NCBI GenBank assembly: GCA_036496605.1
Contig: DASXKV010000054.1
Span: forward strand, 248,001 to 312,000
Direction: 5' to 3'
Origin: Gemmatimonadaceae bacterium
Lineage (GTDB): Bacteria > Gemmatimonadota > Gemmatimonadetes > Gemmatimonadales > Gemmatimonadaceae
DNA: 64,000 nt
The notes below the pieces were generated by a model, which did no database searches, was not told the origin of the DNA, and saw only the letters and a list, made by a program, of their open reading frames with translations. The position numbers were made by a program, and so were the translations under genes. Below are positions 1-64,000 of this stretch, in pieces (the stretch's first letter is position 1; the number at the start of each line of letters is the position of its first letter).

Positions 1-32
1 CATTAGTGCTCGTTCACGTCGGTGTCTCGACC

Positions 33-2477
33 TCAGCCTCCGGCGCGAAGAAGCTGTGCGGGGTCGACTCGCAGCGCACGACGCGAGGGCAGCCAGCACG
101 AAGCACTGGCTGCGAGCAGCAGCACGCCGGCCACCAGCGAGTACGTCGCGGCGTCAGTCGGCTGGACGTGAAATAGGAGATTCGTCACGAGGCGGCTTGC
201 GAGGAGGGCCACGCCGCACCCGACTACGACACCGATGACGACGATCGCGAGGCCCTGTCGCATAACGAGCCTGAGCACGCGGGGGGCATCGGCGCCTAAC
301 GCCATCCGAACCGCAATCTCTGGTAAGCGTTGCGTCACCGAGTAGCCGATGACGCCGGCGAGCCCGGTCGCGGTGAGCAACAGCGCGAAGGCGGCGAACG
401 CGGCGATGAGGGTCGTCGTTAGGCGCGGCTCGGCGAGCTGAGCACCCCGAATCTCCTCGAGCGTTTGTACATTCGAAATCGGCGTTTGGGCATCGACATC
501 ACGCACGGCTGCCCGAAGCGCCGCGAGAATCGCCGGCCGGGGCCCCAACGTGCGCAGGAAGATGCGAACGTTCCCCGTCGGGCTGCCGAGCATCGGTGCG
601 TAGATCTCGTCGGTGATGTCCGCGTCCAATCGACGCTGCCGCACGTCGCCGACGACGCCGATCACCGTGAGCCAGTGTTTCCCGCTATCGGGCGAGATGC
701 GCGTCCCGATCGGGTCGTGGCCACCCCAATACGTCTGCACGAGTCGGGCGCCCAGGAGGACGGGCGGCGCGAGCGTGTCGCGGTCCGCGAGCGTGAAATC
801 CCTCCCTCGCAGCAACGGTATGCCGACGGTACGGAAGTATCCCGGGCTGATCGCGATCGCCTCGGCGTGAGGGAGCTGCACGCCACTGGAGGGGGCGATG
901 CCCTCGATTTCGAAGCTGAGCTGCGTTTGTTGGGCCCCGTTGAGAGGCAGCGTGCTCGCCATCGCGACGGACGAGACGCTCGGCAGTCCGTCCACGCGCC
1001 GCAACAACGCTTCGTCCACCGCGCTCACCTTCGCCCCAGTGTTGTACCTGGAGAAATTGAACGACAGTTGTGCCGTCAGCACGTTGTGCACGTCGATTCC
1101 GGCGTCGACGCGCTCGAGCTCGAAGAGACTGCGGCCAATGAGGCCCGCGCCGACAAGCATGACGAACGCGATCGCCACCTGGCCGACGACGAGCATATTC
1201 CTCATCCTGAGATCACCACGCGATCCCACGGAGGCAGTGTTGCCCTGACGAAGCGCGGCGGCGAAGCGGTTTTGTCGAAGGACCCGGAGGAAGGGCACCG
1301 CGGCCACCGCGAGGGCAATTACGAGTGACAGCGCGAGGGCAAACGCGAGTGCCGTCGCATCGATGTGAATCTCGTCCGCGCGTGGCGTGAGTCGCGTCGC
1401 TATCGAACGCAGCATGCCGATGCCACTCGTCGCGAGCGCCACACCGAGTCCGCCGCCGGCTAGGGCAAGGACCAGGCTCTCGAAGCTCAGCTGCCGATAG
1501 AGCCGTGCTTGATCCGCGCCGAGCGCGACGCGGAGCGCCATTTCGCGTGCGCGTCTCAGCTGCCGTGCGAGACTCAGATTAGCGACGTTGGCCATCGCCG
1601 CCAGGAGAAGAAAACCTGCCGTCGCAAAGAGGAGGTAAAGAATTGGCTTCGCCCGATTCGTCATCTCGTCGCGCGCGTCGATCAACGCGAAGTGCAGCCG
1701 CTGCTGGGCAGGATAGTCCGCTGGATAGGCGCCGTGGAACCGCGCGCTGAGGGCCGCGACCTCGGCTTGCGCGCGCTCGAGCGTCATACCCGGTTTCAGC
1801 ACCGCGAACGCGCCCACCATCCGATGATCGCGCGTATTCATCATCATTGGTGACGAGCGAAACGGACAGGCACCGGCAGGCATCCAGATGTCGTTCTCGT
1901 TAGGATAACTCGGGAGGGGCGGCAGGACGCCGACGACGCGGTGTATCTTATCGTTCATCGTGAACGTCGCGCCGACAATCGAGGGATCGCCGAAGAACTG
2001 GTCCATCCAAAACTTGTAACTCAGGACGACGACTGGTGGCGCCCCGACGGCGTCTTCGCCCGGCACGAATGTGCGACCGAGCAGTGGTTTGACGCCGAGC
2101 ATCGTGAAGAATCGATCGGAGACGACGCCGGTCTGCACACGGAGCGGATCACCGTGGCCGTACAGCTGAAAGAACATGCTGTGGTATTCGGCAACAGCGC
2201 TCATCGTGCGCACCTGCTCGTTGAGGTCCTTGACCTCGAGCACGCTGAAGCCATCGTCTTCGGATTGCGCCGAGGGTTGCGTGATGTGTACGAGCCGATT
2301 GCCGACACCAACCGGGAGCCGGCGCAGGAGGACGCCATTCACCATGCTGAAGATGGCCGTACTCGCCCCAATTCCGATCGCCAGTGTGATGATGACGGCG
2401 AACGTGTACCCGGGCGCCGTGCGGAGTGCGCGCGCTGCGTAGCGAAGATCGTATCGGAGACTCTCGAGCGTGAACAT
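33..2477 (-). CDS. ADOP-family FtsX-like permease
   Basis: The 814-aa product is an integral membrane protein of the MacB/FtsX permease type. The N-terminus (MFTLESLRYDLRYAARAL, then PGYTFAVIITLAIGIGAST) is the hallmark of the 'acidobacterial duplicated orphan permease' group. These carry two FtsX units in one chain and usually lack an adjacent ATPase. One membrane segment follows the N-terminus and is followed by a large periplasmic MacB-like domain. Three segments sit near residues 275-400 (LYLLFATAGFLLLAAMANVANLS), a second periplasmic domain follows, and three segments close the protein. Length is normal for ADOPs. No ATP-binding gene lies beside it, so its energy source and cargo (lipid, lipoprotein or peptide export) cannot be named. 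It begins 20 bp after the regulator gene upstream and may share its transcript. Confidence 0.9.
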   Translation of the reverse strand: MFTLESLRYDLRYAARALRTAPGYTFAVIITLAIGIGASTAIFSMVNGVLLRRLPVGVGNRLVHITQPSAQSEDDGFSVLEVKDLNEQVRTMSAVAEYHSMFFQLYGHGDPLRVQTGVVSDRFFTMLGVKPLLGRTFVPGEDAVGAPPVVVLSYKFWMDQFFGDPSIVGATFTMNDKIHRVVGVLPPLPSYPNENDIWMPAGACPFRSSPMMMNTRDHRMVGAFAVLKPGMTLERAQAEVAALSARFHGAYPADYPAQQRLHFALIDARDEMTNRAKPILYLLFATAGFLLLAAMANVANLSLARQLRRAREMALRVALGADQARLYRQLSFESLVLALAGGGLGVALATSGIGMLRSIATRLTPRADEIHIDATALAFALALSLVIALAVAAVPFLRVLRQNRFAAALRQGNTASVGSRGDLRMRNMLVVGQVAIAFVMLVGAGLIGRSLFELERVDAGIDVHNVLTAQLSFNFSRYNTGAKVSAVDEALLRRVDGLPSVSSVAMASTLPLNGAQQTQLSFEIEGIAPSSGVQLPHAEAIAISPGYFRTVGIPLLRGRDFTLADRDTLAPPVLLGARLVQTYWGGHDPIGTRISPDSGKHWLTVIGVVGDVRQRRLDADITDEIYAPMLGSPTGNVRIFLRTLGPRPAILAALRAAVRDVDAQTPISNVQTLEEIRGAQLAEPRLTTTLIAAFAAFALLLTATGLAGVIGYSVTQRLPEIAVRMALGADAPRVLRLVMRQGLAIVVIGVVVGCGVALLASRLVTNLLFHVQPTDAATYSLVAGVLLLAASASCWLPSRRALRVDPAQLLRAGG

Positions 2478-2497
2478 GGCGTGGATCCTCGTCGAAA

Positions 2498-3499
2498 TCA
2501 GGAATGCGGACGCCGCGTGGCCGAAGAGGCGAAGCGGCTCCGGTAGCTCGTTGGGGTGACACCAAAGCAGCGTTCGAATGCGCGGCGAAAGACATCCTCG
2601 CTCGCGTATCCAACAGAGCGGCCGATGGCTTCGATGCTCAGTCGGCGGCCGCCATTCGTTAGGCGGCGGCTCGCCTCCGACAGGCGAGCCGCCTCGACGA
2701 AAGCGCCAGGCGTGGTGCCAAACTCGTCACGGAAAGCGCGCGCAAACTGCCGCGGGCTGAGATAGGCTCGCGCGGCCAAGGTTTCAACCGATAGATCGTT
2801 CGCCAGATGTGTCTGAATCCATGCACCGATGTCGCGAAAGCGATCGGACGCACGTGTTTGAAACTGGAGCAGATCCGAGAATTGGCTCTGTCCTCCGGGT
2901 CGTTTCAGGAACACGACCATCTCGCGCGCGACGCTGAGAGCCGCCTCCGCGCCGTGATCTTCCTCGATCAGCGCTAAGGCGAGATCGACACCGGCCGTGA
3001 TACCGGCCGAGGTGTAGAACTTCTCATCTTTGATGTACAGCGCGTCCGCGTCGACTCGCAGCGCGGGGAAGCGCCGCGCGATATCGGCGCACGCGCTCCA
3101 ATGGGTCGTGACGCGCCTGCCGTCGAGGAGTCCGGTTGGCGCGACGCCGTAAATGCCCGTGCACACCGTGGCGATCCGTCGAATGTCGCGAGCACGACTT
3201 GCGATCCACTGCGCCGCGCGTTCGGCGACACCATGTCGGCGGAGACCGGTGCCCCCAGGAACGATGAGCGTGTCCAACGCCATCGCCGTTGGAATCGTCG
3301 TGTCCGCGCGGAACGTGATGCCGCTCGAGCTGGTGAACTGCCGCTTCGACAGTCCGATGACGACGACTTCATATGCCGTGCTCCCGTTGCCCTCGATGCC
3401 TGCCGTGGCAAAGGCGTCCGAGCGGAACGCGTCGGCCGGCCCCACGAGGTCCGTGGCCTGGATTCCCTCGAAGCCAAGAAATCCGATACGACGGGTCAT
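2498..3499 (-). CDS. GlxA-type AraC family transcriptional regulator
   Basis: The product is a 333-aa cytoplasmic regulator. Residues ~1-180 form a DJ-1/PfpI (class I glutamine amidotransferase-like) domain with the nucleophile-elbow cysteine in RIATVCTGIYGVAPTG. Residues ~225-325 are a double helix-turn-helix AraC DNA-binding domain (LSPRQFARAFRDEFGTTPG, then IGRSVGYASEDVFRRAFER). This pairing defines the GlxA branch, whose members sense small metabolites. I chose the ATG at 3499 (MTRRIGFLGFEGI) because family homology begins there. Upstream in-frame ATGs at 3514 and 3568 add only a non-homologous tail. Its target may be the neighbouring SDR/enolase/ThDP genes, which is an inference from position only. 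Confidence 0.85.
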   Translation of the reverse strand: MTRRIGFLGFEGIQATDLVGPADAFRSDAFATAGIEGNGSTAYEVVVIGLSKRQFTSSSGITFRADTTIPTAMALDTLIVPGGTGLRRHGVAERAAQWIASRARDIRRIATVCTGIYGVAPTGLLDGRRVTTHWSACADIARRFPALRVDADALYIKDEKFYTSAGITAGVDLALALIEEDHGAEAALSVAREMVVFLKRPGGQSQFSDLLQFQTRASDRFRDIGAWIQTHLANDLSVETLAARAYLSPRQFARAFRDEFGTTPGAFVEAARLSEASRRLTNGGRRLSIEAIGRSVGYASEDVFRRAFERCFGVTPTSYRSRFASSATRRPHS

Positions 3500-3631
3500 G
3501 TCGCAATGTGGCATCAGATCGGCGTTGGCTGCAATGACAATTTTCCGATGATTTCTGCCACGGCGCATTCCAGCCGGGCGAGGCAGGCTGTCGGCCCAGT
3601 TCTAGCGGTGAGACGGGAAGCGTGAGACTGT

Positions 3632-4642
3632 TCAGCGCTCGCGCTTCGAGAACGCGCCGAGCGCAACGCCCGTGAGCGCAGCGCCGGCGAGCGCGAGCCA
3701 TGGACGGAGCTTGACGAGGCGGAGCTCCGCGCTCGCGCGCTTCGCGCGGTCGTCGAAGCGACCGTGCGCTCCGTACGGTCCGGCCACCGGCTCCCACAGG
3801 TTATTCGGCCGAGTTGGATCAGCCGGCTCGCCACTCTGTTCGCTGGCGTAGCCGGTGCGCCCGAGACGTCGATCGATGTAGCCGGGCACGAGCTTCTCCC
3901 CGATCACGGCTTTCACCGTCGGCCAGGCGACGAGCAGTTCCCGACCGACATTCGTGCGTACGGCGTAATGCACGGCGTCCGCACCGACCTCGGGCTGAAA
4001 GATCGGGGGCACCGGCTGTGTCTTGTGCGGCAACCGGCTCTTGGCCCACTCGAACTGCGGCGTGTTCATCGCCGGCATTTGCACCATCGTCGAGCGAACG
4101 TGGCTGCCGTCGTGTACGAGCTCGCTCAACAAGGACTCATGAAAGCCCATGATCGCGTGCTTGGCGGCGCAGTACGCCGACTGGAGCGGGATGCTGCGGT
4201 GCGCGAGGGCCGATCCAACCTGGATGATGATGCCGCGATCGCGCGGCAGCATTCGTCGAAGCGCCGCGAGCGTTCCGTGCACGTAGCCGAGGTACGTTAC
4301 TTCGGTGACGCGACGGAACTCGTCCGCGGACATCTCCCTGATCGGCGAGTAGACGGAGACCATCGCGTTGTTGATCCAGGCATCGATCGGTCCGAACTCG
4401 TCTTCCACGGTCTGCGCCGCTTGCTCGACGGCCTCGGCGTTGGCAACGTCGAGGGGCAACACGAGCCCACGTCCACCAACAGCCTCGACTGCTTCGCGGG
4501 CGCTCTCGAGGCGCGGGCGTCCGCGAGCGATGAGCCCGATCGCGGCGCCGTCTCGTGCGAATCGCTCGACGATGGCGCGTCCGAGCCCGGCAGAGGCGCC
4601 GGTGACGACGATGACGTCGCGTCTTCCATCAGCGTTAGGCAT
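3632..4642 (-). CDS. Short-chain dehydrogenase/reductase with C-terminal membrane anchor
   Basis: The product is a 336-aa NAD(P)-dependent SDR oxidoreductase. Visible features are the Rossmann motif TGASAGLGRA at residues ~15-24, NNAMVS (the family NNAG position), and the catalytic Ser...Tyr-x3-Lys set (VGSALAH, then YCAAKHA). Residues beyond ~255 are an extension: a proline-rich stretch ending PTRPNNLWEPVAG, then a hydrophobic helix (LALAGAALTGVALGAF) and a basic tail SKRER. This tail could tether the enzyme to the membrane. The start codon sits in the sequence ATGCCTAACG, a copy of the dispersed motif, and overlaps the stop of a possible upstream small gene by 8 bp. Substrate is unknown. 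Confidence 0.85.
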   Translation of the reverse strand: MPNADGRRDVIVVTGASAGLGRAIVERFARDGAAIGLIARGRPRLESAREAVEAVGGRGLVLPLDVANAEAVEQAAQTVEDEFGPIDAWINNAMVSVYSPIREMSADEFRRVTEVTYLGYVHGTLAALRRMLPRDRGIIIQVGSALAHRSIPLQSAYCAAKHAIMGFHESLLSELVHDGSHVRSTMVQMPAMNTPQFEWAKSRLPHKTQPVPPIFQPEVGADAVHYAVRTNVGRELLVAWPTVKAVIGEKLVPGYIDRRLGRTGYASEQSGEPADPTRPNNLWEPVAGPYGAHGRFDDRAKRASAELRLVKLRPWLALAGAALTGVALGAFSKRER

Positions 4643-4910
4643 TTTTCCGTCCCCATGAGGCCCTGTCGAGCGCGAGATTCAGGAGTTGTGCGGGGTGGAG
4701 CGTCTCACGCCCGGTCGTTCTGCGCGCAGCCGCTCGCGCGTTGACCTCACCGCGGACGTTTCGCGCAAGCAATGCCACGAGCTTCCGGATATCGATGACG
4801 AGCTTGCGACCATCGATCGCATCGGGTCGGGCCGCTGTCGGCGGCGGAGCAGCACGGCCAACTGCGCGCCTGACGTCGGGGGACTTCGGAATCTCTGGCA
4901 TTTGGTACAT
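4635..4910 (-). CDS. Possible small protein of unknown function
   Basis: A 91-aa reading frame, starting MYQMPEIPKSPDVRRAVG, fills the gap between the enolase-superfamily gene (ends 4922) and the SDR gene (starts 4642). Its TAA stop lies inside the CGTTAGGC motif at 4633-4640 and overlaps the SDR start by 8 bp, which would suit translational coupling. The sequence is rich in Arg and Ala, with no signal peptide or domain I recognise. High GC makes spurious frames common, so only position and tight spacing support it. Confidence 0.4.
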   Translation of the reverse strand: MYQMPEIPKSPDVRRAVGRAAPPPTAARPDAIDGRKLVIDIRKLVALLARNVRGEVNARAAARRTTGRETLHPAQLLNLALDRASWGRKNA

Positions 4911-4921
4911 CAGGTTGTCGT

Positions 4922-6034
4922 TCAGATCGCGAACTTGCGCGCGTCGACGTGCTTGAACTCGAGTCCGCATCCCGGCCGACCGAGGTCCGGATACAGCGCG
5001 CCGTCTCGCGGGGTCAACGCGCCGTCAAAGAGCATGTGCTCGATCCGCACATGATCGTGGAAGTATTCGATGTGCCGAAGTCGCTTGAGCGCGCAAGCCG
5101 GATGCGCGTGCAGCGATGGGGCGCAGTGTGTCGAGAGCGGGACCGCGCGGGCCTCGCAGAGCGCATCAGCGATGAGTAAACCAGTAATACCTTCACAGCG
5201 CGACGCGTCGGCCTGCAGCACATCCACCGCCTGCGCATCGAGGAGACGCGCGAGATCGTTCGGCTCGTAGGCGTACTCTCCCACGGAGATCTCCATTCCG
5301 GCGGGCGCGCGGTCACGGCACAGGCGAAGTCCGTCGATGTCCCAGTACGGGACGGGCTCCTCGAACCAACTCACTCCGTACTCGGCGAATCGCTCGGCCT
5401 GGGCGAGGGCCTGCTTGCGATCGTAGGCGCCGTTGGCGTCGACGAACAGTTCGGCTTGCTCGCCAATCGCCGCACGTGCGGCGCGAACGCGAACGACATC
5501 GTCGATCGCGTCGCGACCGACTTTGATCTTCGCCCTGAGGATGCCCTCCTTCAGCCAATCACCCAATTGCCGCAGCAACTGCTCGATCGAATACGATGTG
5601 AAGCCGCCACTCCCATACACGGGTGCACTGTCGCGCGCGGCACCGACCAGCGTGACCAGGGGCTGATCGAGGAGGCGTGCTTTCAGGTCCCAGAGTGCAT
5701 TGTCGATGGCGGAGATCGCCATCGAGGCGACGCCGGAGCGTCCAAGATTTCGCACCTTGGCAACGAGACATTTCCAGTTCGCGGCGGTTGCCATCGCGTC
5801 CATTCCGCGCACCAAGTCGGCAAGCGTGTCATCGATGAGCCGCGCGGTGGCTTCGTCGGCGTAGGTATAGCCCAGACCAGTGACGCCGCCGCTCTTGACC
5901 TCGACGAGCACGAGCGTCGTCGCGTCCCACACCAGCGTCCCGTCTGATTCGTTAGGCTGGTCGGTCGGGATGCGGTACGCGGACACGGCCACCTGCTCGA
6001 CCGCAGCACCACTCGCCGCGCCGACCGTGAACAT
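4922..6034 (-). CDS. Enolase superfamily enzyme (mandelate racemase/muconate lactonizing type)
   Basis: The product is a 370-aa enzyme with an N-terminal capping domain and a C-terminal TIM barrel. The expected catalytic features are present: AKIKVGRD (the K-x-K base), metal ligands in LFVDANGAYD, WFEEPVP and ISVGEYAYEP, and a late STHCAPSLHAH carrying the His used by the mandelate racemase subgroup. The family abstracts a proton alpha to a carboxylate using Mg2+; acid sugars are typical substrates, but the substrate cannot be read here. The start at 6034 lies 2 bp after the stop of the ThDP enzyme gene, so the two form an operon. A longer frame to 6088 would overlap that gene and lacks homology. 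Confidence 0.85.
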   Translation of the reverse strand: MFTVGAASGAAVEQVAVSAYRIPTDQPNESDGTLVWDATTLVLVEVKSGGVTGLGYTYADEATARLIDDTLADLVRGMDAMATAANWKCLVAKVRNLGRSGVASMAISAIDNALWDLKARLLDQPLVTLVGAARDSAPVYGSGGFTSYSIEQLLRQLGDWLKEGILRAKIKVGRDAIDDVVRVRAARAAIGEQAELFVDANGAYDRKQALAQAERFAEYGVSWFEEPVPYWDIDGLRLCRDRAPAGMEISVGEYAYEPNDLARLLDAQAVDVLQADASRCEGITGLLIADALCEARAVPLSTHCAPSLHAHPACALKRLRHIEYFHDHVRIEHMLFDGALTPRDGALYPDLGRPGCGLEFKHVDARKFAI

Positions 6035-6036
6035 TG

Positions 6037-7791
6037 CTACGTGACCTCCCGCACTTTGTCCTCGAGCACCGTTTTGATGATGTCCCATCGCTTGCGTTCG
6101 CCCCGCGCGAGCGCCTCAGCGAAGTGGAGCGCTTGCTTGGTCGAGATCTTTCCCGGGAACGGAGGCTCGTTAGGGTCGACTACCGCCTGCACGACCGCCG
6201 GCCCCGCGTACTCGAGTGCCTCACGCAGCACCGATGCCGCTTCCTTCGGTTTCTCGATTGTGAAACCTCCAGCGCCGCACGCCTTGGCGTATGCCGCGAA
6301 ATCGATCGGTTGCAGCTCGACGCCGAACTGCGGATTTCCTTCCATTACCAACTGCTCCCACTTGATCTCGCCAAGCACGTTGTTCTTGATGATGATCACC
6401 TTGACCCGCAGATCGTACTTGACCAGAGTAGCCAGCTCGCCCATGAGCATCGTGAAGCCGCCATCGCCGACGACACAGACGACTTGGCGCTGCGGATACG
6501 CGATGGCCGCGCCGATGCTGTACGGCAGGCCGTTCGCCATCGTCGCGAGCGATCCCGAGAGCGAGAACTGCATGCGATCGCGCACGTCGATGTAACGCGC
6601 TGCCCATGTCGCTATCGTGCCACTGTCGGCGGAGACGATCGCGTCGTCGTCGAGCAGTTTATTCAGCTCGTACGTCACGACCTGCGGCTTCATCGGCATG
6701 TCGGAGCGCGTGCCGCGGTCCTTCATGAGCTTCCGCCAATCCTTCATTCTCTTCTGCGACTCCTCGAGGAACCCGCGATGACGCTTGCGCTCGACGCACG
6801 GCGTGAGCGCGGCGAGTACCGTGCGACAGTCGCCGACGAGACCGACCTCCACCGGATAGCGAACGCCGATGCGGCTCGGGTCGATGTCGATCTGGATCGC
6901 CTGCGCCTCGCCGGGCTTCGGATAGAACTCGATATAAGGAAAGCTGGTGCCGGCGATAAGCAGCGTGTCACACTCTGTTAAAGCATCCTGCGACGGCGCG
7001 GTGCCGAGCAAGCCGATACCGCCAGTCGTGTACGGGCTATCGTCCGGCACGACCGCTTTGCCCAACAATGGCTTGACGATCGGCGCGCCGATCTTCTCGG
7101 CGAGTTCGAGCACCTCGTCGCGCGCGCCGAGGCATCCGCGTCCGGCGAGAATAGCGACGCGCTTTCCATCGTTGATGATGTCGGCCGCGCGGCGGAGCAG
7201 TTGTTCCGGTGGGACGGGGAACGCCCCCGCGAAGAGATCGGCGCTGTGCTTCATGACGTTGGCACTCGACCGCGGCTGATCATCGAGCGACCAATCCTGA
7301 ACGTCCTTCGGGATCGTAATGTGCGCGACGGTGCGACGCGCGAGCGCGGTCTTGATCGCTTCGTCGACAACGTTGACGACGTGAGCCGGCCCCATCACGC
7401 GCTGATTGTACGCTGCCACGTCGATGAAGAGCTTGTCGAGATCGACATCCTGCTGATAGTGCGTACCGATGAGATCGTGAAACGTGTGCCCGGTAATCGC
7501 GAGTACCGGTTGGCCATCGCACTTGGCGTCGTACAATCCGTTCAGAAGATGGATACCGCCGGGACCCGATGTCGCGAGACAGACACCGAGGCGCCCGGTG
7601 TATTTGGCGTAGCCGCACGCAGCAAATGCAGCAGCCTCTTCGTGCCTGACCTGCACAAAGCGGATCCGTTTCTCGTGCGTGCGAAGGGCCTCGAAGATTC
7701 CGTTGACGCCGTCACCCGGGAGGCCAAATATGGTGTCCACGCCCCACGCACTGAGCCGCTCGACAAGCAGCGTGGCTGTCGATGTCGCCAT
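6037..7791 (-). CDS. Thiamine pyrophosphate-dependent pyruvate oxidase/acetolactate synthase-like enzyme
   Basis: The 584-aa protein has the three-domain layout of the PoxB/acetolactate synthase family. The N-terminal pyrimidine-binding domain has FGLPGDGVNGIFEAL and the catalytic Glu in VRHEEAAAFAACGYA. A central Rossmann-like domain spans ~190-330. The C-terminal pyrophosphate-binding domain carries VVCVVGDGGFTMLMGEL...IIIKNNVLGEIKWEQ (GDG-x~25-NN). It most resembles the broadly annotated 'thiamine pyrophosphate-requiring enzyme' subgroup near pyruvate:quinone oxidoreductases. Whether it oxidises pyruvate or acts on another 2-oxo acid cannot be decided. It is the promoter-proximal gene of the pair with the enolase-superfamily gene, and a perfect inverted repeat lies 52 bp upstream of its start. 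Confidence 0.85.
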   Translation of the reverse strand: MATSTATLLVERLSAWGVDTIFGLPGDGVNGIFEALRTHEKRIRFVQVRHEEAAAFAACGYAKYTGRLGVCLATSGPGGIHLLNGLYDAKCDGQPVLAITGHTFHDLIGTHYQQDVDLDKLFIDVAAYNQRVMGPAHVVNVVDEAIKTALARRTVAHITIPKDVQDWSLDDQPRSSANVMKHSADLFAGAFPVPPEQLLRRAADIINDGKRVAILAGRGCLGARDEVLELAEKIGAPIVKPLLGKAVVPDDSPYTTGGIGLLGTAPSQDALTECDTLLIAGTSFPYIEFYPKPGEAQAIQIDIDPSRIGVRYPVEVGLVGDCRTVLAALTPCVERKRHRGFLEESQKRMKDWRKLMKDRGTRSDMPMKPQVVTYELNKLLDDDAIVSADSGTIATWAARYIDVRDRMQFSLSGSLATMANGLPYSIGAAIAYPQRQVVCVVGDGGFTMLMGELATLVKYDLRVKVIIIKNNVLGEIKWEQLVMEGNPQFGVELQPIDFAAYAKACGAGGFTIEKPKEAASVLREALEYAGPAVVQAVVDPNEPPFPGKISTKQALHFAEALARGERKRWDIIKTVLEDKVREVT

Positions 7792-7842
7792 AGTCCTTCA
7801 CTCCTGATCGCGATTTCGCCGCCGAGCCCGATGGCTCCCGAA

Positions 7843-7865
7843 GTTGTATGGAGTACGCATACAAC
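7843..7865. promoter_or_regulatory. Inverted repeat, candidate operator
   Basis: GTTGTATG and CATACAAC are perfect 8-bp inverted arms separated by 7 bp. They lie 52-74 bp upstream of the ThDP-enzyme start, in a noticeably A+T-richer patch between divergently facing ends of the hydrogenase and ThDP regions. The spacing and symmetry fit a dimeric regulator site. A hairpin in the leader is the alternative. Confidence 0.45.
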
Positions 7866-7912
7866 ATGCCTTGTGCCGCGTCGCCAGGCGCTCGCCATAT
7901 TTTAGTGTTTAC

Positions 7913-8605
7913 TCATTGCTCGGCTGGCGCACTCGAGAGCGGCCTGCCGACGAGCTGGGCACAGGACTCCAGATACTGAAGCCATTGAGCAACGCCCTCG
8001 CCCGTCCGCGCCGACGTTTCAAACACGCGGATCGTGGGCGAGACGCGGCCGAGATTGTCGTAGGCCACCGAGCGATCGAAGCCGACGGCGTCCGCGAGAT
8101 CGCATTTTGTGATCACGGCAACGTCGGCGGAATGAAAGAGGGTCGGATACTTGAGCGGCTTGTCTTCGCCCTCGGTCACTGAGAGAAGGACAACGCGAAG
8201 ACTCTCACCAAGGTCATAGCTGGCCGGGCACACCAGATTGCCGACGTTTTCGATGAACAAGAATCGAAGGGCATCGAGCTCCCATTCCGCGAGTGATTCC
8301 TCGATCATCTTCGCGTCGAGATGGCACACGGTTCCGGTACAGATCTGTCGCACGGGCGCGCCCGAGCGGGCGAGGCGGCGTGCGTCATTGTCTGTCGCGA
8401 GGTCGCCCGTAAGTGCGGCAACGGCGTGATCACGCTTCAGCGCCGAGAGCGTCGCCTCGAGCAACGCCGTCTTTCCCGATCCGGGACCCGACACGAGATT
8501 CACGACGTAGACGCCCGCCTCCGCGTAGCGTCGCCGGAGCTCGCGCGCGAGCAGATCGTTCTGCTTCAAGATGTTCTGTCGGATCTCAACGATGCGTGGC
8601 GACAT
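7913..8605 (-). CDS. hypB: Hydrogenase nickel incorporation GTPase HypB
   Basis: The product is a 230-aa SIMIBI-class GTPase that delivers nickel to the hydrogenase large-subunit precursor together with HypA. Motifs seen are the P-loop GPGSGKTALLE, the nickel/zinc site region TGTVCHLDAKM, ENVGNLVCPASYDLGE and the guanine-specificity TKCDLAD. The N-terminal CxxCGC nickel-binding leader and the His-rich stretch of some HypB proteins are absent, so this is a short form. I use the ATG at 8605 (MSPRIVEIRQN); it overlaps the end of hypA by 20 bp. The pair is transcribed away from hypF. Confidence 0.93.
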   Translation of the reverse strand: MSPRIVEIRQNILKQNDLLARELRRRYAEAGVYVVNLVSGPGSGKTALLEATLSALKRDHAVAALTGDLATDNDARRLARSGAPVRQICTGTVCHLDAKMIEESLAEWELDALRFLFIENVGNLVCPASYDLGESLRVVLLSVTEGEDKPLKYPTLFHSADVAVITKCDLADAVGFDRSVAYDNLGRVSPTIRVFETSARTGEGVAQWLQYLESCAQLVGRPLSSAPAEQ

Positions 8606-8951
8606 CTCCCTCGAGCTCCATCGCAAAGAGCTCCAGCTCGGAGCCGCGAATCACGTTAGGCGTCGGCGTGCCGCATGCTGGACAGCACAACATCTGCGCC
8701 GAGGGAATCTCCCGGTCGACGGCGCAACGCGAACAGTGGGCGACGATCGGCGTCTCGACGATGATGAGTCGCGCGCCATCGATCGCTGTTCCGTTCGCGG
8801 CAATCTCGAACGAGAAACGCAGCGCGTCGCCGACCACGCCGGAGAGCGGGCCGAGACGCAGATGCACTGCGTTCACGCGTTGCGCGCCGCGGCGCTCGGC
8901 CTCCTCGGCCGCAAGGTCCACGAGGCTCATTGCAATCGACAGTTCGTGCAT
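8586..8951 (-). CDS. hypA: Hydrogenase nickel incorporation protein HypA
   Basis: The 121-aa product starts MHELSIAMS, with the His2/Glu3 pair that binds nickel at the processed N-terminus. It ends in a zinc-binding domain with CSRC and CCPACG. HypA hands Ni to the hydrogenase precursor with HypB. The ATG at 8951 is fixed by the conserved MHE start; the reading frame continues upstream without homology. It is divergent from hypF across about 200 bp, which should hold promoters for both directions. Confidence 0.93.
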   Translation of the reverse strand: MHELSIAMSLVDLAAEEAERRGAQRVNAVHLRLGPLSGVVGDALRFSFEIAANGTAIDGARLIIVETPIVAHCSRCAVDREIPSAQMLCCPACGTPTPNVIRGSELELFAMELEGDVATHR

Positions 8952-9156
8952 GTAGTCGCCTGTACCTGCATCATGTGCGCCCAAAGAAGCACATTGGTGC
9001 GCTGCGCCCGCGATTCGAGGCGGAAAACTCCCGCCGATTCCCGCGATGGGTACCCAACTTGCACGAACGCCACCCCGGTTTGAAGTCATGAAACGCGCCG
9101 CGCGTGCGACTCTCACGCGCACGGCGCCAGGAGTGGAATGCCGTGGAATTGACGAA

Positions 9157-11490
9157 ATGAATTCGCGGCGTGTTCGACTGACTGTCGACGGCAGCGTGCA
9201 AGGTGTTGGCTTTCGACCGTACGTGTACCGGCTCGCGCACGCGCTCGAGTTGCATGGCTTCGTGCGCAATGATGCCCGCGGAGTCGTTGTTGAGGTCGAA
9301 GGATCGACGCGCGCGCTTGAGCGCTTCATTCAGCGGCTACCGAAAGACGCACCCCCGCTCGCCTCATGCGGCGACATCGTCCGCGAAGACATCGCGCCAC
9401 TGGGCTCACGCGAATTCACGATCGATGAAAGCGTTCCGTCCAGAGAGGTTCGCGCGCAGGTCGTCCCCGATAGCGCGACGTGCGACGAGTGTCTCCGCGA
9501 GCTCTTCGATCCAATGGATCGTCGGTATCGCTATCCGTTCGTCAACTGCACGAATTGTGGGCCGCGCTTCACCATCGTGCGCGGCATACCATATGACAGG
9601 CCGTTGACCACCATGGCGGCCTTCGTCATGTGCGCGGACTGCCGCGCCGAATACGACGACCCGCGGAACCGCCGCTTTCACGCGCAGCCTAACGCGTGTC
9701 CCCGATGTGGTCCGCGGGCTTGGTTCGTCGACGCCGCTGGGCACGTCGCGCCACTCGGCGACGCGCGCGACGCGATCGAGGCGGCGGCTGTCGCGTTATT
9801 GAACGGGGCAATCATCGCCGTCAAAGGCCTCGGCGGTTTTCATCTCGCCTGTCGCGCCGATAACGACGTTGCCGTGCAACGTCTGCGTGCACGAAAGGTG
9901 CGGGAGGAGAAGCCGTTCGCGCTCATGGTGCCCGACCTCGCGGCTGCACACTGTCTCGTCGAGCTCGCTGCACTCGATGAGCAACTTTTGAACGGCCGCG
10001 AACGGCCCATCGTTCTGGCTCGGCGCCGTCACGAAGCTCGCGTCGCTGACCTCGTTGCGCCGAGACAACGCTGCCTCGGATTGATGCTGCCGTACAGCCC
10101 GCTGCACCACCTCCTGCTCGCCGATGTCGGCAATCCACTCGTGATGACAAGTGGCAACGTCAGCGACGAGCCGATCGTCTACGAGAACGGGACTGCGATT
10201 GCCGGGCTCGCGACGATCGCCGATTTTCTCTTGCTGCACGATCGGCCGATCGAATGTCGCGTCGACGATTCCATCGTGCGCACGATTGCGATCGGTGGCC
10301 AGCACCAAGCGCAGATGCTCCGTCGTTCACGAGGTTTCGCACCAACGACGTTGAGGCTGCCGGTTGCGACGCCGGAGCCTCTCCTCGCATGCGGTGCTCA
10401 ACTCAAAAACAGCTTCTGTCTCGTCCGGGAGCGGGATGCGTGGTTGGGCCCGCATGTCGGCGACCTGGCCAATTACGAGACTCTACAATCGTTCATTGAT
10501 GGCGTGACCCATCACGAGGCGCTCTTCTCGGTAACGCCGCGTCACGTCGCGTTCGATGATCATCCTGAGTATCTCTCCACCAAGTACGCACGAGCGCGCA
10601 TCGATGCCTCGCCCGAGCAGCTGTCGCTTGGCGTGCAGCATCATCATGCGCATCTGGCTGCGTGCCTAGCTGAGCACGGTGAATGCGGCCCCGCGATCGG
10701 CGTGATCTTCGACGGTATCGGTTACGGCCTCGACGGTACGCTCTGGGGCGGTGAGGTTCTGCTCGGTGACCTAACGAGATTTGAGCGAGTCGGCCACCTG
10801 CGAGCGGTTCGAATGCCTGGTGGAGAAGCAGCGATTCGCGAGCCGTGGCGCATGACGTGCGCATGGCTGTCCGAGTTATCGCCTGGCGTGACGCCGGCAC
10901 TCCCCGGCGCGCTCGTTGGGCAAGTGCGCGATGCGAAATGGCGGTCGGTCGCGCGGCTCGTTCGCGGAGGAATTGCTTCACCGTACACGACGAGCATGGG
11001 CCGTTTGTTCGATGCGCTGTCGGTCCTGTGCGGCGGCCCTCCCGACGTGTCGTACGAGGGTCAGGCGGCGATCGAGCTCGAGATGATGGCGGATGAGGAG
11101 GAGGTGGGGCGGTATGATGTGCAGCTGTGTGGCGAGGACGGAGCACTGATGATGGATGCGCGGCCTCTCGTGCGTGGCGCGATTGCTGACCTCGACGCAA
11201 ACGTGCCTGCCGCAACCGTCGCCGCTCGCGTTCACAATGGTATTGTCGACGCCACGACGCGAATCTGTCACCTCGTTGCCGAACAGCGCGACGTGAACAC
11301 GGTCGTGCTGTCCGGCGGCGTCTTTCAGAACGTTCTCTTGATCGAGCGCACCGCCGAGGCGCTGCTCGCGGCGGGGCTCCGCGTGCTCGTTCCACAACGC
11401 GTACCGCCGAACGACGGCGGCATCGCGTTCGGCCAGGCGGCGATCGCGGCGGCGCGCGCCGCGTCATCGACCGCGATTCCGATAACCTAA
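9157..11490 (+). CDS. hypF: Carbamoyltransferase HypF
   Basis: The 777-aa product makes the cyanide ligand precursor of the NiFe site by carbamoylating HypE. Domains in order are an N-terminal acylphosphatase (VQGVGFRPYVYR), two zinc fingers (CDECLRELF...CTNCGPRF and CADCRAEY...CPRCGPR), a YrdC-like nucleotidyl-transfer domain, and a Kae1-like carbamoyltransferase domain with HHHAHLAACLAEHG and a late LSGGVFQN. Length is normal. I chose the ATG at 9157 (MNSRRVRLTVDG), just before the acylphosphatase fold; in-frame ATGs at 9046 and 9088 give a longer N-terminus without homology. The TAA stop lies in an ACCTAACG variant of the dispersed motif. Confidence 0.93.
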   Translation: MNSRRVRLTVDGSVQGVGFRPYVYRLAHALELHGFVRNDARGVVVEVEGSTRALERFIQRLPKDAPPLASCGDIVREDIAPLGSREFTIDESVPSREVRAQVVPDSATCDECLRELFDPMDRRYRYPFVNCTNCGPRFTIVRGIPYDRPLTTMAAFVMCADCRAEYDDPRNRRFHAQPNACPRCGPRAWFVDAAGHVAPLGDARDAIEAAAVALLNGAIIAVKGLGGFHLACRADNDVAVQRLRARKVREEKPFALMVPDLAAAHCLVELAALDEQLLNGRERPIVLARRRHEARVADLVAPRQRCLGLMLPYSPLHHLLLADVGNPLVMTSGNVSDEPIVYENGTAIAGLATIADFLLLHDRPIECRVDDSIVRTIAIGGQHQAQMLRRSRGFAPTTLRLPVATPEPLLACGAQLKNSFCLVRERDAWLGPHVGDLANYETLQSFIDGVTHHEALFSVTPRHVAFDDHPEYLSTKYARARIDASPEQLSLGVQHHHAHLAACLAEHGECGPAIGVIFDGIGYGLDGTLWGGEVLLGDLTRFERVGHLRAVRMPGGEAAIREPWRMTCAWLSELSPGVTPALPGALVGQVRDAKWRSVARLVRGGIASPYTTSMGRLFDALSVLCGGPPDVSYEGQAAIELEMMADEEEVGRYDVQLCGEDGALMMDARPLVRGAIADLDANVPAATVAARVHNGIVDATTRICHLVAEQRDVNTVVLSGGVFQNVLLIERTAEALLAAGLRVLVPQRVPPNDGGIAFGQAAIAAARAASSTAIPIT

Positions 11491-11507
11491 CGAGGACCTC
11501 ATCGCCG

Positions 11508-11786
11508 ATGTGTCTCGCCATTCCGGGCCAGGTCGTACAGATCGTCGACGCGACGAATCGTCTTGCACGCGTGAGCGTGACGGGCGTGCAGCGCACGGTG
11601 AACGTCGGACTGCTCGACGGCGCCGACCGGCCAGTCGAGCCCGGCGACTGGGTGCTGATTCACGTCGGTTTTGCGATCTCGCGCGTCGACGAAGCCGAAG
11701 CCGCCGCGACGCTCGAACTACTCGAGCGAATGGGCGCCGAGTACACGACGGAAATGGAAGAGTTCAAAGCGAGTGCGATTCAATGA
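11508..11786 (+). CDS. hypC: Hydrogenase maturation chaperone HypC
   Basis: The 92-aa product begins MCLAIPGQVVQI, the invariant HypC start with the Cys2 that carries the Fe(CN)2CO unit during transfer with HypD. The conserved beta-barrel end (PGDWVLIHVGFAISRVDE) is present. It lies 17 bp after hypF, and its stop overlaps the next start as ATGA. Confidence 0.95.
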   Translation: MCLAIPGQVVQIVDATNRLARVSVTGVQRTVNVGLLDGADRPVEPGDWVLIHVGFAISRVDEAEAAATLELLERMGAEYTTEMEEFKASAIQ

Positions 11787-12040
11787 AGCGCGAGAACGAG
11801 ACCGACGTCGTGGCCCAGTGCGGCTCGGATCACTGCATTACGTGCTCCGACGAGGGCGTGCCAATGCGCGTTGCGTCACTCGATCACACCGTCGGCCTCG
11901 CTCGCTGCCTCGACGCCGCGGATCAGGAGACTGAGGTGATGATCGCGCTCGTTCCGGATGCTCGAGTCGGAGACACGTTGCTCGTTCACGCGGCCACCGC
12001 GCTGACGCGGCTTGACACCAACCGGACCGAACGCGTATGA
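11783..12040 (+). CDS. Second HypC/HupF-like protein
   Basis: The product is an 85-aa protein whose C-terminal half (MIALVPDARVGDTLLVHAA) matches the end of the HypC beta-barrel. The N-terminus lacks the MCLAIPG start and instead carries CGSDHCITCSDEGVPMRV. I recall similar 'C-x-TCSDE' HypC-like proteins from actinobacterial-type hydrogenase loci. It overlaps hypC and hypD by 4 bp on each side, so it is part of the maturation operon. A role as a second or specialised chaperone is inferred. Confidence 0.8.
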   Translation: MKRENETDVVAQCGSDHCITCSDEGVPMRVASLDHTVGLARCLDAADQETEVMIALVPDARVGDTLLVHAATALTRLDTNRTERV

Positions 12041-13152
12041 AATTCGTCGACGAATTTCGCGATGCGGATTTGGGGCAGCGACTCTCGCGACAGATCGCGA
12101 GCCTCGTCGAGCCGCGGCGACATTACAAGTTCATGGAAGTGTGCGGGGGACATACGCACACGATCTATCGCTACGGCGTCGACGACCTGCTTCCGTCCAA
12201 CGTCGAGCTGGTGCATGGACCCGGCTGCCCGGTGTGCGTGATACCGATGGGGCGCGTCGACGACGGCATCGCCGTCGCGCGCAACGCGGGCGTCACACTC
12301 ACCTGCTTCGGCGACATGATGCGCGTGCCGGGGGGCGATGGAAGCTTCCTCGACGCGCGCGCAGCAGGGGCCGATATCCGCATGGTGTACTCCCCGCTGG
12401 ATGCGCTGCGAATTGCGAAGCAGCATCCCGATCGGCAGGTGGTCTTCTTTGCGATTGGCTTCGAGACGACCGCACCGTCGACGGCGCTCACGATCCTCCG
12501 CGCGCAGGCGGAGCAGGTGAAGAATTTCTCCGTGATGTGCAATCACGTCACGATCGTGCCACCACTGCGCGCGCTCCTCGAATCGCCCGATCTCAGATTG
12601 GATGGGTTCATAGGGCCAGGTCACGTCTGCACTGTCGTTGGCGCTCGACCGTTCGAATTCATTTGCCGCGAGTATGGCAAGCCGGTCGCGGTGTCGGGCT
12701 TCGAGCCGCTCGACATGCTGCAGTCGGTTTACATGATTCTCAAGCAGCTCGACGAAGGTCGTTGTCTGGTTGAGAATCAGTATGCCCGTGTCGTTCCCTA
12801 CGAGGGCAACCTTCAGGCCTTGCGCGTTCTCTCAACTGTCTTCGAGTTGCGGCCGCATTTCGAGTGGCGTGGACTCGGCTTCATCTCGCAGAGCGCGTTG
12901 AAGCTTGCCCCGGCGTTCGCGGAGTTCGACAGCGAAGAGCGGTTCACGGTGCCAGGCGTGCGCGTCGCCGATCCGAAAGCCTGTCAGTGCGGCGAGGTGC
13001 TCAAGGGCGTCATCAAGCCGTGGGAGTGTAAGGTCTTCGGTACGGCATGCACACCTGAGCATCCGATCGGCACGTGCATGGTCTCGAGCGAAGGTGCATG
13101 CGCGGCGTACTATAACTTTGGACGGGTCGCGCGGGAGCGAGTGGTCGTATGA
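12037..13152 (+). CDS. hypD: Hydrogenase maturation protein HypD
   Basis: The 371-aa Fe-S protein is the scaffold on which the Fe(CN)2CO group is built with HypC and HypE. Conserved segments are FMEVCGGHTHTIYRYG, GPGCPVCVIP, GFETTAPSTAL and the cysteine-rich C-terminus (CQCGEVLKG, WECKVFGTACTPEHPIG, SSEGACAAYY) that holds the 4Fe-4S cluster. Length and start are typical. ATGA overlaps on both sides show a tightly coupled operon. Confidence 0.95.
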   Translation: MKFVDEFRDADLGQRLSRQIASLVEPRRHYKFMEVCGGHTHTIYRYGVDDLLPSNVELVHGPGCPVCVIPMGRVDDGIAVARNAGVTLTCFGDMMRVPGGDGSFLDARAAGADIRMVYSPLDALRIAKQHPDRQVVFFAIGFETTAPSTALTILRAQAEQVKNFSVMCNHVTIVPPLRALLESPDLRLDGFIGPGHVCTVVGARPFEFICREYGKPVAVSGFEPLDMLQSVYMILKQLDEGRCLVENQYARVVPYEGNLQALRVLSTVFELRPHFEWRGLGFISQSALKLAPAFAEFDSEERFTVPGVRVADPKACQCGEVLKGVIKPWECKVFGTACTPEHPIGTCMVSSEGACAAYYNFGRVARERVVV

Positions 13153-14288
13153 AGGCGATCGATCACACCCGGTTCGAGAGCGAGCCAGCGCTCGGTCGCG
13201 ACAACGACCACCGCGCGAAGCGCGAGCGTGAAGCGCTCGACAGGATCGAGCAGGTGCGTTCCCGGCCGCCGCGCTTTCGCGACGAGCACATCACGATGGC
13301 GCACGGCGCTGGCGGCAAAGCAAGCGCGACACTCGTACGCGGCTTGTTCGTCCCGGCGTTTGCGTCCGCCGCGCTCGAAGAGCTGGGTGATGCGGGCATT
13401 GTGGCACTCGGCGACATGAATCTCGCGATCACGACGGACTCCTTCGTCGTTAGGCCTCTAGTGTTCCCCGGCGGCTCGATCGGAGAGCTGGCGGTGAATG
13501 GGACGGTGAATGATCTCGCGGTGAGTGGCGCCCGACCGCTCGCCCTGACGCTCGCGCTCGTTCTCGAGGAGGGGCTCTCGGCGGAAGCATTGACGCGAGA
13601 GATCGAGGCAATCGCGCGCGCCGCGGCGGCGGCGGGCGTTCGCGTGGTGGCGGGGGACACCAAGGTCGTCGAGCGAGGGCACGCGGACGGCATGTACATC
13701 TGTACGACCGGCATCGGGCGAGTGGACGCGCGAGCGTCGCTCTCCCCGGCGTCGATGCGTCCCGGAGATCGCATCCTCGTTTCGGGGCGCATCGGCGCGC
13801 ATGGCACCGCGATCATGCTCGCTCGCGGCGAATTCGAGCTCGACGCCGAGATCACATCGGACACGCGCTCGCTGTGGCCGGTCGCCAATGCGCTGCTCGA
13901 CACGGCCGGCGCGGCGCTTCGCTGCATGCGCGACGCGACGCGCGGTGGTGTCGCTTCGGTGCTGAACGAGCTCGCGGTGGCATCCGGCGTTTCGGTGCTC
14001 GTGAACGAGCGCGCCGTTCCGGTGGATCCCGCGGTCGCGGGCGCGTGCGAGCTGTTAGGCATCGATCCGATGTATGTCGCGAACGAGGGCCAGCTGGTGG
14101 CGGTGGTGAGCGAGGAAACGTCGGCGCGGGCACTGGAGGCGCTGCGGGCGATTCCCGGTTGCGAGGATGCCGCCGAGATCGGCACGGTGCATCGCGAACC
14201 GCACGGCATGGTGTTGGTGCAAACGGCATTCGGTGGCCGGCGTGTGATGGATCTCCTCGTCGGCGATCCGCTGCCGCGGATTTGTTGA
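13149..14288 (+). CDS. hypE: Hydrogenase maturation protein HypE with N-terminal extension
   Basis: The 379-aa protein dehydrates the HypF-made thiocarboxamide on its C-terminal Cys to a thiocyanate. The terminal PRIC is present, as are the ATP-binding features (AHGAGGKASATLVRGLF, GDMNLAITTDSFVVRP, GGVASVLNELA). About 50 residues before AHGAGG are rich in Arg, Asp and Glu (HRAKREREALDRIEQVR) and exceed the usual HypE N-terminus. The next in-frame ATG (residue 50, just before AHGAGG) could instead be the true start, but the upstream ATG overlaps the hypD stop in the way the rest of the operon does. Confidence 0.93.
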   Translation: MKAIDHTRFESEPALGRDNDHRAKREREALDRIEQVRSRPPRFRDEHITMAHGAGGKASATLVRGLFVPAFASAALEELGDAGIVALGDMNLAITTDSFVVRPLVFPGGSIGELAVNGTVNDLAVSGARPLALTLALVLEEGLSAEALTREIEAIARAAAAAGVRVVAGDTKVVERGHADGMYICTTGIGRVDARASLSPASMRPGDRILVSGRIGAHGTAIMLARGEFELDAEITSDTRSLWPVANALLDTAGAALRCMRDATRGGVASVLNELAVASGVSVLVNERAVPVDPAVAGACELLGIDPMYVANEGQLVAVVSEETSARALEALRAIPGCEDAAEIGTVHREPHGMVLVQTAFGGRRVMDLLVGDPLPRIC

Positions 14289-14374
14289 TGAGCGAAGCGA
14301 AGGATCTAGCATGGCCCGCTAAGCGGCAACTTTCTAACGAGAGATAGTAGATCCTTCGTCGCTTCGCTCCTCAT
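14288..14374. repeat. Imperfect inverted repeat, REP-like, between hypE and hydrogenase structural genes
   Basis: The left arm at 14288-14308 (ATGAGCGAAGCGAAGGATC...) and right arm at 14348-14374 (...GATCCTTCGTCGCTTCGC...) are near-complementary around a ~39-nt loop. Half of the same theme (GCTTCGCTCAGGATGAC) occurs at 60069-60085, so this is a dispersed intergenic element rather than a one-off hairpin. It could act as a partial terminator or processing site that sets the maturation transcript apart from the structural genes. Confidence 0.6.
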
Positions 14375-14412
14375 GATGGTAGGGAATGTGGGAATAACGC
14401 TGGAGGTGTGAG

Positions 14413-15471
14413 ATGGCCGGAAAGAACGGCGGTGTTGACGAAGTTCACATTCTGTGGATCTCCGAGGGAATGAGCTGCGACGGCGACTCGGTATCGATCA
14501 CTGCCGCGACGCAGCCGAGTCTGGAGGACGTGCTACTCGGCCTCATCCCGGGGCTGCCGAAGGTGCATCTCCACAACAAGGTGCTGGCGTATTCGTTAGG
14601 CGGAACGAACGCCAAGGGCGACGAGGATTTCCTCGAGGCCTTTCGCAAGGGTGCGGCCGGTACGCTCGGGCCGTTCGTCCTCGTCATCGAGGGCTCGATT
14701 CCCAACGAGCACTTGAGCGGTGAAGGTTTCTGGACCGGCTTCGGCAACGATGAACGCGGCCAACCAAAGCCTCTCAATGACTGGATCGACGAGCTCGCGC
14801 CACAGGCGTGGGCGGTGCTTGCGATTGGAACCTGCGCAGCGTACGGCGGCATTCACGCGATGGCTGGCAATCCGACCGGTTGCATGGGACTCGCCGACTA
14901 TCTCGGTTGGGATTTTCGGTCGGCGGGCGGTTTACCAATCGTCAATGTGCCGGGATGTCCGGTGCAGCCTGACAACTTCATGGAGACGTTGACCTGGCTC
15001 TTGTATCAAGCCGCGGGTCTTTCACCAATGATCCCGCTCGACGACAAGCTCCGGCCAACGTGGCTCTTCGGCAAGACGGTGCACGAGGGCTGCGATCGCG
15101 CCGGCTACTATGAGCAGGGCGATTTCGCGCTCGATTACAACTCTCCAAAGTGCCTCGTGAAAACGGGGTGCTGGGGGCCCGTGGTGAACTGCAACGTGCC
15201 GAAGCGTGGCTGGATGGCGGGCATTGGTGGCTGCCCGAATGTCGGCGGCATCTGCATCGGGTGCACGATGCCGGGCTTCCCAGACAAGTTCATGCCTTTC
15301 ATGGACGAGCCGCCAGGTGGAGTCATCTCGTCGTCGTTGACCGGCGTGTACGGCAACATGATTCGCCGATTACGCAGCTTGACGAACGACACGGTGGATA
15401 AGGAGCCGAAATGGCGCCACAACCGAACCGAACTCACCACCGGCTATCAGCCGCGATATCCGCAGCGTTAA
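14413..15471 (+). CDS. hhyS: [NiFe]-hydrogenase small subunit, group 1h type
   Basis: The 352-aa electron-transfer subunit carries the Fe-S clusters. There is no Tat signal; the protein begins directly with EVHILWISEGMSCDGDS. In most small subunits the proximal cluster is bound by a CxxC pair at this place. Here the second Cys is Asp25 (Cys22-Asp-Gly-Asp25), the known 3Cys-1Asp ligation of group 1h (formerly group 5) enzymes. Further ligand regions are GTCAAYGG, NVPGCPVQPD, HEGCDRAGYYEQG, CLVKTGCWGP, CNVPKRGW and GGICIGCTMPGFPD. GGAGGTGT precedes the ATG by 3 nt. Group 1h enzymes oxidise H2 at trace concentration; that activity is inferred from family, not sequence. Confidence 0.93.
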   Translation: MAGKNGGVDEVHILWISEGMSCDGDSVSITAATQPSLEDVLLGLIPGLPKVHLHNKVLAYSLGGTNAKGDEDFLEAFRKGAAGTLGPFVLVIEGSIPNEHLSGEGFWTGFGNDERGQPKPLNDWIDELAPQAWAVLAIGTCAAYGGIHAMAGNPTGCMGLADYLGWDFRSAGGLPIVNVPGCPVQPDNFMETLTWLLYQAAGLSPMIPLDDKLRPTWLFGKTVHEGCDRAGYYEQGDFALDYNSPKCLVKTGCWGPVVNCNVPKRGWMAGIGGCPNVGGICIGCTMPGFPDKFMPFMDEPPGGVISSSLTGVYGNMIRRLRSLTNDTVDKEPKWRHNRTELTTGYQPRYPQR

Positions 15472-15484
15472 AGGAGACTCATCG

Positions 15485-17269
15485 ATGGCAACGCTTCAGC
15501 ATGCCGAACCGAAGTCCGGCAATCTCGTCGAGATGCACTGGGATCCGATCACCCGTATCATCGGCAATCTCGGCATCTACACCAAAATCGATTTCGACAA
15601 CCGCGAGGTTGTCGAATGCCACAGCACATCGTCGCTGTTTCGCGGCTACAGCGTCTTCATGAAGGGGAAGGACCCGCGTGACGCGCATTTCATAACGAGT
15701 CGCATCTGCGGCATCTGCGGCGACAATCATGCGACCTGCTCGATCTATGCGCAGAACATGGCTTACGGCGTGAAGCCGCCGGCGCTCGCCGAGTGGATCA
15801 TCAATCTCGGTGAAGCGGCGGAGTACATGTTCGATCACACGATTTTCCAGGACAACCTGGTGTTCGTGGATTGGTGCGAGCAGATGGTGAAGGAGACCAA
15901 CCCGAGCCTCCTCGCCAAGGCCAACAAGACCGAAGCACCTCACGCCGACGTCCATGGCATGAAGACGATTGGCGACATCATGCGCGCGTTCAATCCCTTC
16001 GAGGGATCGATGTACAAGGAGGCACTGCACATCAGCCGGACCACGCGCGAGATGTTCTGCCTGATGGAAGGACGCCACGTCCATCCGTCGACGCTGTACC
16101 CGGGAGGCGTCGGCACCGTCGCGACGCCGCAGCTCTTCACGGATTATCTCGTGCGTCTCATGCACGTGCTCGACTTCGTGAAGAAGGCCGTGCCGATGAA
16201 CGACGACCTCTTCGACTTCTTCTACGACGCCGTGCCTGGCTACGAACAGGTTGGCAATCGTCGTATTATGCTCGGTTGCTGGGGCTCGTTCCAGAATCCC
16301 GACGTCTGTGATTATCGCTATCAGACGATGAACGACTGGGGCCGAGCGATGTACGTAACGCCGGGCGTTGTCGTCGATGGGAAGATCGTTACGAACAATC
16401 TCATCGACATCAACCTCGGCATCCGGATTCTGCTCGGCAGCTCCTTCTATGATGATTGGGAAGACGAGCAGGTCTTCGTCGACCGCGATCCGCTCGGCAA
16501 CCCGATCGACAAGCGCCATCCGTGGAACCAGACGACGCTGCCAAAGCCCCAGAAGCGTGATTTCGAAGGGAACTACAGCTGGGTGATGAGCCCTCGCTGG
16601 CTGGATAAGCGCACTGGCAACCATCTCGCACTCGATACTGGCGGCGGTGCGCTCGCGCGTCTCTGGGCAACAGCGCTTAGTGGTCTCGTCGACCTGCCAC
16701 AGGTGAAGGCGACCGGATCGAGCGTCCAGATCAACCTGCCGCGCAGCGCGCAGCTCCCCGAGACGACGCTGGAGTGGAAGGTCCCGAAGTGGTCGAACAC
16801 GATCGAGCGCGACCGCGCGCGCATCTACTTCGTCGCCTACTCGGCGGCGCTCGCCTTCTATTTCCTCGAGAAGGCGATGACCGAGATTCGCGCCGGCCAC
16901 ACGAAGGTCTTCTCCGACTTCAGCGTGCCGGACGACGCGATCGGCTGCGGCTTCCACGAAGCCGTGCGTGGCGTACTCTCGCACCACCTCGTGATCCGCG
17001 ATAAGAAGATTGCGAACTATCACCCGTATCCGCCGACGCCCTGGAACGCGAGCCCGCGCGACAGCTTCGGCACGCCGGGCCCGTACGAAGACGCCGTGGA
17101 AGGGTTGAGAATCTTCGAAGAAAACGATCGCGATCACTTCAAGGGAATCGACATCATGCGCACGGTTCGGAGCTTCGATCCATGCCTCCCTTGCGGCGTG
17201 CACATGTATCTCGGCAAGGGGAAGACGCTCGAGCTCAGACACTCGCCGATGTTCGGCGTGCCGCGGTGA
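15485..17269 (+). CDS. hhyL: [NiFe]-hydrogenase large subunit, group 1h type
   Basis: The 594-aa catalytic subunit binds the NiFe(CN)2CO centre. The L1 motif RICGICGDNHATCS provides Cys75 and Cys78, and the L2 motif DPCLPCGVH provides Cys567 and Cys570. A 21-residue tail follows His573 and is the expected substrate of the maturation protease encoded downstream. A good ribosome binding site (AAGGAG) lies before the ATG, 13 bp after the small-subunit gene. Strikingly, this 1.8-kb gene holds no copy of the CGTTAGG motif that is otherwise frequent in the window. Confidence 0.95.
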   Translation: MATLQHAEPKSGNLVEMHWDPITRIIGNLGIYTKIDFDNREVVECHSTSSLFRGYSVFMKGKDPRDAHFITSRICGICGDNHATCSIYAQNMAYGVKPPALAEWIINLGEAAEYMFDHTIFQDNLVFVDWCEQMVKETNPSLLAKANKTEAPHADVHGMKTIGDIMRAFNPFEGSMYKEALHISRTTREMFCLMEGRHVHPSTLYPGGVGTVATPQLFTDYLVRLMHVLDFVKKAVPMNDDLFDFFYDAVPGYEQVGNRRIMLGCWGSFQNPDVCDYRYQTMNDWGRAMYVTPGVVVDGKIVTNNLIDINLGIRILLGSSFYDDWEDEQVFVDRDPLGNPIDKRHPWNQTTLPKPQKRDFEGNYSWVMSPRWLDKRTGNHLALDTGGGALARLWATALSGLVDLPQVKATGSSVQINLPRSAQLPETTLEWKVPKWSNTIERDRARIYFVAYSAALAFYFLEKAMTEIRAGHTKVFSDFSVPDDAIGCGFHEAVRGVLSHHLVIRDKKIANYHPYPPTPWNASPRDSFGTPGPYEDAVEGLRIFEENDRDHFKGIDIMRTVRSFDPCLPCGVHMYLGKGKTLELRHSPMFGVPR

Positions 17270-17272
17270 TCG

Positions 17273-17863
17273 ATGTCTATGCCGCTGACTGATCGCGAAG
17301 CACGCGAACGTGTCGCCCGCGTCGAGTCGTTGCTCGAGCAGATCGACGCGATTGGCGACCGCCGGGTGCGCGAGACGGCGGTCGCATCGGTCCAGGCGCT
17401 CCTCGACCTGTATGGGGAGGGATTGGCGCGCATCGTCGGCCACGTGGCCGAGCAGTGCGATGCCGCCGGCGAGGAGCGCCTCGCTACCGCGCTCGCGGGA
17501 GACGATCTTGTTTCGCATCTGCTCATGCTGCACGGCCTGCATCCGGAGGACGTGCGGCGTCGGGTCGAGGAAGCGCTCGAGCAGGTGCGGCCGTATCTGA
17601 CGTCGCACGGCGGCAACGTCGCGTTGGTCGCTGTCAAAGGAAGCACCGTCCGCCTGCGGCTTCAGGGGAGTTGTCACGGTTGTCCGTCGTCAGCGGCGAC
17701 GCTCAGAACGACGGTCGAAGACGCGATTCTGGAGAACGCGCCGGAGATTCTGCGAATCGAGACCGACGATGTGGCGAGTCACGACACGGACATGCCTCTG
17801 GTGCCACTCGTCCGTTCGCGAAATGGCCGCGACAATCAGGCGGTCGCGAGCGCCGCGGGATGA
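17273..17863 (+). CDS. NifU-like domain protein of the hydrogenase operon
   Basis: The product is 196 aa. Residues ~1-100 are helical and charged with no domain I recognise. Residues ~102-175 are a NifU C-terminal (Nfu) domain: YLTSHGGNVALVAVKGSTV, then GSCHGCPSS with Cys134 and Cys137, the pair that holds a transferable 4Fe-4S cluster. It starts 3 bp after the large-subunit stop and overlaps the next gene by 4 bp. A job in loading the hydrogenase Fe-S clusters is inferred from domain and position. Confidence 0.88.
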   Translation: MSMPLTDREARERVARVESLLEQIDAIGDRRVRETAVASVQALLDLYGEGLARIVGHVAEQCDAAGEERLATALAGDDLVSHLLMLHGLHPEDVRRRVEEALEQVRPYLTSHGGNVALVAVKGSTVRLRLQGSCHGCPSSAATLRTTVEDAILENAPEILRIETDDVASHDTDMPLVPLVRSRNGRDNQAVASAAG

Positions 17864-18537
17864 GCGATTACTCGCCCGTTGACGTGTCGTCGACGCGTCT
17901 TTTCCGGCTGGCGCAGACGAGGCGTCAGCCGCCGACGGCGGCTCCGGCGCCGAACGGGACTGGCAGCCGGCAACGCGATGACTCGGAGCGCTGCGACCTG
18001 TGTGCAACGCCGATCGCGCCAACGCACCGGCACCTCTTGAACGTGTCGGAGCGACGGCTCGTCTGTGCGTGTCCGGCGTGCGCCACGCTGTTCCCTGGGC
18101 GGAATGCAGGTGGTCACCAATACCGGCTCATTCCCGATCGTGTTCGCCGGCTCGAGGACGTCGAGCTGAACGACGTCGCGTGGGCCGAATTGGCAATTCC
18201 CGTCGACATCGCTTTTTTCTTCCAGGATACCGCCGCCGGGCGGACCGTCGCGTTGTACCCAAGCGCCGTCGGCGTCACGGAATCGCGTCTCTCGCTCGAC
18301 ACATGGGGCGCGATCGCGATGCGGAGTCCGACGATCGCATCGCTCGAGCCAGATGTCGAGGCGCTGCTCGTGAATCGCACGCGTGGCGCGCGCGAGGAAT
18401 GGGCCGTGCCTATCGATCGCTGCTATCGCCTCGCCGGATTGATTCGCCAGCACTGGAAAGGCCTCGGCGGTGGCGATGAGGTGTGGAAGCACGTGGAGGC
18501 GTTCTTTGACGAACTGCGCGGCGCACGCCGAGCCTAA
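17860..18537 (+). CDS. Hydrogenase-operon protein, DUF5947-like
   Basis: The 225-aa protein contains a treble-Cys pattern, CDLC at residues ~47-50 and CACPAC at ~69-74, in a small fold that could bind Zn or Fe (rubredoxin-like spacing). The rest is soluble, with no signal peptide. I associate this sequence type with DUF5947 proteins found beside group 1h hydrogenases; the family name is from memory. Start is the ATG at 17860 overlapping the NifU-like gene. The stop lies in a perfect GCCTAACG motif. A redox or assembly role is plausible but undemonstrated. Confidence 0.8.
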   Translation: MSDYSPVDVSSTRLFRLAQTRRQPPTAAPAPNGTGSRQRDDSERCDLCATPIAPTHRHLLNVSERRLVCACPACATLFPGRNAGGHQYRLIPDRVRRLEDVELNDVAWAELAIPVDIAFFFQDTAAGRTVALYPSAVGVTESRLSLDTWGAIAMRSPTIASLEPDVEALLVNRTRGAREEWAVPIDRCYRLAGLIRQHWKGLGGGDEVWKHVEAFFDELRGARRA

Positions 18538-18571
18538 CGATGACCTATCAGATCACTGAAGGAGACAGACA

Positions 18572-18802
18572 ATGAGCGATCGCAATCTTCCCGCCAGGAA
18601 TGTTCCCGTTGGCAAACCCATGGTCCGCACCGCGACGCCGTCGCACACGAAGGGGACGCGCGAGGGCAACGCTCCCGGCCACTACGAGAAGATGCGCGGA
18701 CATCTCGCCGACGGACGCTCGACCGCCGAGCGTTCGACGGGAATACATCACCGCGGAAAAGATCCGATCGATCCACGCATGCCGAATCTCTCGCCGGCGT
18801 GA
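18572..18802 (+). CDS. Small basic hydrophilic protein of the hydrogenase operon
   Basis: The 76-aa product (MSDRNLPARNVPVGKPM...) is rich in Gly, His, Arg and Pro and has no hydrophobic segment. It looks intrinsically disordered. It contains GHLADGRSTAERSTGI and ends PRMPNLSPA. A clear ribosome binding site (GAAGGAGACAGACAATG) and operon position support it as real. I do not recognise a domain. Gene spacing (34 bp before, 4 bp after) is looser upstream than elsewhere in the operon. Confidence 0.7.
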   Translation: MSDRNLPARNVPVGKPMVRTATPSHTKGTREGNAPGHYEKMRGHLADGRSTAERSTGIHHRGKDPIDPRMPNLSPA

Positions 18803-18806
18803 GCGC

Positions 18807-19496
18807 ATGAGCGTCGACGTCGTGCGTCCAGGTGCGGCACGGCACTCGGCACTGCCGGACCTCGCCGTCAGCGTCATCGATGGCGCGGTCGAGTCACATG
18901 CAGCCGTGCCGACGCTACGCTTCACGCTCGAGGTCGAGAGCCGTTATCGCGTTCCGATTCGTACGGCAATGCTCGTGGCGCAGATTCGCATAGCCGCTCC
19001 GCGGCGTGGCTACGATCGCGACGAACAGTCTCGCCTGGCCGAACTCTTCGGCGGCGTCGAGCGCTGGGGCACGACACTGCGCAGCCTGTACTGGACGCAC
19101 GCCACCTTCGTGCTGCCGCCTTTCGACGATCGCACGGGTGCCGCGCTGCTCGTACCCTGCACATATGACTTCGACGTCGTGGCGGCAAAGTATCTCCACG
19201 CCGTGCAGGACGGGCATATCCCGCTCGATTTCCTGTTCAGCGGCAGTCTCTTTTACCTCGATGATGAGGGACTGCTCAAGACATCGCGCGTGAGCTGGGA
19301 ATTGGAGTCGGCCTATCGGCTGCCGGTGAAGGTGTGGAAGGAGCTGATCGATCAGTACTTCCCTCAGAGTGCGTGGCTGCGTCTGCGCCGCGATACGTTC
19401 GATCAGTTGTACTCGTTCAAGGCCGAACGCGCGATAACGACCTGGGAAGAGGCAATCGATTTCCTGCTCCGCACGGCGAAGCCGGGCAAGGCGTGA
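18807..19496 (+). CDS. Hydrogenase-operon protein, DUF6084-like
   Basis: The 229-aa soluble protein resembles DUF6084 proteins that accompany group 1h hydrogenases (recalled, not searched). Characteristic stretches are the repeated aromatic/acidic blocks LFGGVERWGTTLRSLYW, LVPCTYDFDVVAAKYLHAV and DGHIPLDFLFSGSLFY. The C-terminus has FPQSAWLRLRRDTFDQLY. There are no Cys clusters, signal or membrane segments. The ATG at 18807 sits 4 bp after the previous stop. Function is unknown. The beta-rich look suggests a binding or scaffold protein, which is only a guess. Confidence 0.78.
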   Translation: MSVDVVRPGAARHSALPDLAVSVIDGAVESHAAVPTLRFTLEVESRYRVPIRTAMLVAQIRIAAPRRGYDRDEQSRLAELFGGVERWGTTLRSLYWTHATFVLPPFDDRTGAALLVPCTYDFDVVAAKYLHAVQDGHIPLDFLFSGSLFYLDDEGLLKTSRVSWELESAYRLPVKVWKELIDQYFPQSAWLRLRRDTFDQLYSFKAERAITTWEEAIDFLLRTAKPGKA

Positions 19497-19498
19497 CG

Positions 19499-20503
19499 AT
19501 GGACGCGCTCTCCGATATCGCCCGTGCCGTCTTGTATGAGGGCTACATCCTGTGGCCGTACCGCCGCAGCGCGCTCAAGAATCGCCAGCGCTGGACCTTC
19601 GGCGGCATCTACCCGCGTCCCTTCTCGCTCGCAAGCGGTGGTGTCGATCGCGCGGAGGTGCGAGTCCAGTGCCTCGTCGAAACGACAGACGGTGCGCGCG
19701 TCGACGTTGCCGTACGCTTTCTCCAGGTCGTGGCGCGACGCACCCTTCGCGCAATCGATGACGGTTTCGTACCGGTCGACGAGATCACGGTCGAGCGCGA
19801 CCGTATTCTCTCCTGGGACGAGGCGATGGAGCGAGAGGTCGCACTTGCGCTTTCACTCGACTCGCACCTGCCCTCGATCAGTACGCCGATCGAGCTCGAA
19901 GCCGGTGGTGCGCGCGAGGAGCTGCGCGACCAGCATGGCACGCTCGTCGGAGCGATCGAGCGGCGATGGGAGCGGCTCGAAGGTCTGATTAGACTCAAGG
20001 TGGAGGAGCTCGCGCCTGGATTGCAGCGTCTCACCGTCGAGGTCGCGAACACGACGGCCTTTGCCGGGCTCGAGCGAGAGTCAGCGATGCGCCGAACATT
20101 CGCATCGGCGCACGCAGCGCTGCGGATCGACCATGGACGCTTCGTCTCGCTGCTCGATCCACCCTCGCCACACGCCGACGCTGCGTCGGCGTGTCACAGC
20201 GAAGGGTTGTGGCCCGTGCTTGTCGGCGAAGACGGATCGCATGACGCGATGCTGGCGTCGCCGATCATTCTCTACGACTACCCGCACGTCGCGCCAGAGA
20301 GCCCTGGAGATTTCTTCGACGGTGGCGAGGTCGATCAATTGCTCATCCTCAATATCATGACGATGAGCGAGGAAGAGAGGGACGAGATGCGGGCGACAGA
20401 CCCGAAGGCGCGGGAGATTCTCGAGCGGTGCGAGGCACTCTCGTCGGCCGACCTCGGCGCGCTGCACGGCGCGATTCGCTCGCTGCGAGAACTGCGGCGA
20501 TGA
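19499..20503 (+). CDS. Conserved-looking hydrogenase-operon protein, function unknown
   Basis: The 334-aa soluble protein begins MDALSDIARAVLYEGYILWPYRR, a segment I recall from proteins encoded beside actinobacterial-type hydrogenases. It has no Cys motif or membrane segment, and alternates beta-like and charged helical stretches, ending SEEERDEMRATDPKAREILERC. It is set between the DUF6084-like gene (2-bp gap) and the protease fusion (4-bp overlap), which argues for a hydrogenase-related role. No fold can be assigned by eye. Confidence 0.75.
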   Translation: MDALSDIARAVLYEGYILWPYRRSALKNRQRWTFGGIYPRPFSLASGGVDRAEVRVQCLVETTDGARVDVAVRFLQVVARRTLRAIDDGFVPVDEITVERDRILSWDEAMEREVALALSLDSHLPSISTPIELEAGGAREELRDQHGTLVGAIERRWERLEGLIRLKVEELAPGLQRLTVEVANTTAFAGLERESAMRRTFASAHAALRIDHGRFVSLLDPPSPHADAASACHSEGLWPVLVGEDGSHDAMLASPIILYDYPHVAPESPGDFFDGGEVDQLLILNIMTMSEEERDEMRATDPKAREILERCEALSSADLGALHGAIRSLRELRR

Positions 20504-21327
20504 GCGAGATCTGGCAGGAGCTGCGCCGCCCCGCGCCGGAATCGGTGACGCTCGGCGATCACACGCTGCGCGCCGGAAGCCGCGTGCGCCTGCATCCCCG
20601 CGCGCGGGGGGACATTCTCGATCAGATGCTCGCCGGCCGATCGGCGATCGTCGAAGGGCTCGACGAGAGTCTCGACGGCGTGATTCACGTCGCCGTCACC
20701 ATCGAAGAGGATCCGGGCCGCGACCTCGGCGAGAGTCGATACCCCGGCCATCGATTCTTCTTCGCGCTCGACGAGATCGAGCCGCTCGATACAGCGCAAG
20801 CACTCAGGGCGCAGGCGCGCATCCTGGTTGCGGGGATCGGAAACATCTTCCTCGCCGACGACGGCTTCGGTGTCGCCGTCGCGCAGCGGCTTGCCGCGCT
20901 TCCTCGGCGTGCTGGCGTCGAGGTGCGTGATTTCGGCATACGCGGAATGGATCTCGCGTACGCCATGCAAAAGGACTACGACGCAGTCGTCTTCGTCGAC
21001 GCCGCACCACGCGGGGAACCGGCAGGAACGCTTTCGGTGATTGACGCCAGCGCCGACCTCGAGGGTCCGCCGGCGATCGAGACGCATGGGATGGATCCCG
21101 TGCGGGTTCTCGCACTCGCTCGCGCGCTTGGACGCGTACCCGCGCGAGTACTCGTCGTCGCTTGCGAGCCGGAGCGCATCATCAGCCCCGAGCAATGGGA
21201 CGAGATGGATGGCACCATGAGCGAGGCGGTGACTCGCTCGATACCAAGGGCCGTCGAACTTGTGCATTCAGTCATTGATCGGCTCGTTGACGAGCTGCGT
21301 CGAGACAACCACGCAGCGACCGCATAA
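20500..21327 (+). CDS. Hydrogenase maturation protease fused to an N-terminal domain
   Basis: The product is 275 aa. Residues ~107-250 form an M52 (HybD/HupD) nickel-dependent endopeptidase: ILVAGIGNIFLADDGFG, FVDAAPRG and ETHGMDPVRVL supply the acidic and His nickel ligands. It should clip the large-subunit tail after His573. Residues 1-~100 form a separate module (TLGDHTLRAGSRVRLHPR, then HRFFFALDEIEPLD) with an SH3-like, beta-barrel appearance. I recall a similar module as a free-standing or fused protein in related operons. Overlaps the previous gene by 4 bp. Confidence 0.85.
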   Translation: MSEIWQELRRPAPESVTLGDHTLRAGSRVRLHPRARGDILDQMLAGRSAIVEGLDESLDGVIHVAVTIEEDPGRDLGESRYPGHRFFFALDEIEPLDTAQALRAQARILVAGIGNIFLADDGFGVAVAQRLAALPRRAGVEVRDFGIRGMDLAYAMQKDYDAVVFVDAAPRGEPAGTLSVIDASADLEGPPAIETHGMDPVRVLALARALGRVPARVLVVACEPERIISPEQWDEMDGTMSEAVTRSIPRAVELVHSVIDRLVDELRRDNHAATA

Positions 21328-21345
21328 CACACTTGGAGAAAGGCC

Positions 21346-21516
21346 ATGGCGAACAACCCGTCACATGAGACGCACTCCCTGCAGCATCAAGCAGACTCCA
21401 ATGGTGGTCTCTCGCTCAAGCGCTTGATTCTGGTCGGCGTCGCGATCGGTGTCGCGGCGATGGCGGTGAAGCAGCTGCCGGATCTGCGGCGGTACCTCAA
21501 GATGAAGTCGATGTGA
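21346..21516 (+). CDS. Single-pass membrane microprotein, DUF6893-like
   Basis: The 56-aa protein has a hydrophilic N-terminus (MANNPSHETHSLQHQADSNG), one membrane helix (LILVGVAIGVAAMAVKQL) and the C-terminal signature PDLRRYLKMKSM. That signature is what I recall for the small DUF6893 family linked to group 1h hydrogenases. A strong ribosome binding site (GGAGAAAGG) precedes the ATG by 4 nt, and its stop overlaps the GTG of the next gene. It could anchor or link the otherwise soluble hydrogenase to the membrane; that is inference. Confidence 0.8.
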   Translation: MANNPSHETHSLQHQADSNGGLSLKRLILVGVAIGVAAMAVKQLPDLRRYLKMKSM

Positions 21517-22796
21517 GCATCGGCAGCGCGTCGCCAACGGTATCCGAAGCGCCGGCGCAGCGCTCGGCCACGACGACCGCGAGCGACCCGCTCGCGTCGC
21601 AGGCGCAGCTACTGCTCGAGCGTCGCACGCGGCTCGTTAGGCCCTTCTTCGACGGCCAGGCAGGACGGCTCGCGCGCCTGTGTCATCGAATGGCCGAGCG
21701 GTTCGCGCGCGGCGGACGACTCATGGCGTTCGGTCACTCGCCGGCTGCGCTCTCCGACGTTCGCCATATCGCGGTCGAGTTCGTCCATCCGGTGATTGTC
21801 GGGAAGCGCGCCTTGCCGGCGATGGGGCTCATTGCCGCGAAGGGGCGATTGGAAGCGCAGCTCGCCCAGATCGCCGAACCAAGTGATATCGCCGTCGCAT
21901 TTCCCGGCGCCTCACGGGACGCCTTCTTGGCCGCGGAATCGGACGAGACGCGCGCCGCCATCGCCTTTGCGCGCCAGCGAGGCTGCCTAACGGTCGCATT
22001 CACCGATGCCGGCGCCGAATGGGAGATCGAGCCGTCCGCGGACGATCCCTTCGTCGCTCAAGAGATCGTGGAGACGGTCTACCACGTGCTCTGGGAGCTC
22101 GTGCACGTCTTCTTCGAGCACAAGGGCTTACTCGCTGACGCGACGGGGGCCACGCATGACGCTGGCGCATCGAGCTTTCTCTATCCTTTTCTCGATCGAC
22201 GAGAGACCGACCTCGAGCGCGTGCTCGAGGATGTTCGCCGGTCTGCAGTCATGAAAGCCGAGGAAATCACCAATCTTCGCATTCGCGCAATGAGCGAGGG
22301 CGACGCGACGCTCTGCTCGGCAGCTCGAGCGCTGCGGTCGGCGTTCGAGAATGGCGCTGGGCTTCTCGTCCTCGGCAACGGCGGCTCGGCGACAGACGCG
22401 ATGGACGCCGCGGCGGATTATCGATTTCCGCCCCCAGGCTGGCGCGCTCGCAAGACGATCGACCTCACCGAAGACACGGCGATCATCACGGCAATCGCCA
22501 ATGACATCGGCGCGGACGCGATCTTTCTTCGGCAGATCATCGCCTACGGCCGTCGCGGCGACGTCGCGATGGCGTTCACGACGAGCGGCAACTCACGCAA
22601 CATCGTGCAGGCGCTGGAGGAAGCGCGACGCCGCGGTCTCGCGACGATCGCCTTCGTTGGGTACGATGGTGGCGAGATCATGACCCGAGATCTTGCCGAT
22701 TACATCTTCGTCGTACCGTCGGAATACATTCCGCGCATCCAGGAAGCGCAGGCCACGGCGCACCACATTCTGCGCGAGCTCGTCGAGCTTGCCTAA
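21513..22796 (+). CDS. Tandem SIS-domain protein, GmhA-like
   Basis: The 427-aa protein carries two sugar isomerase (SIS) folds. The first, residues ~40-190, is degenerate (RLMAFGHSPAALSDVRHIAVEF). The second, residues ~235-425, has the phosphoheptose-isomerase signature LLVLGNGGSATDAMDAAADY and FTTSGNSRNIVQALEEARR. Translation starts at GTG 21513, overlapping the stop of the microprotein gene, so it belongs to the hydrogenase operon. SIS proteins bind phosphosugars; why one is wired to a hydrogenase is unknown. The TAA stop lies in the motif shared with the convergent gene. Confidence 0.82.
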   Translation: MSIGSASPTVSEAPAQRSATTTASDPLASQAQLLLERRTRLVRPFFDGQAGRLARLCHRMAERFARGGRLMAFGHSPAALSDVRHIAVEFVHPVIVGKRALPAMGLIAAKGRLEAQLAQIAEPSDIAVAFPGASRDAFLAAESDETRAAIAFARQRGCLTVAFTDAGAEWEIEPSADDPFVAQEIVETVYHVLWELVHVFFEHKGLLADATGATHDAGASSFLYPFLDRRETDLERVLEDVRRSAVMKAEEITNLRIRAMSEGDATLCSAARALRSAFENGAGLLVLGNGGSATDAMDAAADYRFPPPGWRARKTIDLTEDTAIITAIANDIGADAIFLRQIIAYGRRGDVAMAFTTSGNSRNIVQALEEARRRGLATIAFVGYDGGEIMTRDLADYIFVVPSEYIPRIQEAQATAHHILRELVELA

Positions 22797-22798
22797 CG
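22791..22798. other. Motif copy GCCTAACG serving as stop codon for two convergent genes
   Basis: TAA on the plus strand ends the tandem-SIS gene, and TAG on the minus strand ends the FAD oxidoreductase gene. Both lie within one copy of the dispersed 8-mer, and the genes overlap by 4 bp. There is no room for separate terminators. Confidence 0.8.
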
Positions 22799-24253
22799 TC
22801 GCACGTTGATATCGATCACCTTGTGGATGGGAATGTCGAAGATGTCCTCGAGGGCGGTCTTCGCGGCGTGATAGCCGCACATGCCATGGACGCCCCCGCC
22901 AGGAGGTGTCGACGCTGAACAGAGGTAGAGTCCTTTGAAGGGCGTCCTGCACGGATGCCATCGCGCGACAGGCCGGAGAAAGAGTTGACGCAAGGTGTTC
23001 GCGCCTTCACCAATGTCGCCTCCGACGAGATTCGGATTCCGTGCTTCGAGATCCGCCGTTGTCATGACGTGTCGCGCGAGGACGCGCTCGCGAAAGCCCG
23101 GCGCGAAGCGTTCGATCTGCGCTTCGATGCGCGGCAGCATGTCGATGGTCGAACCGTTGGGCACGTGGCAGTATCCCCACAAAATGTGCGCCCCTGACGG
23201 CGCCCGCATTGTGTCGAAGAGCGTCGGCTGCGAGATGAGGACGGTCGGGCGTTCCGGATGCTCGCCGCGCGCGACTGCTGCCTCGTTCGCGGCCAGCTCG
23301 TCGATCGTTCCGCCAAGGTGCAGCGTCCCTGCCTGACGACATTCGTCCGCGCGCCACGGAACGGCATCGGCGAGCGCCCAGTCGACCTTGAAGACACCAG
23401 GGCCGTAGCGGAAACGACCCAGCGCCCGTTTGTACCGCGATGGAAGCCGACGCTCGGCAACCCGGAGTACTTGCCGCGGTGTGAGATCCAGAAGCACGAC
23501 GCGAGCAGCGGGCAGTTCATCGAGCGATTTCACGAATGTGCCAGTCTCGACCTGACCCCCAAGTTTAGTGAAGTATGAACCGAGGGCAGAAGCAATGCAG
23601 CGCGCACCGCCGCGCGCTATCGGCCAGCCGACGCGGTGACCGGCCGCGGCAAGCATGAGGGCGATCGCCGCCGTGCCGGCGTGAGAGAAGGGTTGCAATG
23701 CGTGACCGGCGATACCCCCGATGAGGCCTCTCGCCTGACCTCCGGCGAAGCGATGCTCGACGAGCCGCTGCACGGACTGTCCGCCGCTCGCCGCAAATCG
23801 GGCGAGCAGCATCGGATGTTTCGGGATGTGGAGCGGCGCAAGCACGTCGATCGCGAGCTTCTGCCACGCGCGCGCTAATGGTCCGAGAAGTGATTCATAG
23901 GCGTCCGCATCGACGCCGAGTGAACGCCCCGTGACGCCGAGATCGCGGGCGAGCAGCGCTGGCGCGGCGTCGTCGAATGGATGCGCCAGCGCGATCGGCG
24001 GCTCGATAAACTCGAGGCCATGATCGGCGAGTGGCAGCGCCGCAAACAGTGGCGACGCGGCCGCGAGCGGATGCACGGCGGAACAGACGTCGTGCATGAA
24101 ACCGGGCAGCGTAAGCTCCTCGGTGCGAGCGCCCCCGCCGATTCTTGGCGCGCCCTCGATGACAAGGACCGAGAGCCCCGCATGCGCGAGGACGATAGCT
24201 GCCGCGAGCCCGTTTGGTCCTGCCCCAACGACGATCGCGTCGTGAGCGCTCAT
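22793..24253 (-). CDS. Phytoene dehydrogenase-like FAD oxidoreductase
   Basis: The 486-aa flavoprotein has the N-terminal dinucleotide fold AIVVGAGPNGLAAAIVLAHAG, followed by VLVIEGAPRIGGGARTEE. The C-terminal CrtI-like closing motif is GLYLCSASTPPGGGVHGMCGYHAA. It belongs to the COG1233 amine oxidase/carotenoid desaturase-like group, whose substrates vary widely. There are no carotenoid synthesis genes beside it, so a carotenoid role should not be assumed. The start at 24253 fits the motif directly. It is divergent from actA across 134 bp. Confidence 0.82.
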   Translation of the reverse strand: MSAHDAIVVGAGPNGLAAAIVLAHAGLSVLVIEGAPRIGGGARTEELTLPGFMHDVCSAVHPLAAASPLFAALPLADHGLEFIEPPIALAHPFDDAAPALLARDLGVTGRSLGVDADAYESLLGPLARAWQKLAIDVLAPLHIPKHPMLLARFAASGGQSVQRLVEHRFAGGQARGLIGGIAGHALQPFSHAGTAAIALMLAAAGHRVGWPIARGGARCIASALGSYFTKLGGQVETGTFVKSLDELPAARVVLLDLTPRQVLRVAERRLPSRYKRALGRFRYGPGVFKVDWALADAVPWRADECRQAGTLHLGGTIDELAANEAAVARGEHPERPTVLISQPTLFDTMRAPSGAHILWGYCHVPNGSTIDMLPRIEAQIERFAPGFRERVLARHVMTTADLEARNPNLVGGDIGEGANTLRQLFLRPVARWHPCRTPFKGLYLCSASTPPGGGVHGMCGYHAAKTALEDIFDIPIHKVIDINVRR

Positions 24254-24387
24254 GAGTCGACGTCCTTCCCGCGATTACTGCACGAATGGCCGAAGCGAGG
24301 GGCGTGCTCCGGCGCGATGTATGCGGAGTCATTGCAGCCTTCGAACGCTCTCCGCTCAGAGCGGGAGACTTCGCATTCGCTCAATTG

Positions 24388-25038
24388 ATGCCTGCACTCT
24401 TCTCGCCCCGCGCGACTACTATCGCGCGAAGTGCGTTGGTGGGGTTGATCGCGCTTCCGATCGCAGTACCAGCGTTCGCGATGCTCTGGGTTCGTACACC
24501 CTGGGCGCGCGGCGAGCACGCGGCGATCGTGCAACCAATTCCGTTCGATCATCGCTTGCACGCGGGCCCATTGCGGATCGACTGCCGTTATTGCCACGCA
24601 GGCGCCGATCGCAGCGCGTCCGCCGGTCTGCCATCGACGCGACAGTGCGTGACCTGCCATACGCCGCTCTGGATGTCGAGCGCGCCGATGGCTCCCGTGC
24701 GACAGAGCATCGCCACTGGCCGCCCGATTCCGTGGCAGCGCGTAACGCAACTTCCTGACTTCGTCTACTTCGATCACTCGATTCACATCAGCAAGGGCGT
24801 TGGCTGTGAGACCTGCCACGGCCGCGTCGATCAGATGGCGCAGGTTCGTCAGGTCGCGCCGCTGACGATGACATGGTGCGTCGACTGTCATCGCGATCCG
24901 GGCCGCCGACTTCGTCCTGTGCGCGACGTCACCGTGATGGGATGGACGAGGCCGAGCGCGGTCGACTCGTTAGGTGTGGTGCTCCTCGCGCGGAACCACG
25001 TCCGATCGTTGGTCAATTGCTCGACCTGCCACCGTTAG
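24388..25038 (+). CDS. actA: Alternative Complex III pentaheme cytochrome c subunit ActA
   Basis: The 216-aa protein has one N-terminal membrane helix (SALVGLIALPIAVPAFAML) and then a periplasmic part with five CxxCH heme sites: CRYCH, CVTCH, CETCH, CVDCH and CSTCH. Five hemes and one anchor are the ActA pattern. I chose the ATG at 24388 (MPALFSPR), directly before the anchor. It is the first gene of the act operon; the next starts 5 bp after its stop. ACIII oxidises quinol and passes electrons to a cytochrome c or oxidase. Confidence 0.9.
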   Translation: MPALFSPRATTIARSALVGLIALPIAVPAFAMLWVRTPWARGEHAAIVQPIPFDHRLHAGPLRIDCRYCHAGADRSASAGLPSTRQCVTCHTPLWMSSAPMAPVRQSIATGRPIPWQRVTQLPDFVYFDHSIHISKGVGCETCHGRVDQMAQVRQVAPLTMTWCVDCHRDPGRRLRPVRDVTVMGWTRPSAVDSLGVVLLARNHVRSLVNCSTCHR

Positions 25039-25043
25039 CGTCC

Positions 25044-27932
25044 ATGTCACGACACGACTCCCAAGCGGAATTTCCCGAAGGCGCCGCAACGCCGCTAGAT
25101 GGTCTCTCCCGCCGCGATTTCGTCACGCTCCTTGGCGCGAGCGTCGCGCTCGCCGGACTGAGTGGATGCGTCCGCGCTCCGGATCGCGAGATCCTCCCGT
25201 ACGTCGAAGCGCCAGGTGACGTTGTTCCCGGGAAGCCGCTGCATTACGCGACGTCGATGACGATCGACGGCTATGCGACTGGATTGATCGTCGAGAGCCA
25301 TGAAGGACGGCCGACAAAAGTCGAGGGCAATCCGGATCATCCGGCGAGTCTCGGTGCCGCCGGCATTCTCGAGCAAGCATCGGTGCTACAGCTCTACGAT
25401 CCACATCGTGCAAGAGTACCGCGCGCGGGCCGCCGTCGCGCAACGCTCGATGCCGCTCGGGCCGCGCTGGCACCAGCAGCGCTCTCGCGACGCATCGGCG
25501 CACGCGGGGCCGGACTGCATGTCTTGCTCGAACCAACCGGTTCGCCCCTCGTCGCCGAGTTGATCGCACGTGTACGCGCGCAATATCCCGACGCCGCGGT
25601 GTCGTTTTATGCGCCGCTCGCGAGCGCCGCACCGCTCGAAGCCGCACGCACGCTTTTCCGCGCAGCGCTCGTTCCCCAGTACGACTTCAGCAAGGCCGAC
25701 GTCGTCGTTTCACTCAGCGCTGACTTCCTCGCCGCAGGTCCATTTCGCCTCCGACACGCGGCGGACTTCGCGACGCGGCGCTCGCATGCGCCTGCCGCGA
25801 GGTTATACGTCGCCGAGACACAACCGTCCCCGACCAGTACCCTCGCCGACCGTCGTATCGCGCTCGCGCCCAGCCTGATTGGGCGGGCCGCGACGGCACT
25901 CTTCGACGCGGTCGCGGCAGCTTCCGGCGACAATGGTTCGTCGTTAGGCTCCGCGACACCTGATCTACCACCAGCGGCCCGCGCCTGGGTCGAAGCGGTC
26001 GCCCGGGACCTCGCCGCCAACCGCGGCCGCTCGATCGTCATCGCGGGGCCGGAGCAGGCGGCCGCAGTGCACACCATCACGTATGTGCTCAACAGCGCGC
26101 TTGGAAACGTCGGGCAGACGACGTGGTTCACGGCGTCACCGCTCATCGAACCGGGAGAGCCGAGCCACGACCTCGGGATGATCGCCGCAAAGATACAGAC
26201 GAATACGGACACGCTCGTTATCCTCGACGTCAATGTGTGCTATGGTGCGCCGGCCGACCTGGATCTCGAGCGCCGCATCCGTTCCGTGCCTAACGCGTTT
26301 TACCTGGGTGCCTATGACGACGAGACGGCGCGGTCGAGCGCATGGCACGTACCCGCGTCTCACTATCTCGAGCTTTGGGGCGATGCGCGCGCGTACGACG
26401 GCACCGTCTCGCTCGTTCAACCTCTCATCGCGCCGCTATATGAGAGCCTGAGCACTGCCGAAGTCCTCGCTGCGCTCGCCGGACTTGGAGTCGCGAACGT
26501 GCATGATCTGTTGACACAGAGTGACGCCGCTCGCGGGGGCGCCGCGTGGGAGGACGTATTGCGTCGAGGAGTGATCCCGGGTTCCGAGTTGCCGCGCGTT
26601 ATACCGGCGGCGCCAATGGCCGCCGCAACCGATGCGCTGCGATCGATCGCGAGTACGGCGGCCGCCGATTCCATCGATATCGCCTTCGTGCGGAGTGCCA
26701 CCGTGCACGATGGGCGCTTCGCGAATAATGTGTGGCTCCAGGAGCTCCCGGATCCGATCACGAAGCTCACGTGGGACAACGCCGCCCTGGTGTCGCCGGC
26801 ATTCGCCGCCTCCGCCCACATCGGCACCGGTGACGTCATTAGGCTCACGCTGGACGCGCGCTCGATTGAAGTGCCCGCGCTCGTCGTCGTCGGACACGCC
26901 GACGGTGCCGTTTCACTTCCAATCGGTTACGGTCGCTCGGGTGCCGAGGCAGCTGCTCGTGGCGTCGGCGTCAATGCCAATGTGCTCCGCACGGTACGCG
27001 AGCCGTTCGCCGCGACGGGCCTTCGCCTAACGTTCACGGGTCGTCAACGAGCGCTCGCGACCACACAATCGCACTGGGACATCGAGGGCCGCTCGAAGGA
27101 GATCCTTGCTGGGGGCGAGCCGTTCGACGTCCCGGACAGCGTGCGATCGGGCAACCACCGCCGGCCGCTGACGCTGTACGAGCCGAACGCGCCGTCGTCG
27201 ACGGGCTTCGGTGCGGACCAGTGGGCGATGACGATCGATCTCGATCTCTGTACGGGGTGCAGCGCCTGCGTCGTCGCGTGCCAGGCGGAGAACAACGTGC
27301 CCACCGTCGGGAGAAAGGGCGTGCTCGAGAGCCGGGAAATGCACTGGTTGCGCATCGACCGATACGTCGATGAGGCGTCGCCGGATCGCGTTGAGACGCA
27401 GCCGATGCTCTGTCAGCATTGTGAGAAGGCACCGTGTGAGTACGTCTGCCCGGTGAATGCGACCGTTCACAGCGATGACGGCCTGAACGAGATGGTCTAT
27501 AATCGCTGCGTCGGCACGCGCTTCTGCTCGAATAACTGCCCGTACAAAGTTCGTCGATTCAATTGGTTCGACTACAACGACGAGCTCGCGGAAACGGTCC
27601 GCATGGCGAAGAACCCGTCGGTCACCGTTAGGCAGCGCGGCGTGATGGAGAAGTGCACGTTCTGTGTGCAGCGTATCCGTCGTGCGCAGATTGACGCCGA
27701 GGAGGCAGGCGAGCCGCGTACAGGTCCCGTGGTAACCGCGTGCCAGCAAGCCTGCCCGACGCACGCGATCGTATTCGGCTCGCTCACCGATCCGACGAGC
27801 GACGTCGTACGACTTGCGCGGGACCCGCGTGCCTTCAGCGCGCTCGAGGACCTGGGCACTGTCCCGCGCGTGCGCTACCTCCGTCGCCGGAACGACGGCA
27901 ACGAGCGTCGTGAGGCAGAGAATGCGCGCTGA
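25044..27932 (+). CDS. actB: Alternative Complex III molybdopterin-like/iron-sulfur subunit ActB
   Basis: The 962-aa fused subunit begins with a Tat-type leader ([17 protein letters not shown]) ending in a lipobox-like LSGC. Residues ~60-640 form a molybdopterin-oxidoreductase-like domain, which in ACIII lacks the cofactor. Residues ~725-940 hold ferredoxin-type cluster motifs: [45 protein letters not shown] and [10 protein letters not shown]. The size and fusion order match ActB. I chose the ATG at 25044. It overlaps actC by 11 bp. Confidence 0.92.
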
Positions 27933-29343
27933 CGCGTCGGCGGCCGCCCGCATTCGCGACGACGAAGAAGCCCAGCGCGCTCTCGAGCCGCATCCCGTCC
28001 TCCACGAGCTGCTGGACGACGGCACGCTCTCCACACGCCTCCTTGCGAGCAGCTGGACGGCAAAGCCACGATGGTGGCCGCTGTTCGCGATATCGGGAGC
28101 GCTCACGCTGCTGTTCATCGTCGGAATTGTCGAGACGTTCATGCGCGGCATCGGTGCCTGGGGAAACAACATTCCCGTCGCGTGGGCCTACGGTATCGTC
28201 AACTTCGTCTGGTGGATCGGGATCGGCCACGCCGGGACGTTCATCTCGGCGTTTCTGCTGTTGCTGAACCAGCACTGGCGCGCGTCGATCAATCGCATTG
28301 CCGAGGCGATGACGCTGTTCGCGCTGGTGAATGCATCGCTCTTCCCGGTGCTCCACCTTGGTCGCCCCTGGTTCTTCTACTGGCTGATTCCGTATCCGGC
28401 CACGATGGGTGTCTGGCCGAATTTCAAGAGCTCTCTGCCGTGGGACGTCGCCGCCATCTCGACCTACTTCACGGTCTCACTGCTCTTCTGGTATCTCGGT
28501 CTCGTGCCCGATCTCGCCGCGGCGAGAGATCGCGCCCCCGGCCGGCTGCGTCGACAGCTATACGGCATCTTCGCGCTCGGCTGGCGTGGGCGCGCGAGCG
28601 AGTGGCGTCACTATCGCGTCGCATACACGCTACTTGCTGGCCTCGCGACGCCGCTCGTGATCTCCGTGCACAGCATCGTGAGTCTCGACTTCTCGATCAC
28701 GCAGCTTCCCGGCTGGCACTCGACGATCTTTCCACCGTACTTCGTCGTCGGCGCGATCTACTCGGGATTCGCGATGGTGTTGATGCTCATGCTGCCCATC
28801 AGGCGCGCATTCGGACTCCAAGACATCATCACGACGCAACATCTCGACAATCTCGGTAAGCTGCTGCTCGTCACCGGATCGATGGTCGCGTACGCGTACA
28901 TATGCGAAGCCTTCATTGCGTGGTATAGCGGCGACCCGTTCGAGCGTTATGCAATGCTCATCGCGCGCCCGCTCGGGCCGTACGCGATCCTCTTCTGGGT
29001 GATGATCGCGGCGAACGTCGTCACGCCGCAGTTCTTCTGGTCGTCACGGGTTCGCTCGAGCCCCTTTGCGCTCTTTGTCGCTGGGGCTGCAATCTGGGTC
29101 GGCATGTGGATCGAGCGCTTCGTCATCATCGTCGGCTCGCTGAGTCGGGATTTCCTGCCATCGAGTTGGCACAACTATGCGCCCACGTGGGTCGATTGGA
29201 GTTTGCTCATCGGGAGCGTCGGACTGTTCTCTTTGCTGTTTCTGACCTTCCTCCGCTGGGTGCCCTTCATCCCACTCAGCGAGGTGAAGAAACTGCGCTA
29301 TGAGTTGTCGCGCAGCCATGCCATCATTCCGAGCGAAGGGTGA
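27922..29343 (+). CDS. actC: Alternative Complex III NrfD-like membrane subunit ActC
   Basis: The 473-aa polytopic membrane protein has about ten helices of the NrfD/PsrC type (for example [19 protein letters not shown] and [19 protein letters not shown]). ActC is one of two quinol-site membrane subunits of ACIII. The ATG at 27922 overlaps actB. A large loop with basic residues ([12 protein letters not shown]) lies mid-protein. The length is usual for ActC. Confidence 0.9.
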
Positions 29344-29350
29344 CATCGAC

Positions 29351-30421
29351 ATGAGCCGCGACATTCGACTCCTCGCCGAATTTGCGAACGCGACGGACTT
29401 GCTCCACGCCATCGAGGCACTGCGGCGCGAGAAGTATCACGACCTCGAGACGTACGCCCCGTTCGACATCCCGGAGCTGGATGAGCCACTCGGCCTCTCA
29501 CGTTCCCGACTTGGCTGGCTCGCGCTTACCGCCGGCAGCATCGGCCTGATTGCGAGCTACGGCATTCAGTGGTGGGCGAACGTCCATTCGTATCCACTGA
29601 ACGTTGGCGGCCGGCCACAGCACGCCGTCCCGGCATTTCTGCTCGCGACGTTCGAAGGCACCGTTCTCGCCGCATCGCTCGGTGTGTTCTTCGGCGTGCT
29701 TCTGGTGTTGCGACTGCCGCGCCTCTGGTCGATCGAGGACGACGTCGAGGACTTTCAGCGTGCATCGATCGATCGCTTCTGGATCGCGATGCGCACATTT
29801 GCGAGTGAGCGCGATCGCGCGCACGCCGAGGGACTGCTCCGGGACGCGGGCGCACTCCGGACCATCACGCGCCTCGGACCGCAGTGGGCGTCACTCGTTA
29901 GGCCACTCGGTCTCCTAATCGCGCTCGTGATCGGCGCGAACGGGTGCTCCGACCGCATGGGCAGCGGCTTCGACTGGAAGCGTATGCGCACGCAGCCGCG
30001 ATATACGCCCTTCGGCGCGAGCGCATTCTTCCCCGATGGAAAAGCAATGCGCTCCCCTCCAGCCGGGACGATTCCACGAGAGGCCCAGATGGCCCGGAAC
30101 ATGGCGACGGATTCGGTCGCTCTGCGGCGAGGCGCCAATCGCTTTGCCATCTATTGTGCCGTGTGCCACGGCGAGCGCGGCGACAGCGCCGGCGTCGTCG
30201 GCGACAACATGCAGCCGAAGAAACCGCCGTCGCTCCTCGACCCAGCGATTCGCGGGCTCACGGCTGAGCAGTTGTACAAGGTGATCACCGACGGCTTTGG
30301 CTACATGCCGTCGTATGCGGCCGAGTTGTCCGCGCCGGACCGATGGGCAATAGTCGCGTACGTTGGCTTGCTCCAGTCACGGCCGTTGGGCGCTGACTCT
30401 TCACGACTGTCTTCGCGATGA
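29351..30421 (+). CDS. Fused Alternative Complex III subunits ActD and ActE
   Basis: The product is 356 aa. Residues ~1-180 are ActD-like (DUF3341): LLAEFANATDLLHAIEAL, then two membrane helices (WLALTAGSIGLIASYGI and TVLAASLGVFFGVLLVLRL). Residues ~183-356 are ActE-like: an internal hydrophobic segment with lipobox (LGLLIALVIGANGC) followed by a monoheme cytochrome domain with CAVCH and a distal Met candidate in FGYMPSYAAEL. In most act operons these are separate genes. I see no stop codon or second ribosome site between them here. The fusion copy of CGTTAGGC at 29896-29903 lies near the junction. Overlaps actF by 4 bp. Confidence 0.85.
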   Translation: MSRDIRLLAEFANATDLLHAIEALRREKYHDLETYAPFDIPELDEPLGLSRSRLGWLALTAGSIGLIASYGIQWWANVHSYPLNVGGRPQHAVPAFLLATFEGTVLAASLGVFFGVLLVLRLPRLWSIEDDVEDFQRASIDRFWIAMRTFASERDRAHAEGLLRDAGALRTITRLGPQWASLVRPLGLLIALVIGANGCSDRMGSGFDWKRMRTQPRYTPFGASAFFPDGKAMRSPPAGTIPREAQMARNMATDSVALRRGANRFAIYCAVCHGERGDSAGVVGDNMQPKKPPSLLDPAIRGLTAEQLYKVITDGFGYMPSYAAELSAPDRWAIVAYVGLLQSRPLGADSSRLSSR

Positions 30422-31584
30422 ATCGCATCGCGACCATCGCGGCGATAACGGGCTTCGTTGGCCTCGTGTTATTCGTCATCGGCGTCGTGCTCGAGCCACG
30501 ACAAGCGCTGACGTCGTACGTCTTCGCCTATGCCGCCATGTCAACCGTGGTGCTCGGAGCGCTCATTCAGGTGATGATGAGCAATGTCACCGGCGCACGG
30601 TGGTTCACCGTGATGCGTCGCATCACGCTCCATGTCACGGGTGCAATGCCCGCGCTCGTGATACTCGCGATACCGCTCTTTGCGGGCGCGGCGATTATTT
30701 ATTCCTGGACGTCGCCCTCCATGCTGCCAGCGGCAACGCGAGCGATCGTCGACCGGAAGGTTGCGTGGCTCAACATGCCCTTTTTCATCGTACGCGGCGT
30801 GGTCTATCTCGGCGTCTGGCTCGCGGTCGCGGAGATTCTGCGAGGTCGATCCCTGAGACGTGACGAGACGCGCGGCCTTGCCGCCGCGAGCGAGACGCAG
30901 CGGTTGCGGCGCTTCAGTGCCGGCGGATTGGTCGCCGTGGGCCTGACGCTGACCTTTGCGTCGTTCGACTGGCTGATGTCGCTCGAGCCGACCTGGTACT
31001 CGACGGTCTACGGTGTGTACGTCTTTGCCGGAGGTTTCGTCTCCGCACTCGGTCTCATCGCGATCCTCGCGCGGATCTCCTCTCGCGCCGGCGTTGCACT
31101 CGATGGTGTCGTGACGCCAGAGCACTTCGGCGCACTCGGAAAGTTGCTGCTGACCTTCGTCATCTTCTGGGCGTACATCGCCTTTTCGCAGTTTCTCATC
31201 ATCTGGATCGGCGACGTACCGCTCGATGCATCGTGGTACCTGACACGAACGTCGGGGAGCTGGGGCACGCTCGCGCTGATCGTCGTCATCGGCCAGTTCG
31301 CGCTGCCGTTCGTGCTGCTCCTGCCACGAGCACCCAAGCGCCGGCCGCGATTCCTCGCCGCGATTGGGTGGCTGCTGCTCGCCACGCACGTTCTCGACAG
31401 CTACTGGCTCGTCCTTCCCGCGCTGCACCCGTTAGGCATGGCGCCGAGCTGGCTCGACGTGGCGGCGCTGCTGATGGTCGGCGGGTTGACAGCTGCTGCC
31501 GCCGTCTGGCGCGCCCGCGGCCAGTCGCTCTTGCCACTGGGCGATCCGTACGTTGCACGCGCGATGCAATATGTCGAACCTTGA
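30418..31584 (+). CDS. actF: Alternative Complex III NrfD-like membrane subunit ActF
   Basis: The 388-aa polytopic protein has about ten helices (IAAITGFVGLVLFVIGVVL first, FGALGKLLLTFVIFWAYIA mid-protein). It belongs to the second ACIII quinol-site membrane family, related to ActC and NrfD. The start at 30418 overlaps the previous stop as ATGA. It is the last gene of the operon. No cytochrome oxidase genes follow in the window, unlike many act clusters. Confidence 0.88.
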   Translation: MNRIATIAAITGFVGLVLFVIGVVLEPRQALTSYVFAYAAMSTVVLGALIQVMMSNVTGARWFTVMRRITLHVTGAMPALVILAIPLFAGAAIIYSWTSPSMLPAATRAIVDRKVAWLNMPFFIVRGVVYLGVWLAVAEILRGRSLRRDETRGLAAASETQRLRRFSAGGLVAVGLTLTFASFDWLMSLEPTWYSTVYGVYVFAGGFVSALGLIAILARISSRAGVALDGVVTPEHFGALGKLLLTFVIFWAYIAFSQFLIIWIGDVPLDASWYLTRTSGSWGTLALIVVIGQFALPFVLLLPRAPKRRPRFLAAIGWLLLATHVLDSYWLVLPALHPLGMAPSWLDVAALLMVGGLTAAAAVWRARGQSLLPLGDPYVARAMQYVEP

Positions 31585-31594
31585 GCAAGGCACG

Positions 31595-32389
31595 CTAATT
31601 ACCCGTCTTCTTGGCGAGTACGATTTGTTCGCGGCCGTATGCGGGCCGCGCACCGCTGAAATCTGACAACTCCTCCTCGATGGCGAAACCGCTCAATTCG
31701 AGCAGATGCCGCATCTCGTACCGATAGATCCAGCGCAGTTCGAGATGCTCCTCCTCGTCACGCACGACATTGCCGTTCTCCGCAGTCTCACGGAATCGCC
31801 ATCGCTCGGCGAGCCGCTGCTGCACGTGGTCATTCACGCGCTCGAGGACATCGATGCTCACCGTATGGCCCGTGAGCGGATTGCGATAGGGCGCGAACTG
31901 GCGCTGCGGCAGGAAGCGCTCCTCAGTCAGGAGGTTCAAGCGTGGATCGAAGATATCGACGATCAGGCGACCTTGCGGTTTCAGGTGACGGTAGATGCAG
32001 CCTAACGAGGACCGCTGCTCCTCGACAGTCAAGAGCGCCTGAAACGCTCGGGCAGGGATGATCGTGAGCGCAAAGTGTCCGGGGAGCGAGAAGTTGGCCA
32101 TGTCACCGGACAGAAACCGTGCGCGCGCGGCTACGTCCTTTGGTTCGCCGGCGCGCTTGCCCTCCGCCCGCTCGAGCATTGCCAGCGACAGATCGATCCC
32201 GACAATGTCGACGCCGGCACGAGCAATCGGCCAGCTCACGCGTCCCGTTCCACACGCGAGCTCGAGCACGGGCGCGCCACTCTCCTTCGCGCGCGCGATC
32301 CAGAAATCGATCTCGCCAGGAAAGCCGAACGTGCGGGCGTCGTAGGTCTCGACATTGAGACCTCCGTCGGAATAGAAGGCTTTAATCAT
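31595..32389 (-). CDS. Class I SAM-dependent methyltransferase
   Basis: The 264-aa enzyme has motif I VLELACGTGRVSWPIARAG, the adenine-binding VGIDLSLAMLERA and motif LIVDIFDPRLNLL. The substrate is unknown. It is convergent with actF, with 10 bp between stops, and lies downstream of the TROVE gene on the same strand, separated by a CTAGGG-rich hairpin. Co-transcription with the TROVE gene is possible but the hairpin argues for at least partial separation. Confidence 0.85.
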   Translation of the reverse strand: MIKAFYSDGGLNVETYDARTFGFPGEIDFWIARAKESGAPVLELACGTGRVSWPIARAGVDIVGIDLSLAMLERAEGKRAGEPKDVAARARFLSGDMANFSLPGHFALTIIPARAFQALLTVEEQRSSLGCIYRHLKPQGRLIVDIFDPRLNLLTEERFLPQRQFAPYRNPLTGHTVSIDVLERVNDHVQQRLAERWRFRETAENGNVVRDEEEHLELRWIYRYEMRHLLELSGFAIEEELSDFSGARPAYGREQIVLAKKTGN

Positions 32390-32400
32390 AAAACAACGGG

Positions 32401-32470
32401 TTAGGGTCTAGAGGTATAGGGCTAGGGAGGTTCCAGGAATTGTGTCCCTAGCGCCTATACCCCTAGCCCC
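32401..32470. repeat. CTAGGG-rich intergenic hairpin (copy A)
   Basis: GGTATAGGGCTAGGGA (32413-32428) faces TCCCTAGCGCCTATACCCCT (32445-32464), so the segment can fold into a long stem with a short loop. It separates the methyltransferase gene from the TROVE gene and its right arm includes the TROVE stop codon. Related CTAGGG/CCCTAG stems occur at 34161-34246 and 58212-58278. Confidence 0.6.
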
Positions 32471-34127
32471 TCGTCGCTCCGGCAAAGCCGGCGATGACTT
32501 CCGGCGTCGCCGTATCGAATCCGACAACGTCGAGCATTCCTGAATCGTTAGGGTCTGCAATGCTGAACCCGTTCGACGTCATGCCAACCACAACTAGCTT
32601 GGCGGGAATGCCCATTTGCTCGCGGTAGTCGCGCAGCGCCTGCGCCGGATGAATGCTCCCGGCCCAGGTCTCGCTGTCGGTGTAGATCACGAACACGTCC
32701 ACCTCCCAGCGGTGCTTCAGCGCCTCCACCATCGGGAGGGCGCAGTCCGTTCCGCCGAACGGCAACGCTTCCGTCATCCGCACGACGTCATCCAACCGCT
32801 GCCGCGGCGAGATCACGACAGGCGTTAGGCCAGTATTGTAGCCAAATGCCGAGTGCAGCGAGGGATACTGACCATTCGTAAATGCGACAACCAGATGATT
32901 TGGCTCGTTCGCCGCCGTCACGAGTGCCATCGCCGCCGAGGCCGCGCGACACGACAGAAACGGCATCCCGTGCACCGGTGTCACCATCGAGCCCGAAACG
33001 TCCAGCGCAAGCATGACGCGCTTGCCTGTCGACGTCGCGTTCTCGAAGGCCAGGTAAAAGGCGCCATCCAGCACGTCCACCACCTGGCTCACCGGACTCC
33101 AGATCCCAGTGCCGCGTCCCCCGTGCCCGCCTGCATACGTCTTGAGCGCGGCAAGCAGCGACAGCGGATGCACGCGCGCCCGGCGGATCGCGGTGCGCTC
33201 GCTCAGCCGCGCCACGACCATCCGTACGGCATCGCTGCCCGGCACGAGCAATCCAACTTTGCTCATGACGCCGAGGTTCCGCACGAGAGCGGTGAGGGGC
33301 ATCCGGTCCAGCAATGCCTCCCACACGACGGCGTGCCGGAGCAGCTCCGTCGGCACCATTTCGCGCGTCAACCGATAGATCCGGATGACTCGCGCCGCGT
33401 CGTTAGGTGCCATGTGACGCAACGCCTGCACCGCCTCGATCCGCTCCATGAACTCGAGGTCGGCGCCGCCCTTGAGCTGGATTACCCCCTCCCATCCCTT
33501 CACCGCGTAGCGGAAGAGCAGCTCGTGCGTCACCGTTAGAGCCTTCGGGTGGGCAAGACGCAGCGCGTCGCGATGCGCCCACCCGTCCCGCGTCTGGTAC
33601 TTCAACAGCTGATACGCGAGGTCCGACGGCGCTTGACGAGTATACCAGCGCGCCACGGCGTTCCGTACGCCACGTCCCCAACCACGGAACGCCTTGACGT
33701 ACTCGAGCCAGTGGAACAAGTGCATTCCCGTCCGTGCAACTGCGGGCAACGCGGTGAGCGCGAGCGCACGCGTGACGTCGTTACCAAGTCCAGCCGCCAT
33801 CGCGAGGACGAACAACGCCGGATCGTTCTTCGGCGCGCGTCCCAACTGACTGATCTCGACCACACGGCTCACGACGCGCGGACCATTCTCGGCAATGCAC
33901 TCGACGACGCCGCGCGCATTCTCCTGTGTGAGCGCGCGCTCGGCGATGTAATACGTGCCGCCCTCGGTACCGAGAATCAGGAACCGGTCGAGTCGCGCCC
34001 ACTTGTCGACGGCCCACGCGTATCCGCCGGCCGAGTTGGGGACCTGGGCGCTATTGGGAATCGGTTCCGCCTGCGGCGTCACGAGACGCCGGAGGCGAGT
34101 CGCGAAGTGCTTGGAAAGATGCTGCAT
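32463..34127 (-). CDS. rsr: TROVE-domain RNA-binding protein, Ro60/Rsr family
   Basis: The 554-aa cytoplasmic protein is an ortholog-type match to the ring-shaped Ro60 autoantigen. Residues ~35-350 form the helical-repeat TROVE ring (GGYAWAVDKWARLDRFLILG, YHIAERALTQ-like YYIAERALTQENARG). Residues ~355-554 form a von Willebrand A domain with an intact MIDAS: DVSGS, GGTDC and YTDSETW. Bacterial Rsr proteins bind structured Y RNAs and work with exoribonucleases in RNA degradation and stress recovery. GGAGG precedes the ATG by 6 nt. The 1-kb stretch upstream holds tRNA-like and other RNA elements, as expected for Y RNA genes. No rtcB or PNPase gene is adjacent. Confidence 0.92.
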   Translation of the reverse strand: MQHLSKHFATRLRRLVTPQAEPIPNSAQVPNSAGGYAWAVDKWARLDRFLILGTEGGTYYIAERALTQENARGVVECIAENGPRVVSRVVEISQLGRAPKNDPALFVLAMAAGLGNDVTRALALTALPAVARTGMHLFHWLEYVKAFRGWGRGVRNAVARWYTRQAPSDLAYQLLKYQTRDGWAHRDALRLAHPKALTVTHELLFRYAVKGWEGVIQLKGGADLEFMERIEAVQALRHMAPNDAARVIRIYRLTREMVPTELLRHAVVWEALLDRMPLTALVRNLGVMSKVGLLVPGSDAVRMVVARLSERTAIRRARVHPLSLLAALKTYAGGHGGRGTGIWSPVSQVVDVLDGAFYLAFENATSTGKRVMLALDVSGSMVTPVHGMPFLSCRAASAAMALVTAANEPNHLVVAFTNGQYPSLHSAFGYNTGLTPVVISPRQRLDDVVRMTEALPFGGTDCALPMVEALKHRWEVDVFVIYTDSETWAGSIHPAQALRDYREQMGIPAKLVVVGMTSNGFSIADPNDSGMLDVVGFDTATPEVIAGFAGATRG

Positions 34128-34160
34128 GAGGCGCCTCCGTTGGTTGATGGTTGAATTGGA

Positions 34161-34246
34161 AGAGGAGTTAGGGGCGTGGGGCTAGGGCGCCTAACGGGCG
34201 CCGATTTGGCGGACCCTAGCTTCTATTCCCCAGCCCTAATTCCTCT
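34161..34246. repeat. CTAGGG-rich hairpin (copy B) in the TROVE leader
   Basis: AGAGGAGTTAGGGGCGTGGG... (34161-34187) pairs imperfectly with 34214-34246 (CCCTAGC...CCAGCCCTAATTCCTCT). The loop contains a smaller GGCGCC/GGCGCC fold around a perfect GCCTAACG motif. On the minus strand it lies between the tRNA-like RNA and the TROVE start, so it could end the RNA transcript, mark a processing site or sit in the mRNA leader. Confidence 0.55.
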
Positions 34247-34257
34247 GCTTGACGTCG

Positions 34258-34396
34258 CCGTCGATTCACCTGGTAGGATTCGAACCTACGACCTCCCGAT
34301 TATCAGTCGATAATCCTCACGAATCGGCCCGCCAGAGCGGACAAGTATTGAGCGAGGCATGGCGCTCTAGCCTCTGAGCTACAGGTGCATCGTCGG
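34258..34396 (-). ncRNA. tRNA-like RNA, candidate YrlA-type Y RNA
   Basis: On the minus strand the ends pair: CCGACGATGCACCTG (34396-34382) with CAGGTGAATCGACGG (34272-34258), giving 13 pairs with two mismatches. Inside are TA and a D-arm GCTCAGAGGCTAGAGC (34379-34364), a ~48-nt insertion, a hairpin GATTATC-GACT-GATAATC (34315-34298) that contains a CTGATAA stretch as in the tRNA-Ile anticodon loop, AGGTC, and a T-arm GTAGG-TTCGAAT-CCTAC (34289-34273). The insertion between D-arm and anticodon-like arm, the degenerate anticodon stem and the lack of encoded CCA rule against a normal tRNA. YrlA-type bacterial Y RNAs mimic tRNA and sit beside rsr genes, as here. A decayed tRNA-Ile is the alternative. 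Confidence 0.7.
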
Positions 34397-34404
34397 ACGT
34401 GTCG

Positions 34405-34488
34405 TGCTCACAAGCGGATAAGTATTCGCGCTTGGTTGCCCTAACGACTGGGCTATCTCGATGAGAGGTTGATAACCGATAACCAAGC
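34405..34488 (-). ncRNA. Second tRNA-like element related to the first, candidate Y RNA
   Basis: On the minus strand an 8-bp stem GCTTGGTT/AACCAAGC (34488-34481 with 34437-34430) can enclose three small hairpins: GGTT-ATC-AACC, TCTC-ATC-GAGA and a D-arm-like GCCC-AGTCGTTA-GGGC (34453-34438). It is followed by AAGCG...CGCTT around AATACTTATCC. The 14-mer AATACTTATCCGCT (34426-34413) recurs as AATACTTGTCCGCT (34349-34336) in the tRNA-like RNA, in both cases shortly after a TA-preceded D-arm. This suggests a partial duplication or a second Y RNA species. Ends are uncertain. Confidence 0.5.
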
Positions 34489-34507
34489 AGCCTCGACCCG
34501 CGATTGA

Positions 34508-34519
34508 GCACATATGTGC
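34508..34519. promoter_or_regulatory. 12-bp perfect palindrome upstream of the tRNA-like elements
   Basis: GCACATATGTGC is a perfect palindrome 20 bp upstream (minus strand) of the second tRNA-like element. It may be a protein-binding site. It also forms an imperfect sigma-54-like string (TGGCAC...TGC) whose GG-GC spacing is one base short. Confidence 0.35.
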
Positions 34520-34528
34520 CAGTTCTTG

Positions 34529-34606
34529 CTGCCAGCCGGCGAATGCGCGTGCTTCGCTCCGGGAGTCGCGTTCCTGAGCTCGACGACACGCACCACCGGC
34601 TGGCAG
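34529..34606. ncRNA. Long hairpin, structured RNA candidate
   Basis: CTGCCAGCCGG (34529-34539) and CCGGCTGGCAG (34596-34606) are perfect 11-bp arms. Inside, GCGTG pairs with CACGC and then GCTC..GGA with TCC..GAGC, so about 23 pairs stack towards a 7-nt loop. No reading frame explains this. No T-run follows on either strand, so it is not a simple terminator. It could be a third RNA of the TROVE locus or a cruciform. Strand is undetermined. Confidence 0.45.
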
Positions 34607-34679
34607 TTTAGATCATGTGGAACAGCAAATTGCTTTCGTTCCCCGGACCATCACTTGTCAAACAGCGTCGAACACATGC

Positions 34680-34713
34680 AAAACGCCCCACCTGCGCTCA
34701 GTGCAGGTGGGGC
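34680..34713 (-). terminator. Rho-independent terminator, minus strand
   Basis: GCCCCACCTGC (34685-34695) and GCAGGTGGGGC (34703-34713) form a perfect 11-bp GC-rich stem with a 7-nt loop. On the minus strand it is followed after one G by TTTT (34683-34680). It would end transcription arriving from the small ORF or RNA candidate to its right. Confidence 0.75.
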
Positions 34714-34753
34714 GAGAGCTCTCGTTCCCCGATCCGGTTCGGATACGCAGCGC

Positions 34754-34921
34754 TTACTGAGCGCGCCCTCCTTTGCCGGAACCTGCACCGATTTGGCACT
34801 CGAGCTCGTCGCCGTACGTGACGGCGCCGATGCGCGACGGACTACGGTCGCTAAACGCGACCATCGTCGCGCCGCGCTGCCACAGTTCCGTTGGTGAGTG
34901 TTTGAGCTCGGGTGAAATCAT
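34754..34921 (-). CDS. Possible 55-aa protein ending before a terminator
   Basis: The frame reads MISPELKHSPTELWQRGATM and ends SGKGGRAQ. It is soluble in appearance, with one Cys, and I recognise no family. Support comes from context: it lies between a promoter/RNA candidate and a strong terminator 41 bp past its stop. There is no good ribosome binding site (nearest GGAG is ~20 nt upstream). The segment could instead be part of a longer non-coding RNA. Confidence 0.35.
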   Translation of the reverse strand: MISPELKHSPTELWQRGATMVAFSDRSPSRIGAVTYGDELECQIGAGSGKGGRAQ

Positions 34922-34947
34922 GTTCGTTTGGTTGATCCTATTCTCCG

Positions 34948-35065
34948 AAAAAAGGAAAGTCGCGTCCGATGATCCGCCCGGCGCACAACGCGCTTCGGGG
35001 CTGAGTGGCCACCACCGATCGCTCGGCGGTGAGTACTCGGGAACATCGGGACGCGACTCCCAGGG
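34948..35065 (-). ncRNA. Branched small RNA candidate with its own promoter
   Basis: Predicted from ~35065 to the TTTTTT at 34953-34948. The ends pair: GTCGCGTCC (35057-35049) with GGACGCGAC (34967-34959), a perfect 9-bp stem that can extend. Two internal arms are visible: GAGT-ACT-CACCG...CGGTG-GTGGCC-ACTC, and CCC-CGAA-GCGC-GTTGT-GCGC-C-GGG. A sigma-70-type promoter lies 7 nt upstream. The size (~118 nt), closing end-stem and branched interior resemble Y RNAs, and the TROVE gene lies 820 bp downstream on the same strand. I found no match to signature sequences of 5S, SRP, tmRNA or RNase P RNA. Confidence 0.55.
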
Positions 35066-35071
35066 GAACCG

Positions 35072-35100
35072 AGTCTATTCGTGTTTGGTGGGTCTGTCAA
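35072..35100 (-). promoter_or_regulatory. Sigma-70-type promoter, minus strand
   Basis: TTGACA (35100-35095), a 17-bp spacer and TAGACT (35077-35072) form a near-consensus promoter pointing into the small RNA candidate. It is among the best -35/-10 pairs I could see in this GC-rich window. It begins 28 bp after the amidohydrolase stop. Confidence 0.65.
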
Positions 35101-35127
35101 GGCCAACGTAAATCGGAGCGGACGCGC

Positions 35128-36549
35128 TCAACGGATGCCCACTTGTCCCTTCACCGACGCAATCAACTTCGCCGAGTCGTAACCGACACCATCCTTGAAC
35201 ACCGTTGTCACCTTCCGAATCGTCGACGGATCAGCCGCGAGATCACCATTCAGCACAACGAGATCCGCCGCCTTCCCCGTCTCGAGCGAACCGGTCTTTC
35301 CGTACACGCCGAGGATCTTTGCACCATTCGCGGACATGATCTGCACCGCCTGTGCCGGCGTGAACCCCGCCTCGATGAACAATTCGTAATTCCGCTGATC
35401 ACCAAATCCAGGTAGTGCGCCACCAAATCCCGTCGGATCGACGCCGGCCGCGAGCATTCCACCCGCGTCCACGAACTCTTTTTCGAAGGCCATCTGATTC
35501 TTCAGCATCTCCGACGTGAACGTCCACGTCGACGACGTATCGATGAACGAGCGAACGTTGAGATACGCAGTCTTCACTTCCGGCGCCATCGCGTCCAGCG
35601 TACGCTCGTCGCTCACCGGCCTATTCTTGAAGAAGGGCTCGAACACCGCGAGCGTCGACGTCATCGGCACTTTGTGGTCGACCATCTTCTTGATCGTTAG
35701 GTGCGCCGTCTCACCCGAGGCGTTTGCCATGCCAACGCGAGTCATGCTGTTCGCCGGACACATGTCCGGCTTTTTCTGCGGATCGAAATCCGTATTGGTC
35801 ATGAAGCCGTGCTCGAGGTTGTCGATCCCGAGGTCGACCGCTTCCTGAAAAGACACCGAGCAGAGATGCCCGGTGACTTTGAGGCCGCGCTTGTGTGCTT
35901 CGTCGATCGCCGCTTTGAGATCGGCGCGCTTGATGTCGGTGTATGCCTTGATCCACGTCGCGCCTTCCTGCGCCCAGTAGGAGACGAACCGTCGCGCCGC
36001 CTCCGGCGACGCGACGACCGCCATGCCGCCCCCGCCGTTCGCGCCAGTGATGTACGGCGCGGTGAGGACGATGTGCGGGCCGGGAATCTGTCCCACGTCA
36101 ACGGCGTGCTTGGTATCGATGTCGGCGTATGGCGCCAGGGAGCCCGTTGTGCGGATCGTCGTCACGCCGGAACCGAGATACAATCGCGGTCCGCTGTAGC
36201 CTAACGACACCTCACGACCGCCGGCCGCGGTGTAGAAGAGATGATCGTGCATTCCGATCAGCCCCGGGATGACCGTCTGGCCGGAGAGATCGATCGTGCG
36301 CGCACCTTGCGGCACCGTCACACTCGACGCGGCGCCGACCGCGGCGATCTTCTCGCCGCGAATGACGATCGTCTGATGCGGCTTCGCCGCGGCGCCCGTC
36401 CCATCGATGACGGTGACGTTCGTCAGCGCGACGACCGGTTCGCTCACCGTCACGAAGTCTCGAGTCGTCTTCGACATCGAGCTCACTGACTGGGCCGCGC
36501 TGTTGGTAGCGAGCAAGGCAACCGCGATCACCGAGAGTGCTCTCTTCAT
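35128..36549 (-). CDS. Secreted amidohydrolase, imidazolonepropionase-like
   Basis: The 473-aa protein has a Sec signal peptide (MKRALSVIAVALLATNSAAQ) and an amidohydrolase TIM barrel (COG1228 type). Metal-site features are GMHDHLFY (HxH), a Lys in TWIKAYTDIK, GHLCS, LEHGFMTNTD and GVDPTGFGG. The N- and C-terminal strands of the composite beta-sandwich are present (TVIDGTGAAAKPHQTIVIRG and LETGKAADLVVLNGDL). Such exported amidohydrolases often cleave peptides or cyclic amides; the substrate is unknown. It is followed by the multicopper oxidase gene upstream on the same strand, 25 bp away, so the two may be co-transcribed. Confidence 0.88.
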   Translation of the reverse strand: MKRALSVIAVALLATNSAAQSVSSMSKTTRDFVTVSEPVVALTNVTVIDGTGAAAKPHQTIVIRGEKIAAVGAASSVTVPQGARTIDLSGQTVIPGLIGMHDHLFYTAAGGREVSLGYSGPRLYLGSGVTTIRTTGSLAPYADIDTKHAVDVGQIPGPHIVLTAPYITGANGGGGMAVVASPEAARRFVSYWAQEGATWIKAYTDIKRADLKAAIDEAHKRGLKVTGHLCSVSFQEAVDLGIDNLEHGFMTNTDFDPQKKPDMCPANSMTRVGMANASGETAHLTIKKMVDHKVPMTSTLAVFEPFFKNRPVSDERTLDAMAPEVKTAYLNVRSFIDTSSTWTFTSEMLKNQMAFEKEFVDAGGMLAAGVDPTGFGGALPGFGDQRNYELFIEAGFTPAQAVQIMSANGAKILGVYGKTGSLETGKAADLVVLNGDLAADPSTIRKVTTVFKDGVGYDSAKLIASVKGQVGIR

Positions 36550-36574
36550 GTGTTGCCCCCTTAAAGGTTGGTTG

Positions 36575-38773
36575 TCAGTTCACCGTAAATCCCATCATCA
36601 TGCCCGCCGACAGATGCTCGGCGATGTGACAGTGTAGCATCCACCGGCCGGGGTTCGATAGATCCACGAGCAGGTCGACCGTCGATCCCGCAGGAATGAG
36701 CGCCGTGTCCTTCCACACGAGATCATCGTTACGCACTCCGTTCACCGCAAGCACGAGGAATCGTTGCCCGTGGAGATGGATCGGGTGCTGCATCGCGTGC
36801 ATCGACCGGCGTTCGTTCGCGAGGTGCAGCTTGACCACGTCGCCGCGATGAAAGGTCCAATCGATGTCCATGTTCTCCTTGCCCGTGTCGGGATCGCGCA
36901 GCACCCACCGGACCTCGTCGCTACTCGACGCCCAATTCATCGTCGGCATCGTTCCCGTCCACTCGACGGGGACGAAGTATGCCGAATCGAGCAGCATCAG
37001 CTGACGGCTCACGAACGGCAGGTCGTGCGCTTCGATCGTGAGCAGGAGAGAATGATCCACCGGTTTGTCGAAGTAGCGTCGGTATCGCGCGATGTCGGCC
37101 GTTGCCGCAGTGTCCGTTCGCAGCTGCCGGAATGCCGCGGCGAGATCGGGCTTCGCCGGCACCTTCTCGACGTGGATCACGCCGAGCGTGTCGGTCTCGT
37201 AGAAGAACTTGCTGAAGAGGTGATCGAGTCCCTGGACCCGGTTCACCAGTGCGACGTCGCCGGTTTTGTCGAAACGCACGTGAACGATGTATCGCTCCGC
37301 CGGCGCGATGACGACGCTCTCCACCCACTGCTCGTGCTCGTAGTTCCCGGCGTCACTGCCAACGAGTTTCATCTTCGCGCCGGGAAACGACAGATTGAGC
37401 GTTCGCGTATTCGAGACGTTCGTGAACAGAAAGCGAACCACTTCGCCGCACTTCGCGGCCATTCGCCAATCCGGCTCGCCATTCACGAGAAACAGACTCC
37501 CGAAGCGGCCCATGAAGGCGTGTGTCGTCTGATCCTTGCCGAAGGGAACCAGCTGACCATCCTCTCCGACGAGAAGGTCGTCGAGAATTAGTGTTTCCTC
37601 ACGATTCGCCGGCCCGAAGTAGTCTCGCCGCGGCGAGTGCACGAACAAATTGCCGTAGAGGCCGAGCTCCTGCTGCGTGTCCTCGCGGACGTGAGGATGG
37701 TACCAGTAGATGCCGGCGTCGGGAAAATGCACGTGGTACGTGAAGTGTCCGCCGGGCGGCACGGCCTCCTGGGTGAATCTCGGTACGCCATCGAAGCGAT
37801 TGTCGAGACGGACCCCATGCCAATGAATCGACGTCGGCTGGTCGAGCGCGTTCTCGAGCTGCACGACAACGGTGGCCGCCTGCGGCACCGAGATCAACGG
37901 ACCTGGATACTGGCCATTGAAGCCGAACATCGTCACGCGATGTCCCTTGAGGGTGCGGGTCACCATGCCAGCCGTTAGGCGGAGTGTATCCCCATCGGCA
38001 AGACGAACCACCTGGTACGGGCGCGCCTCGGTAGGGGCGGCGCCGCCCGCCCCCCGGGGAAGGTACGGCGCGACAGTCGGCCTGAGCGCCATCTCGCCAG
38101 GGAGCATCGTGAGATTGGGAGGCATCGGTACGGTCGTCCAGCGTACCGAGTCGCCGGCCGATTGCATGCTCACCTCGTGGTTCATGTGCTCCATCGGCTC
38201 GCTGTCCTTGCCGGCTGGCACGGCCGCGGCACCAATCGCGAAGCGCATGAGATCGGGCGGCTGAAGACGCGAGCTCGGTGATTCACCGCGAAGCACGATG
38301 CGTCCTCCAGGTTCTTTGACCATCGCCGAGCGCTCGGCCGTGACGAGCACGACGAATTTGTCGAGCGCAATCTCCGGCAGCTTCGTGTCGCCATTCTTGA
38401 CCGCGCCGAGCCTAACGACCGGGTACATGACGGGCGTGGCGAGCCAGGCGACGTACGTCGTGTATCGCCCAAGGCTCGACGGCTCGGGCAGGCCGGCGAT
38501 CCGAATCGTTGCCGCATAACGAATCCGGCCGTCGGCGGTGACTGCGATCGTGAATGGCCCGGGCAGTCGCCCGAGCTCGACGCGGCCGCTCACGCCCACG
38601 AAGTCCGGACTCGCCACCAGCGAGAGGCAATACAGATCGCGACTCGGCACGAGGGCGCCCGCCGGCGCGGGGTCGCACAAGGATCGTTGCGCTGACAGCG
38701 AACCGATCGGCGCGAGCCAGAATGTCAGCCCGAAAAGCGCAGCGACAATTGCCGAACCGGAAGCGTACATCAT
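36575..38773 (-). CDS. Multicopper oxidase with unusual N-terminal domain
   Basis: The 732-aa protein has an N-terminal signal (IVAALFGLTFWLAPIGSLSA). Residues ~30-205 form an extra domain unlike a cupredoxin, and a Met/His-rich linker (EPMEHMNHEVSMQ) suits copper binding. The laccase-type core spans ~245-732 with all four copper-site motifs: HWHG, WYHPHV, HPIHLHG and HCHIAEHLSAGM. It may oxidise Cu(I), phenols or metals outside the cytoplasm. Divergent from the alpha/beta hydrolase gene. Confidence 0.88.
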   Translation of the reverse strand: MMYASGSAIVAALFGLTFWLAPIGSLSAQRSLCDPAPAGALVPSRDLYCLSLVASPDFVGVSGRVELGRLPGPFTIAVTADGRIRYAATIRIAGLPEPSSLGRYTTYVAWLATPVMYPVVRLGAVKNGDTKLPEIALDKFVVLVTAERSAMVKEPGGRIVLRGESPSSRLQPPDLMRFAIGAAAVPAGKDSEPMEHMNHEVSMQSAGDSVRWTTVPMPPNLTMLPGEMALRPTVAPYLPRGAGGAAPTEARPYQVVRLADGDTLRLTAGMVTRTLKGHRVTMFGFNGQYPGPLISVPQAATVVVQLENALDQPTSIHWHGVRLDNRFDGVPRFTQEAVPPGGHFTYHVHFPDAGIYWYHPHVREDTQQELGLYGNLFVHSPRRDYFGPANREETLILDDLLVGEDGQLVPFGKDQTTHAFMGRFGSLFLVNGEPDWRMAAKCGEVVRFLFTNVSNTRTLNLSFPGAKMKLVGSDAGNYEHEQWVESVVIAPAERYIVHVRFDKTGDVALVNRVQGLDHLFSKFFYETDTLGVIHVEKVPAKPDLAAAFRQLRTDTAATADIARYRRYFDKPVDHSLLLTIEAHDLPFVSRQLMLLDSAYFVPVEWTGTMPTMNWASSSDEVRWVLRDPDTGKENMDIDWTFHRGDVVKLHLANERRSMHAMQHPIHLHGQRFLVLAVNGVRNDDLVWKDTALIPAGSTVDLLVDLSNPGRWMLHCHIAEHLSAGMMMGFTVN

Positions 38774-38844
38774 GCCTACAAGTAAACGTTGATCTCACGC
38801 AGCCGTGAGCCCTATTTGAGCACCGAACCACGAGCGAGGTGTCC

Positions 38845-39990
38845 ATGTTCGCAGCGGTGAGCCGTGCCCTGATGTTGACCACCGTCGGTTCTCTCGCCGC
38901 GCTCGCGCAGGCGACGCATCTGGCATTTCCGGTACCCTTGCCCGACGTGGCAGTGGCGAGTGACGTGCGGTTCGGCACCGTCGGCGGCGTCCCACTGATG
39001 ATGGATGTCTATCAACGCCCGCGCGAGGCGGGCAAGCTCCGGGCTGCTCTCGTCTTCTTCAATCGCGCGAGCGGCGCCCCGGATCGGCAATCGCCCCTTT
39101 ATGTCGGATGGGCGCGCAGCGCGGCGTCACGTGATCTTGCCGGCATCGTGCCGGATCTGCGGAGCGGAAGTGAAGCGCGGGATTTTGAGGCATTGATCGA
39201 ATATCTGACACGTCACGGCGGCGACATCGGCGTCGACACGGCGGCGATCGCGGTCTACGCCGCATCGGGCAACGTCGCCACCGCATTTCCACTCCTCGAG
39301 GACCCGCGACAGACTGCGATCAAGGCGGCCGTCATCTACTATGGAACGGCGCCGATCACGACCTTCCGCCGCGATCTTCCGGTCCTGTACGTGCGTGCCG
39401 GCCTCGATAGGCCTAACGTCAACGAGGAGATCCTGACGCTCGCGTCGCGTGCGATCACGCAAAATGCGCCCGTGACTTTGCTCAATCACGCGACGGGCTA
39501 TCATGGCTTCGAGCTGTTCAACGACGACGACGCGACGCACGACGTGATTTCGCGAACGCTCACGTTCGTCGTTCATGCAACCTGGGCCGGCTATCGGTCG
39601 GCGCTCGCGCTAGGCTTGCCCGAGGCCGCCGCCGCCGGAACCATGGAGACGGGTGACTACCATGATGCCGCATCGCTCTACGCGAACTTGGTTCGCAACC
39701 GTCGCGACGACGCACGGCTCCGCCTCGCATACGGCGAAGCGCTGCTCGCAGATCATCAATTCGCCACCGCGTGCACGCTGCTCGACTCTCTCAAGGGCAA
39801 GAGCCTCGGCGCTCGCGACCTCGCCGTTCCCGCGTCGCGCGCGTGCGCACAAGCGGGCAAGGGCGACGCGGCAATCGCCTGGATCGCAAGCATCCCCGAG
39901 CAATTTCGCCCGATGAGTCTCGCGAGCGATCCCGCGTTTGCCGCTATTCAAGCGCGCAGCGACTTTCGCGCTCTCTTTCCTCGGCGATAG
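38845..39990 (+). CDS. Exported alpha/beta hydrolase-like protein with C-terminal helical repeat region
   Basis: The 381-aa protein has a short signal-like start (MFAAVSRALMLTTVGSLAALAQA). An alpha/beta hydrolase fold of the dienelactone hydrolase kind spans ~30-245: LVFFNRASG, the nucleophile elbow VYAASGNVA and a late YHGFELF His. The last ~120 residues look like paired helices (TPR-like: AAAGTMETGDYHDAASLYANL). I prefer the ATG at 38845, spaced well from GCGAGG; a GTG at 38839 is also possible. The enzyme role is unproved. Confidence 0.72.
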   Translation: MFAAVSRALMLTTVGSLAALAQATHLAFPVPLPDVAVASDVRFGTVGGVPLMMDVYQRPREAGKLRAALVFFNRASGAPDRQSPLYVGWARSAASRDLAGIVPDLRSGSEARDFEALIEYLTRHGGDIGVDTAAIAVYAASGNVATAFPLLEDPRQTAIKAAVIYYGTAPITTFRRDLPVLYVRAGLDRPNVNEEILTLASRAITQNAPVTLLNHATGYHGFELFNDDDATHDVISRTLTFVVHATWAGYRSALALGLPEAAAAGTMETGDYHDAASLYANLVRNRRDDARLRLAYGEALLADHQFATACTLLDSLKGKSLGARDLAVPASRACAQAGKGDAAIAWIASIPEQFRPMSLASDPAFAAIQARSDFRALFPRR

Positions 39991-40304
39991 TTGGAGGCCC
40001 CGCAGATTTTCCTAACACCGCTCGAACCTTCTATTGCAAGAACGCTGAACAATTTGGAACGCAATCCGGACGACTGGGATTTGTTAGGGTTGGCGCGGGG
40101 ACCAGGCCGCGCCGAGCGAGGCCAAGCGGGCTCAACGCCGAACGAGGTGGCCCGGTGGATGGCCGGCCTTAACGTCGCGTTGCGCACCTCATCGTCTTGC
40201 CAGTCGTCGGAACCTGCGTCATAATCGGCGCTCCACAGCGGTCCTGAGCCTAACGCTGGCTCAGAGCCCGCTGCTTCCATGTACTCCGCTCGTCAGGAGG
40301 ATCG
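39991..40304. other. Intergenic region before susC
   Basis: About 310 bp without a convincing gene. It holds three GTTAGG/CCTAAC copies (40011, 40083 and a full GCCTAACG at 40248-40255), a GGCGCGG/CCGCGCC hairpin (40092-40098 with 40107-40113), and, at the end, AGGAGGATCG directly before the susC ATG. Promoter elements are not clear to me. Confidence 0.5.
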
Positions 40305-43300
40305 ATGTCGAGGCAAGCTCGCGCCCTGTGGCATCTTATCCCGGTCTCGCTCGCCCTGGTGTTGCTCGCGACGCCGGTGACTGCACAGACCCCCGGGAGA
40401 ATCATCGGCCAGGTCACGGATTCGACCGGCCAACAACCGCTCGCTGGTGCCGAAGTCGTGATCCTCGGCGACGGCGGCACGACGCTGCACGGCGCGCGCA
40501 CCGACGCCGCCGGCCGATTCGTGATGGCGAACGTGGCACTCGGCGAGCACCGCCTTCGCGCTCGATTCGTCGGCTACGCCCCAAAGGAGCAGAGCTTGAC
40601 GGTTCGGGACGGTCAGACCGCGACGATCGACTTTGCGCTCATGCCACGATCGTTGCAGCTCGATCAGATCGTCATCACCGGAACCGGAGGAAGCGTTCAG
40701 AAGCGCGCCGTCGGCAACGTCATCGAATCGATCGCGGCGCCCGACGTGCTGCAGGTCGCACCCGCGCGCACCGTCGACCAGCTCGTCGGCGAGCGCACGC
40801 CTGGGGTCATCGTCCTGCCCTCGTCGGGTCAGGTTGGGACCGGAGCACAAATTCGTGTGCGCGGCGCGAGCAGCCTCGCGTTGAGCAATGATCCGATCGT
40901 CTACATCGACGGCGTGCGCATGAACAGCGATGCGGCGCAGGGTCCGGTGCAGCGTGGCGGCGGCGGCGCGAGTCGCATCAACGACATCGACCCAGAGAAC
41001 ATCGAGAGCATCGAGATCATCAAGGGACCGGCCGCGGCGACGCTCTACGGCACCGAAGCATCGAACGGCGTCGTCCAGATCATCACAAAGCGCGGACGCG
41101 CTGGCCAAGCGCACTGGGACTTTTCGACGCGGCAAGGCACGAATTGGATGCAGAATCCAGCTGGCCGCGCCGGATACCTCTATGGCAAGCTCCCTGCGAA
41201 CGCGACGGTTCCCTGCTCGGGGACGACGTGCGAGGTCTTCAACTCGACCTGCGTCGGCGCGCCCTGCCAAATCGTTGGCTTTAATCTTTATCAATACGAT
41301 GTCGCTGCCGGCAACAAGCCGATCTTCCAGGATGGCCGGAATCAGGGATACATCGCGAGCCTGAATGGCGGCACTGATGCGAACCGCTACTATCTCTCCG
41401 GCGCATACGATGATGACGTCGGTATCGTCTCCTGGAACTGGGACAAGAAGTTCAACGGCCGCGCGAATGTCGACGTTCAGGCGAACGACAAGCTGCGGCT
41501 GCAGGGCAGCGTCGGCTATATCCGCGACCGCACGCGGCTGGCGCAGCAGGCGATTGACATCGATCCGTTTAGCAATCTCGTATGGGGAACTCCGCTCACG
41601 GCGAATAAAGCGAATCGCGGTTTCGGCTTCTCGCCGCCACAGGAATGGCCGACGACGGAAAGCCACGCCGATAACGACCGCACGACGGCGAGCCTCACCG
41701 CGACCTTCAATCCGTTCTCCTGGTTCTCGAACCGCTTCACCACGGGGATCGATGTCAACGCCGAGAACAACTGGATGCTCTATCCCCGCCAGCCGTTGGG
41801 TAATCAGGATCCACTCCTCGCGAACGGCCTTGGCAACAAGAACGTGACGCGGACGTCGCAAAACTTCCTCACGCTCGACTATGCGGGCTCGGCCAAGTAC
41901 AATTTTCGCGATTGGGTAGACCTCACGACCTCGGTCGGTCTCCAACACTATCGCGCGGAGACGAGCTCGATCCGGGCCAACGCGAACACGTTCGCGGCGC
42001 CACCACTCACAACCATCAGCAGCGGCGCCTCGACGAGCGGTACGGAGACGTATCTCGCCAACGCGACCGTCGGCATGTATGTGCAGGAACAGGCGGCGTA
42101 CAAGAATCGCCTCTTCCTCGTCGCGGCTCTACGCGGCGACGACAACAGCACCTTCGGCAAGGACTTCAAGGCCGCGTACTATCCGAAGGTCAGCGGCTCG
42201 TGGGTCATGAGCGAGGAGCCGTGGTTCCACCTCCGCGGGATTCAGGATCTCCGACTTCGTGCCGCGTTAGGCGCCGCTGGCGCACAGCCCGGCACGTTCG
42301 ACGCTTCCCGCCTGTACGACCCGATCGTCGGCTATCAGGATAATCCTGGTCTCGTACCTGGATCCGTCGGTAATCCGCAGCTCCGGCCCGAACGCAGTCG
42401 CGAGCTCGAGCTGGGCTTCGAGACGACTGTTCTCAACGGCCGAGCGGATCTTTCGTATACTCACTTCGCGCGGAAAATCACCGACGCGATCGTCAACGTC
42501 CCGGTGCCACCGTCGCAGGGATTTCCCGGTAACCAGGTCGTGAACATCGGCCGTGTCGCCGGCTGGGGCGACGAGCTGGCAGCGAGCGCACGCATCTTCC
42601 AAGGCCGCCGGGTCACCTGGGAGCTCGGCACGCAGCTCGCCAACAACGGCAGCCGTATTGAGGACATGGGTGATTCACAGTTCCTCACCGTCGGCGGCGG
42701 CGGCCAGGCGCAGAATCGCGTTGGCTTCGGAATCGCCGACTTCTTCCTGTACAAGGTTCGCTCGGTGACACTCGACCCAACGGGAAAGGTCCTCACCGCG
42801 ATATGCGACGGTGGCACGGGCACGGGTGGCCTCCTGCAGGGGGGACCTGACGTCGCGTGCTCGCAAGCGCCTCGGGTGTACTGGGGCCACTCGCAGCCGA
42901 CGTGGCAGGCGGGCTTCAACACGACGGTGACGCTGTACCAGAACCTCCGCCTGTACGCACGCGTCGATGGCAATGGTGGGTTCCTCCAGTCGGACACGGA
43001 GATTCGCGCGCTGCACAACCAGGGCTCGACTTTAGGAGTCATCGAACAGAACGATCCATTGCTTCAGGAGTATCGTCAGATCGAGGCCGACGCACCGGGT
43101 ACGTACAAGGCGGGCTTCCTGCGACTGCGCGAGCTCTCGGCGACGTACACTGTGCCGGCGCGACTCGTGAGTCGGGTGGGCGCGACGGGTGCGTCGATCA
43201 GCCTCGCGGGACGCAACCTCGCGATGCTCTGGACAGCGCAGCAAGGCTGGAACACGTCGCGCGACGGCGAAGTCTACGTCGACGTCGATAATCAGCACGT

Positions 43301-43403
43301 GTGGGACCCTGAGATCCGCGCCATTGGCCAACTCTCGAACGGCTACCAGACCATTCTTCCGCCGACGGCGAGCTTCACGACTACGCTTCGGCTTACCTTC
43401 TGA
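40305..43403 (+). CDS. SusC/RagA-type TonB-dependent outer membrane transporter
   Basis: The 1032-aa protein has a Sec signal (SLALVLLATPVTAQ), a carboxypeptidase-like beta-sandwich domain (GRIIGQVTDSTGQQPLAGAE) and a plug with the TonB-box-like IVITGTGG and the SusC signature YGTEASNGVVQIITKRG. A ~22-stranded barrel ends in LTF, with the terminal Phe typical of outer membrane proteins. It has a strong AGGAGG site. Together with the SusD-like lipoprotein gene 16 bp downstream it forms an oligomer-import pair. No glycoside hydrolase or peptidase is adjacent to this pair, so the ligand is unknown. Confidence 0.93.
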   Translation: MSRQARALWHLIPVSLALVLLATPVTAQTPGRIIGQVTDSTGQQPLAGAEVVILGDGGTTLHGARTDAAGRFVMANVALGEHRLRARFVGYAPKEQSLTVRDGQTATIDFALMPRSLQLDQIVITGTGGSVQKRAVGNVIESIAAPDVLQVAPARTVDQLVGERTPGVIVLPSSGQVGTGAQIRVRGASSLALSNDPIVYIDGVRMNSDAAQGPVQRGGGGASRINDIDPENIESIEIIKGPAAATLYGTEASNGVVQIITKRGRAGQAHWDFSTRQGTNWMQNPAGRAGYLYGKLPANATVPCSGTTCEVFNSTCVGAPCQIVGFNLYQYDVAAGNKPIFQDGRNQGYIASLNGGTDANRYYLSGAYDDDVGIVSWNWDKKFNGRANVDVQANDKLRLQGSVGYIRDRTRLAQQAIDIDPFSNLVWGTPLTANKANRGFGFSPPQEWPTTESHADNDRTTASLTATFNPFSWFSNRFTTGIDVNAENNWMLYPRQPLGNQDPLLANGLGNKNVTRTSQNFLTLDYAGSAKYNFRDWVDLTTSVGLQHYRAETSSIRANANTFAAPPLTTISSGASTSGTETYLANATVGMYVQEQAAYKNRLFLVAALRGDDNSTFGKDFKAAYYPKVSGSWVMSEEPWFHLRGIQDLRLRAALGAAGAQPGTFDASRLYDPIVGYQDNPGLVPGSVGNPQLRPERSRELELGFETTVLNGRADLSYTHFARKITDAIVNVPVPPSQGFPGNQVVNIGRVAGWGDELAASARIFQGRRVTWELGTQLANNGSRIEDMGDSQFLTVGGGGQAQNRVGFGIADFFLYKVRSVTLDPTGKVLTAICDGGTGTGGLLQGGPDVACSQAPRVYWGHSQPTWQAGFNTTVTLYQNLRLYARVDGNGGFLQSDTEIRALHNQGSTLGVIEQNDPLLQEYRQIEADAPGTYKAGFLRLRELSATYTVPARLVSRVGATGASISLAGRNLAMLWTAQQGWNTSRDGEVYVDVDNQHVWDPEIRAIGQLSNGYQTILPPTASFTTTLRLTF

Positions 43404-43419
43404 TCGCGGAGATGAAGAG

Positions 43420-44691
43420 ATGTCATTACAGTATGCTCATCGCCGCCTTCGCGCGGTGCTCATCGCGTTAGGTGTAACCGCGACCGGCGCCTGCAACAGC
43501 CTGCTCTCGGTCGATAATCCCGGACGCGTACCAGACAACGCGCTCGACGATCCCGCGCTCGCGCCAGCACTCGAAGCGGGCGCCCTCCAAACCTTCGAAT
43601 GCGGCGCGGTCAACTTTGCCGCCACCGCCGGCATGCTCTCCGGCGAGTACTGGTCGGCGAACGGTTTCGTCAACAACCACCCATGGGAGTGGCGCGGCGT
43701 CGTTCAGATCAAGGGCGAGCCGGGATCGTGTAGCTACGGTCGCACGACGACGTCCATGGGCTTCTACACGCCGCTGCAACAGGCGCGCTTTCAGCTCGAG
43801 GACGCCTTCACCCGCGTCGAGAAATTCACTCCTCAACAGGTGCCAACGCGCGACAAGATTCTCACCGAGATGCGCGCGTATGCCGGCTATGCGCTGACGC
43901 TGCTCGGCGAGGGCATGTGTCAGATGACAATCGATCGCGGTCCGGCGATGACGAAGGCCGAGGTGTTCGCGCTCGCCGAGCAGCGCTTCACCGACGCCAT
44001 CTCGCGCGCAACGGCGCTCAACGACACGAGCCTGAAGAACATGTCGCTCGTCGGGCGCGCGCGTGTACGGCTCGACCTCGGCAACATGACCGACGCCGCG
44101 GTCGACGCGAGCCAGGTCCCATCTGGATTCGTCCGCAACGTCGAGTTCTCGGAATCGAACCAGACGCGCGAGAACCGCCTCTATGACCTAACGATTCGCG
44201 GAGGCTACCTCTCCGTTGCACCGGACTATCAGAACCTGACAGTGAACGGCGCGCCCGACCCTCGCGTGCCAGTTCTCAATACTGGGAAAATCGCCCAGGA
44301 TAACGTGACGCCGCTGTGGCTCCAGCAGAAGTTCATCGGCAACACGGCGACGGCGCCATTGGCGCTCGCGTCCTGGGCCGAAGCGCAGTTGATCTATGCT
44401 GAAGCAACGGGTGGTCAGGCTGGCCTCGACGCGATCAACGCCGTCCGCGCCGCAAGCAAGATCGGTCCGCTCGTGATGGCGGACCCCAACGACGCCGCGG
44501 CATTCGAGGACGCCGTGCTCGAAGAACGGCGCCGACAACTCTTCAGCGAGGGCCAGCGCTACGCGGACATGTTGCGCAAGAACCTGCCGTTCCAGACCGG
44601 GACCAATCGAAAGGGCCAGGTCTACAGCGATCTGACATGCGTCCCGTTGCCCGACGTGGAAACGCGCAATAACCCGAACCTGTCATCATAG
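43420..44691 (+). CDS. SusD/RagB-type surface lipoprotein
   Basis: The 423-aa lipoprotein has the signal and lipobox LIALGVTATGAC, followed by the SusD-like start LLSVDNPGRVPDNAL. The helical TPR-like core ends with the family C-terminal pattern RRRQLFSEGQRYADMLR. SusD proteins cap the SusC barrel and bind ligand. This member is shorter than classical Bacteroidota SusD, as is common for this high-GC lineage. I chose the ATG at 43420, after GGAGATGAAG. Confidence 0.9.
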   Translation: MSLQYAHRRLRAVLIALGVTATGACNSLLSVDNPGRVPDNALDDPALAPALEAGALQTFECGAVNFAATAGMLSGEYWSANGFVNNHPWEWRGVVQIKGEPGSCSYGRTTTSMGFYTPLQQARFQLEDAFTRVEKFTPQQVPTRDKILTEMRAYAGYALTLLGEGMCQMTIDRGPAMTKAEVFALAEQRFTDAISRATALNDTSLKNMSLVGRARVRLDLGNMTDAAVDASQVPSGFVRNVEFSESNQTRENRLYDLTIRGGYLSVAPDYQNLTVNGAPDPRVPVLNTGKIAQDNVTPLWLQQKFIGNTATAPLALASWAEAQLIYAEATGGQAGLDAINAVRAASKIGPLVMADPNDAAAFEDAVLEERRRQLFSEGQRYADMLRKNLPFQTGTNRKGQVYSDLTCVPLPDVETRNNPNLSS

Positions 44692-44744
44692 CTTCTTTTC
44701 GCACCGTGCATTGCGACAATTTCTGTCTGTACAAGCGCCCGTGG

Positions 44745-46430
44745 TCAAACAGCCGGCAGCGTCAACCACGCCGTACTACCAGTACCAGGCGTGCTCTCCA
44801 GCCACACCTCGCCATCCATCGCGCGCGCCAGATCGCGCGCGATCGCGAGGCCGAGGCCCATGCCTGGGTATTTCCGCGTCGGACCATGCTCGACCTGGAA
44901 GAACGGATCGAACACCTTCGCGAGCTGATCCGACGCAATGCCGATCCCTGTATCGGTCACCCACACGCGCACGCGATCCTTATCGCGCGTTGCGCCAATG
45001 CTGATGCGGCCTCCGTCGGGCGTGAACTTCACTCCGTTGACGACGAGGTTGAGTAAGATCTGACGAAGGCGCTCCGGATCCGCGCGCGCAAGGAGCGACG
45101 CGTCGGAGAGCTGGCGATCGAATGTCAATCGCTTCTTCTGCAGCTCGTGCTCCAGTATGCCTTCGAGCGCGACGATCGCGTCATACACGATCACCGGTTG
45201 CAGCGACAGCGAGAGACGCCCCGTCTCCAGGCGTGCGAAGCCGAGTACATCCTCGAGCAGAGTGAGGAGATGCTTCTGGCTTCGTTGGATCCGTGTGAGA
45301 TACTCGCGTTGCTTGTCGGTGACCGGTCCGGCAACCTCCATTTCGAGCAGGTCGACATAGCCCGAGATCGCGTTCAGCGGCGTGCGGAGCTCGTGGCTCA
45401 TCACGGCGAGGAATTCAGCTTTGGCGCGATTCGCCTCCTCGGCGAGCATCCGCGCGCGCTGAAGCCATTCCTCGGTTTGCTGCCGTTCGGTGACCGACGC
45501 CCCGAGCACGAGAAACGTCGCCGTGGCGACGGCCATGAATGTTTGGAGCGCGAACAGTCCCTCGTTCAATACCGGCCGTGCGAAGGGACCATTGCCCGCC
45601 ACGGTCCCCCACACCGCGATTATCATCGTGACGAAGACCGCTGTCACTGCACCACGCTGGCCAAAGCGGAGCGCGGCGAAAATGAGCGCGGGGAAGACGA
45701 GGTACGTCTGCTCGAGCGAGACCGCGCCGCCTAACGTCGTGCCACCGAAGATGTAGACGTTGACGCTCACGAGCACCGCGCCCAGCACCACCGCCTCCCC
45801 CGCGCGCCGCCACTGGATCGTCCTCGATCGCGCGCTGAACCACACGAGCACGAAGGGCGCGACGACCAGCGCTCCAACGAGATCGCCGAGCCACCAGGCG
45901 CGCCATGTCGCGGCGATCTGGGAGGTCGTTACGGTGCCGGCAAGCGCCAAGCTCGCGACACCGATCGATGCGCTGATCGTCGTACACACGCCCGCAGCGA
46001 GCACGATGATGCTCGCGACGTCTTCCATTCGATCGAGTGGAAGTCGAAACCCTGGTGCTCGGCGCAAGACAAACGCGCCCGCCAACGCCTCGAGCGTGTT
46101 ACCGCACGCAATGCCAAGCGCGGCGAAGACGGGTGCGCCCGTCCAGAAATTGACAACGAATGCGCCGACAAAAATGGCCGGCCACAGCCGATAGCCCCAC
46201 AGGAGGAGCGCGGCGAGGGCGATGCCCGTTGGCGCCCAGACGAGCGTCGCGAATCCGGCGATCGCATCGAGCGCGAGGCCGGCGCGCGCGGCACTCGCGT
46301 AAATGATCGCGAGAGCGAGCAGCTCGGCGACATACCGTGAAAAGGCGAGTCGATTAGTAGGCTTGAACGTCTTGGAACCGGCGCCGTTAGGTGTACCTAA
46401 GGCGCGAGGCGGGGTGGGATTTGGCTCCAC
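44745..46430 (-). CDS. Membrane sensor histidine kinase with MASE1 domain
   Basis: The product is 561 aa. Residues ~30-310 form a polytopic MASE1 sensor (LVWAPTGIALAALLLWG, AIFVGAFVVNFWTG). HisKA follows with the phosphorylated His in FLAVMSHELRTPLNAISGY, then HATPase with VVNGVKFTPDGG, VTDTGIGI and GMGLGLAIARDLA. The signal for MASE1 is unknown. No response regulator gene lies within the window, so it is an orphan. It is convergent with the SusD gene. Confidence 0.9.
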   Translation of the reverse strand: MEPNPTPPRALGTPNGAGSKTFKPTNRLAFSRYVAELLALAIIYASAARAGLALDAIAGFATLVWAPTGIALAALLLWGYRLWPAIFVGAFVVNFWTGAPVFAALGIACGNTLEALAGAFVLRRAPGFRLPLDRMEDVASIIVLAAGVCTTISASIGVASLALAGTVTTSQIAATWRAWWLGDLVGALVVAPFVLVWFSARSRTIQWRRAGEAVVLGAVLVSVNVYIFGGTTLGGAVSLEQTYLVFPALIFAALRFGQRGAVTAVFVTMIIAVWGTVAGNGPFARPVLNEGLFALQTFMAVATATFLVLGASVTERQQTEEWLQRARMLAEEANRAKAEFLAVMSHELRTPLNAISGYVDLLEMEVAGPVTDKQREYLTRIQRSQKHLLTLLEDVLGFARLETGRLSLSLQPVIVYDAIVALEGILEHELQKKRLTFDRQLSDASLLARADPERLRQILLNLVVNGVKFTPDGGRISIGATRDKDRVRVWVTDTGIGIASDQLAKVFDPFFQVEHGPTRKYPGMGLGLAIARDLARAMDGEVWLESTPGTGSTAWLTLPAV

Positions 46431-46524
46431 ATGCGGCGGGGACGGGCGTGCGACTTACAAACGTGCCTCCGGCATCGGGTGAGTAAACTATGAACGCTCG
46501 GCCGCGATTCCGCCAGCATGAAAG

Positions 46525-46573
46525 AGGGGCCAGAGCACGAGAGCAGAATGTGTCTCTCGTCACCCCTGGCCCC
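46525..46573 (-). terminator. Hairpin terminator downstream of the DPP-IV-type gene
   Basis: AGGGGCCAGAGCACGAGAG (46525-46543) pairs with CTCTCGTCACCCCTGGCCCC (46554-46573) around a 10-nt loop. On the minus strand it is followed by TCTTTC. It lies 34 bp beyond the peptidase stop. A CTAGCCC run next to it (46580-46588) recalls the other CTAGGG hairpins. Confidence 0.6.
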
Positions 46574-46606
46574 GAGGCCCTAGCCCGTAGCCCCGCGAAG
46601 CAGCCT

Positions 46607-48931
46607 CTACGGCAGCACCTGGCCCCTGCCAATCTGGTACTCCTTCGGCGGCTCCGCACCTAACAAGTTCTTCACGAAGTAGTCCCAGCGCCGGCGCATC
46701 GTGTAGTTGTTGTCGGCACCGTAGCCATGGTGCGCGAAGGGCAGCATCAGCAGATCGAAATCCTTTCCGGCCTTGATGAGTGCGTCCGCGACGAGCGTCG
46801 TGTTGTACGGTGGCACGTTGTCGTCCATCAGGCCGTGCACGAGCATCAGCTTCCCCTTGAGGTTCTTCGCGTGCGTTTCGTTGGCCTCTTCGGCGTAATT
46901 GTCCGTGCCGTCGGACCTAACGAGTAGGCCCTCGTAGCGCTCGCCCCAGTCGTCCTCGTAGACGCGGTTGTCGTGATTCCCCGATTCCGACCAACCCACC
47001 TTGAAGAAATCCGGATACCTGAACATCGCGTCCGTTGAAGCGAAGCCTCCGCCCGAATGACCCCAGATACCGGCGCGATCGATGTCGATGAATCGATACT
47101 TCTGCGCGAGCTCGCGCATTCCCGCCACCTGATCCGGCAGGGTATTGTCCCCCATGTGGCCGTAGTAGAAGTCCTCGAACGCCTTCGAGCGTCCCGGCGT
47201 CCCCATACCGTCGATGGCGACGACGACGAACCCCAGGTCCGCAAGCGCCTGATTGTCGCCACGCGCCGGTGAGAAGCTGCGCGTGCCGACGCTGCCCGAC
47301 TGCGGCCCTGGGTAGATGTAATTGACGATGGGGTACTGCCTGGTCGAGTCGAGATTCGACGGCGTGAACATCAATCCATAGATGTCCGTCTTCCCGTCAC
47401 GCGCCTTCACGTGGAAAGGCGTTGGTGGTCGCCAACCGGCTGCACGCAGGCGCGAAACGTCGGCGCGCTCGAGGGTCTCGAGAACCTTGCCGTTCGCGTC
47501 GCGCAAAACGGTCGTCGGAGGCGTGTCGGGTGTCGAGTACGTGTCGACAAAGTATTGTCCGTTAGGCGACGCCGTGACGACGTGATTCGCGTTCTCCGGC
47601 GTCAGGAGCGTGAGTCCACGCCCATCGAAGCCGACCCTATACAGCTGCTGGAAGTACGGATCCTTGCCGCCCTGTTCCTGCCCGCTCTTCATGAAGAAGA
47701 CTTGTCGCCCTTTCTCGTCGACGCGCACGATGTCGTCGACGTTGCCTTCGCCCGTCGTGATCTGGTTCTTGAGCTGGCCCGTCGTCAGGTCGTAGAGATA
47801 GAGGTGCAGCCAGTTCGCGCGCTGCGACCACCAGATCAACTCGTTCGACGCCGGCAGCACGCGCCAGAGATTCTCGCGAAGCGAGGCGTCGCCGACCTGC
47901 GTCGGCATGTGCTCCTCGAACAGCGTGCGCACTGCGCCCGTCTGCGCATCCGCGACGCGGAACCACGCCGTCTTGTGATCGCGCGAGCTCGACACGAACG
48001 CGAGATGCGAACCGTCCGGATACCACTCGACGTCGCAGATCCCTCCGGCGCAGGCGATGTGGTCCGACACCGTCGACCGATGCGCGTCGGGCGGCATCTG
48101 AAACCTAACGACGGTCGGCTTGCCATCGGGGGCCTGCCGAATGATGACGCGGCTGACGCGGAAGATCACGCTGTCGCCGGGCATCGGGTACTTCCACGCT
48201 TCGAGCCTGGGCGAGCCGGCCTGCGCAGCAACGAGATACATGTCGCGCACGCCCCGCTCGTCCTGCTGAAAGGTCGCGATCTCTCGCGAATCCCGTGACC
48301 ACGTCACCACCGGCCGGTCACTGTGCACCCATCCGGCGTTATCCGTCGCGTAACCGAAGTCCTTGATCCCATCGGTCGTCAGCTGGCCCTCGCTCCCGCT
48401 CGCGAGATCCTTGTACCAGAGATTGTAGTCCTTGATGAAGACGGCAAACTTGCCGTCCGGTGCAACGCTCGAATTGGGCGGCGCGCCCGCCACACTCGTG
48501 GCCGAATCCTTTGGGCTGCACGTGTACGTCTGCACATCGCAGCGCCATGAGCGATTGCGAACAGAGAGCTCGATGGCGCGATTGTCCTTCGAGAGCTCGA
48601 AGGACTGGAACGGCAGCCGGCTCGCGTCGACGCGGCCACCCGTCGCGGCGGCGAGCGCCGTCGCGAGCCGTGTGGCGTCGAAGAGTGACTCGCGCGTCCG
48701 GCGCGCGGGGTCGACGATGAAGAACGCGCTGCCGTTAGGCACCGTCGCGCGATACCAGAAGCGTCCGTCGGCGAGCCAGGTGGGTCGGCCCGCGAGCCCA
48801 CTCACCAACGGAGCAACGTTCGGCGCGAGGGCACGCTCGGCGCGCGCATAGTCCGCTGCGGTAAGCTGACGGGGCTGCTGAGCGCCGACCAGAAGCGGTA
48901 CGAACAGGAGTGTGGCAGTGATATAACGCAT
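46607..48931 (-). CDS. Secreted dipeptidyl peptidase IV-family serine peptidase (S9B)
   Basis: The 774-aa protein has a signal peptide (MRYITATLLFVPLLVGAQQ). The N-terminal eight-bladed propeller covers ~50-500, and the alpha/beta hydrolase domain carries Ser in GIWGHSGGGFAS, Asp in HGLMDDNVPP and His in FAHHGYG. S9B enzymes release dipeptides, often X-Pro, from peptides. It is divergent from the second susC gene, suggesting that this locus handles peptides; that is an inference. Length is typical. Confidence 0.9.
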   Translation of the reverse strand: MRYITATLLFVPLLVGAQQPRQLTAADYARAERALAPNVAPLVSGLAGRPTWLADGRFWYRATVPNGSAFFIVDPARRTRESLFDATRLATALAAATGGRVDASRLPFQSFELSKDNRAIELSVRNRSWRCDVQTYTCSPKDSATSVAGAPPNSSVAPDGKFAVFIKDYNLWYKDLASGSEGQLTTDGIKDFGYATDNAGWVHSDRPVVTWSRDSREIATFQQDERGVRDMYLVAAQAGSPRLEAWKYPMPGDSVIFRVSRVIIRQAPDGKPTVVRFQMPPDAHRSTVSDHIACAGGICDVEWYPDGSHLAFVSSSRDHKTAWFRVADAQTGAVRTLFEEHMPTQVGDASLRENLWRVLPASNELIWWSQRANWLHLYLYDLTTGQLKNQITTGEGNVDDIVRVDEKGRQVFFMKSGQEQGGKDPYFQQLYRVGFDGRGLTLLTPENANHVVTASPNGQYFVDTYSTPDTPPTTVLRDANGKVLETLERADVSRLRAAGWRPPTPFHVKARDGKTDIYGLMFTPSNLDSTRQYPIVNYIYPGPQSGSVGTRSFSPARGDNQALADLGFVVVAIDGMGTPGRSKAFEDFYYGHMGDNTLPDQVAGMRELAQKYRFIDIDRAGIWGHSGGGFASTDAMFRYPDFFKVGWSESGNHDNRVYEDDWGERYEGLLVRSDGTDNYAEEANETHAKNLKGKLMLVHGLMDDNVPPYNTTLVADALIKAGKDFDLLMLPFAHHGYGADNNYTMRRRWDYFVKNLLGAEPPKEYQIGRGQVLP

Positions 48932-49119
48932 ATGATGTCGCGTAGTCTGGCAGGAACGAATTAATGAGTCGCACCGGGTCGGCGACCGTCGCCGAGCAAA
49001 CTAGCGCCGTGCTCGTAATCCCGCGACGCCGTTCGGCACCCATGGACCTTGTCAGCGCTCGGCCCCCGCGACATGTTGCGTTCGGAAAATTGATTCACGG
49101 CTACCCACCTCGAGGACCG

Positions 49120-52074
49120 ATGCCAAGTCCCTTGCGCACCCGTTGGCGAGCGTCGCTCATCGCGACGCTCGCTCTCCTGGCGTTGGCGCCTATTGCAATG
49201 GCGCGCGCTCAGGCCACCGGCACGATCGAAGGCGTTGTCACCGGCGCCGCCGGTGCACGACCTCTCTCTGATGTTCAGATCACAGTTGTCGGTACGACGT
49301 TAGGCGCCCGCTCCGACGAACAGGGACGTTACCGCATTTTCGGCGTGCCTGCCGGCGCGCGGCAGGTGCGCAGCCAACGCATCGGCCTCGCGTCGGTGAC
49401 GCGGTCAGTCGATGTCGTCGCCAGCCAGACCGCGAGCGTCGATTTCCGTCTTGCCGAAGCGGCGCTTTCGCTCGATGCGGTTGTCGTCACGGGCACCGCA
49501 GCCGAATCACGCAAGAAGGAAGTTGGCAACGCGATGGCGACAATCGACATGAAGCCGATCGAAGTTCAACCGGTGAAGAACACCCAGGATATTCTCGCTG
49601 GCCGTGGCCCCGGCATCACCGTCATGCAGAACTCCGGGCAACCGGGAGCTGGCGGCACCATCCGTCTCCGCGGCACGAACAGCATCACACAGAGCAATGC
49701 GCCGGTCGTGTATGTCGACGGCGTTCGCATCTATAGTGATGCCGGCCCGATCACGCCGTCGGCGCGACAGAGCACGCTGGCGATGAACGACATCAAGGCC
49801 GACGACATCGAACGCATCGAGATCGTGAAAGGCGCCGCGGCGACGACTCTCTACGGTACGCAGGCGTCGGGCGGCGTCATTCAGATCTTCACGAAGAAAG
49901 GATCGGCCGGCGCACCCGAGTGGAACCTCGATGCCGGCACGGGCGTGAACTTCATGGGGCACGTCGGGCCATCATCGGATCCGACGGGACTGTTTCTCAA
50001 TCAATGCACGGGACCGAATCTGCACGACGCGTTCGGCAATCCGTTCGTCGATCCCACCTGTCCATCGAGCGGCTCGTGGCTGAAGACTGGAAACGTCCAA
50101 CGCTACGGCCTCGGCGTGCGCGGTGGGAGCGGAGCGCTCACGTACTACCTGTCGGGCAATTATGACGACAATCCTGGCGTCGTGCAGACGAGCGATGCCA
50201 AGGGTGGCGGGTTCCGCGCCAACTTTGGCTTCACGCCAGCAAAGAACCTCATCTTCAACGTCAACAGCTCGTATGAGAAGAAGATCATTCACTGGCTTCC
50301 CGATGGGAATCTCGCGAACGGCTTCACGTTGAACGTGATGCGTGGGCCGTTCGGCAACTTCAAGGGCGGACCTCAATGCGTGGCTGCCACCATCACCTGC
50401 GTCAGCAATGCCAACGTTCTCGTTCAGGACATCGAGAACAACGGTGACCACTTCATCTCGGGCTTCTCGCTCCAGTACAGTCCAGTCACCGCGTTCACCA
50501 ACCGGTTCAATGTTGGCTTCGACTACAACGACACGGACAACAAGTCCGTCATCCCGTTCGCCTTTCTAAATCTGCCGACGGGCTCGATCAACTCGCAGGG
50601 GTGGAATCACACCAAGCTGTCACTCGACTACGCAGGCTCGTTCGTACACTCGGTGCGTACACCGCGCCTGATGTCCACCTTCTCGTGGGGCGGACAACTC
50701 TTCGACGATCGCGAGCGATACACCGGCATAACGGGCACCGGCTTCGCCGGGCCCGCGAATCCCACGCTTGCTTCGGCGGCCACGATTAGCCTCGGCGTCG
50801 ACACGCGCCCGCGTGTCGTGAATGCCGGCTATTTCCTGCAAGAGATGCTGGGGTGGAAGGACCGGCTGTTCGTTACTGGCGGGTTGCGGGTCGACGGAAA
50901 CAGCGCGTTCGGTCAGAACTTCGGTCTCGAGACATATCCCAAGATCAGTGCTGCCTACGTGCTCTCTGACGAAGACTTCTGGCCCACGCGTTGGATTCCA
51001 ACGATGAAGCTGCGCGCCGCGTTAGGCGAATCCGGCAAGGCGCCCGGCGCCTTCGACGCCGTGCGCACGTGGGACCCGGTATCCGGTGACGCCGGGAAAC
51101 CAGGCGTGACCGTCGCCCAGCTCGGCGATCCAAATCTCGGTCCCGAGCGCACGCGCGAGATGGAAGGCGGTTTCGACCTGGCGACTCCTGGCGACCGCGT
51201 CGCTGTCGAGATGACGTACTATCGTGCGCGTACGTACGGCACGCTCATCGGCGTCACGCTGCCGCCGTCGAACGGGTTCAATCGAACGCAGCTCGAGAAC
51301 GCCGGCACGATTCAGAACGACGGACTCGAGGTGCAGATCAGCCCTGTGTTCCTTCGCGCATCGAGCGTCGATTGGCGTGGACGCTTCAGCGCATCATGGA
51401 TGCAGAGCAAGGCAGTCGACATCGGCGGCCAGAATATTTCGACGGGACTTGGCAGCTTCGTGCGTACCGGGATGCCTGTGCCGTCGCTCTATGGCTCGAA
51501 GATCTTGAATCCCGACGCCGTCGGCGTTCCGCCGATCATAGCGACCGATCAGTACTACGGACCGGTTTACCCGCCGCGCCTCTTGAGCGCGGAGATGACA
51601 GTGACGCTTCATCGGGACATTACGCTCAACGCGCTCGCCGACTACCAGGGCGGTGCGTATCTCACCAACTTTATCGGCTATCAGAACGCCCTCCGCAACG
51701 TCTGGCAGCCTTGTTACGCGGCGCAGCAGGCGCTCAAGGCCGGCACTGGCACCACGACACTCACGGCGCGCGATCAAGGACGGTGCGCGATCGATCGAAC
51801 GATCGCGAACAGCGACTACTGGGATTCGAAGACCGACTTCGTCAAGCTGCGCTCGATCTCCATCGCTTACGATCTCCCGCAGCGCTTCACCCGTGGCGTG
51901 CATAGCGCGACGGTAATCCTCGCGGGCCAGAATCTCTGGAAGTGGACGAAGTTCGACGGCGCGGATCCCGAAGCCAGTGATGGCTCCGACGCCGGTACCG
52001 GTCTCGGCCGCCGCGAATACTATCAGATCCCTCCGTTCAAGACGGCAATGTTGAGCATTCGTACAACCTTCTGA
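49120..52074 (+). CDS. SusC/RagA-type TonB-dependent outer membrane transporter
   Basis: The 984-aa protein has a signal (ATLALLALAPIAMARAQ), the N-terminal carboxypeptidase-like domain (GTIEGVVTGAAGARPLSDVQ) and a plug with VVVTGTAAE and the signature YGTQASGGVIQIFTKKG. The barrel ends IRTTF. I chose the ATG at 49120, after CGAGGACC; the frame is open back to 48964, but that stretch has no signal-peptide character. The next gene starts 3 bp after its stop. It differs clearly in sequence from the transporter at 40305. Confidence 0.92.
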   Translation: MPSPLRTRWRASLIATLALLALAPIAMARAQATGTIEGVVTGAAGARPLSDVQITVVGTTLGARSDEQGRYRIFGVPAGARQVRSQRIGLASVTRSVDVVASQTASVDFRLAEAALSLDAVVVTGTAAESRKKEVGNAMATIDMKPIEVQPVKNTQDILAGRGPGITVMQNSGQPGAGGTIRLRGTNSITQSNAPVVYVDGVRIYSDAGPITPSARQSTLAMNDIKADDIERIEIVKGAAATTLYGTQASGGVIQIFTKKGSAGAPEWNLDAGTGVNFMGHVGPSSDPTGLFLNQCTGPNLHDAFGNPFVDPTCPSSGSWLKTGNVQRYGLGVRGGSGALTYYLSGNYDDNPGVVQTSDAKGGGFRANFGFTPAKNLIFNVNSSYEKKIIHWLPDGNLANGFTLNVMRGPFGNFKGGPQCVAATITCVSNANVLVQDIENNGDHFISGFSLQYSPVTAFTNRFNVGFDYNDTDNKSVIPFAFLNLPTGSINSQGWNHTKLSLDYAGSFVHSVRTPRLMSTFSWGGQLFDDRERYTGITGTGFAGPANPTLASAATISLGVDTRPRVVNAGYFLQEMLGWKDRLFVTGGLRVDGNSAFGQNFGLETYPKISAAYVLSDEDFWPTRWIPTMKLRAALGESGKAPGAFDAVRTWDPVSGDAGKPGVTVAQLGDPNLGPERTREMEGGFDLATPGDRVAVEMTYYRARTYGTLIGVTLPPSNGFNRTQLENAGTIQNDGLEVQISPVFLRASSVDWRGRFSASWMQSKAVDIGGQNISTGLGSFVRTGMPVPSLYGSKILNPDAVGVPPIIATDQYYGPVYPPRLLSAEMTVTLHRDITLNALADYQGGAYLTNFIGYQNALRNVWQPCYAAQQALKAGTGTTTLTARDQGRCAIDRTIANSDYWDSKTDFVKLRSISIAYDLPQRFTRGVHSATVILAGQNLWKWTKFDGADPEASDGSDAGTGLGRREYYQIPPFKTAMLSIRTTF

Positions 52075-52077
52075 GCG

Positions 52078-53334
52078 ATGACATCGATGCGATCAAAGAC
52101 TCGAATACTCGCACTGGCGTCGCTCGCCGGCGCCTTCTCCCTTGCGGGCTGCCACGGCTTTCTCGACGTCCAGAATCCCGGCCCGATCGACGACTCGGCG
52201 CTCTACACGCCCGACGCGGTGCCGGCGCTCGTCGTCGGCATGTCCGCCGATCTCTCCGACATCTACTCGTTCATCGTCCGCATCGACGCCATCGCGAGCG
52301 ACGAGATGGGTCATGGCGGCAGCTATACGCCCGAAGGCCTCTGGGTCCGCGGCATCATTCGTCCCGAAGACGTGAACGACTACTGGGCGCGCATGCAGCG
52401 TGTCCGGTTCGAGGCGGAGTCGGGCGTCGACCGGATGAAGGGCATCAAGGGCTTCAAGTACGACACCGATGCCAACGCGGCGCGCGCCAACCTCCTCGGC
52501 GGCTTCGCCAATCGGCTGCTCGGCGAATCGGCGTGCCAGGCAGTGATCAATGACGGTCCGGTGCAGAGCGACACCACGTACTTCCAGCGCGCCGAAGCCG
52601 AGTTCACGGAAGCGATTCGCATCGCGGGCGCCGCGACAAACGCGACGGACATCCTTACTGCAGCATACGGTGGACGCGCGTCGGTGCGCGCTTGGCAGGG
52701 AAACTGGGCCGCCGCCGTTCAGGATGCGCAACAAGTGCCCACGAACTTCGTTTACAACGCGATCTATTCAATCAACTCGACTCGTGAGAACAACTCGCTC
52801 GTGCAGGAGACATACGTGCGACGCGAGTTCTCTCTCTTCGGTACGATGTGGGCGCAGGTATTCAAAGATCCGCGTGTACCGTGGGACACGATCAAGACGA
52901 CCACCGGCGCGATTCAAACGGGGCAGGACGGCAAAACGCCATACTTCCGTCAGGCCAAGTACACGTCGCTTGGCTCCGCGATCCCGCTCGTAAAAGGCAC
53001 CGAGATGTTGGTGCTTCAAGCCGAGGCCGCGCTGCGGAACGGCGACATCACCACGGCGTTCACGCTCATCAATCAGGAGCGCGCGTTCTACAAGATGGCC
53101 GCGCTCACGGCGCCGGCGGACTTGCCGACCGCGTGGCAGACACTCGAGTTCGAGCGCGGTGCGGTTGTCTGGCTCGAGGCGCGCCGTCTGTGGGATCTCC
53201 GGCGCTGGTTCGTCGACCCGGGTCCGGCCCATAACGACTTCCTCAACGGGCGCGACAAGTCGATTCCGATCAGTCAAGCTGAATATCAAACCAACCCGAA
53301 CCTCATCAGTCAAACGCCAAAAGAGTGTCAGTGA
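52078..53334 (+). CDS. SusD/RagB-type surface lipoprotein
   Basis: The 418-aa lipoprotein has lipobox FSLAGC and then HGFLDVQNPGPIDDSAL, as in the other SusD-like protein. The C-terminal family pattern is EFERGAVVWLEARRLWDLRRW. It is the partner of the transporter immediately upstream. Alternative start MRSKTRILAL lies 9 bp further in and changes only the first three residues. Confidence 0.9.
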   Translation: MTSMRSKTRILALASLAGAFSLAGCHGFLDVQNPGPIDDSALYTPDAVPALVVGMSADLSDIYSFIVRIDAIASDEMGHGGSYTPEGLWVRGIIRPEDVNDYWARMQRVRFEAESGVDRMKGIKGFKYDTDANAARANLLGGFANRLLGESACQAVINDGPVQSDTTYFQRAEAEFTEAIRIAGAATNATDILTAAYGGRASVRAWQGNWAAAVQDAQQVPTNFVYNAIYSINSTRENNSLVQETYVRREFSLFGTMWAQVFKDPRVPWDTIKTTTGAIQTGQDGKTPYFRQAKYTSLGSAIPLVKGTEMLVLQAEAALRNGDITTAFTLINQERAFYKMAALTAPADLPTAWQTLEFERGAVVWLEARRLWDLRRWFVDPGPAHNDFLNGRDKSIPISQAEYQTNPNLISQTPKECQ

Positions 53335-53423
53335 GGGCGCCGTAGGTCCCTCGTAAGCATCGTGTCAAGGTGCCCGAGTAGCCATCGCCGTCGCCTTTGG
53401 CCACGGCGTAGATTGCGAGACTC

Positions 53424-54917
53424 ATGAGTACTCCGATCCGCGCCGCGGCACCATCGCCTCCGAGCTCCGCCGAGACCGCCAGTGCAGCGGTGCCTAACGC
53501 GGCGCCGGCTGCGGCGCCGCCGGAGCGCCGCCGCTTCGATCGGTCGCTCGTCGACGGACCGCTCGCGCCGGCAGTCTGGAAGCTCGCCTGGCCGACGATG
53601 CTCACGAACATCATCGGCGGATTGCAGGGCATCATCGACCACGTCATGGTCGGCAATCTCGTCGGCTACACCGGCAACGCGGCGATCGGAGTGAGCTGGC
53701 AGATCTTCATCATCGTGATCGTCTTCATCTCCTCGCTCTTCACCGGCATGAGCGTGCTCGTCTCGCGCTTCGTCGGTGCCGGCGACGGCGACAAGGCCGA
53801 CCGGACGGTGTATCAGGCGTTCCTCACGGCGATCGTTCTGTCGTTCGGGATCATCGCGCCCGTCGGCTATTTTGTATCACCTTGGCTTCTGAACTTTGTG
53901 AACGCGGCACCTGCGGTCGAGACGCAGGCGCTTCCCTTCATTCGGATCATGTTCCTGTTCAGCGGCGGCATGATGATGTTCTTCATGCTCAGCATCGCCC
54001 TGCGCTCCGCCGGCGACGCACGGACGCCGATGATCCTCGGCGTCGCGATGACGGTGCTGAATGCCGCGCTCAACGTCGTACTCATTCGAGGCCTCGGTCC
54101 CATCCCCGAGTTCGGCACGAAGGGCGCGGCGATGGGAACGTGCATCGCCTCTGGGATCGTGAGTATTTACTCTCTCGTACAGCTCTGGCGAGGCAAGTGG
54201 GTCATCGCGTTCCCGCGGGGACACGGCTACGCGCCGGACTGGCAGATCATCCGGTCGCTCTTCCGCTTCGGTCTCCCGACGGGGATTCAGGGCATCGCCA
54301 TGAACGTTGGCGGCGTGCTGATGCTCTCGTTCATCGGCTCGCTGGCCCAGAGCGCCGCAGCTCAAGCCGCGTTTGCGATCTCATACTCGCAGCTCTTCTC
54401 GCTCATCACGTGGACCTCCGTCGGTCTGATGGGTGCCGCCGCCGCTGTCGCCGGCCAGAACCTCGGCGCCGGCAATCCTGATCGCTCGACCCAGGCAGTG
54501 CACATCGCCGCCCGCTACGGCCTAACGGGCGCCGCGCTCATCGGTGCCCTCTTTCTCTTCTTCCCCGCGCAGCTGCTCGCGATCTTCGGGATGCACAATG
54601 GCCCCGTCGTCGACATCGGCGTCACGCTACTGCGAATCCTGAGCGTGTCGGGACTCTTCATCGCCGTCGCGCTCACCTACACCGGCGGCCTTCAGGGCAC
54701 GGGCGACACGAAGAGTCCGCTGTATATCTCGATCGTCTCCCAAGTGATCGTTCCACTCGGCATCTGCTTCGCCGTGCAGCGCGTGAGCCACCTCGATCCC
54801 GTCGACATCTGGATCGCGATTCTCGTCGGACACATCACACGCTGCGCATTGAGTGTGTGGCGGTTCAATCAGCAGAAGTGGCGAGGAATCCGCGTCGATA
54901 TCGGGACCGCTCGGTAG
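53424..54917 (+). CDS. MATE family multidrug/Na+ efflux transporter
   Basis: The 497-aa protein has a hydrophilic Pro/Ala-rich N-terminus of ~50 residues and then twelve predicted helices in two six-helix halves. The MATE entry segment is WKLAWPTMLTNIIGGLQGIIDHVMVG, with the repeat-half counterpart FGLPTGIQGIAMNVGGVL. Substrate and coupling ion are not readable. The N-terminal extension before the first helix is longer than usual for the family. Confidence 0.9.
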   Translation: MSTPIRAAAPSPPSSAETASAAVPNAAPAAAPPERRRFDRSLVDGPLAPAVWKLAWPTMLTNIIGGLQGIIDHVMVGNLVGYTGNAAIGVSWQIFIIVIVFISSLFTGMSVLVSRFVGAGDGDKADRTVYQAFLTAIVLSFGIIAPVGYFVSPWLLNFVNAAPAVETQALPFIRIMFLFSGGMMMFFMLSIALRSAGDARTPMILGVAMTVLNAALNVVLIRGLGPIPEFGTKGAAMGTCIASGIVSIYSLVQLWRGKWVIAFPRGHGYAPDWQIIRSLFRFGLPTGIQGIAMNVGGVLMLSFIGSLAQSAAAQAAFAISYSQLFSLITWTSVGLMGAAAAVAGQNLGAGNPDRSTQAVHIAARYGLTGAALIGALFLFFPAQLLAIFGMHNGPVVDIGVTLLRILSVSGLFIAVALTYTGGLQGTGDTKSPLYISIVSQVIVPLGICFAVQRVSHLDPVDIWIAILVGHITRCALSVWRFNQQKWRGIRVDIGTAR

Positions 54918-54955
54918 AGCCCTGACACACGCGGCCTATGGGCTACTCTTAGGCC

Positions 54956-57325
54956 ATGGACGCGCCGACTGCAGCACTGGAGGACGAATGGCTCTGGGGC
55001 TGGGACCCTACGCCGGGCATCGTCTCCGTGTGGGCCGAGGAGGACGGCCGCGCGCTCGTGTGGCGCCGCGATCCGGAGCACGGCGCGCTGCTCCGCGACG
55101 AGCAACGCTTTCGCCCGTGGCTCCTCCTCGATCGACTCGACGACCTGCTGCACCTGGGCGACCGACTCTGTGAGGGTGCGAATGCCGCTGCGCGCATTTC
55201 CTATCGTGAGCTCGACGGACCCGGCGCGCTCCGGTACCTCGTTTCAGCCGACAATTACAAAACACTAACGTCCGCTATCCTCCTCGGCGCAACCCAGCGA
55301 CTTCGTCGACGCGTCGAGCACGTCCGTGAGCTGGGTGCGGACGCGGCGCTCACGCTCCCGCCGGACGAACAGTATCTCGTCGCAACGGGCCGCAACTACT
55401 TTCGCGATCTCTCATTCGACCAGCTCCACCGCCTGCAGTTCGATCTCGAAACGACCGGCCTCTTCGCCGAACACGACCGGATCTTCATGGTTTCCGTTCG
55501 ATTTCCGGATGGCAACACCGATGTCCTCGAGGCTACAGCGAAGGGTGACGTCGCCGAGGCGGATCTGATCCGGCGGCTCGTCGCCACGATCCGGGCAGCG
55601 GACCCTGACGTCATCGAAAATCACAACCTGCACGGATTCGATCTTCCCTTCCTTTACCGTCGTGCTCGACGCCTCGGCGTTCGGCTCGACATCGGACGCA
55701 CGGGCAGTGGATTACGCCGGCGCGCCGCACGACGCGGCGTAAAGTCCGAGGACGATGAGGAGCGCCGTGTCCGCTTCGTCGCGCCAGGACGCGAGCTGAT
55801 CGACACCATCGACGCCGTGCGTCGCTACGACTACACCGTGCGGGCATTGCCCTCCTATGGCCTCAAATCGGTTGCGCGTCAGCTCGGCTTGGCGGGACCG
55901 GATCGCGAGCTCATTCGCGGTGACCAGATCTACACCGTCTATCAGACCGATCCGGCTCGCGTGCGCCGCTACGCGATTGCCGACGTCGACGAAGTGGCCG
56001 CGCTCTCGCGAACGTTAGGCGGCCCCGCCTTCGCGCTCGCGCGCATGGTGCCGCGCCGGTACGAGCGAATTGCCGACGCGGGTGCCGCGACGGGGATGAT
56101 CGATCCGCTGCTCGTCCGAGCCTATCTGCACACGGGAACGGCGTTGCCCGCGCACGAAGAGAGCGACGGCACGCCTCACAGTGGCGCCGCGCTCCATCTC
56201 TTCGCAACGGGTGTCGCGCATCGCGTCGTGAAGGCCGATGTCGCGAGCCTCTATCCATCCCTGATGCGCACCTATCGCATCGGGCCGGCGCGCGATCACC
56301 TCGGCGCTCTGCTCGCGCTCGTCGATCGCCTCGTCGAACAACGTCTCACGGCAAAGGCGGCCGCTCGTCAGGCGCCCAACGTCGTCGAGCGACATGCGCA
56401 TGAGGCGATGTCGTCGGCGATGAAGCTCGTGGTGAATTCCGCGTATGGCTATCTCGCCGCCGGCGGCGGCTTGACGCGCTTCGCCGACGTGCACGCCGCC
56501 AACGAGGTCACGCGACGCGGCCGCGAGACGCTCGACATCATGTGCCGCTCACTTGCCGAGCGCGGTGTCACGCTGCTCGAGGCCGATACGGACGGCGTCT
56601 ACTTCGCCGTTCCCGAATCCTGGAGCGAGGACGACGAGCGTCGCGCGGTGAGCGAGGTCGCGGCTCTGATGCCGCCGCTCGTTCAGCTCGAGCTCGAGGG
56701 CCGCTACGCCGCGATGCTCTCGCACGAACCGAAGAACTACGCGCTGCTCGGCTACGATGGGTCGCTGCTTCTGCGCGGGGTAGCCTTCCGCTCCAGGCGT
56801 GCCGAGCCATTCGGCGAGGCGTTCCTTCGCCATGCGCTTCATCGTTTGCTCGTTGGCGACGTCGCCGCCGTACGCGCCGAGTACATCGACACGATCGACG
56901 CATTGCGCCGCCGCGAAATTTCGACGCTCAACGTCGCGGCGCGAGTGCGCCTCACGAAAACACCGGATCGGTATCTCGCGACGCGCGAGAGCCGCCGCGA
57001 GCTTCCGTACGAAGCCATGTTCGCGAGTGGGCGCACCACGTGGCACGTGGGCGACAAGATCCGCGTCTATCGTACGACCTCGGGCACCGGCGCAGTCGTC
57101 CCCGAAGTCGATGATGAGGGGACGACCGAAGCCGGCGACCCTCGCGACTATGACGTCGCGCATTACGAGCGCGTCCTGCGTGACAACTTCGCGGCTCGCC
57201 TCGGTCGCGCCTTCCGACCGGACGACTACGCCATCGTCTTTGCCGACCCCGACCAGCCCTCGCTCTTCGCGCCGCCGGTCGACACGATCCGCACCGTCCT
57301 AATCAGGCGCGTCGTTACGGCGTGA
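54956..57325 (+). CDS. Family B DNA polymerase
   Basis: The 789-aa enzyme has a proofreading exonuclease with ExoI FDLETTGL, ExoII region DVIENHNLHGFDLPFLY and ExoIII-type YAIADVDEV. Palm and fingers carry motif A KADVASLYPSLM, motif B KLVVNSAYGYL and motif C EADTDGVY; all catalytic acids are present. It starts at the ATG in GGCCATGG, 38 bp after the MATE gene. It does not look like E. coli Pol II in its insert pattern. A role in repair or translesion synthesis is possible. Confidence 0.9.
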   Translation: MDAPTAALEDEWLWGWDPTPGIVSVWAEEDGRALVWRRDPEHGALLRDEQRFRPWLLLDRLDDLLHLGDRLCEGANAAARISYRELDGPGALRYLVSADNYKTLTSAILLGATQRLRRRVEHVRELGADAALTLPPDEQYLVATGRNYFRDLSFDQLHRLQFDLETTGLFAEHDRIFMVSVRFPDGNTDVLEATAKGDVAEADLIRRLVATIRAADPDVIENHNLHGFDLPFLYRRARRLGVRLDIGRTGSGLRRRAARRGVKSEDDEERRVRFVAPGRELIDTIDAVRRYDYTVRALPSYGLKSVARQLGLAGPDRELIRGDQIYTVYQTDPARVRRYAIADVDEVAALSRTLGGPAFALARMVPRRYERIADAGAATGMIDPLLVRAYLHTGTALPAHEESDGTPHSGAALHLFATGVAHRVVKADVASLYPSLMRTYRIGPARDHLGALLALVDRLVEQRLTAKAAARQAPNVVERHAHEAMSSAMKLVVNSAYGYLAAGGGLTRFADVHAANEVTRRGRETLDIMCRSLAERGVTLLEADTDGVYFAVPESWSEDDERRAVSEVAALMPPLVQLELEGRYAAMLSHEPKNYALLGYDGSLLLRGVAFRSRRAEPFGEAFLRHALHRLLVGDVAAVRAEYIDTIDALRRREISTLNVAARVRLTKTPDRYLATRESRRELPYEAMFASGRTTWHVGDKIRVYRTTSGTGAVVPEVDDEGTTEAGDPRDYDVAHYERVLRDNFAARLGRAFRPDDYAIVFADPDQPSLFAPPVDTIRTVLIRRVVTA

Positions 57326-57447
57326 TGCGCGGCGATAGCGCATTGTCAGGCGGTCATCGTGAATCTTAATGCGCGATGGCCCACGGTTTGTCATTAGTGC
57401 CGATGTCCGGTACTAATCTCGGTGCCTGACGATTTTGGGTGGTCAAA

Positions 57448-58200
57448 ATGCTGCACGCCTTCGTCAGTTCCCCGGCCGCGCGTCCGGGGAGAAGCTGGCT
57501 TGTCGTCTCAACGTCCAGCGTCGTCGCCCATGCCGCGGTCATTTCGCTCGCGGTCGCCACGAGCGGACGCACTCACACGGTCGAGCCGTCGCTTCTCGAG
57601 AAGCCGCCCGAGCAACTGATCTTCATTCATGCTCGTGACTTCGAACATCACGCGATCACCATACGGAAGGGGGCGCTCGCGCGCGCGGCACTGAAAGCGG
57701 CCGCCATGCTCGTTCCCGATCTCACTCAACTTCGCATTGCCGTCGACGCGTCACTTGCGGCACTGCCGAAAGTTGCAACTGCCGATCTCGACATCACGCC
57801 GCGAGCAACCGATCCGAAGAAGGATTTCGGCGAGGTCAACACTGGCGAATTGCTCGGCGGTTCGGTGATGTGGGCGCTCAGCCACCCGGGCCGGGGCAAT
57901 GCCTACAGTTCCGATGTCGTCGAGAAGGTCGCGTGGCCGGAGCGCGGCAACCCGAAGCCGCGCTATCCAGAGTCGCTGCAGCGGCAGGGCGTCGAGGGCA
58001 GCTTCGTCGTCGAGTTCGTGGTCGACAGTACCGGTAAAGTCGATGAGAAGTCACTCAACTTCCCCAGCGCGACGCACCCGATGTTCCTGCGCGCAGTGAA
58101 GGATGCGCTGCTCCATTCTCGCTTCTTCCCGGCCGAGCTGGCCGGGATGCGCGTTAGGCAACTGGTGCAGCAGCAGTTCTCGTTCGTGCTCGTACGCTGA
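57448..58200 (+). CDS. TonB-like energy transducer
   Basis: The 250-aa protein has one N-terminal membrane helix with the TonB-type Ser/His spacing (SWLVVSTSSVVAHAAVISLA). A periplasmic spacer of ~120 residues follows that lacks the usual Pro-Glu/Pro-Lys repeats. The C-terminal TonB domain has PRYPESLQRQGVEGSFVVEF and VDSTGKVD. ATG at 57448 is preferred over GTG 57439. No exbB/exbD genes are near. It may energise the SusC transporters in this window. Confidence 0.83.
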   Translation: MLHAFVSSPAARPGRSWLVVSTSSVVAHAAVISLAVATSGRTHTVEPSLLEKPPEQLIFIHARDFEHHAITIRKGALARAALKAAAMLVPDLTQLRIAVDASLAALPKVATADLDITPRATDPKKDFGEVNTGELLGGSVMWALSHPGRGNAYSSDVVEKVAWPERGNPKPRYPESLQRQGVEGSFVVEFVVDSTGKVDEKSLNFPSATHPMFLRAVKDALLHSRFFPAELAGMRVRQLVQQQFSFVLVR

Positions 58201-58211
58201 CTATGCGTTAG

Positions 58212-58278
58212 GTGGGACCAGGGGCTAGGGTCTAGGGAACAGCGGGCTAGGGCTTTGAACTCTAGCCCCTAGTCCCCC
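58212..58278. repeat. CTAGGG-rich intergenic hairpin (copy C)
   Basis: GGGACCAGGGGCTAGGGTC at the left faces CTAGCCCCTAGTCCC at the right (58262-58276). A GGGCTAGGG repeat lies in the loop. It is downstream of the tonB-like gene, directly after a CGTTAGGT motif, and could work as its terminator. Same family as 32401-32470 and 34161-34246. Confidence 0.6.
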
Positions 58279-58300
58279 ATCCTTCGTAAGTTCTTCGCCC

Positions 58301-58632
58301 ATGAACGTCGCCATCTTCGGTGCGACCGGCATGGTCGGTCAGGGCGCCCTGCGGGAGCGTCTTCTCGACAACGAGATCGCGCGCGTCGTGACCGTCGGTC
58401 GCAACGCTCCCGCCGCGGCCAACCCAAAGCTCCGCGCCCTCACCGTCCGCGCACCGGCTGGTACAACATCGTCTACACCGTGATGCGCCCGCTGCTTCCG
58501 CTCTTCGGGCGGCCCGCGCCTGGTTACGTCGCGACCACCGAGAGTCTGGGACATGCGATGATCCGGCTCGCGAAAGGGGACTTCGACCGCCAGGTGGTAC
58601 AGGGCCGAGACCTCGCGCGCGCCGGCGCCTGA
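58301..58632 (+). pseudogene. NAD(P)-binding epimerase-like gene with internal deletion
   Basis: The first ~45 codons (MNVAIFGATGMVGQGALRE) are the Rossmann start of an NAD(P)-binding epimerase/NmrA-like protein. The frame then turns to nonsense and stops at 58483. The other frame from ~58457 reads GWYNIVYTVMRPLLPLFG... to a TGA at 58630, which is a credible C-terminus for the same kind of protein (...APGYVATTESLGHAM). So the middle of the gene, including the catalytic region, is missing and the ends are out of frame. Confidence 0.7.
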
Positions 58633-58713
58633 CGCTGAACGACGCTCCGCGCTTGCGCGCGGCAGTTCGTCGGGCCAAATCTGTGGTCGCCACCTTCCTC
58701 ACTCGGAGACGTC

Positions 58714-60057
58714 ATGTCGAAAGACCAGTTCTCCCGTCGCGAATTCCTCGGCGTCACCGCGGCCGTCGCCGGAGCGTCGCTCCTCGGTTCACCGTTGACC
58801 AATCCTACCTCGCTTTATAGGCGAAAGCTCGCACCAAGCGATCGCGTCCGGTTCGGCATGATCGGCGTCGGCATGCAAGGCAACGGACTGCTCGGCACGT
58901 CGATCCAATTGGACGGCGTCGTGTGCGCCGGCGCGGCCGATCTCTATGACGGCCGCCACACGCTCGCCCGCGAGATCGTGCGGCCTGACCTTCCGGTTAC
59001 ACGCCGCTACAAGGATCTCCTCGACAACAAGGACATCGATTGCATCGTCGCCGCCGTGCCGGATCACTGGCATCGGCAGGTCGTCATCGACGCCGTGAGT
59101 GCCGGAAAGGACATCTACTGCGAGAAGCCGATGTCACACAGTCCGGCCGATGGCTTCGCGATGGTCGAAGCGGCAAAAAAGAGCGGACGCATCGTACAAA
59201 TCGGCTCGCAGCGCGTGAGCTCACAGATCTGCGCCAAGGCGAAGGAGATGATCGCCAGCGGCATGCTCGGTGAGATGATGCTCATCGAGGGCTGGCTCGG
59301 CCGCAACGACCCGACAGGCGCATGGGAGTATCCCCCGCCGCCCGATCTCTCGCCATCCAATCTCGACTGGGACACCTGGCAGGGAACGGTAACGCCCAAG
59401 ATTCCATTCAACCCGCTCATCTTCGCGCGGTGGCGCTGCTGGAGGAACTACGGCACCGGTGTCGCGGGTGACCTGCTCGTTCACCTCGTGAGCGGCATGA
59501 TGTTCATGACAGGAATGAACCAGTCGCCGACGGAGGCAATGGCAGTTGGCAGCATTCGCCGATGGAAGGACGGGCGTGACATGCCCGACGTGCATTCGGT
59601 GCTCTACTACTACGGCGACCTTCCCGTCTCGATGCGTCTCAACCTCGGCACCTCGATGCCGGAGACGTATCGCTTCCAGGGCACGAAGGGCCTCCTCGAG
59701 GTCACGGGATCGACGATCACCTTCACACCGCAGAGCGGCAAGGACGAATCGCCGAGCTATTACGCGTACAGCTTCCCGCGTGCCTTACGAGAGGCCTACT
59801 TCAAGAAGTGGCACGAAGAGAACGACCCGAAGATCGGTCAGGTGCCAATGCCGGAAGCGATCTCCTTCAGCGGTCCGGACTACGACGACACTCGTCCGCA
59901 CCTGTGGAACTTCTTCGAGGCGGTCCGATCGCGAAAGCCGGTGGTGGAAGACGTCGTGTTCGGCAACAACGCGGCACTCGCGTGTCACATGGCGAATGAA
60001 TCGTACTTCAAGAAAAGTGCAGTAACGGCCGCAAATATGGCTGTGAGTAGCCGGTAA
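58714..60057 (+). CDS. Tat-exported Gfo/Idh/MocA family oxidoreductase
   Basis: The 447-aa protein has a twin-arginine leader (SRREFLGVTAAVAGASLLG), a Rossmann NAD(P) domain (FGMIGVGMQGNGLL) and the catalytic-Lys motif CEKPMSHS. The C-terminal alpha/beta sheet domain contains GRNDPTGAWEYPPPPDLSPS, typical of the large exported members. They oxidise or epimerise sugars. The Tat leader implies folding with cofactor before export. Confidence 0.9.
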   Translation: MSKDQFSRREFLGVTAAVAGASLLGSPLTNPTSLYRRKLAPSDRVRFGMIGVGMQGNGLLGTSIQLDGVVCAGAADLYDGRHTLAREIVRPDLPVTRRYKDLLDNKDIDCIVAAVPDHWHRQVVIDAVSAGKDIYCEKPMSHSPADGFAMVEAAKKSGRIVQIGSQRVSSQICAKAKEMIASGMLGEMMLIEGWLGRNDPTGAWEYPPPPDLSPSNLDWDTWQGTVTPKIPFNPLIFARWRCWRNYGTGVAGDLLVHLVSGMMFMTGMNQSPTEAMAVGSIRRWKDGRDMPDVHSVLYYYGDLPVSMRLNLGTSMPETYRFQGTKGLLEVTGSTITFTPQSGKDESPSYYAYSFPRALREAYFKKWHEENDPKIGQVPMPEAISFSGPDYDDTRPHLWNFFEAVRSRKPVVEDVVFGNNAALACHMANESYFKKSAVTAANMAVSSR

Positions 60058-60068
60058 ACTCCTAGGGG

Positions 60069-60085
60069 GCTTCGCTCAGGATGAC
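60069..60085. repeat. Half copy of the GCTTCGCTCAGGATGAC intergenic repeat
   Basis: GCTTCGCTCAGGATGAC lies between the oxidoreductase and aldo/keto reductase genes and shares its core with the inverted repeat at 14288-14374. Confidence 0.5.
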
Positions 60086-60099
60086 AAGTTAGAACCACA

Positions 60100-61176
60100 A
60101 TGTCGAGTAATCCCTTCATCGCTTCCGACGATCGTTACGAGCAAAAGCTCTACCGTCGCACCGGTCGCAGCGGTCTCCGTCTGCCTGCGATCTCGCTCGG
60201 GCTCTGGCAGAACTTCGGCGGCGTCGACGTCCTCGAGACCGGACGCGCAATCGTTAGGCGCGCCTTCGACCTCGGCGTCACCCATTTCGATCTCGCCAAC
60301 AACTACGGCCCGCCGCCTGGCTCCGCCGAGGAAAACTTCGGCGTCATCCTCGCAAAAGATCTCAAGCCATATCGCGATGAGCTGATCATCTCCACCAAAG
60401 CCGGGTACCTCATGTGGCCCGGGCCGTACGGCGAGTGGGGCTCGCGGAAGTATCTTCTCGCCAGTCTCGACCAGAGCCTCGAACGCATGGGGCTCGACTA
60501 CGTCGACATCTTCTATTCACACCGCCTCGACCCCGATACGCCGCTCGAAGAAACGATGTCGGCGCTGGACCAGGCCGTGCGCCAGGGAAAGGCGCTCTAT
60601 GCCGGCATCTCGTCGTACTCGCCAGAGGCAACGCGGCGCGCCGCGGCGATTCTCGACCAGCTCGGGACGCGTTGCCTGATCCACCAGCCTTCTTACTCGA
60701 TGTTGAATCGCTGGGTCGAGAATGGCCTGCTCGACACGTTAGGCGACCTTGGCATCGGCTGCATCGCCTTCTCGCCACTCGCTCAGGGCATGCTCAGCGA
60801 CAAGTATCTAAAGGGAGTTCCAGAAGGATCGCGCGTTACGCGAAGCAATTCGCTGTCGCGAAAGTTTCTCTCGGAGAAGAACATCGAGCGCATTCGCGGC
60901 CTGAACGAGATCGCACGCCGTCGGGGGCAGACGCTCGCGCAGATGGCCATTGCGTGGGTACTGCGCGACAATCGCGTCACGTCCGCGCTCGTCGGAGCGC
61001 GCACCGTCGAACAGCTCGAGGACAGCCTCGGCGCCTTACAGCACCTCGATTTCAGCGACGACGAGCTGAAGGCGATCGATGAGCTGGCAACCGACGGCGG
61101 AATCGACATCTGGAGCCAGAGCGTGCGCAGCGCGACGCCAGCGCCCGTCGCACACGTAGAGCTTGCTCAGCGCTGA
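60100..61176 (+). CDS. Aldo/keto reductase, YghZ/glyceraldehyde-3-phosphate reductase-like
   Basis: The 358-aa NADPH-dependent TIM-barrel enzyme has the AKR catalytic features FDLANNYGPPPGSAEE (Asp, Tyr), STKAGYLMWPGPYGEWGSRK (Lys) and FYSHRLDPDTP (His). The Mg-free cofactor pocket end LVGARTVEQLEDSL is present. The insertion GYLMWPGPYGEWGSRKY is characteristic of the YghZ-like subgroup, which reduces aldehydes and methylglyoxal. It lies 42 bp after the oxidoreductase gene and could be co-transcribed. Confidence 0.88.
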   Translation: MSSNPFIASDDRYEQKLYRRTGRSGLRLPAISLGLWQNFGGVDVLETGRAIVRRAFDLGVTHFDLANNYGPPPGSAEENFGVILAKDLKPYRDELIISTKAGYLMWPGPYGEWGSRKYLLASLDQSLERMGLDYVDIFYSHRLDPDTPLEETMSALDQAVRQGKALYAGISSYSPEATRRAAAILDQLGTRCLIHQPSYSMLNRWVENGLLDTLGDLGIGCIAFSPLAQGMLSDKYLKGVPEGSRVTRSNSLSRKFLSEKNIERIRGLNEIARRRGQTLAQMAIAWVLRDNRVTSALVGARTVEQLEDSLGALQHLDFSDDELKAIDELATDGGIDIWSQSVRSATPAPVAHVELAQR

Positions 61177-61179
61177 GAA

Positions 61180-62364
61180 CTAGGTGTACTTGAGCCACCA
61201 ATCGTTCCGCCGGGCTTTCAGACCGGCGTACCAACGACAGGGGATGTACATCAGAGCGACCACAATCGCCCACGCGAGATAGACGCCCGGGAGCGAGACG
61301 CCGTACCACGATGGGATCGATCCTGGGTCCGTGACGACTGGAATCCGCCGCAGCTCCCCGCCCTGTGCGAAGGCGAGCACCATCGCGACCGCGTGCGCCA
61401 CGTAGATATGCACGATGTAATAGAAGAGGGGCACTCTTCCATAGACGGTGAGCCAGCGCGCGATTCGCCCGTTCCACCCTTCGACCAGCGCCAGCGCGAC
61501 GAGGATGGGGCCTAGCGTCATCAGCAGGAAATCGAGCGACGGCGGATACTTCATAACGTTCAGGAACGACGCGACCGTGAGCGCGGGAGACCGCTGGACA
61601 GACCACTGGAATGGATCGCCATAGCCGTTCAGGTAGCGAACGACAATGAAGGCGGCAGTGGTGAGAAGCCCCGTACGAATCAGGAATCGCTTGCGCCGGT
61701 TTGCCTCCCAGCCGTAGATGTCGGCGAACACGTAGCCGAGCGCCATTACTGCGACCCACGGCACGAGCGGGTACGCGACGAAGAGCTTCCCCGGGATTAC
61801 GAAACCTGGGACGTGGAGGATGCGCCAGAATGGTGATGGCTCCACGCCGTCCAGCAGGTTGTGCCCGGCGATCATCACGATCGACAGGAGGGCCACGAGT
61901 CGTCGCGGGAGATGAACGAGCGTCGCCATGAGCACGATCGACCAGCCGAGTGCCCAGATCACGAGCGCGAACGCCGGAATCAGCCGGAAGCCGAACTGCC
62001 ATCCGATCGCGCTCACGGTCAGATCGAGCACGACGAGCCAGAGCCCGCGCGTGACGAGAAAGCGGGTGGCCTCCATCGCACTCCGTCCGCGCTGCATCCA
62101 GAGGCCGATACCAACGCCGGCGAGCAGAGAGAAGGCGGGAGCGCAGAAATGCGTCACCCACCGCGTTGCGAAAAGAGCCGACGTGCCGCGACTGAGATCC
62201 TCCGGCCGGACGCGCTGATTCGTGACGTAATCCCGAACGTGATCCAGCGCCATGAGCACCATGACGGCGCCACGAATCACGTCGACGGACGTGATACGCG
62301 CGCGTGCCGCCGGTGCCGTGTAAGACGTGGCGAGCGTCGACCGCTCGCTGGAAACTGAGGTCAT
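61180..62364 (-). CDS. Multi-spanning DUF1624/heparan-glucosaminide acetyltransferase-like membrane protein
   Basis: The 394-aa protein has about ten membrane helices. The segment RITSVDVIRGAVMVLMALDHVRDY with its buried Asp/His is the signature of the DUF1624/HGSNAT-like acyltransferase group. Members move acyl groups onto sugars at the membrane, but most bacterial ones are uncharacterised. I chose ATG 62364 (MTSVSSERS) over an upstream ATG at 62421 that would approach the divergent gene. It ends 3 bp from the aldo/keto reductase stop (convergent). Confidence 0.78.
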   Translation of the reverse strand: MTSVSSERSTLATSYTAPAARARITSVDVIRGAVMVLMALDHVRDYVTNQRVRPEDLSRGTSALFATRWVTHFCAPAFSLLAGVGIGLWMQRGRSAMEATRFLVTRGLWLVVLDLTVSAIGWQFGFRLIPAFALVIWALGWSIVLMATLVHLPRRLVALLSIVMIAGHNLLDGVEPSPFWRILHVPGFVIPGKLFVAYPLVPWVAVMALGYVFADIYGWEANRRKRFLIRTGLLTTAAFIVVRYLNGYGDPFQWSVQRSPALTVASFLNVMKYPPSLDFLLMTLGPILVALALVEGWNGRIARWLTVYGRVPLFYYIVHIYVAHAVAMVLAFAQGGELRRIPVVTDPGSIPSWYGVSLPGVYLAWAIVVALMYIPCRWYAGLKARRNDWWLKYT

Positions 62365-62433
62365 CCTGTATACGTTGAAGGCTCTCCGGTGGCGACGCAC
62401 TAGCTCCAGAACAGTTTTCACCTGACTCTGACA

Positions 62434-63525
62434 ATGGCAAAAGTAGGGATCGGGATCGTCGGCTCGCGCTTTCAGGCCGAATGCATCGCGGCGGCCGTCA
62501 AGGCGATGCCGGAAGAAGCCGAGGTCGTCGCAGTCGCATCGCCGACCAAGGGGAACGCCGAGGCGTTCGCACGTCGTTACGGGATTCCCGCATCCTACGC
62601 GGACTACCGCGAGCTACTCCGCGATCCGCGCGTCGAGATGATCCACATCTCCGCGCCGAACTACGTTCACGCTCGCATAACGATCGACGCCGCTCGGGCC
62701 GGTAAGCACGTGATCTGTGAGAAGCCGTTGTGCGTCACGCTCGAGGAAGCGGACGAGATGATCGACGCCTGCAAGAAGGCCGGTGTCCTGCTTCTCTATG
62801 CCGAGGAACTTTTCTTCGCGCCAAAGTATGTGAAGGCGAAGCAGATGGCCGATGAGGGCGCCTTCGGTCGCGTCCACCTCGTGAAGCAGGGCGAGAAGCA
62901 TTCCGGCCCGCACGCGGACTGGTTCTGGGACGTCAAGCTCTCCGGGGGCGGCGCCCTCATGGATCTCGGCTGCCATGGCATCGCTTTCTGCTGGTGGTTC
63001 CTTGGCAAGCCTAACGTGAAGAGCGTCTACTCGCACCTGTCGACGCAAGTGCACGCCGGCCGGACAGAGGCCGACGACGAAGCGATCACGATCATCGAGT
63101 TCGAAGGGGACGCCCTGGGCGTCGTCGAGAACAGCTGGAATCGGCCGGGCGGCATGGACGACTCGATTGAGGTCTTCGGCGACAAGGGTCAGACCTACGC
63201 CGATATGCTGATGGGCAACGCGCTTCCAACTTATTCCGAGGTCGGCTTCGGCTACGCCGTCGAGAAGGCGGCGACGACACGCGGTTGGACGTATCCCGTC
63301 TTCGAGGAGCACTGGAATTACGGATTTCCGCAGGAGATGCGGCACTTCGCACGCTGCGTCCGCGGCAAGGAGACGCCGATCTCCGACGGCGAAACGGGAC
63401 GCGTTGTTCAGGAAGTTCTTTACGCGGCGTACGCTTCGGCGGGACAAGGCCGCAAGGTGAACCTGCCTTTCCGACCGAAAGGCGTCGCACGGCCAATCGA
63501 TCTGTGGAAGAATCCGCGCGCCTGA
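62434..63525 (+). CDS. Gfo/Idh/MocA family oxidoreductase
   Basis: The 363-aa cytoplasmic protein has a Rossmann start (VGIGIVGSRFQAECIAAAV), the EKPLCVTLEEAD catalytic-Lys motif, and DLGCHGIAFCWWF in the C-terminal domain. It lacks a signal, unlike the relative at 58714. It is followed with a 22-bp overlap by a NagB-type gene, which points to amino-sugar or inositol-type metabolism. Confidence 0.88.
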   Translation: MAKVGIGIVGSRFQAECIAAAVKAMPEEAEVVAVASPTKGNAEAFARRYGIPASYADYRELLRDPRVEMIHISAPNYVHARITIDAARAGKHVICEKPLCVTLEEADEMIDACKKAGVLLLYAEELFFAPKYVKAKQMADEGAFGRVHLVKQGEKHSGPHADWFWDVKLSGGGALMDLGCHGIAFCWWFLGKPNVKSVYSHLSTQVHAGRTEADDEAITIIEFEGDALGVVENSWNRPGGMDDSIEVFGDKGQTYADMLMGNALPTYSEVGFGYAVEKAATTRGWTYPVFEEHWNYGFPQEMRHFARCVRGKETPISDGETGRVVQEVLYAAYASAGQGRKVNLPFRPKGVARPIDLWKNPRA

Positions 63526-64000
63526 CGCCGATCCGGATTCTACCGACGCCGGCGGCGATCGGCGATTATCTCGCCGAGGTTTTGCTCTATCGCATCGAGC
63601 ACGCGCGCCGGTTGGGGGAGCGATTCCTACTCGGCTGCCCGACGGGTCGGACGCCGCGACCGTTCTACGACGAGCTCGCGCAGCGTCGGTCGGATTTGCG
63701 ACACGTCGTTTTCGTGATGATGGACGAGTACGTCGGCACGGAGATGTGCCACGCATTCGTGCGCGAGCACATGCCGTGGGCCGCCGCGGTCTGGTTTCCG
63801 GATCCACGTGATCCGGCGGCGTACGACGCGCGCATCGCCGACGCTGGCGGCATCGATTTTTTCCTACTCGCCTCGGGCGCGACCGACGGTCACGTCGCCT
63901 TCAACCAACCCGGCGCACCACGCGACAGCAGGACGCGTGTCGTCCCGCTCTCCGAGGCAACACGTCGCGACAACCTAAAGACCTCTCCGTCATTTGGCGC
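63504..64000 (+). CDS. Glucosamine-6-phosphate deaminase/6-phosphogluconolactonase family, cut by window end
   Basis: At least 165 residues are visible from a GTG at 63504, overlapping the previous gene by 22 bp. Motifs are LLGCPTGRTPRPFYDELA, FVMMDEYVG and ATDGHVAFNQPG, the NagB pattern. The C-terminus lies beyond the window. NagB converts glucosamine-6-P to fructose-6-P and ammonia. The usual GLG before DGH is LLASGAT here, so substrate may differ. Confidence 0.82.
   Translation, partial: MEESARLTPIRILPTPAAIGDYLAEVLLYRIEHARRLGERFLLGCPTGRTPRPFYDELAQRRSDLRHVVFVMMDEYVGTEMCHAFVREHMPWAAAVWFPDPRDPAAYDARIADAGGIDFFLLASGATDGHVAFNQPGAPRDSRTRVVPLSEATRRDNLKTSPSFG

What the first reader, a model, noticed from the sequence alone, without database searches (positions are those of the whole stretch)
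34128..35127. One-kilobase RNA array beside the TROVE gene
Within 1 kb lie a leader hairpin, a tRNA-like RNA, a related partial copy, a palindrome, a 23-pair hairpin, a terminator, a small ORF and a promoter-driven RNA. In an otherwise tightly packed genome this is exceptional, and all strand-assignable parts point the same way as the TROVE gene. It may be an expanded Ro60-Y RNA system.
Basis: inference. Interest (0 to 1): 0.78.

Follow-up and report, generated by a model that had tools for sequence, protein, structure and literature searches.

The report
tRNA-ordered Y RNAs beside Ro60
Next to a bacterial gene for the Ro60 ring protein lie small partner RNAs, one of which is built like a tRNA with a protein-binding stem inserted and has its ends in the opposite place from the known bacterial versions, so it may show how these tRNA-mimicking RNAs arose and are made.

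Summary
The 1-kb gap upstream of the TROVE (Ro60) gene is a real, conserved RNA locus on the minus strand. In order of transcription it holds a sigma-70-type promoter, a leader RNA, a 55-codon ORF, a terminator hairpin, a long hairpin, an end-closed Y RNA (34408-34506), a tRNA-like Y RNA (34266-34388), then TROVE. Similar arrays precede TROVE in relatives, in two Chloroflexota and in model cyanobacteria. In this genome and in 200 genomes of the phylum, full-length tRNA-like units (>99 bits) occur only at TROVE loci, one with a truncated TROVE gene. The main new point is topology. Classic YrlA is a circularly permuted tRNA: its ends lie on the Ro-binding stem and the T-arm precedes the D-arm. 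Here the order is that of tRNA: a covarying acceptor stem carries both ends and the Ro-type stem is closed by a short loop. A covariance model rotated into YrlA order finds classic YrlA in phages and an actinomycete; the unrotated model wins here and in cyanobacteria. Expression, binding and processing are inferred. The main YrlA survey (Chen 2014) could not be read, so priority is uncertain.

The parts
32463..34127 (-). TROVE (Ro60 orthologue) gene, 554 aa, with TROVE and Ro60-type vWA domains
   Evidence: Pfam TROVE 6.1e-38, vWA_Ro60 1.6e-64
34140..34245 (-). imperfect palindrome between the Y RNAs and the TROVE start codon; single copy, not seen in relatives
   Evidence: sequence; own-genome search
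34266..34388 (-). tRNA-order Y RNA: acceptor 34388-34382/34272-34266 (6 of 7 pairs here), D-arm 34379-34364, Ro-type stem 34342-34337/34332-34327 closed by loop TCTG, T-arm 34289-34273
   Evidence: R1 104.1 bits; covariation in 26 units; fold
34408..34506 (-). end-closed (canonical) Y RNA: GCGGGTCGA ... GGTTATC ... CTTATCCGC
   Evidence: R2, built without it, 35 bits, E 2.5e-4
34529..34606 (-). long hairpin c with the conserved motif ACGCGACTCCC
   Evidence: fold z -5.1; conserved in relatives
34639..34663 (-). conserved motif TTTGACAAGTGATGGTCCGGGGAAC, -35-like but without a clear -10 box
   Evidence: seen at the same place in L030, L043, L082
34684..34714 (-). terminator-like GC hairpin followed by TTTT, possible attenuator
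   Evidence: conserved in relatives
34754..34921 (-). small ORF, 55 aa (MISPELKHSPTELWQ...GGRAQ), conserved in position only
   Evidence: sequence; relatives
34952..35061 (-). leader RNA f: GGGAGUCGCGUCCCGAUG ... CAUCGGACGCGACUUU, variable middle
   Evidence: z -4.9; conserved ends in 14 loci
35072..35100 (-). sigma-70-type promoter TTGACA-17-TAGACT
   Evidence: same position in relatives

Best explanation
The region is the promoter, leader and Y-RNA part of a Ro60 ribonucleoprotein operon. Shown by sequence: one promoter is followed by a leader RNA, a small ORF, a terminator hairpin, a long hairpin, an end-closed Y RNA and a tRNA-like Y RNA, then TROVE. Shown by comparison: the tRNA-like unit is homologous to YrlA but circularly permuted into tRNA order, so its ends lie on an acceptor stem and its Ro-type stem is a closed hairpin placed where a tRNA has its anticodon loop. 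Inferred: the Ro-type stems dock both RNAs on the TROVE ring; the tRNA-like body is the effector-binding or mimic part, as in the known Ro60-Y RNA-PNPase machine; the acceptor-ended RNA is cut out of the transcript by tRNA enzymes (RNase P, RNase Z) instead of being defined by Y-stem ends; and the terminator hairpin acts as an attenuator, so that Y RNAs and TROVE rise under stress such as RNA damage.
For: TROVE protein. Conserved gene order in the phylum. Acceptor: 6 of 7 pairs with changes on both sides; whole structure 96.4% paired against 84.1% in shuffles, 0/500. Own-unit acceptor pairing 6.3 of 7 Watson-Crick against 4.3 for the next unit. Full-length units only at TROVE loci in the own genome and in 200 genomes, the one exception having a truncated TROVE gene. 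Canonical Y RNA found by an independent model. Rotated model R3 finds classic YrlA in phages, Bosea and Nonomuraea; unrotated R1 wins in the window (104.1 against 43.5) and in three cyanobacterial plasmids.
Against: No transcript, binding or end-mapping data. The acceptor in the window has a G-A mismatch at its first pair and no encoded CCA. Units of tandem arrays in relatives can be read in either register (L036: R1 109.3, R3 102.2). Not every TROVE relative has a full-length unit (L041, L043, L047). RtcB, near TROVE in most relatives, is on another contig here.
Confidence: 0.82

Rival explanations
1. It is ordinary YrlA in the usual topology, and the tRNA order is a misreading of tandem units whose true ends lie on the Y stem.
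For: In relatives with tandem units the rotated model scores almost as well across neighbours (L036 102.2 bits); in phage Cashline the unrotated model can read across two classic units (55.5 bits).
Against: The window has one D-arm/T-arm pair only, with D before T, and no D-arm between the T-arm and TROVE; R1 104.1 against R3 43.5 bits. Acceptors pair better within units than between neighbours. The Ro-type stem is closed by a 4-nt loop.
Confidence: 0.08
2. It is a tRNA gene, or remnant of one, with an intron-like insertion near the anticodon, and has nothing to do with Ro60.
For: The 3' half resembles the genome's own tRNA-Asn closely (TCGACTGTTAATCGAGTGGTCGTAGG) and has a tRNA-Ile-like CTGATAA loop; sub-threshold Rfam tRNA match.
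Against: Full-length units occur only at TROVE loci; many sister units have no anticodon loop at all; the insert carries the same motifs as end-closed Y RNAs (GGGYCGA, GGTTATC, TYRTCCGC), which a separate model recovers.
Confidence: 0.04
3. The whole kilobase is a cis-acting leader (attenuator or riboswitch) of the TROVE mRNA, and no separate small RNAs are made.
For: One promoter, small ORF and terminator hairpin lie upstream in the same orientation; leader and long hairpin also precede RtcB genes.
Against: RtcB loci with the leader carry no full-length tRNA-like unit, so the Y-type RNAs go with TROVE and not with the leader; unit number and acceptor sequence vary between genomes while structure is kept.
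Confidence: 0.06

Closest known systems
YrlA, tRNA-mimicking bacterial Y RNA (Salmonella structure PDB 6CU1; also phage copies read here)
   Same: D-arm, T-arm, acceptor-like helix and Ro-type stem with GGGCCGA, GGTTATC and TYGTCCGC motifs; encoded beside TROVE; found by the rotated model
   Different: Order and ends: YrlA has its ends on the Ro stem and the T-arm before the D-arm; here the ends are on the acceptor, D precedes T, and the Ro stem is a closed hairpin
End-closed bacterial Y RNA without tRNA domain (YrlB-like, Deinococcus Y RNA-like)
   Same: Window 34408-34506: long end-closed stem with the Ro-type motifs, beside TROVE
   Different: Sequence diverged; the loop holds a D-arm-like hairpin but no T-arm
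Salmonella rsr-yrlBA-rtcBA RNA repair operon (PMC7790460)
   Same: Ro60 gene with two Y RNAs; RtcB in the same locus in most relatives
   Different: RtcB not linked in this window; sigma-70-type promoter with a leader, no RtcR seen next to it; Y RNAs lie before the Ro60 gene
tRNA
   Same: Acceptor, D and T arms in tRNA order
   Different: A ~50-nt Ro-type stem replaces or displaces the anticodon arm; missed by ARAGORN

Membership tests
TROVE / Ro60 protein | TROVE domain followed by Ro60 vWA domain | tested here: met
   6.1e-38 and 1.6e-64
Bacterial Y RNA | encoded beside a Ro60 gene | tested here: met
   window and relatives
Bacterial Y RNA | conserved stem closed by the RNA ends with Ro-type motifs | tested here: met
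   34408-34506, independent model R2, 35 bits
Bacterial Y RNA | binds Ro60 in the cell | not testable with these tools
   needs pull-down
YrlA | tRNA-like D and T arms | tested here: met
   34266-34388
YrlA | circularly permuted order: Ro stem at the RNA ends, T-arm before D-arm | tested here: not met
   R1 104.1 against R3 43.5 bits; acceptor covariation
tRNA | standard cloverleaf recognised by ARAGORN / Rfam gathering score | tested here: not met
rsr-yrl-rtcBA RNA repair operon | RtcB ligase in the same locus | tested here: not met
   RtcB on another contig; met in most relatives

The most novel reading that the evidence does not exclude
A distinct Ro60 system whose Y RNAs are true acceptor-ended tRNA mimics, cut by RNase P and RNase Z and possibly CCA-tailed, keeping or regaining the tRNA order from which permuted YrlA arose by register shift in tandem arrays, and controlled together with RtcB by a shared RNA attenuator that senses RNA damage.
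Probability: 0.3. Interest if true: 0.86.

Novelty: new variant of a known kind. Interest (0 to 1): 0.72.

Why it matters
The tRNA-mimicking Y RNAs described in the sources I could read are circular permutants of tRNA with their ends on the Ro-binding stem. Homologues in normal tRNA order make the origin of YrlA from tRNA testable, predict a different maturation route (tRNA end-processing enzymes), and change how the RNA could enter the Ro60 ring, as a closed hairpin without free ends. The same form sits in Picosynechococcus sp. PCC 7002, a tractable model cyanobacterium, so it can be tested at the bench. The leader shared with RtcB genes also points to an RNA-based control of RNA repair in this phylum that I did not find described.

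Tried and rejected
Rfam at gathering threshold and at high E-value on the window, relatives, phage loci and the leader gave nothing useful beyond tRNA and tmRNA. ARAGORN calls in relatives are partly truncated misreadings of the long units. Idea that leader f pairs with hairpin c (GGGAGUCGCG against CGCGACUCCC): exact in nine loci, partly kept by wobble at RtcB loci, but five relatives have a changed c with f unchanged, so there is no covariation and it stays unproven. Idea that the hairpin next to TROVE is a dispersed repeat: single copy. Idea that f or c are Y RNAs: 6.1 and 9.9 bits with R2. Single-sequence scans for TROVE relatives found few; family searches found more. Chen 2014, Wang 2018 and the Wolin reviews are not in the held library. 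Literature searches found no paper joining this phylum with Ro60 or Y RNA nor one on Y RNA in PCC 7002.

Full report
OBSERVATION. The window lies in a genome of 5.97 Mb (contig 54) and has a 1-kb gap between a TROVE gene (32463-34127, minus) and an amidohydrolase (35128-36549, minus). The TROVE protein has the TROVE domain (6.1e-38) and the Ro60 vWA domain (1.6e-64).

CONSERVATION. 17 of 395 genomes of the phylum encode TROVE. Upstream of most of these genes lies a similar RNA-rich stretch. It begins with a TTGACA-17-TANNNT promoter followed closely by GGGAGTCGCGTCCCGATG, then a small ORF, a CGCCCCACC..GGTGGGGCG hairpin, a long hairpin with ACGCGACTCCC (CGCGACCCCC or CGCGACCACC in five relatives), Y-type RNAs, sometimes a tRNA-His or tRNA-Arg, and TROVE.

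tRNA-LIKE UNITS. I aligned 26 units from relatives of the phylum and two Chloroflexota (A1). The pattern is acceptor 5' strand, UA, D-arm, stem, YUYGYCCGC, short loop, GCGGGCCGA, GGUUAUC, variable loop, T-arm, acceptor 3' strand. In the acceptor, six of seven pairs change on both sides (for example GC 13, AU 11, CG 1 at pair 2). For the whole structure 96.4% of cells pair against 84.1% in shuffles, with 0 of 500 shuffles as good, and slid structures fall to 37-53%. Pairing within a unit (6.3 Watson-Crick of 7) exceeds pairing with the next unit (4.3) or with any other unit (3.6).

SPECIFICITY. With the covariance model R1 the window unit scores 104.1 bits; the other hits in the genome are at 63.7 bits or less and, where checked, are ordinary tRNAs. 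In 200 genomes of the phylum, full-length hits above 99 bits occur in five TROVE-positive genomes and in G018. In G018 the array is kept but the TROVE gene is cut off after about 40 codons, so the exception is a decayed TROVE locus. Three other TROVE-positive genomes in that set lack a full-length unit: L043 has only a unit without a D-arm, L041 only weak hits at 36-40 bits, and L047 only hits below 27 bits. In two Chloroflexota with a 57% identical TROVE the full-length units lie only in the TROVE locus.

SECOND RNA. The 'partial copy' was tested with a second model (R2) built from 19 end-closed Y RNAs of relatives, without the window. Its closing stem covaries in 8 of 12 pairs. R2 finds window 34408-34506 at 35 bits, E 2.5e-4 in 167 kb, and two RNAs beside TROVE in a viral contig at 58 and 46 bits. 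The leader and long hairpin score 6-10 bits, so they are not Y RNAs by this test.

TOPOLOGY. In phage loci the classic order can be read off: Y 5' strand (GCCGA..CGGUUAYC), T-arm, acceptor capped by a loop such as UUCG, D-arm, Y 3' strand. Published work agrees: YrlA is a circular permutation of tRNA (PMC11472068) with its large stem formed by the 5' and 3' ends (PMC8394870). I therefore rotated 19 of the 26 units at their Ro-type loop, built model R3 in YrlA order, and searched loci not used for training. R3 finds YrlA in Gordonia and Mycobacterium phages (65-79 bits), a viral contig (67 and 61), a Bosea plasmid (54) and Nonomuraea (80); R1 gives at most 56 bits for such loci, apart from nothing better than ordinary tRNAs. 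In the window R1 gives 104.1 and R3 43.5. In three Picosynechococcus plasmids R1 gives 53-60 for the best two units and R3 31-44. So the two forms are homologous, differ by circular permutation, and both exist in nature. Tandem arrays can be read in either register (L036: R1 109.3, R3 102.2), although R3 was trained on halves of these very units; this suggests how one form could turn into the other. The window, with a single T-arm, cannot be read in the classic register.

NEIGHBOURHOOD AND CONTROL. RtcB RNA ligase lies near TROVE in most relatives, as in the Salmonella rsr-yrlBA-rtcBA operon (PMC7790460); in this genome RtcB is on another contig. The leader also precedes RtcB in genomes without TROVE (L090, L091, L097, L099, L100) and, in L103, at a second RtcB locus of a TROVE-positive genome; hairpin c is present at most of these. 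No full-length tRNA-like unit was found at the five of these loci that were searched. The leader module thus belongs to a wider RNA-repair group, the Y RNAs to TROVE. Since I saw no clear second promoter after the terminator hairpin, I infer attenuation; this is unproven.

MECHANISM. Shown: anatomy, conservation, topology, linkage. Inferred from the Ro60 literature (PMC8394870, PMC7790460): the Ro-type stems bind the TROVE ring and the tRNA-like body tethers or decoys an effector (PNPase in the known machine). Inferred here: acceptor-ended units are matured by tRNA enzymes. Not shown: expression, binding, RNA ends, function.

VERDICT. It is a new topological variant of a known kind, the Ro60-associated tRNA-mimicking Y RNA. 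The main caveat on novelty is that the principal YrlA survey (Chen et al. 2014) could not be read, so tRNA-order units may have been noted there.

Noticed in passing
L090, L091, L097, L099, L100, L103: The leader f (GGGAGTCGCGTCCCGATG right after a sigma-70-type promoter), and in most cases hairpin c, also precede RtcB RNA-ligase genes away from TROVE; a candidate undescribed leader of an RNA-repair regulon.
   Followed up: partly
window 35061-35052 and 34570-34561 (minus): Leader f starts with GGGAGUCGCG, the exact complement of the CGCGACUCCC in hairpin c; exact in nine loci but not kept by covariation in five relatives.
   Followed up: partly
L107 2009-2410, L109 1009-1410, L111 1018-1419: Three tRNA-order Y-type units directly upstream of TROVE on plasmids of Picosynechococcus (PCC 73109, PCC 7002 pAQ7, PCC 8807), unannotated.
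   Followed up: yes
L044 2728-113 (minus): RtcB downstream of TROVE is interrupted at its active-site cysteine (DIAC/CGNA) by an in-frame intein-like insertion of about 450 residues; L045 and L043 show the same gap.
   Followed up: partly
L082 6900-8270: In G018 the array survives but TROVE is truncated to about 40 codons; an HNH-like ORF sits between a tRNA-Asp and the tRNA-order unit.
   Followed up: partly
L034, L039, L042, L044, L045 (tRNA-His); L030, L031 (tRNA-Arg); L033 (six tRNAs): Ordinary-looking tRNA genes stand inside the Y RNA arrays; whether they are extra copies or decoys was not tested.
   Followed up: no
L030 3501-3626, L043 2806-2914, L041, L042, L036, L044: A second kind of unit close to TROVE has acceptor and T-arm and the Ro-type hairpin but no D-arm.
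   Followed up: partly
L099 3395-3081 (minus); also L030, L034, L037, L042-L045, L090, L091, L096, L100: A small basic protein of about 100 aa (MNRI...) recurs next to RtcB or TROVE in this phylum.
   Followed up: no
L031, L041, L082, L092, L101: A recurring hairpin GGCGCGTATGGGC..GCCGCGCGCC runs into a tRNA-like segment with TAGCTCA, perhaps another structured RNA of this group.
   Followed up: no
window 32400-32472: A palindrome directly downstream of TROVE resembles the one at 34140-34245 (runs of CTAGGG), before a methyltransferase gene; possibly a minor intergenic repeat.
   Followed up: no
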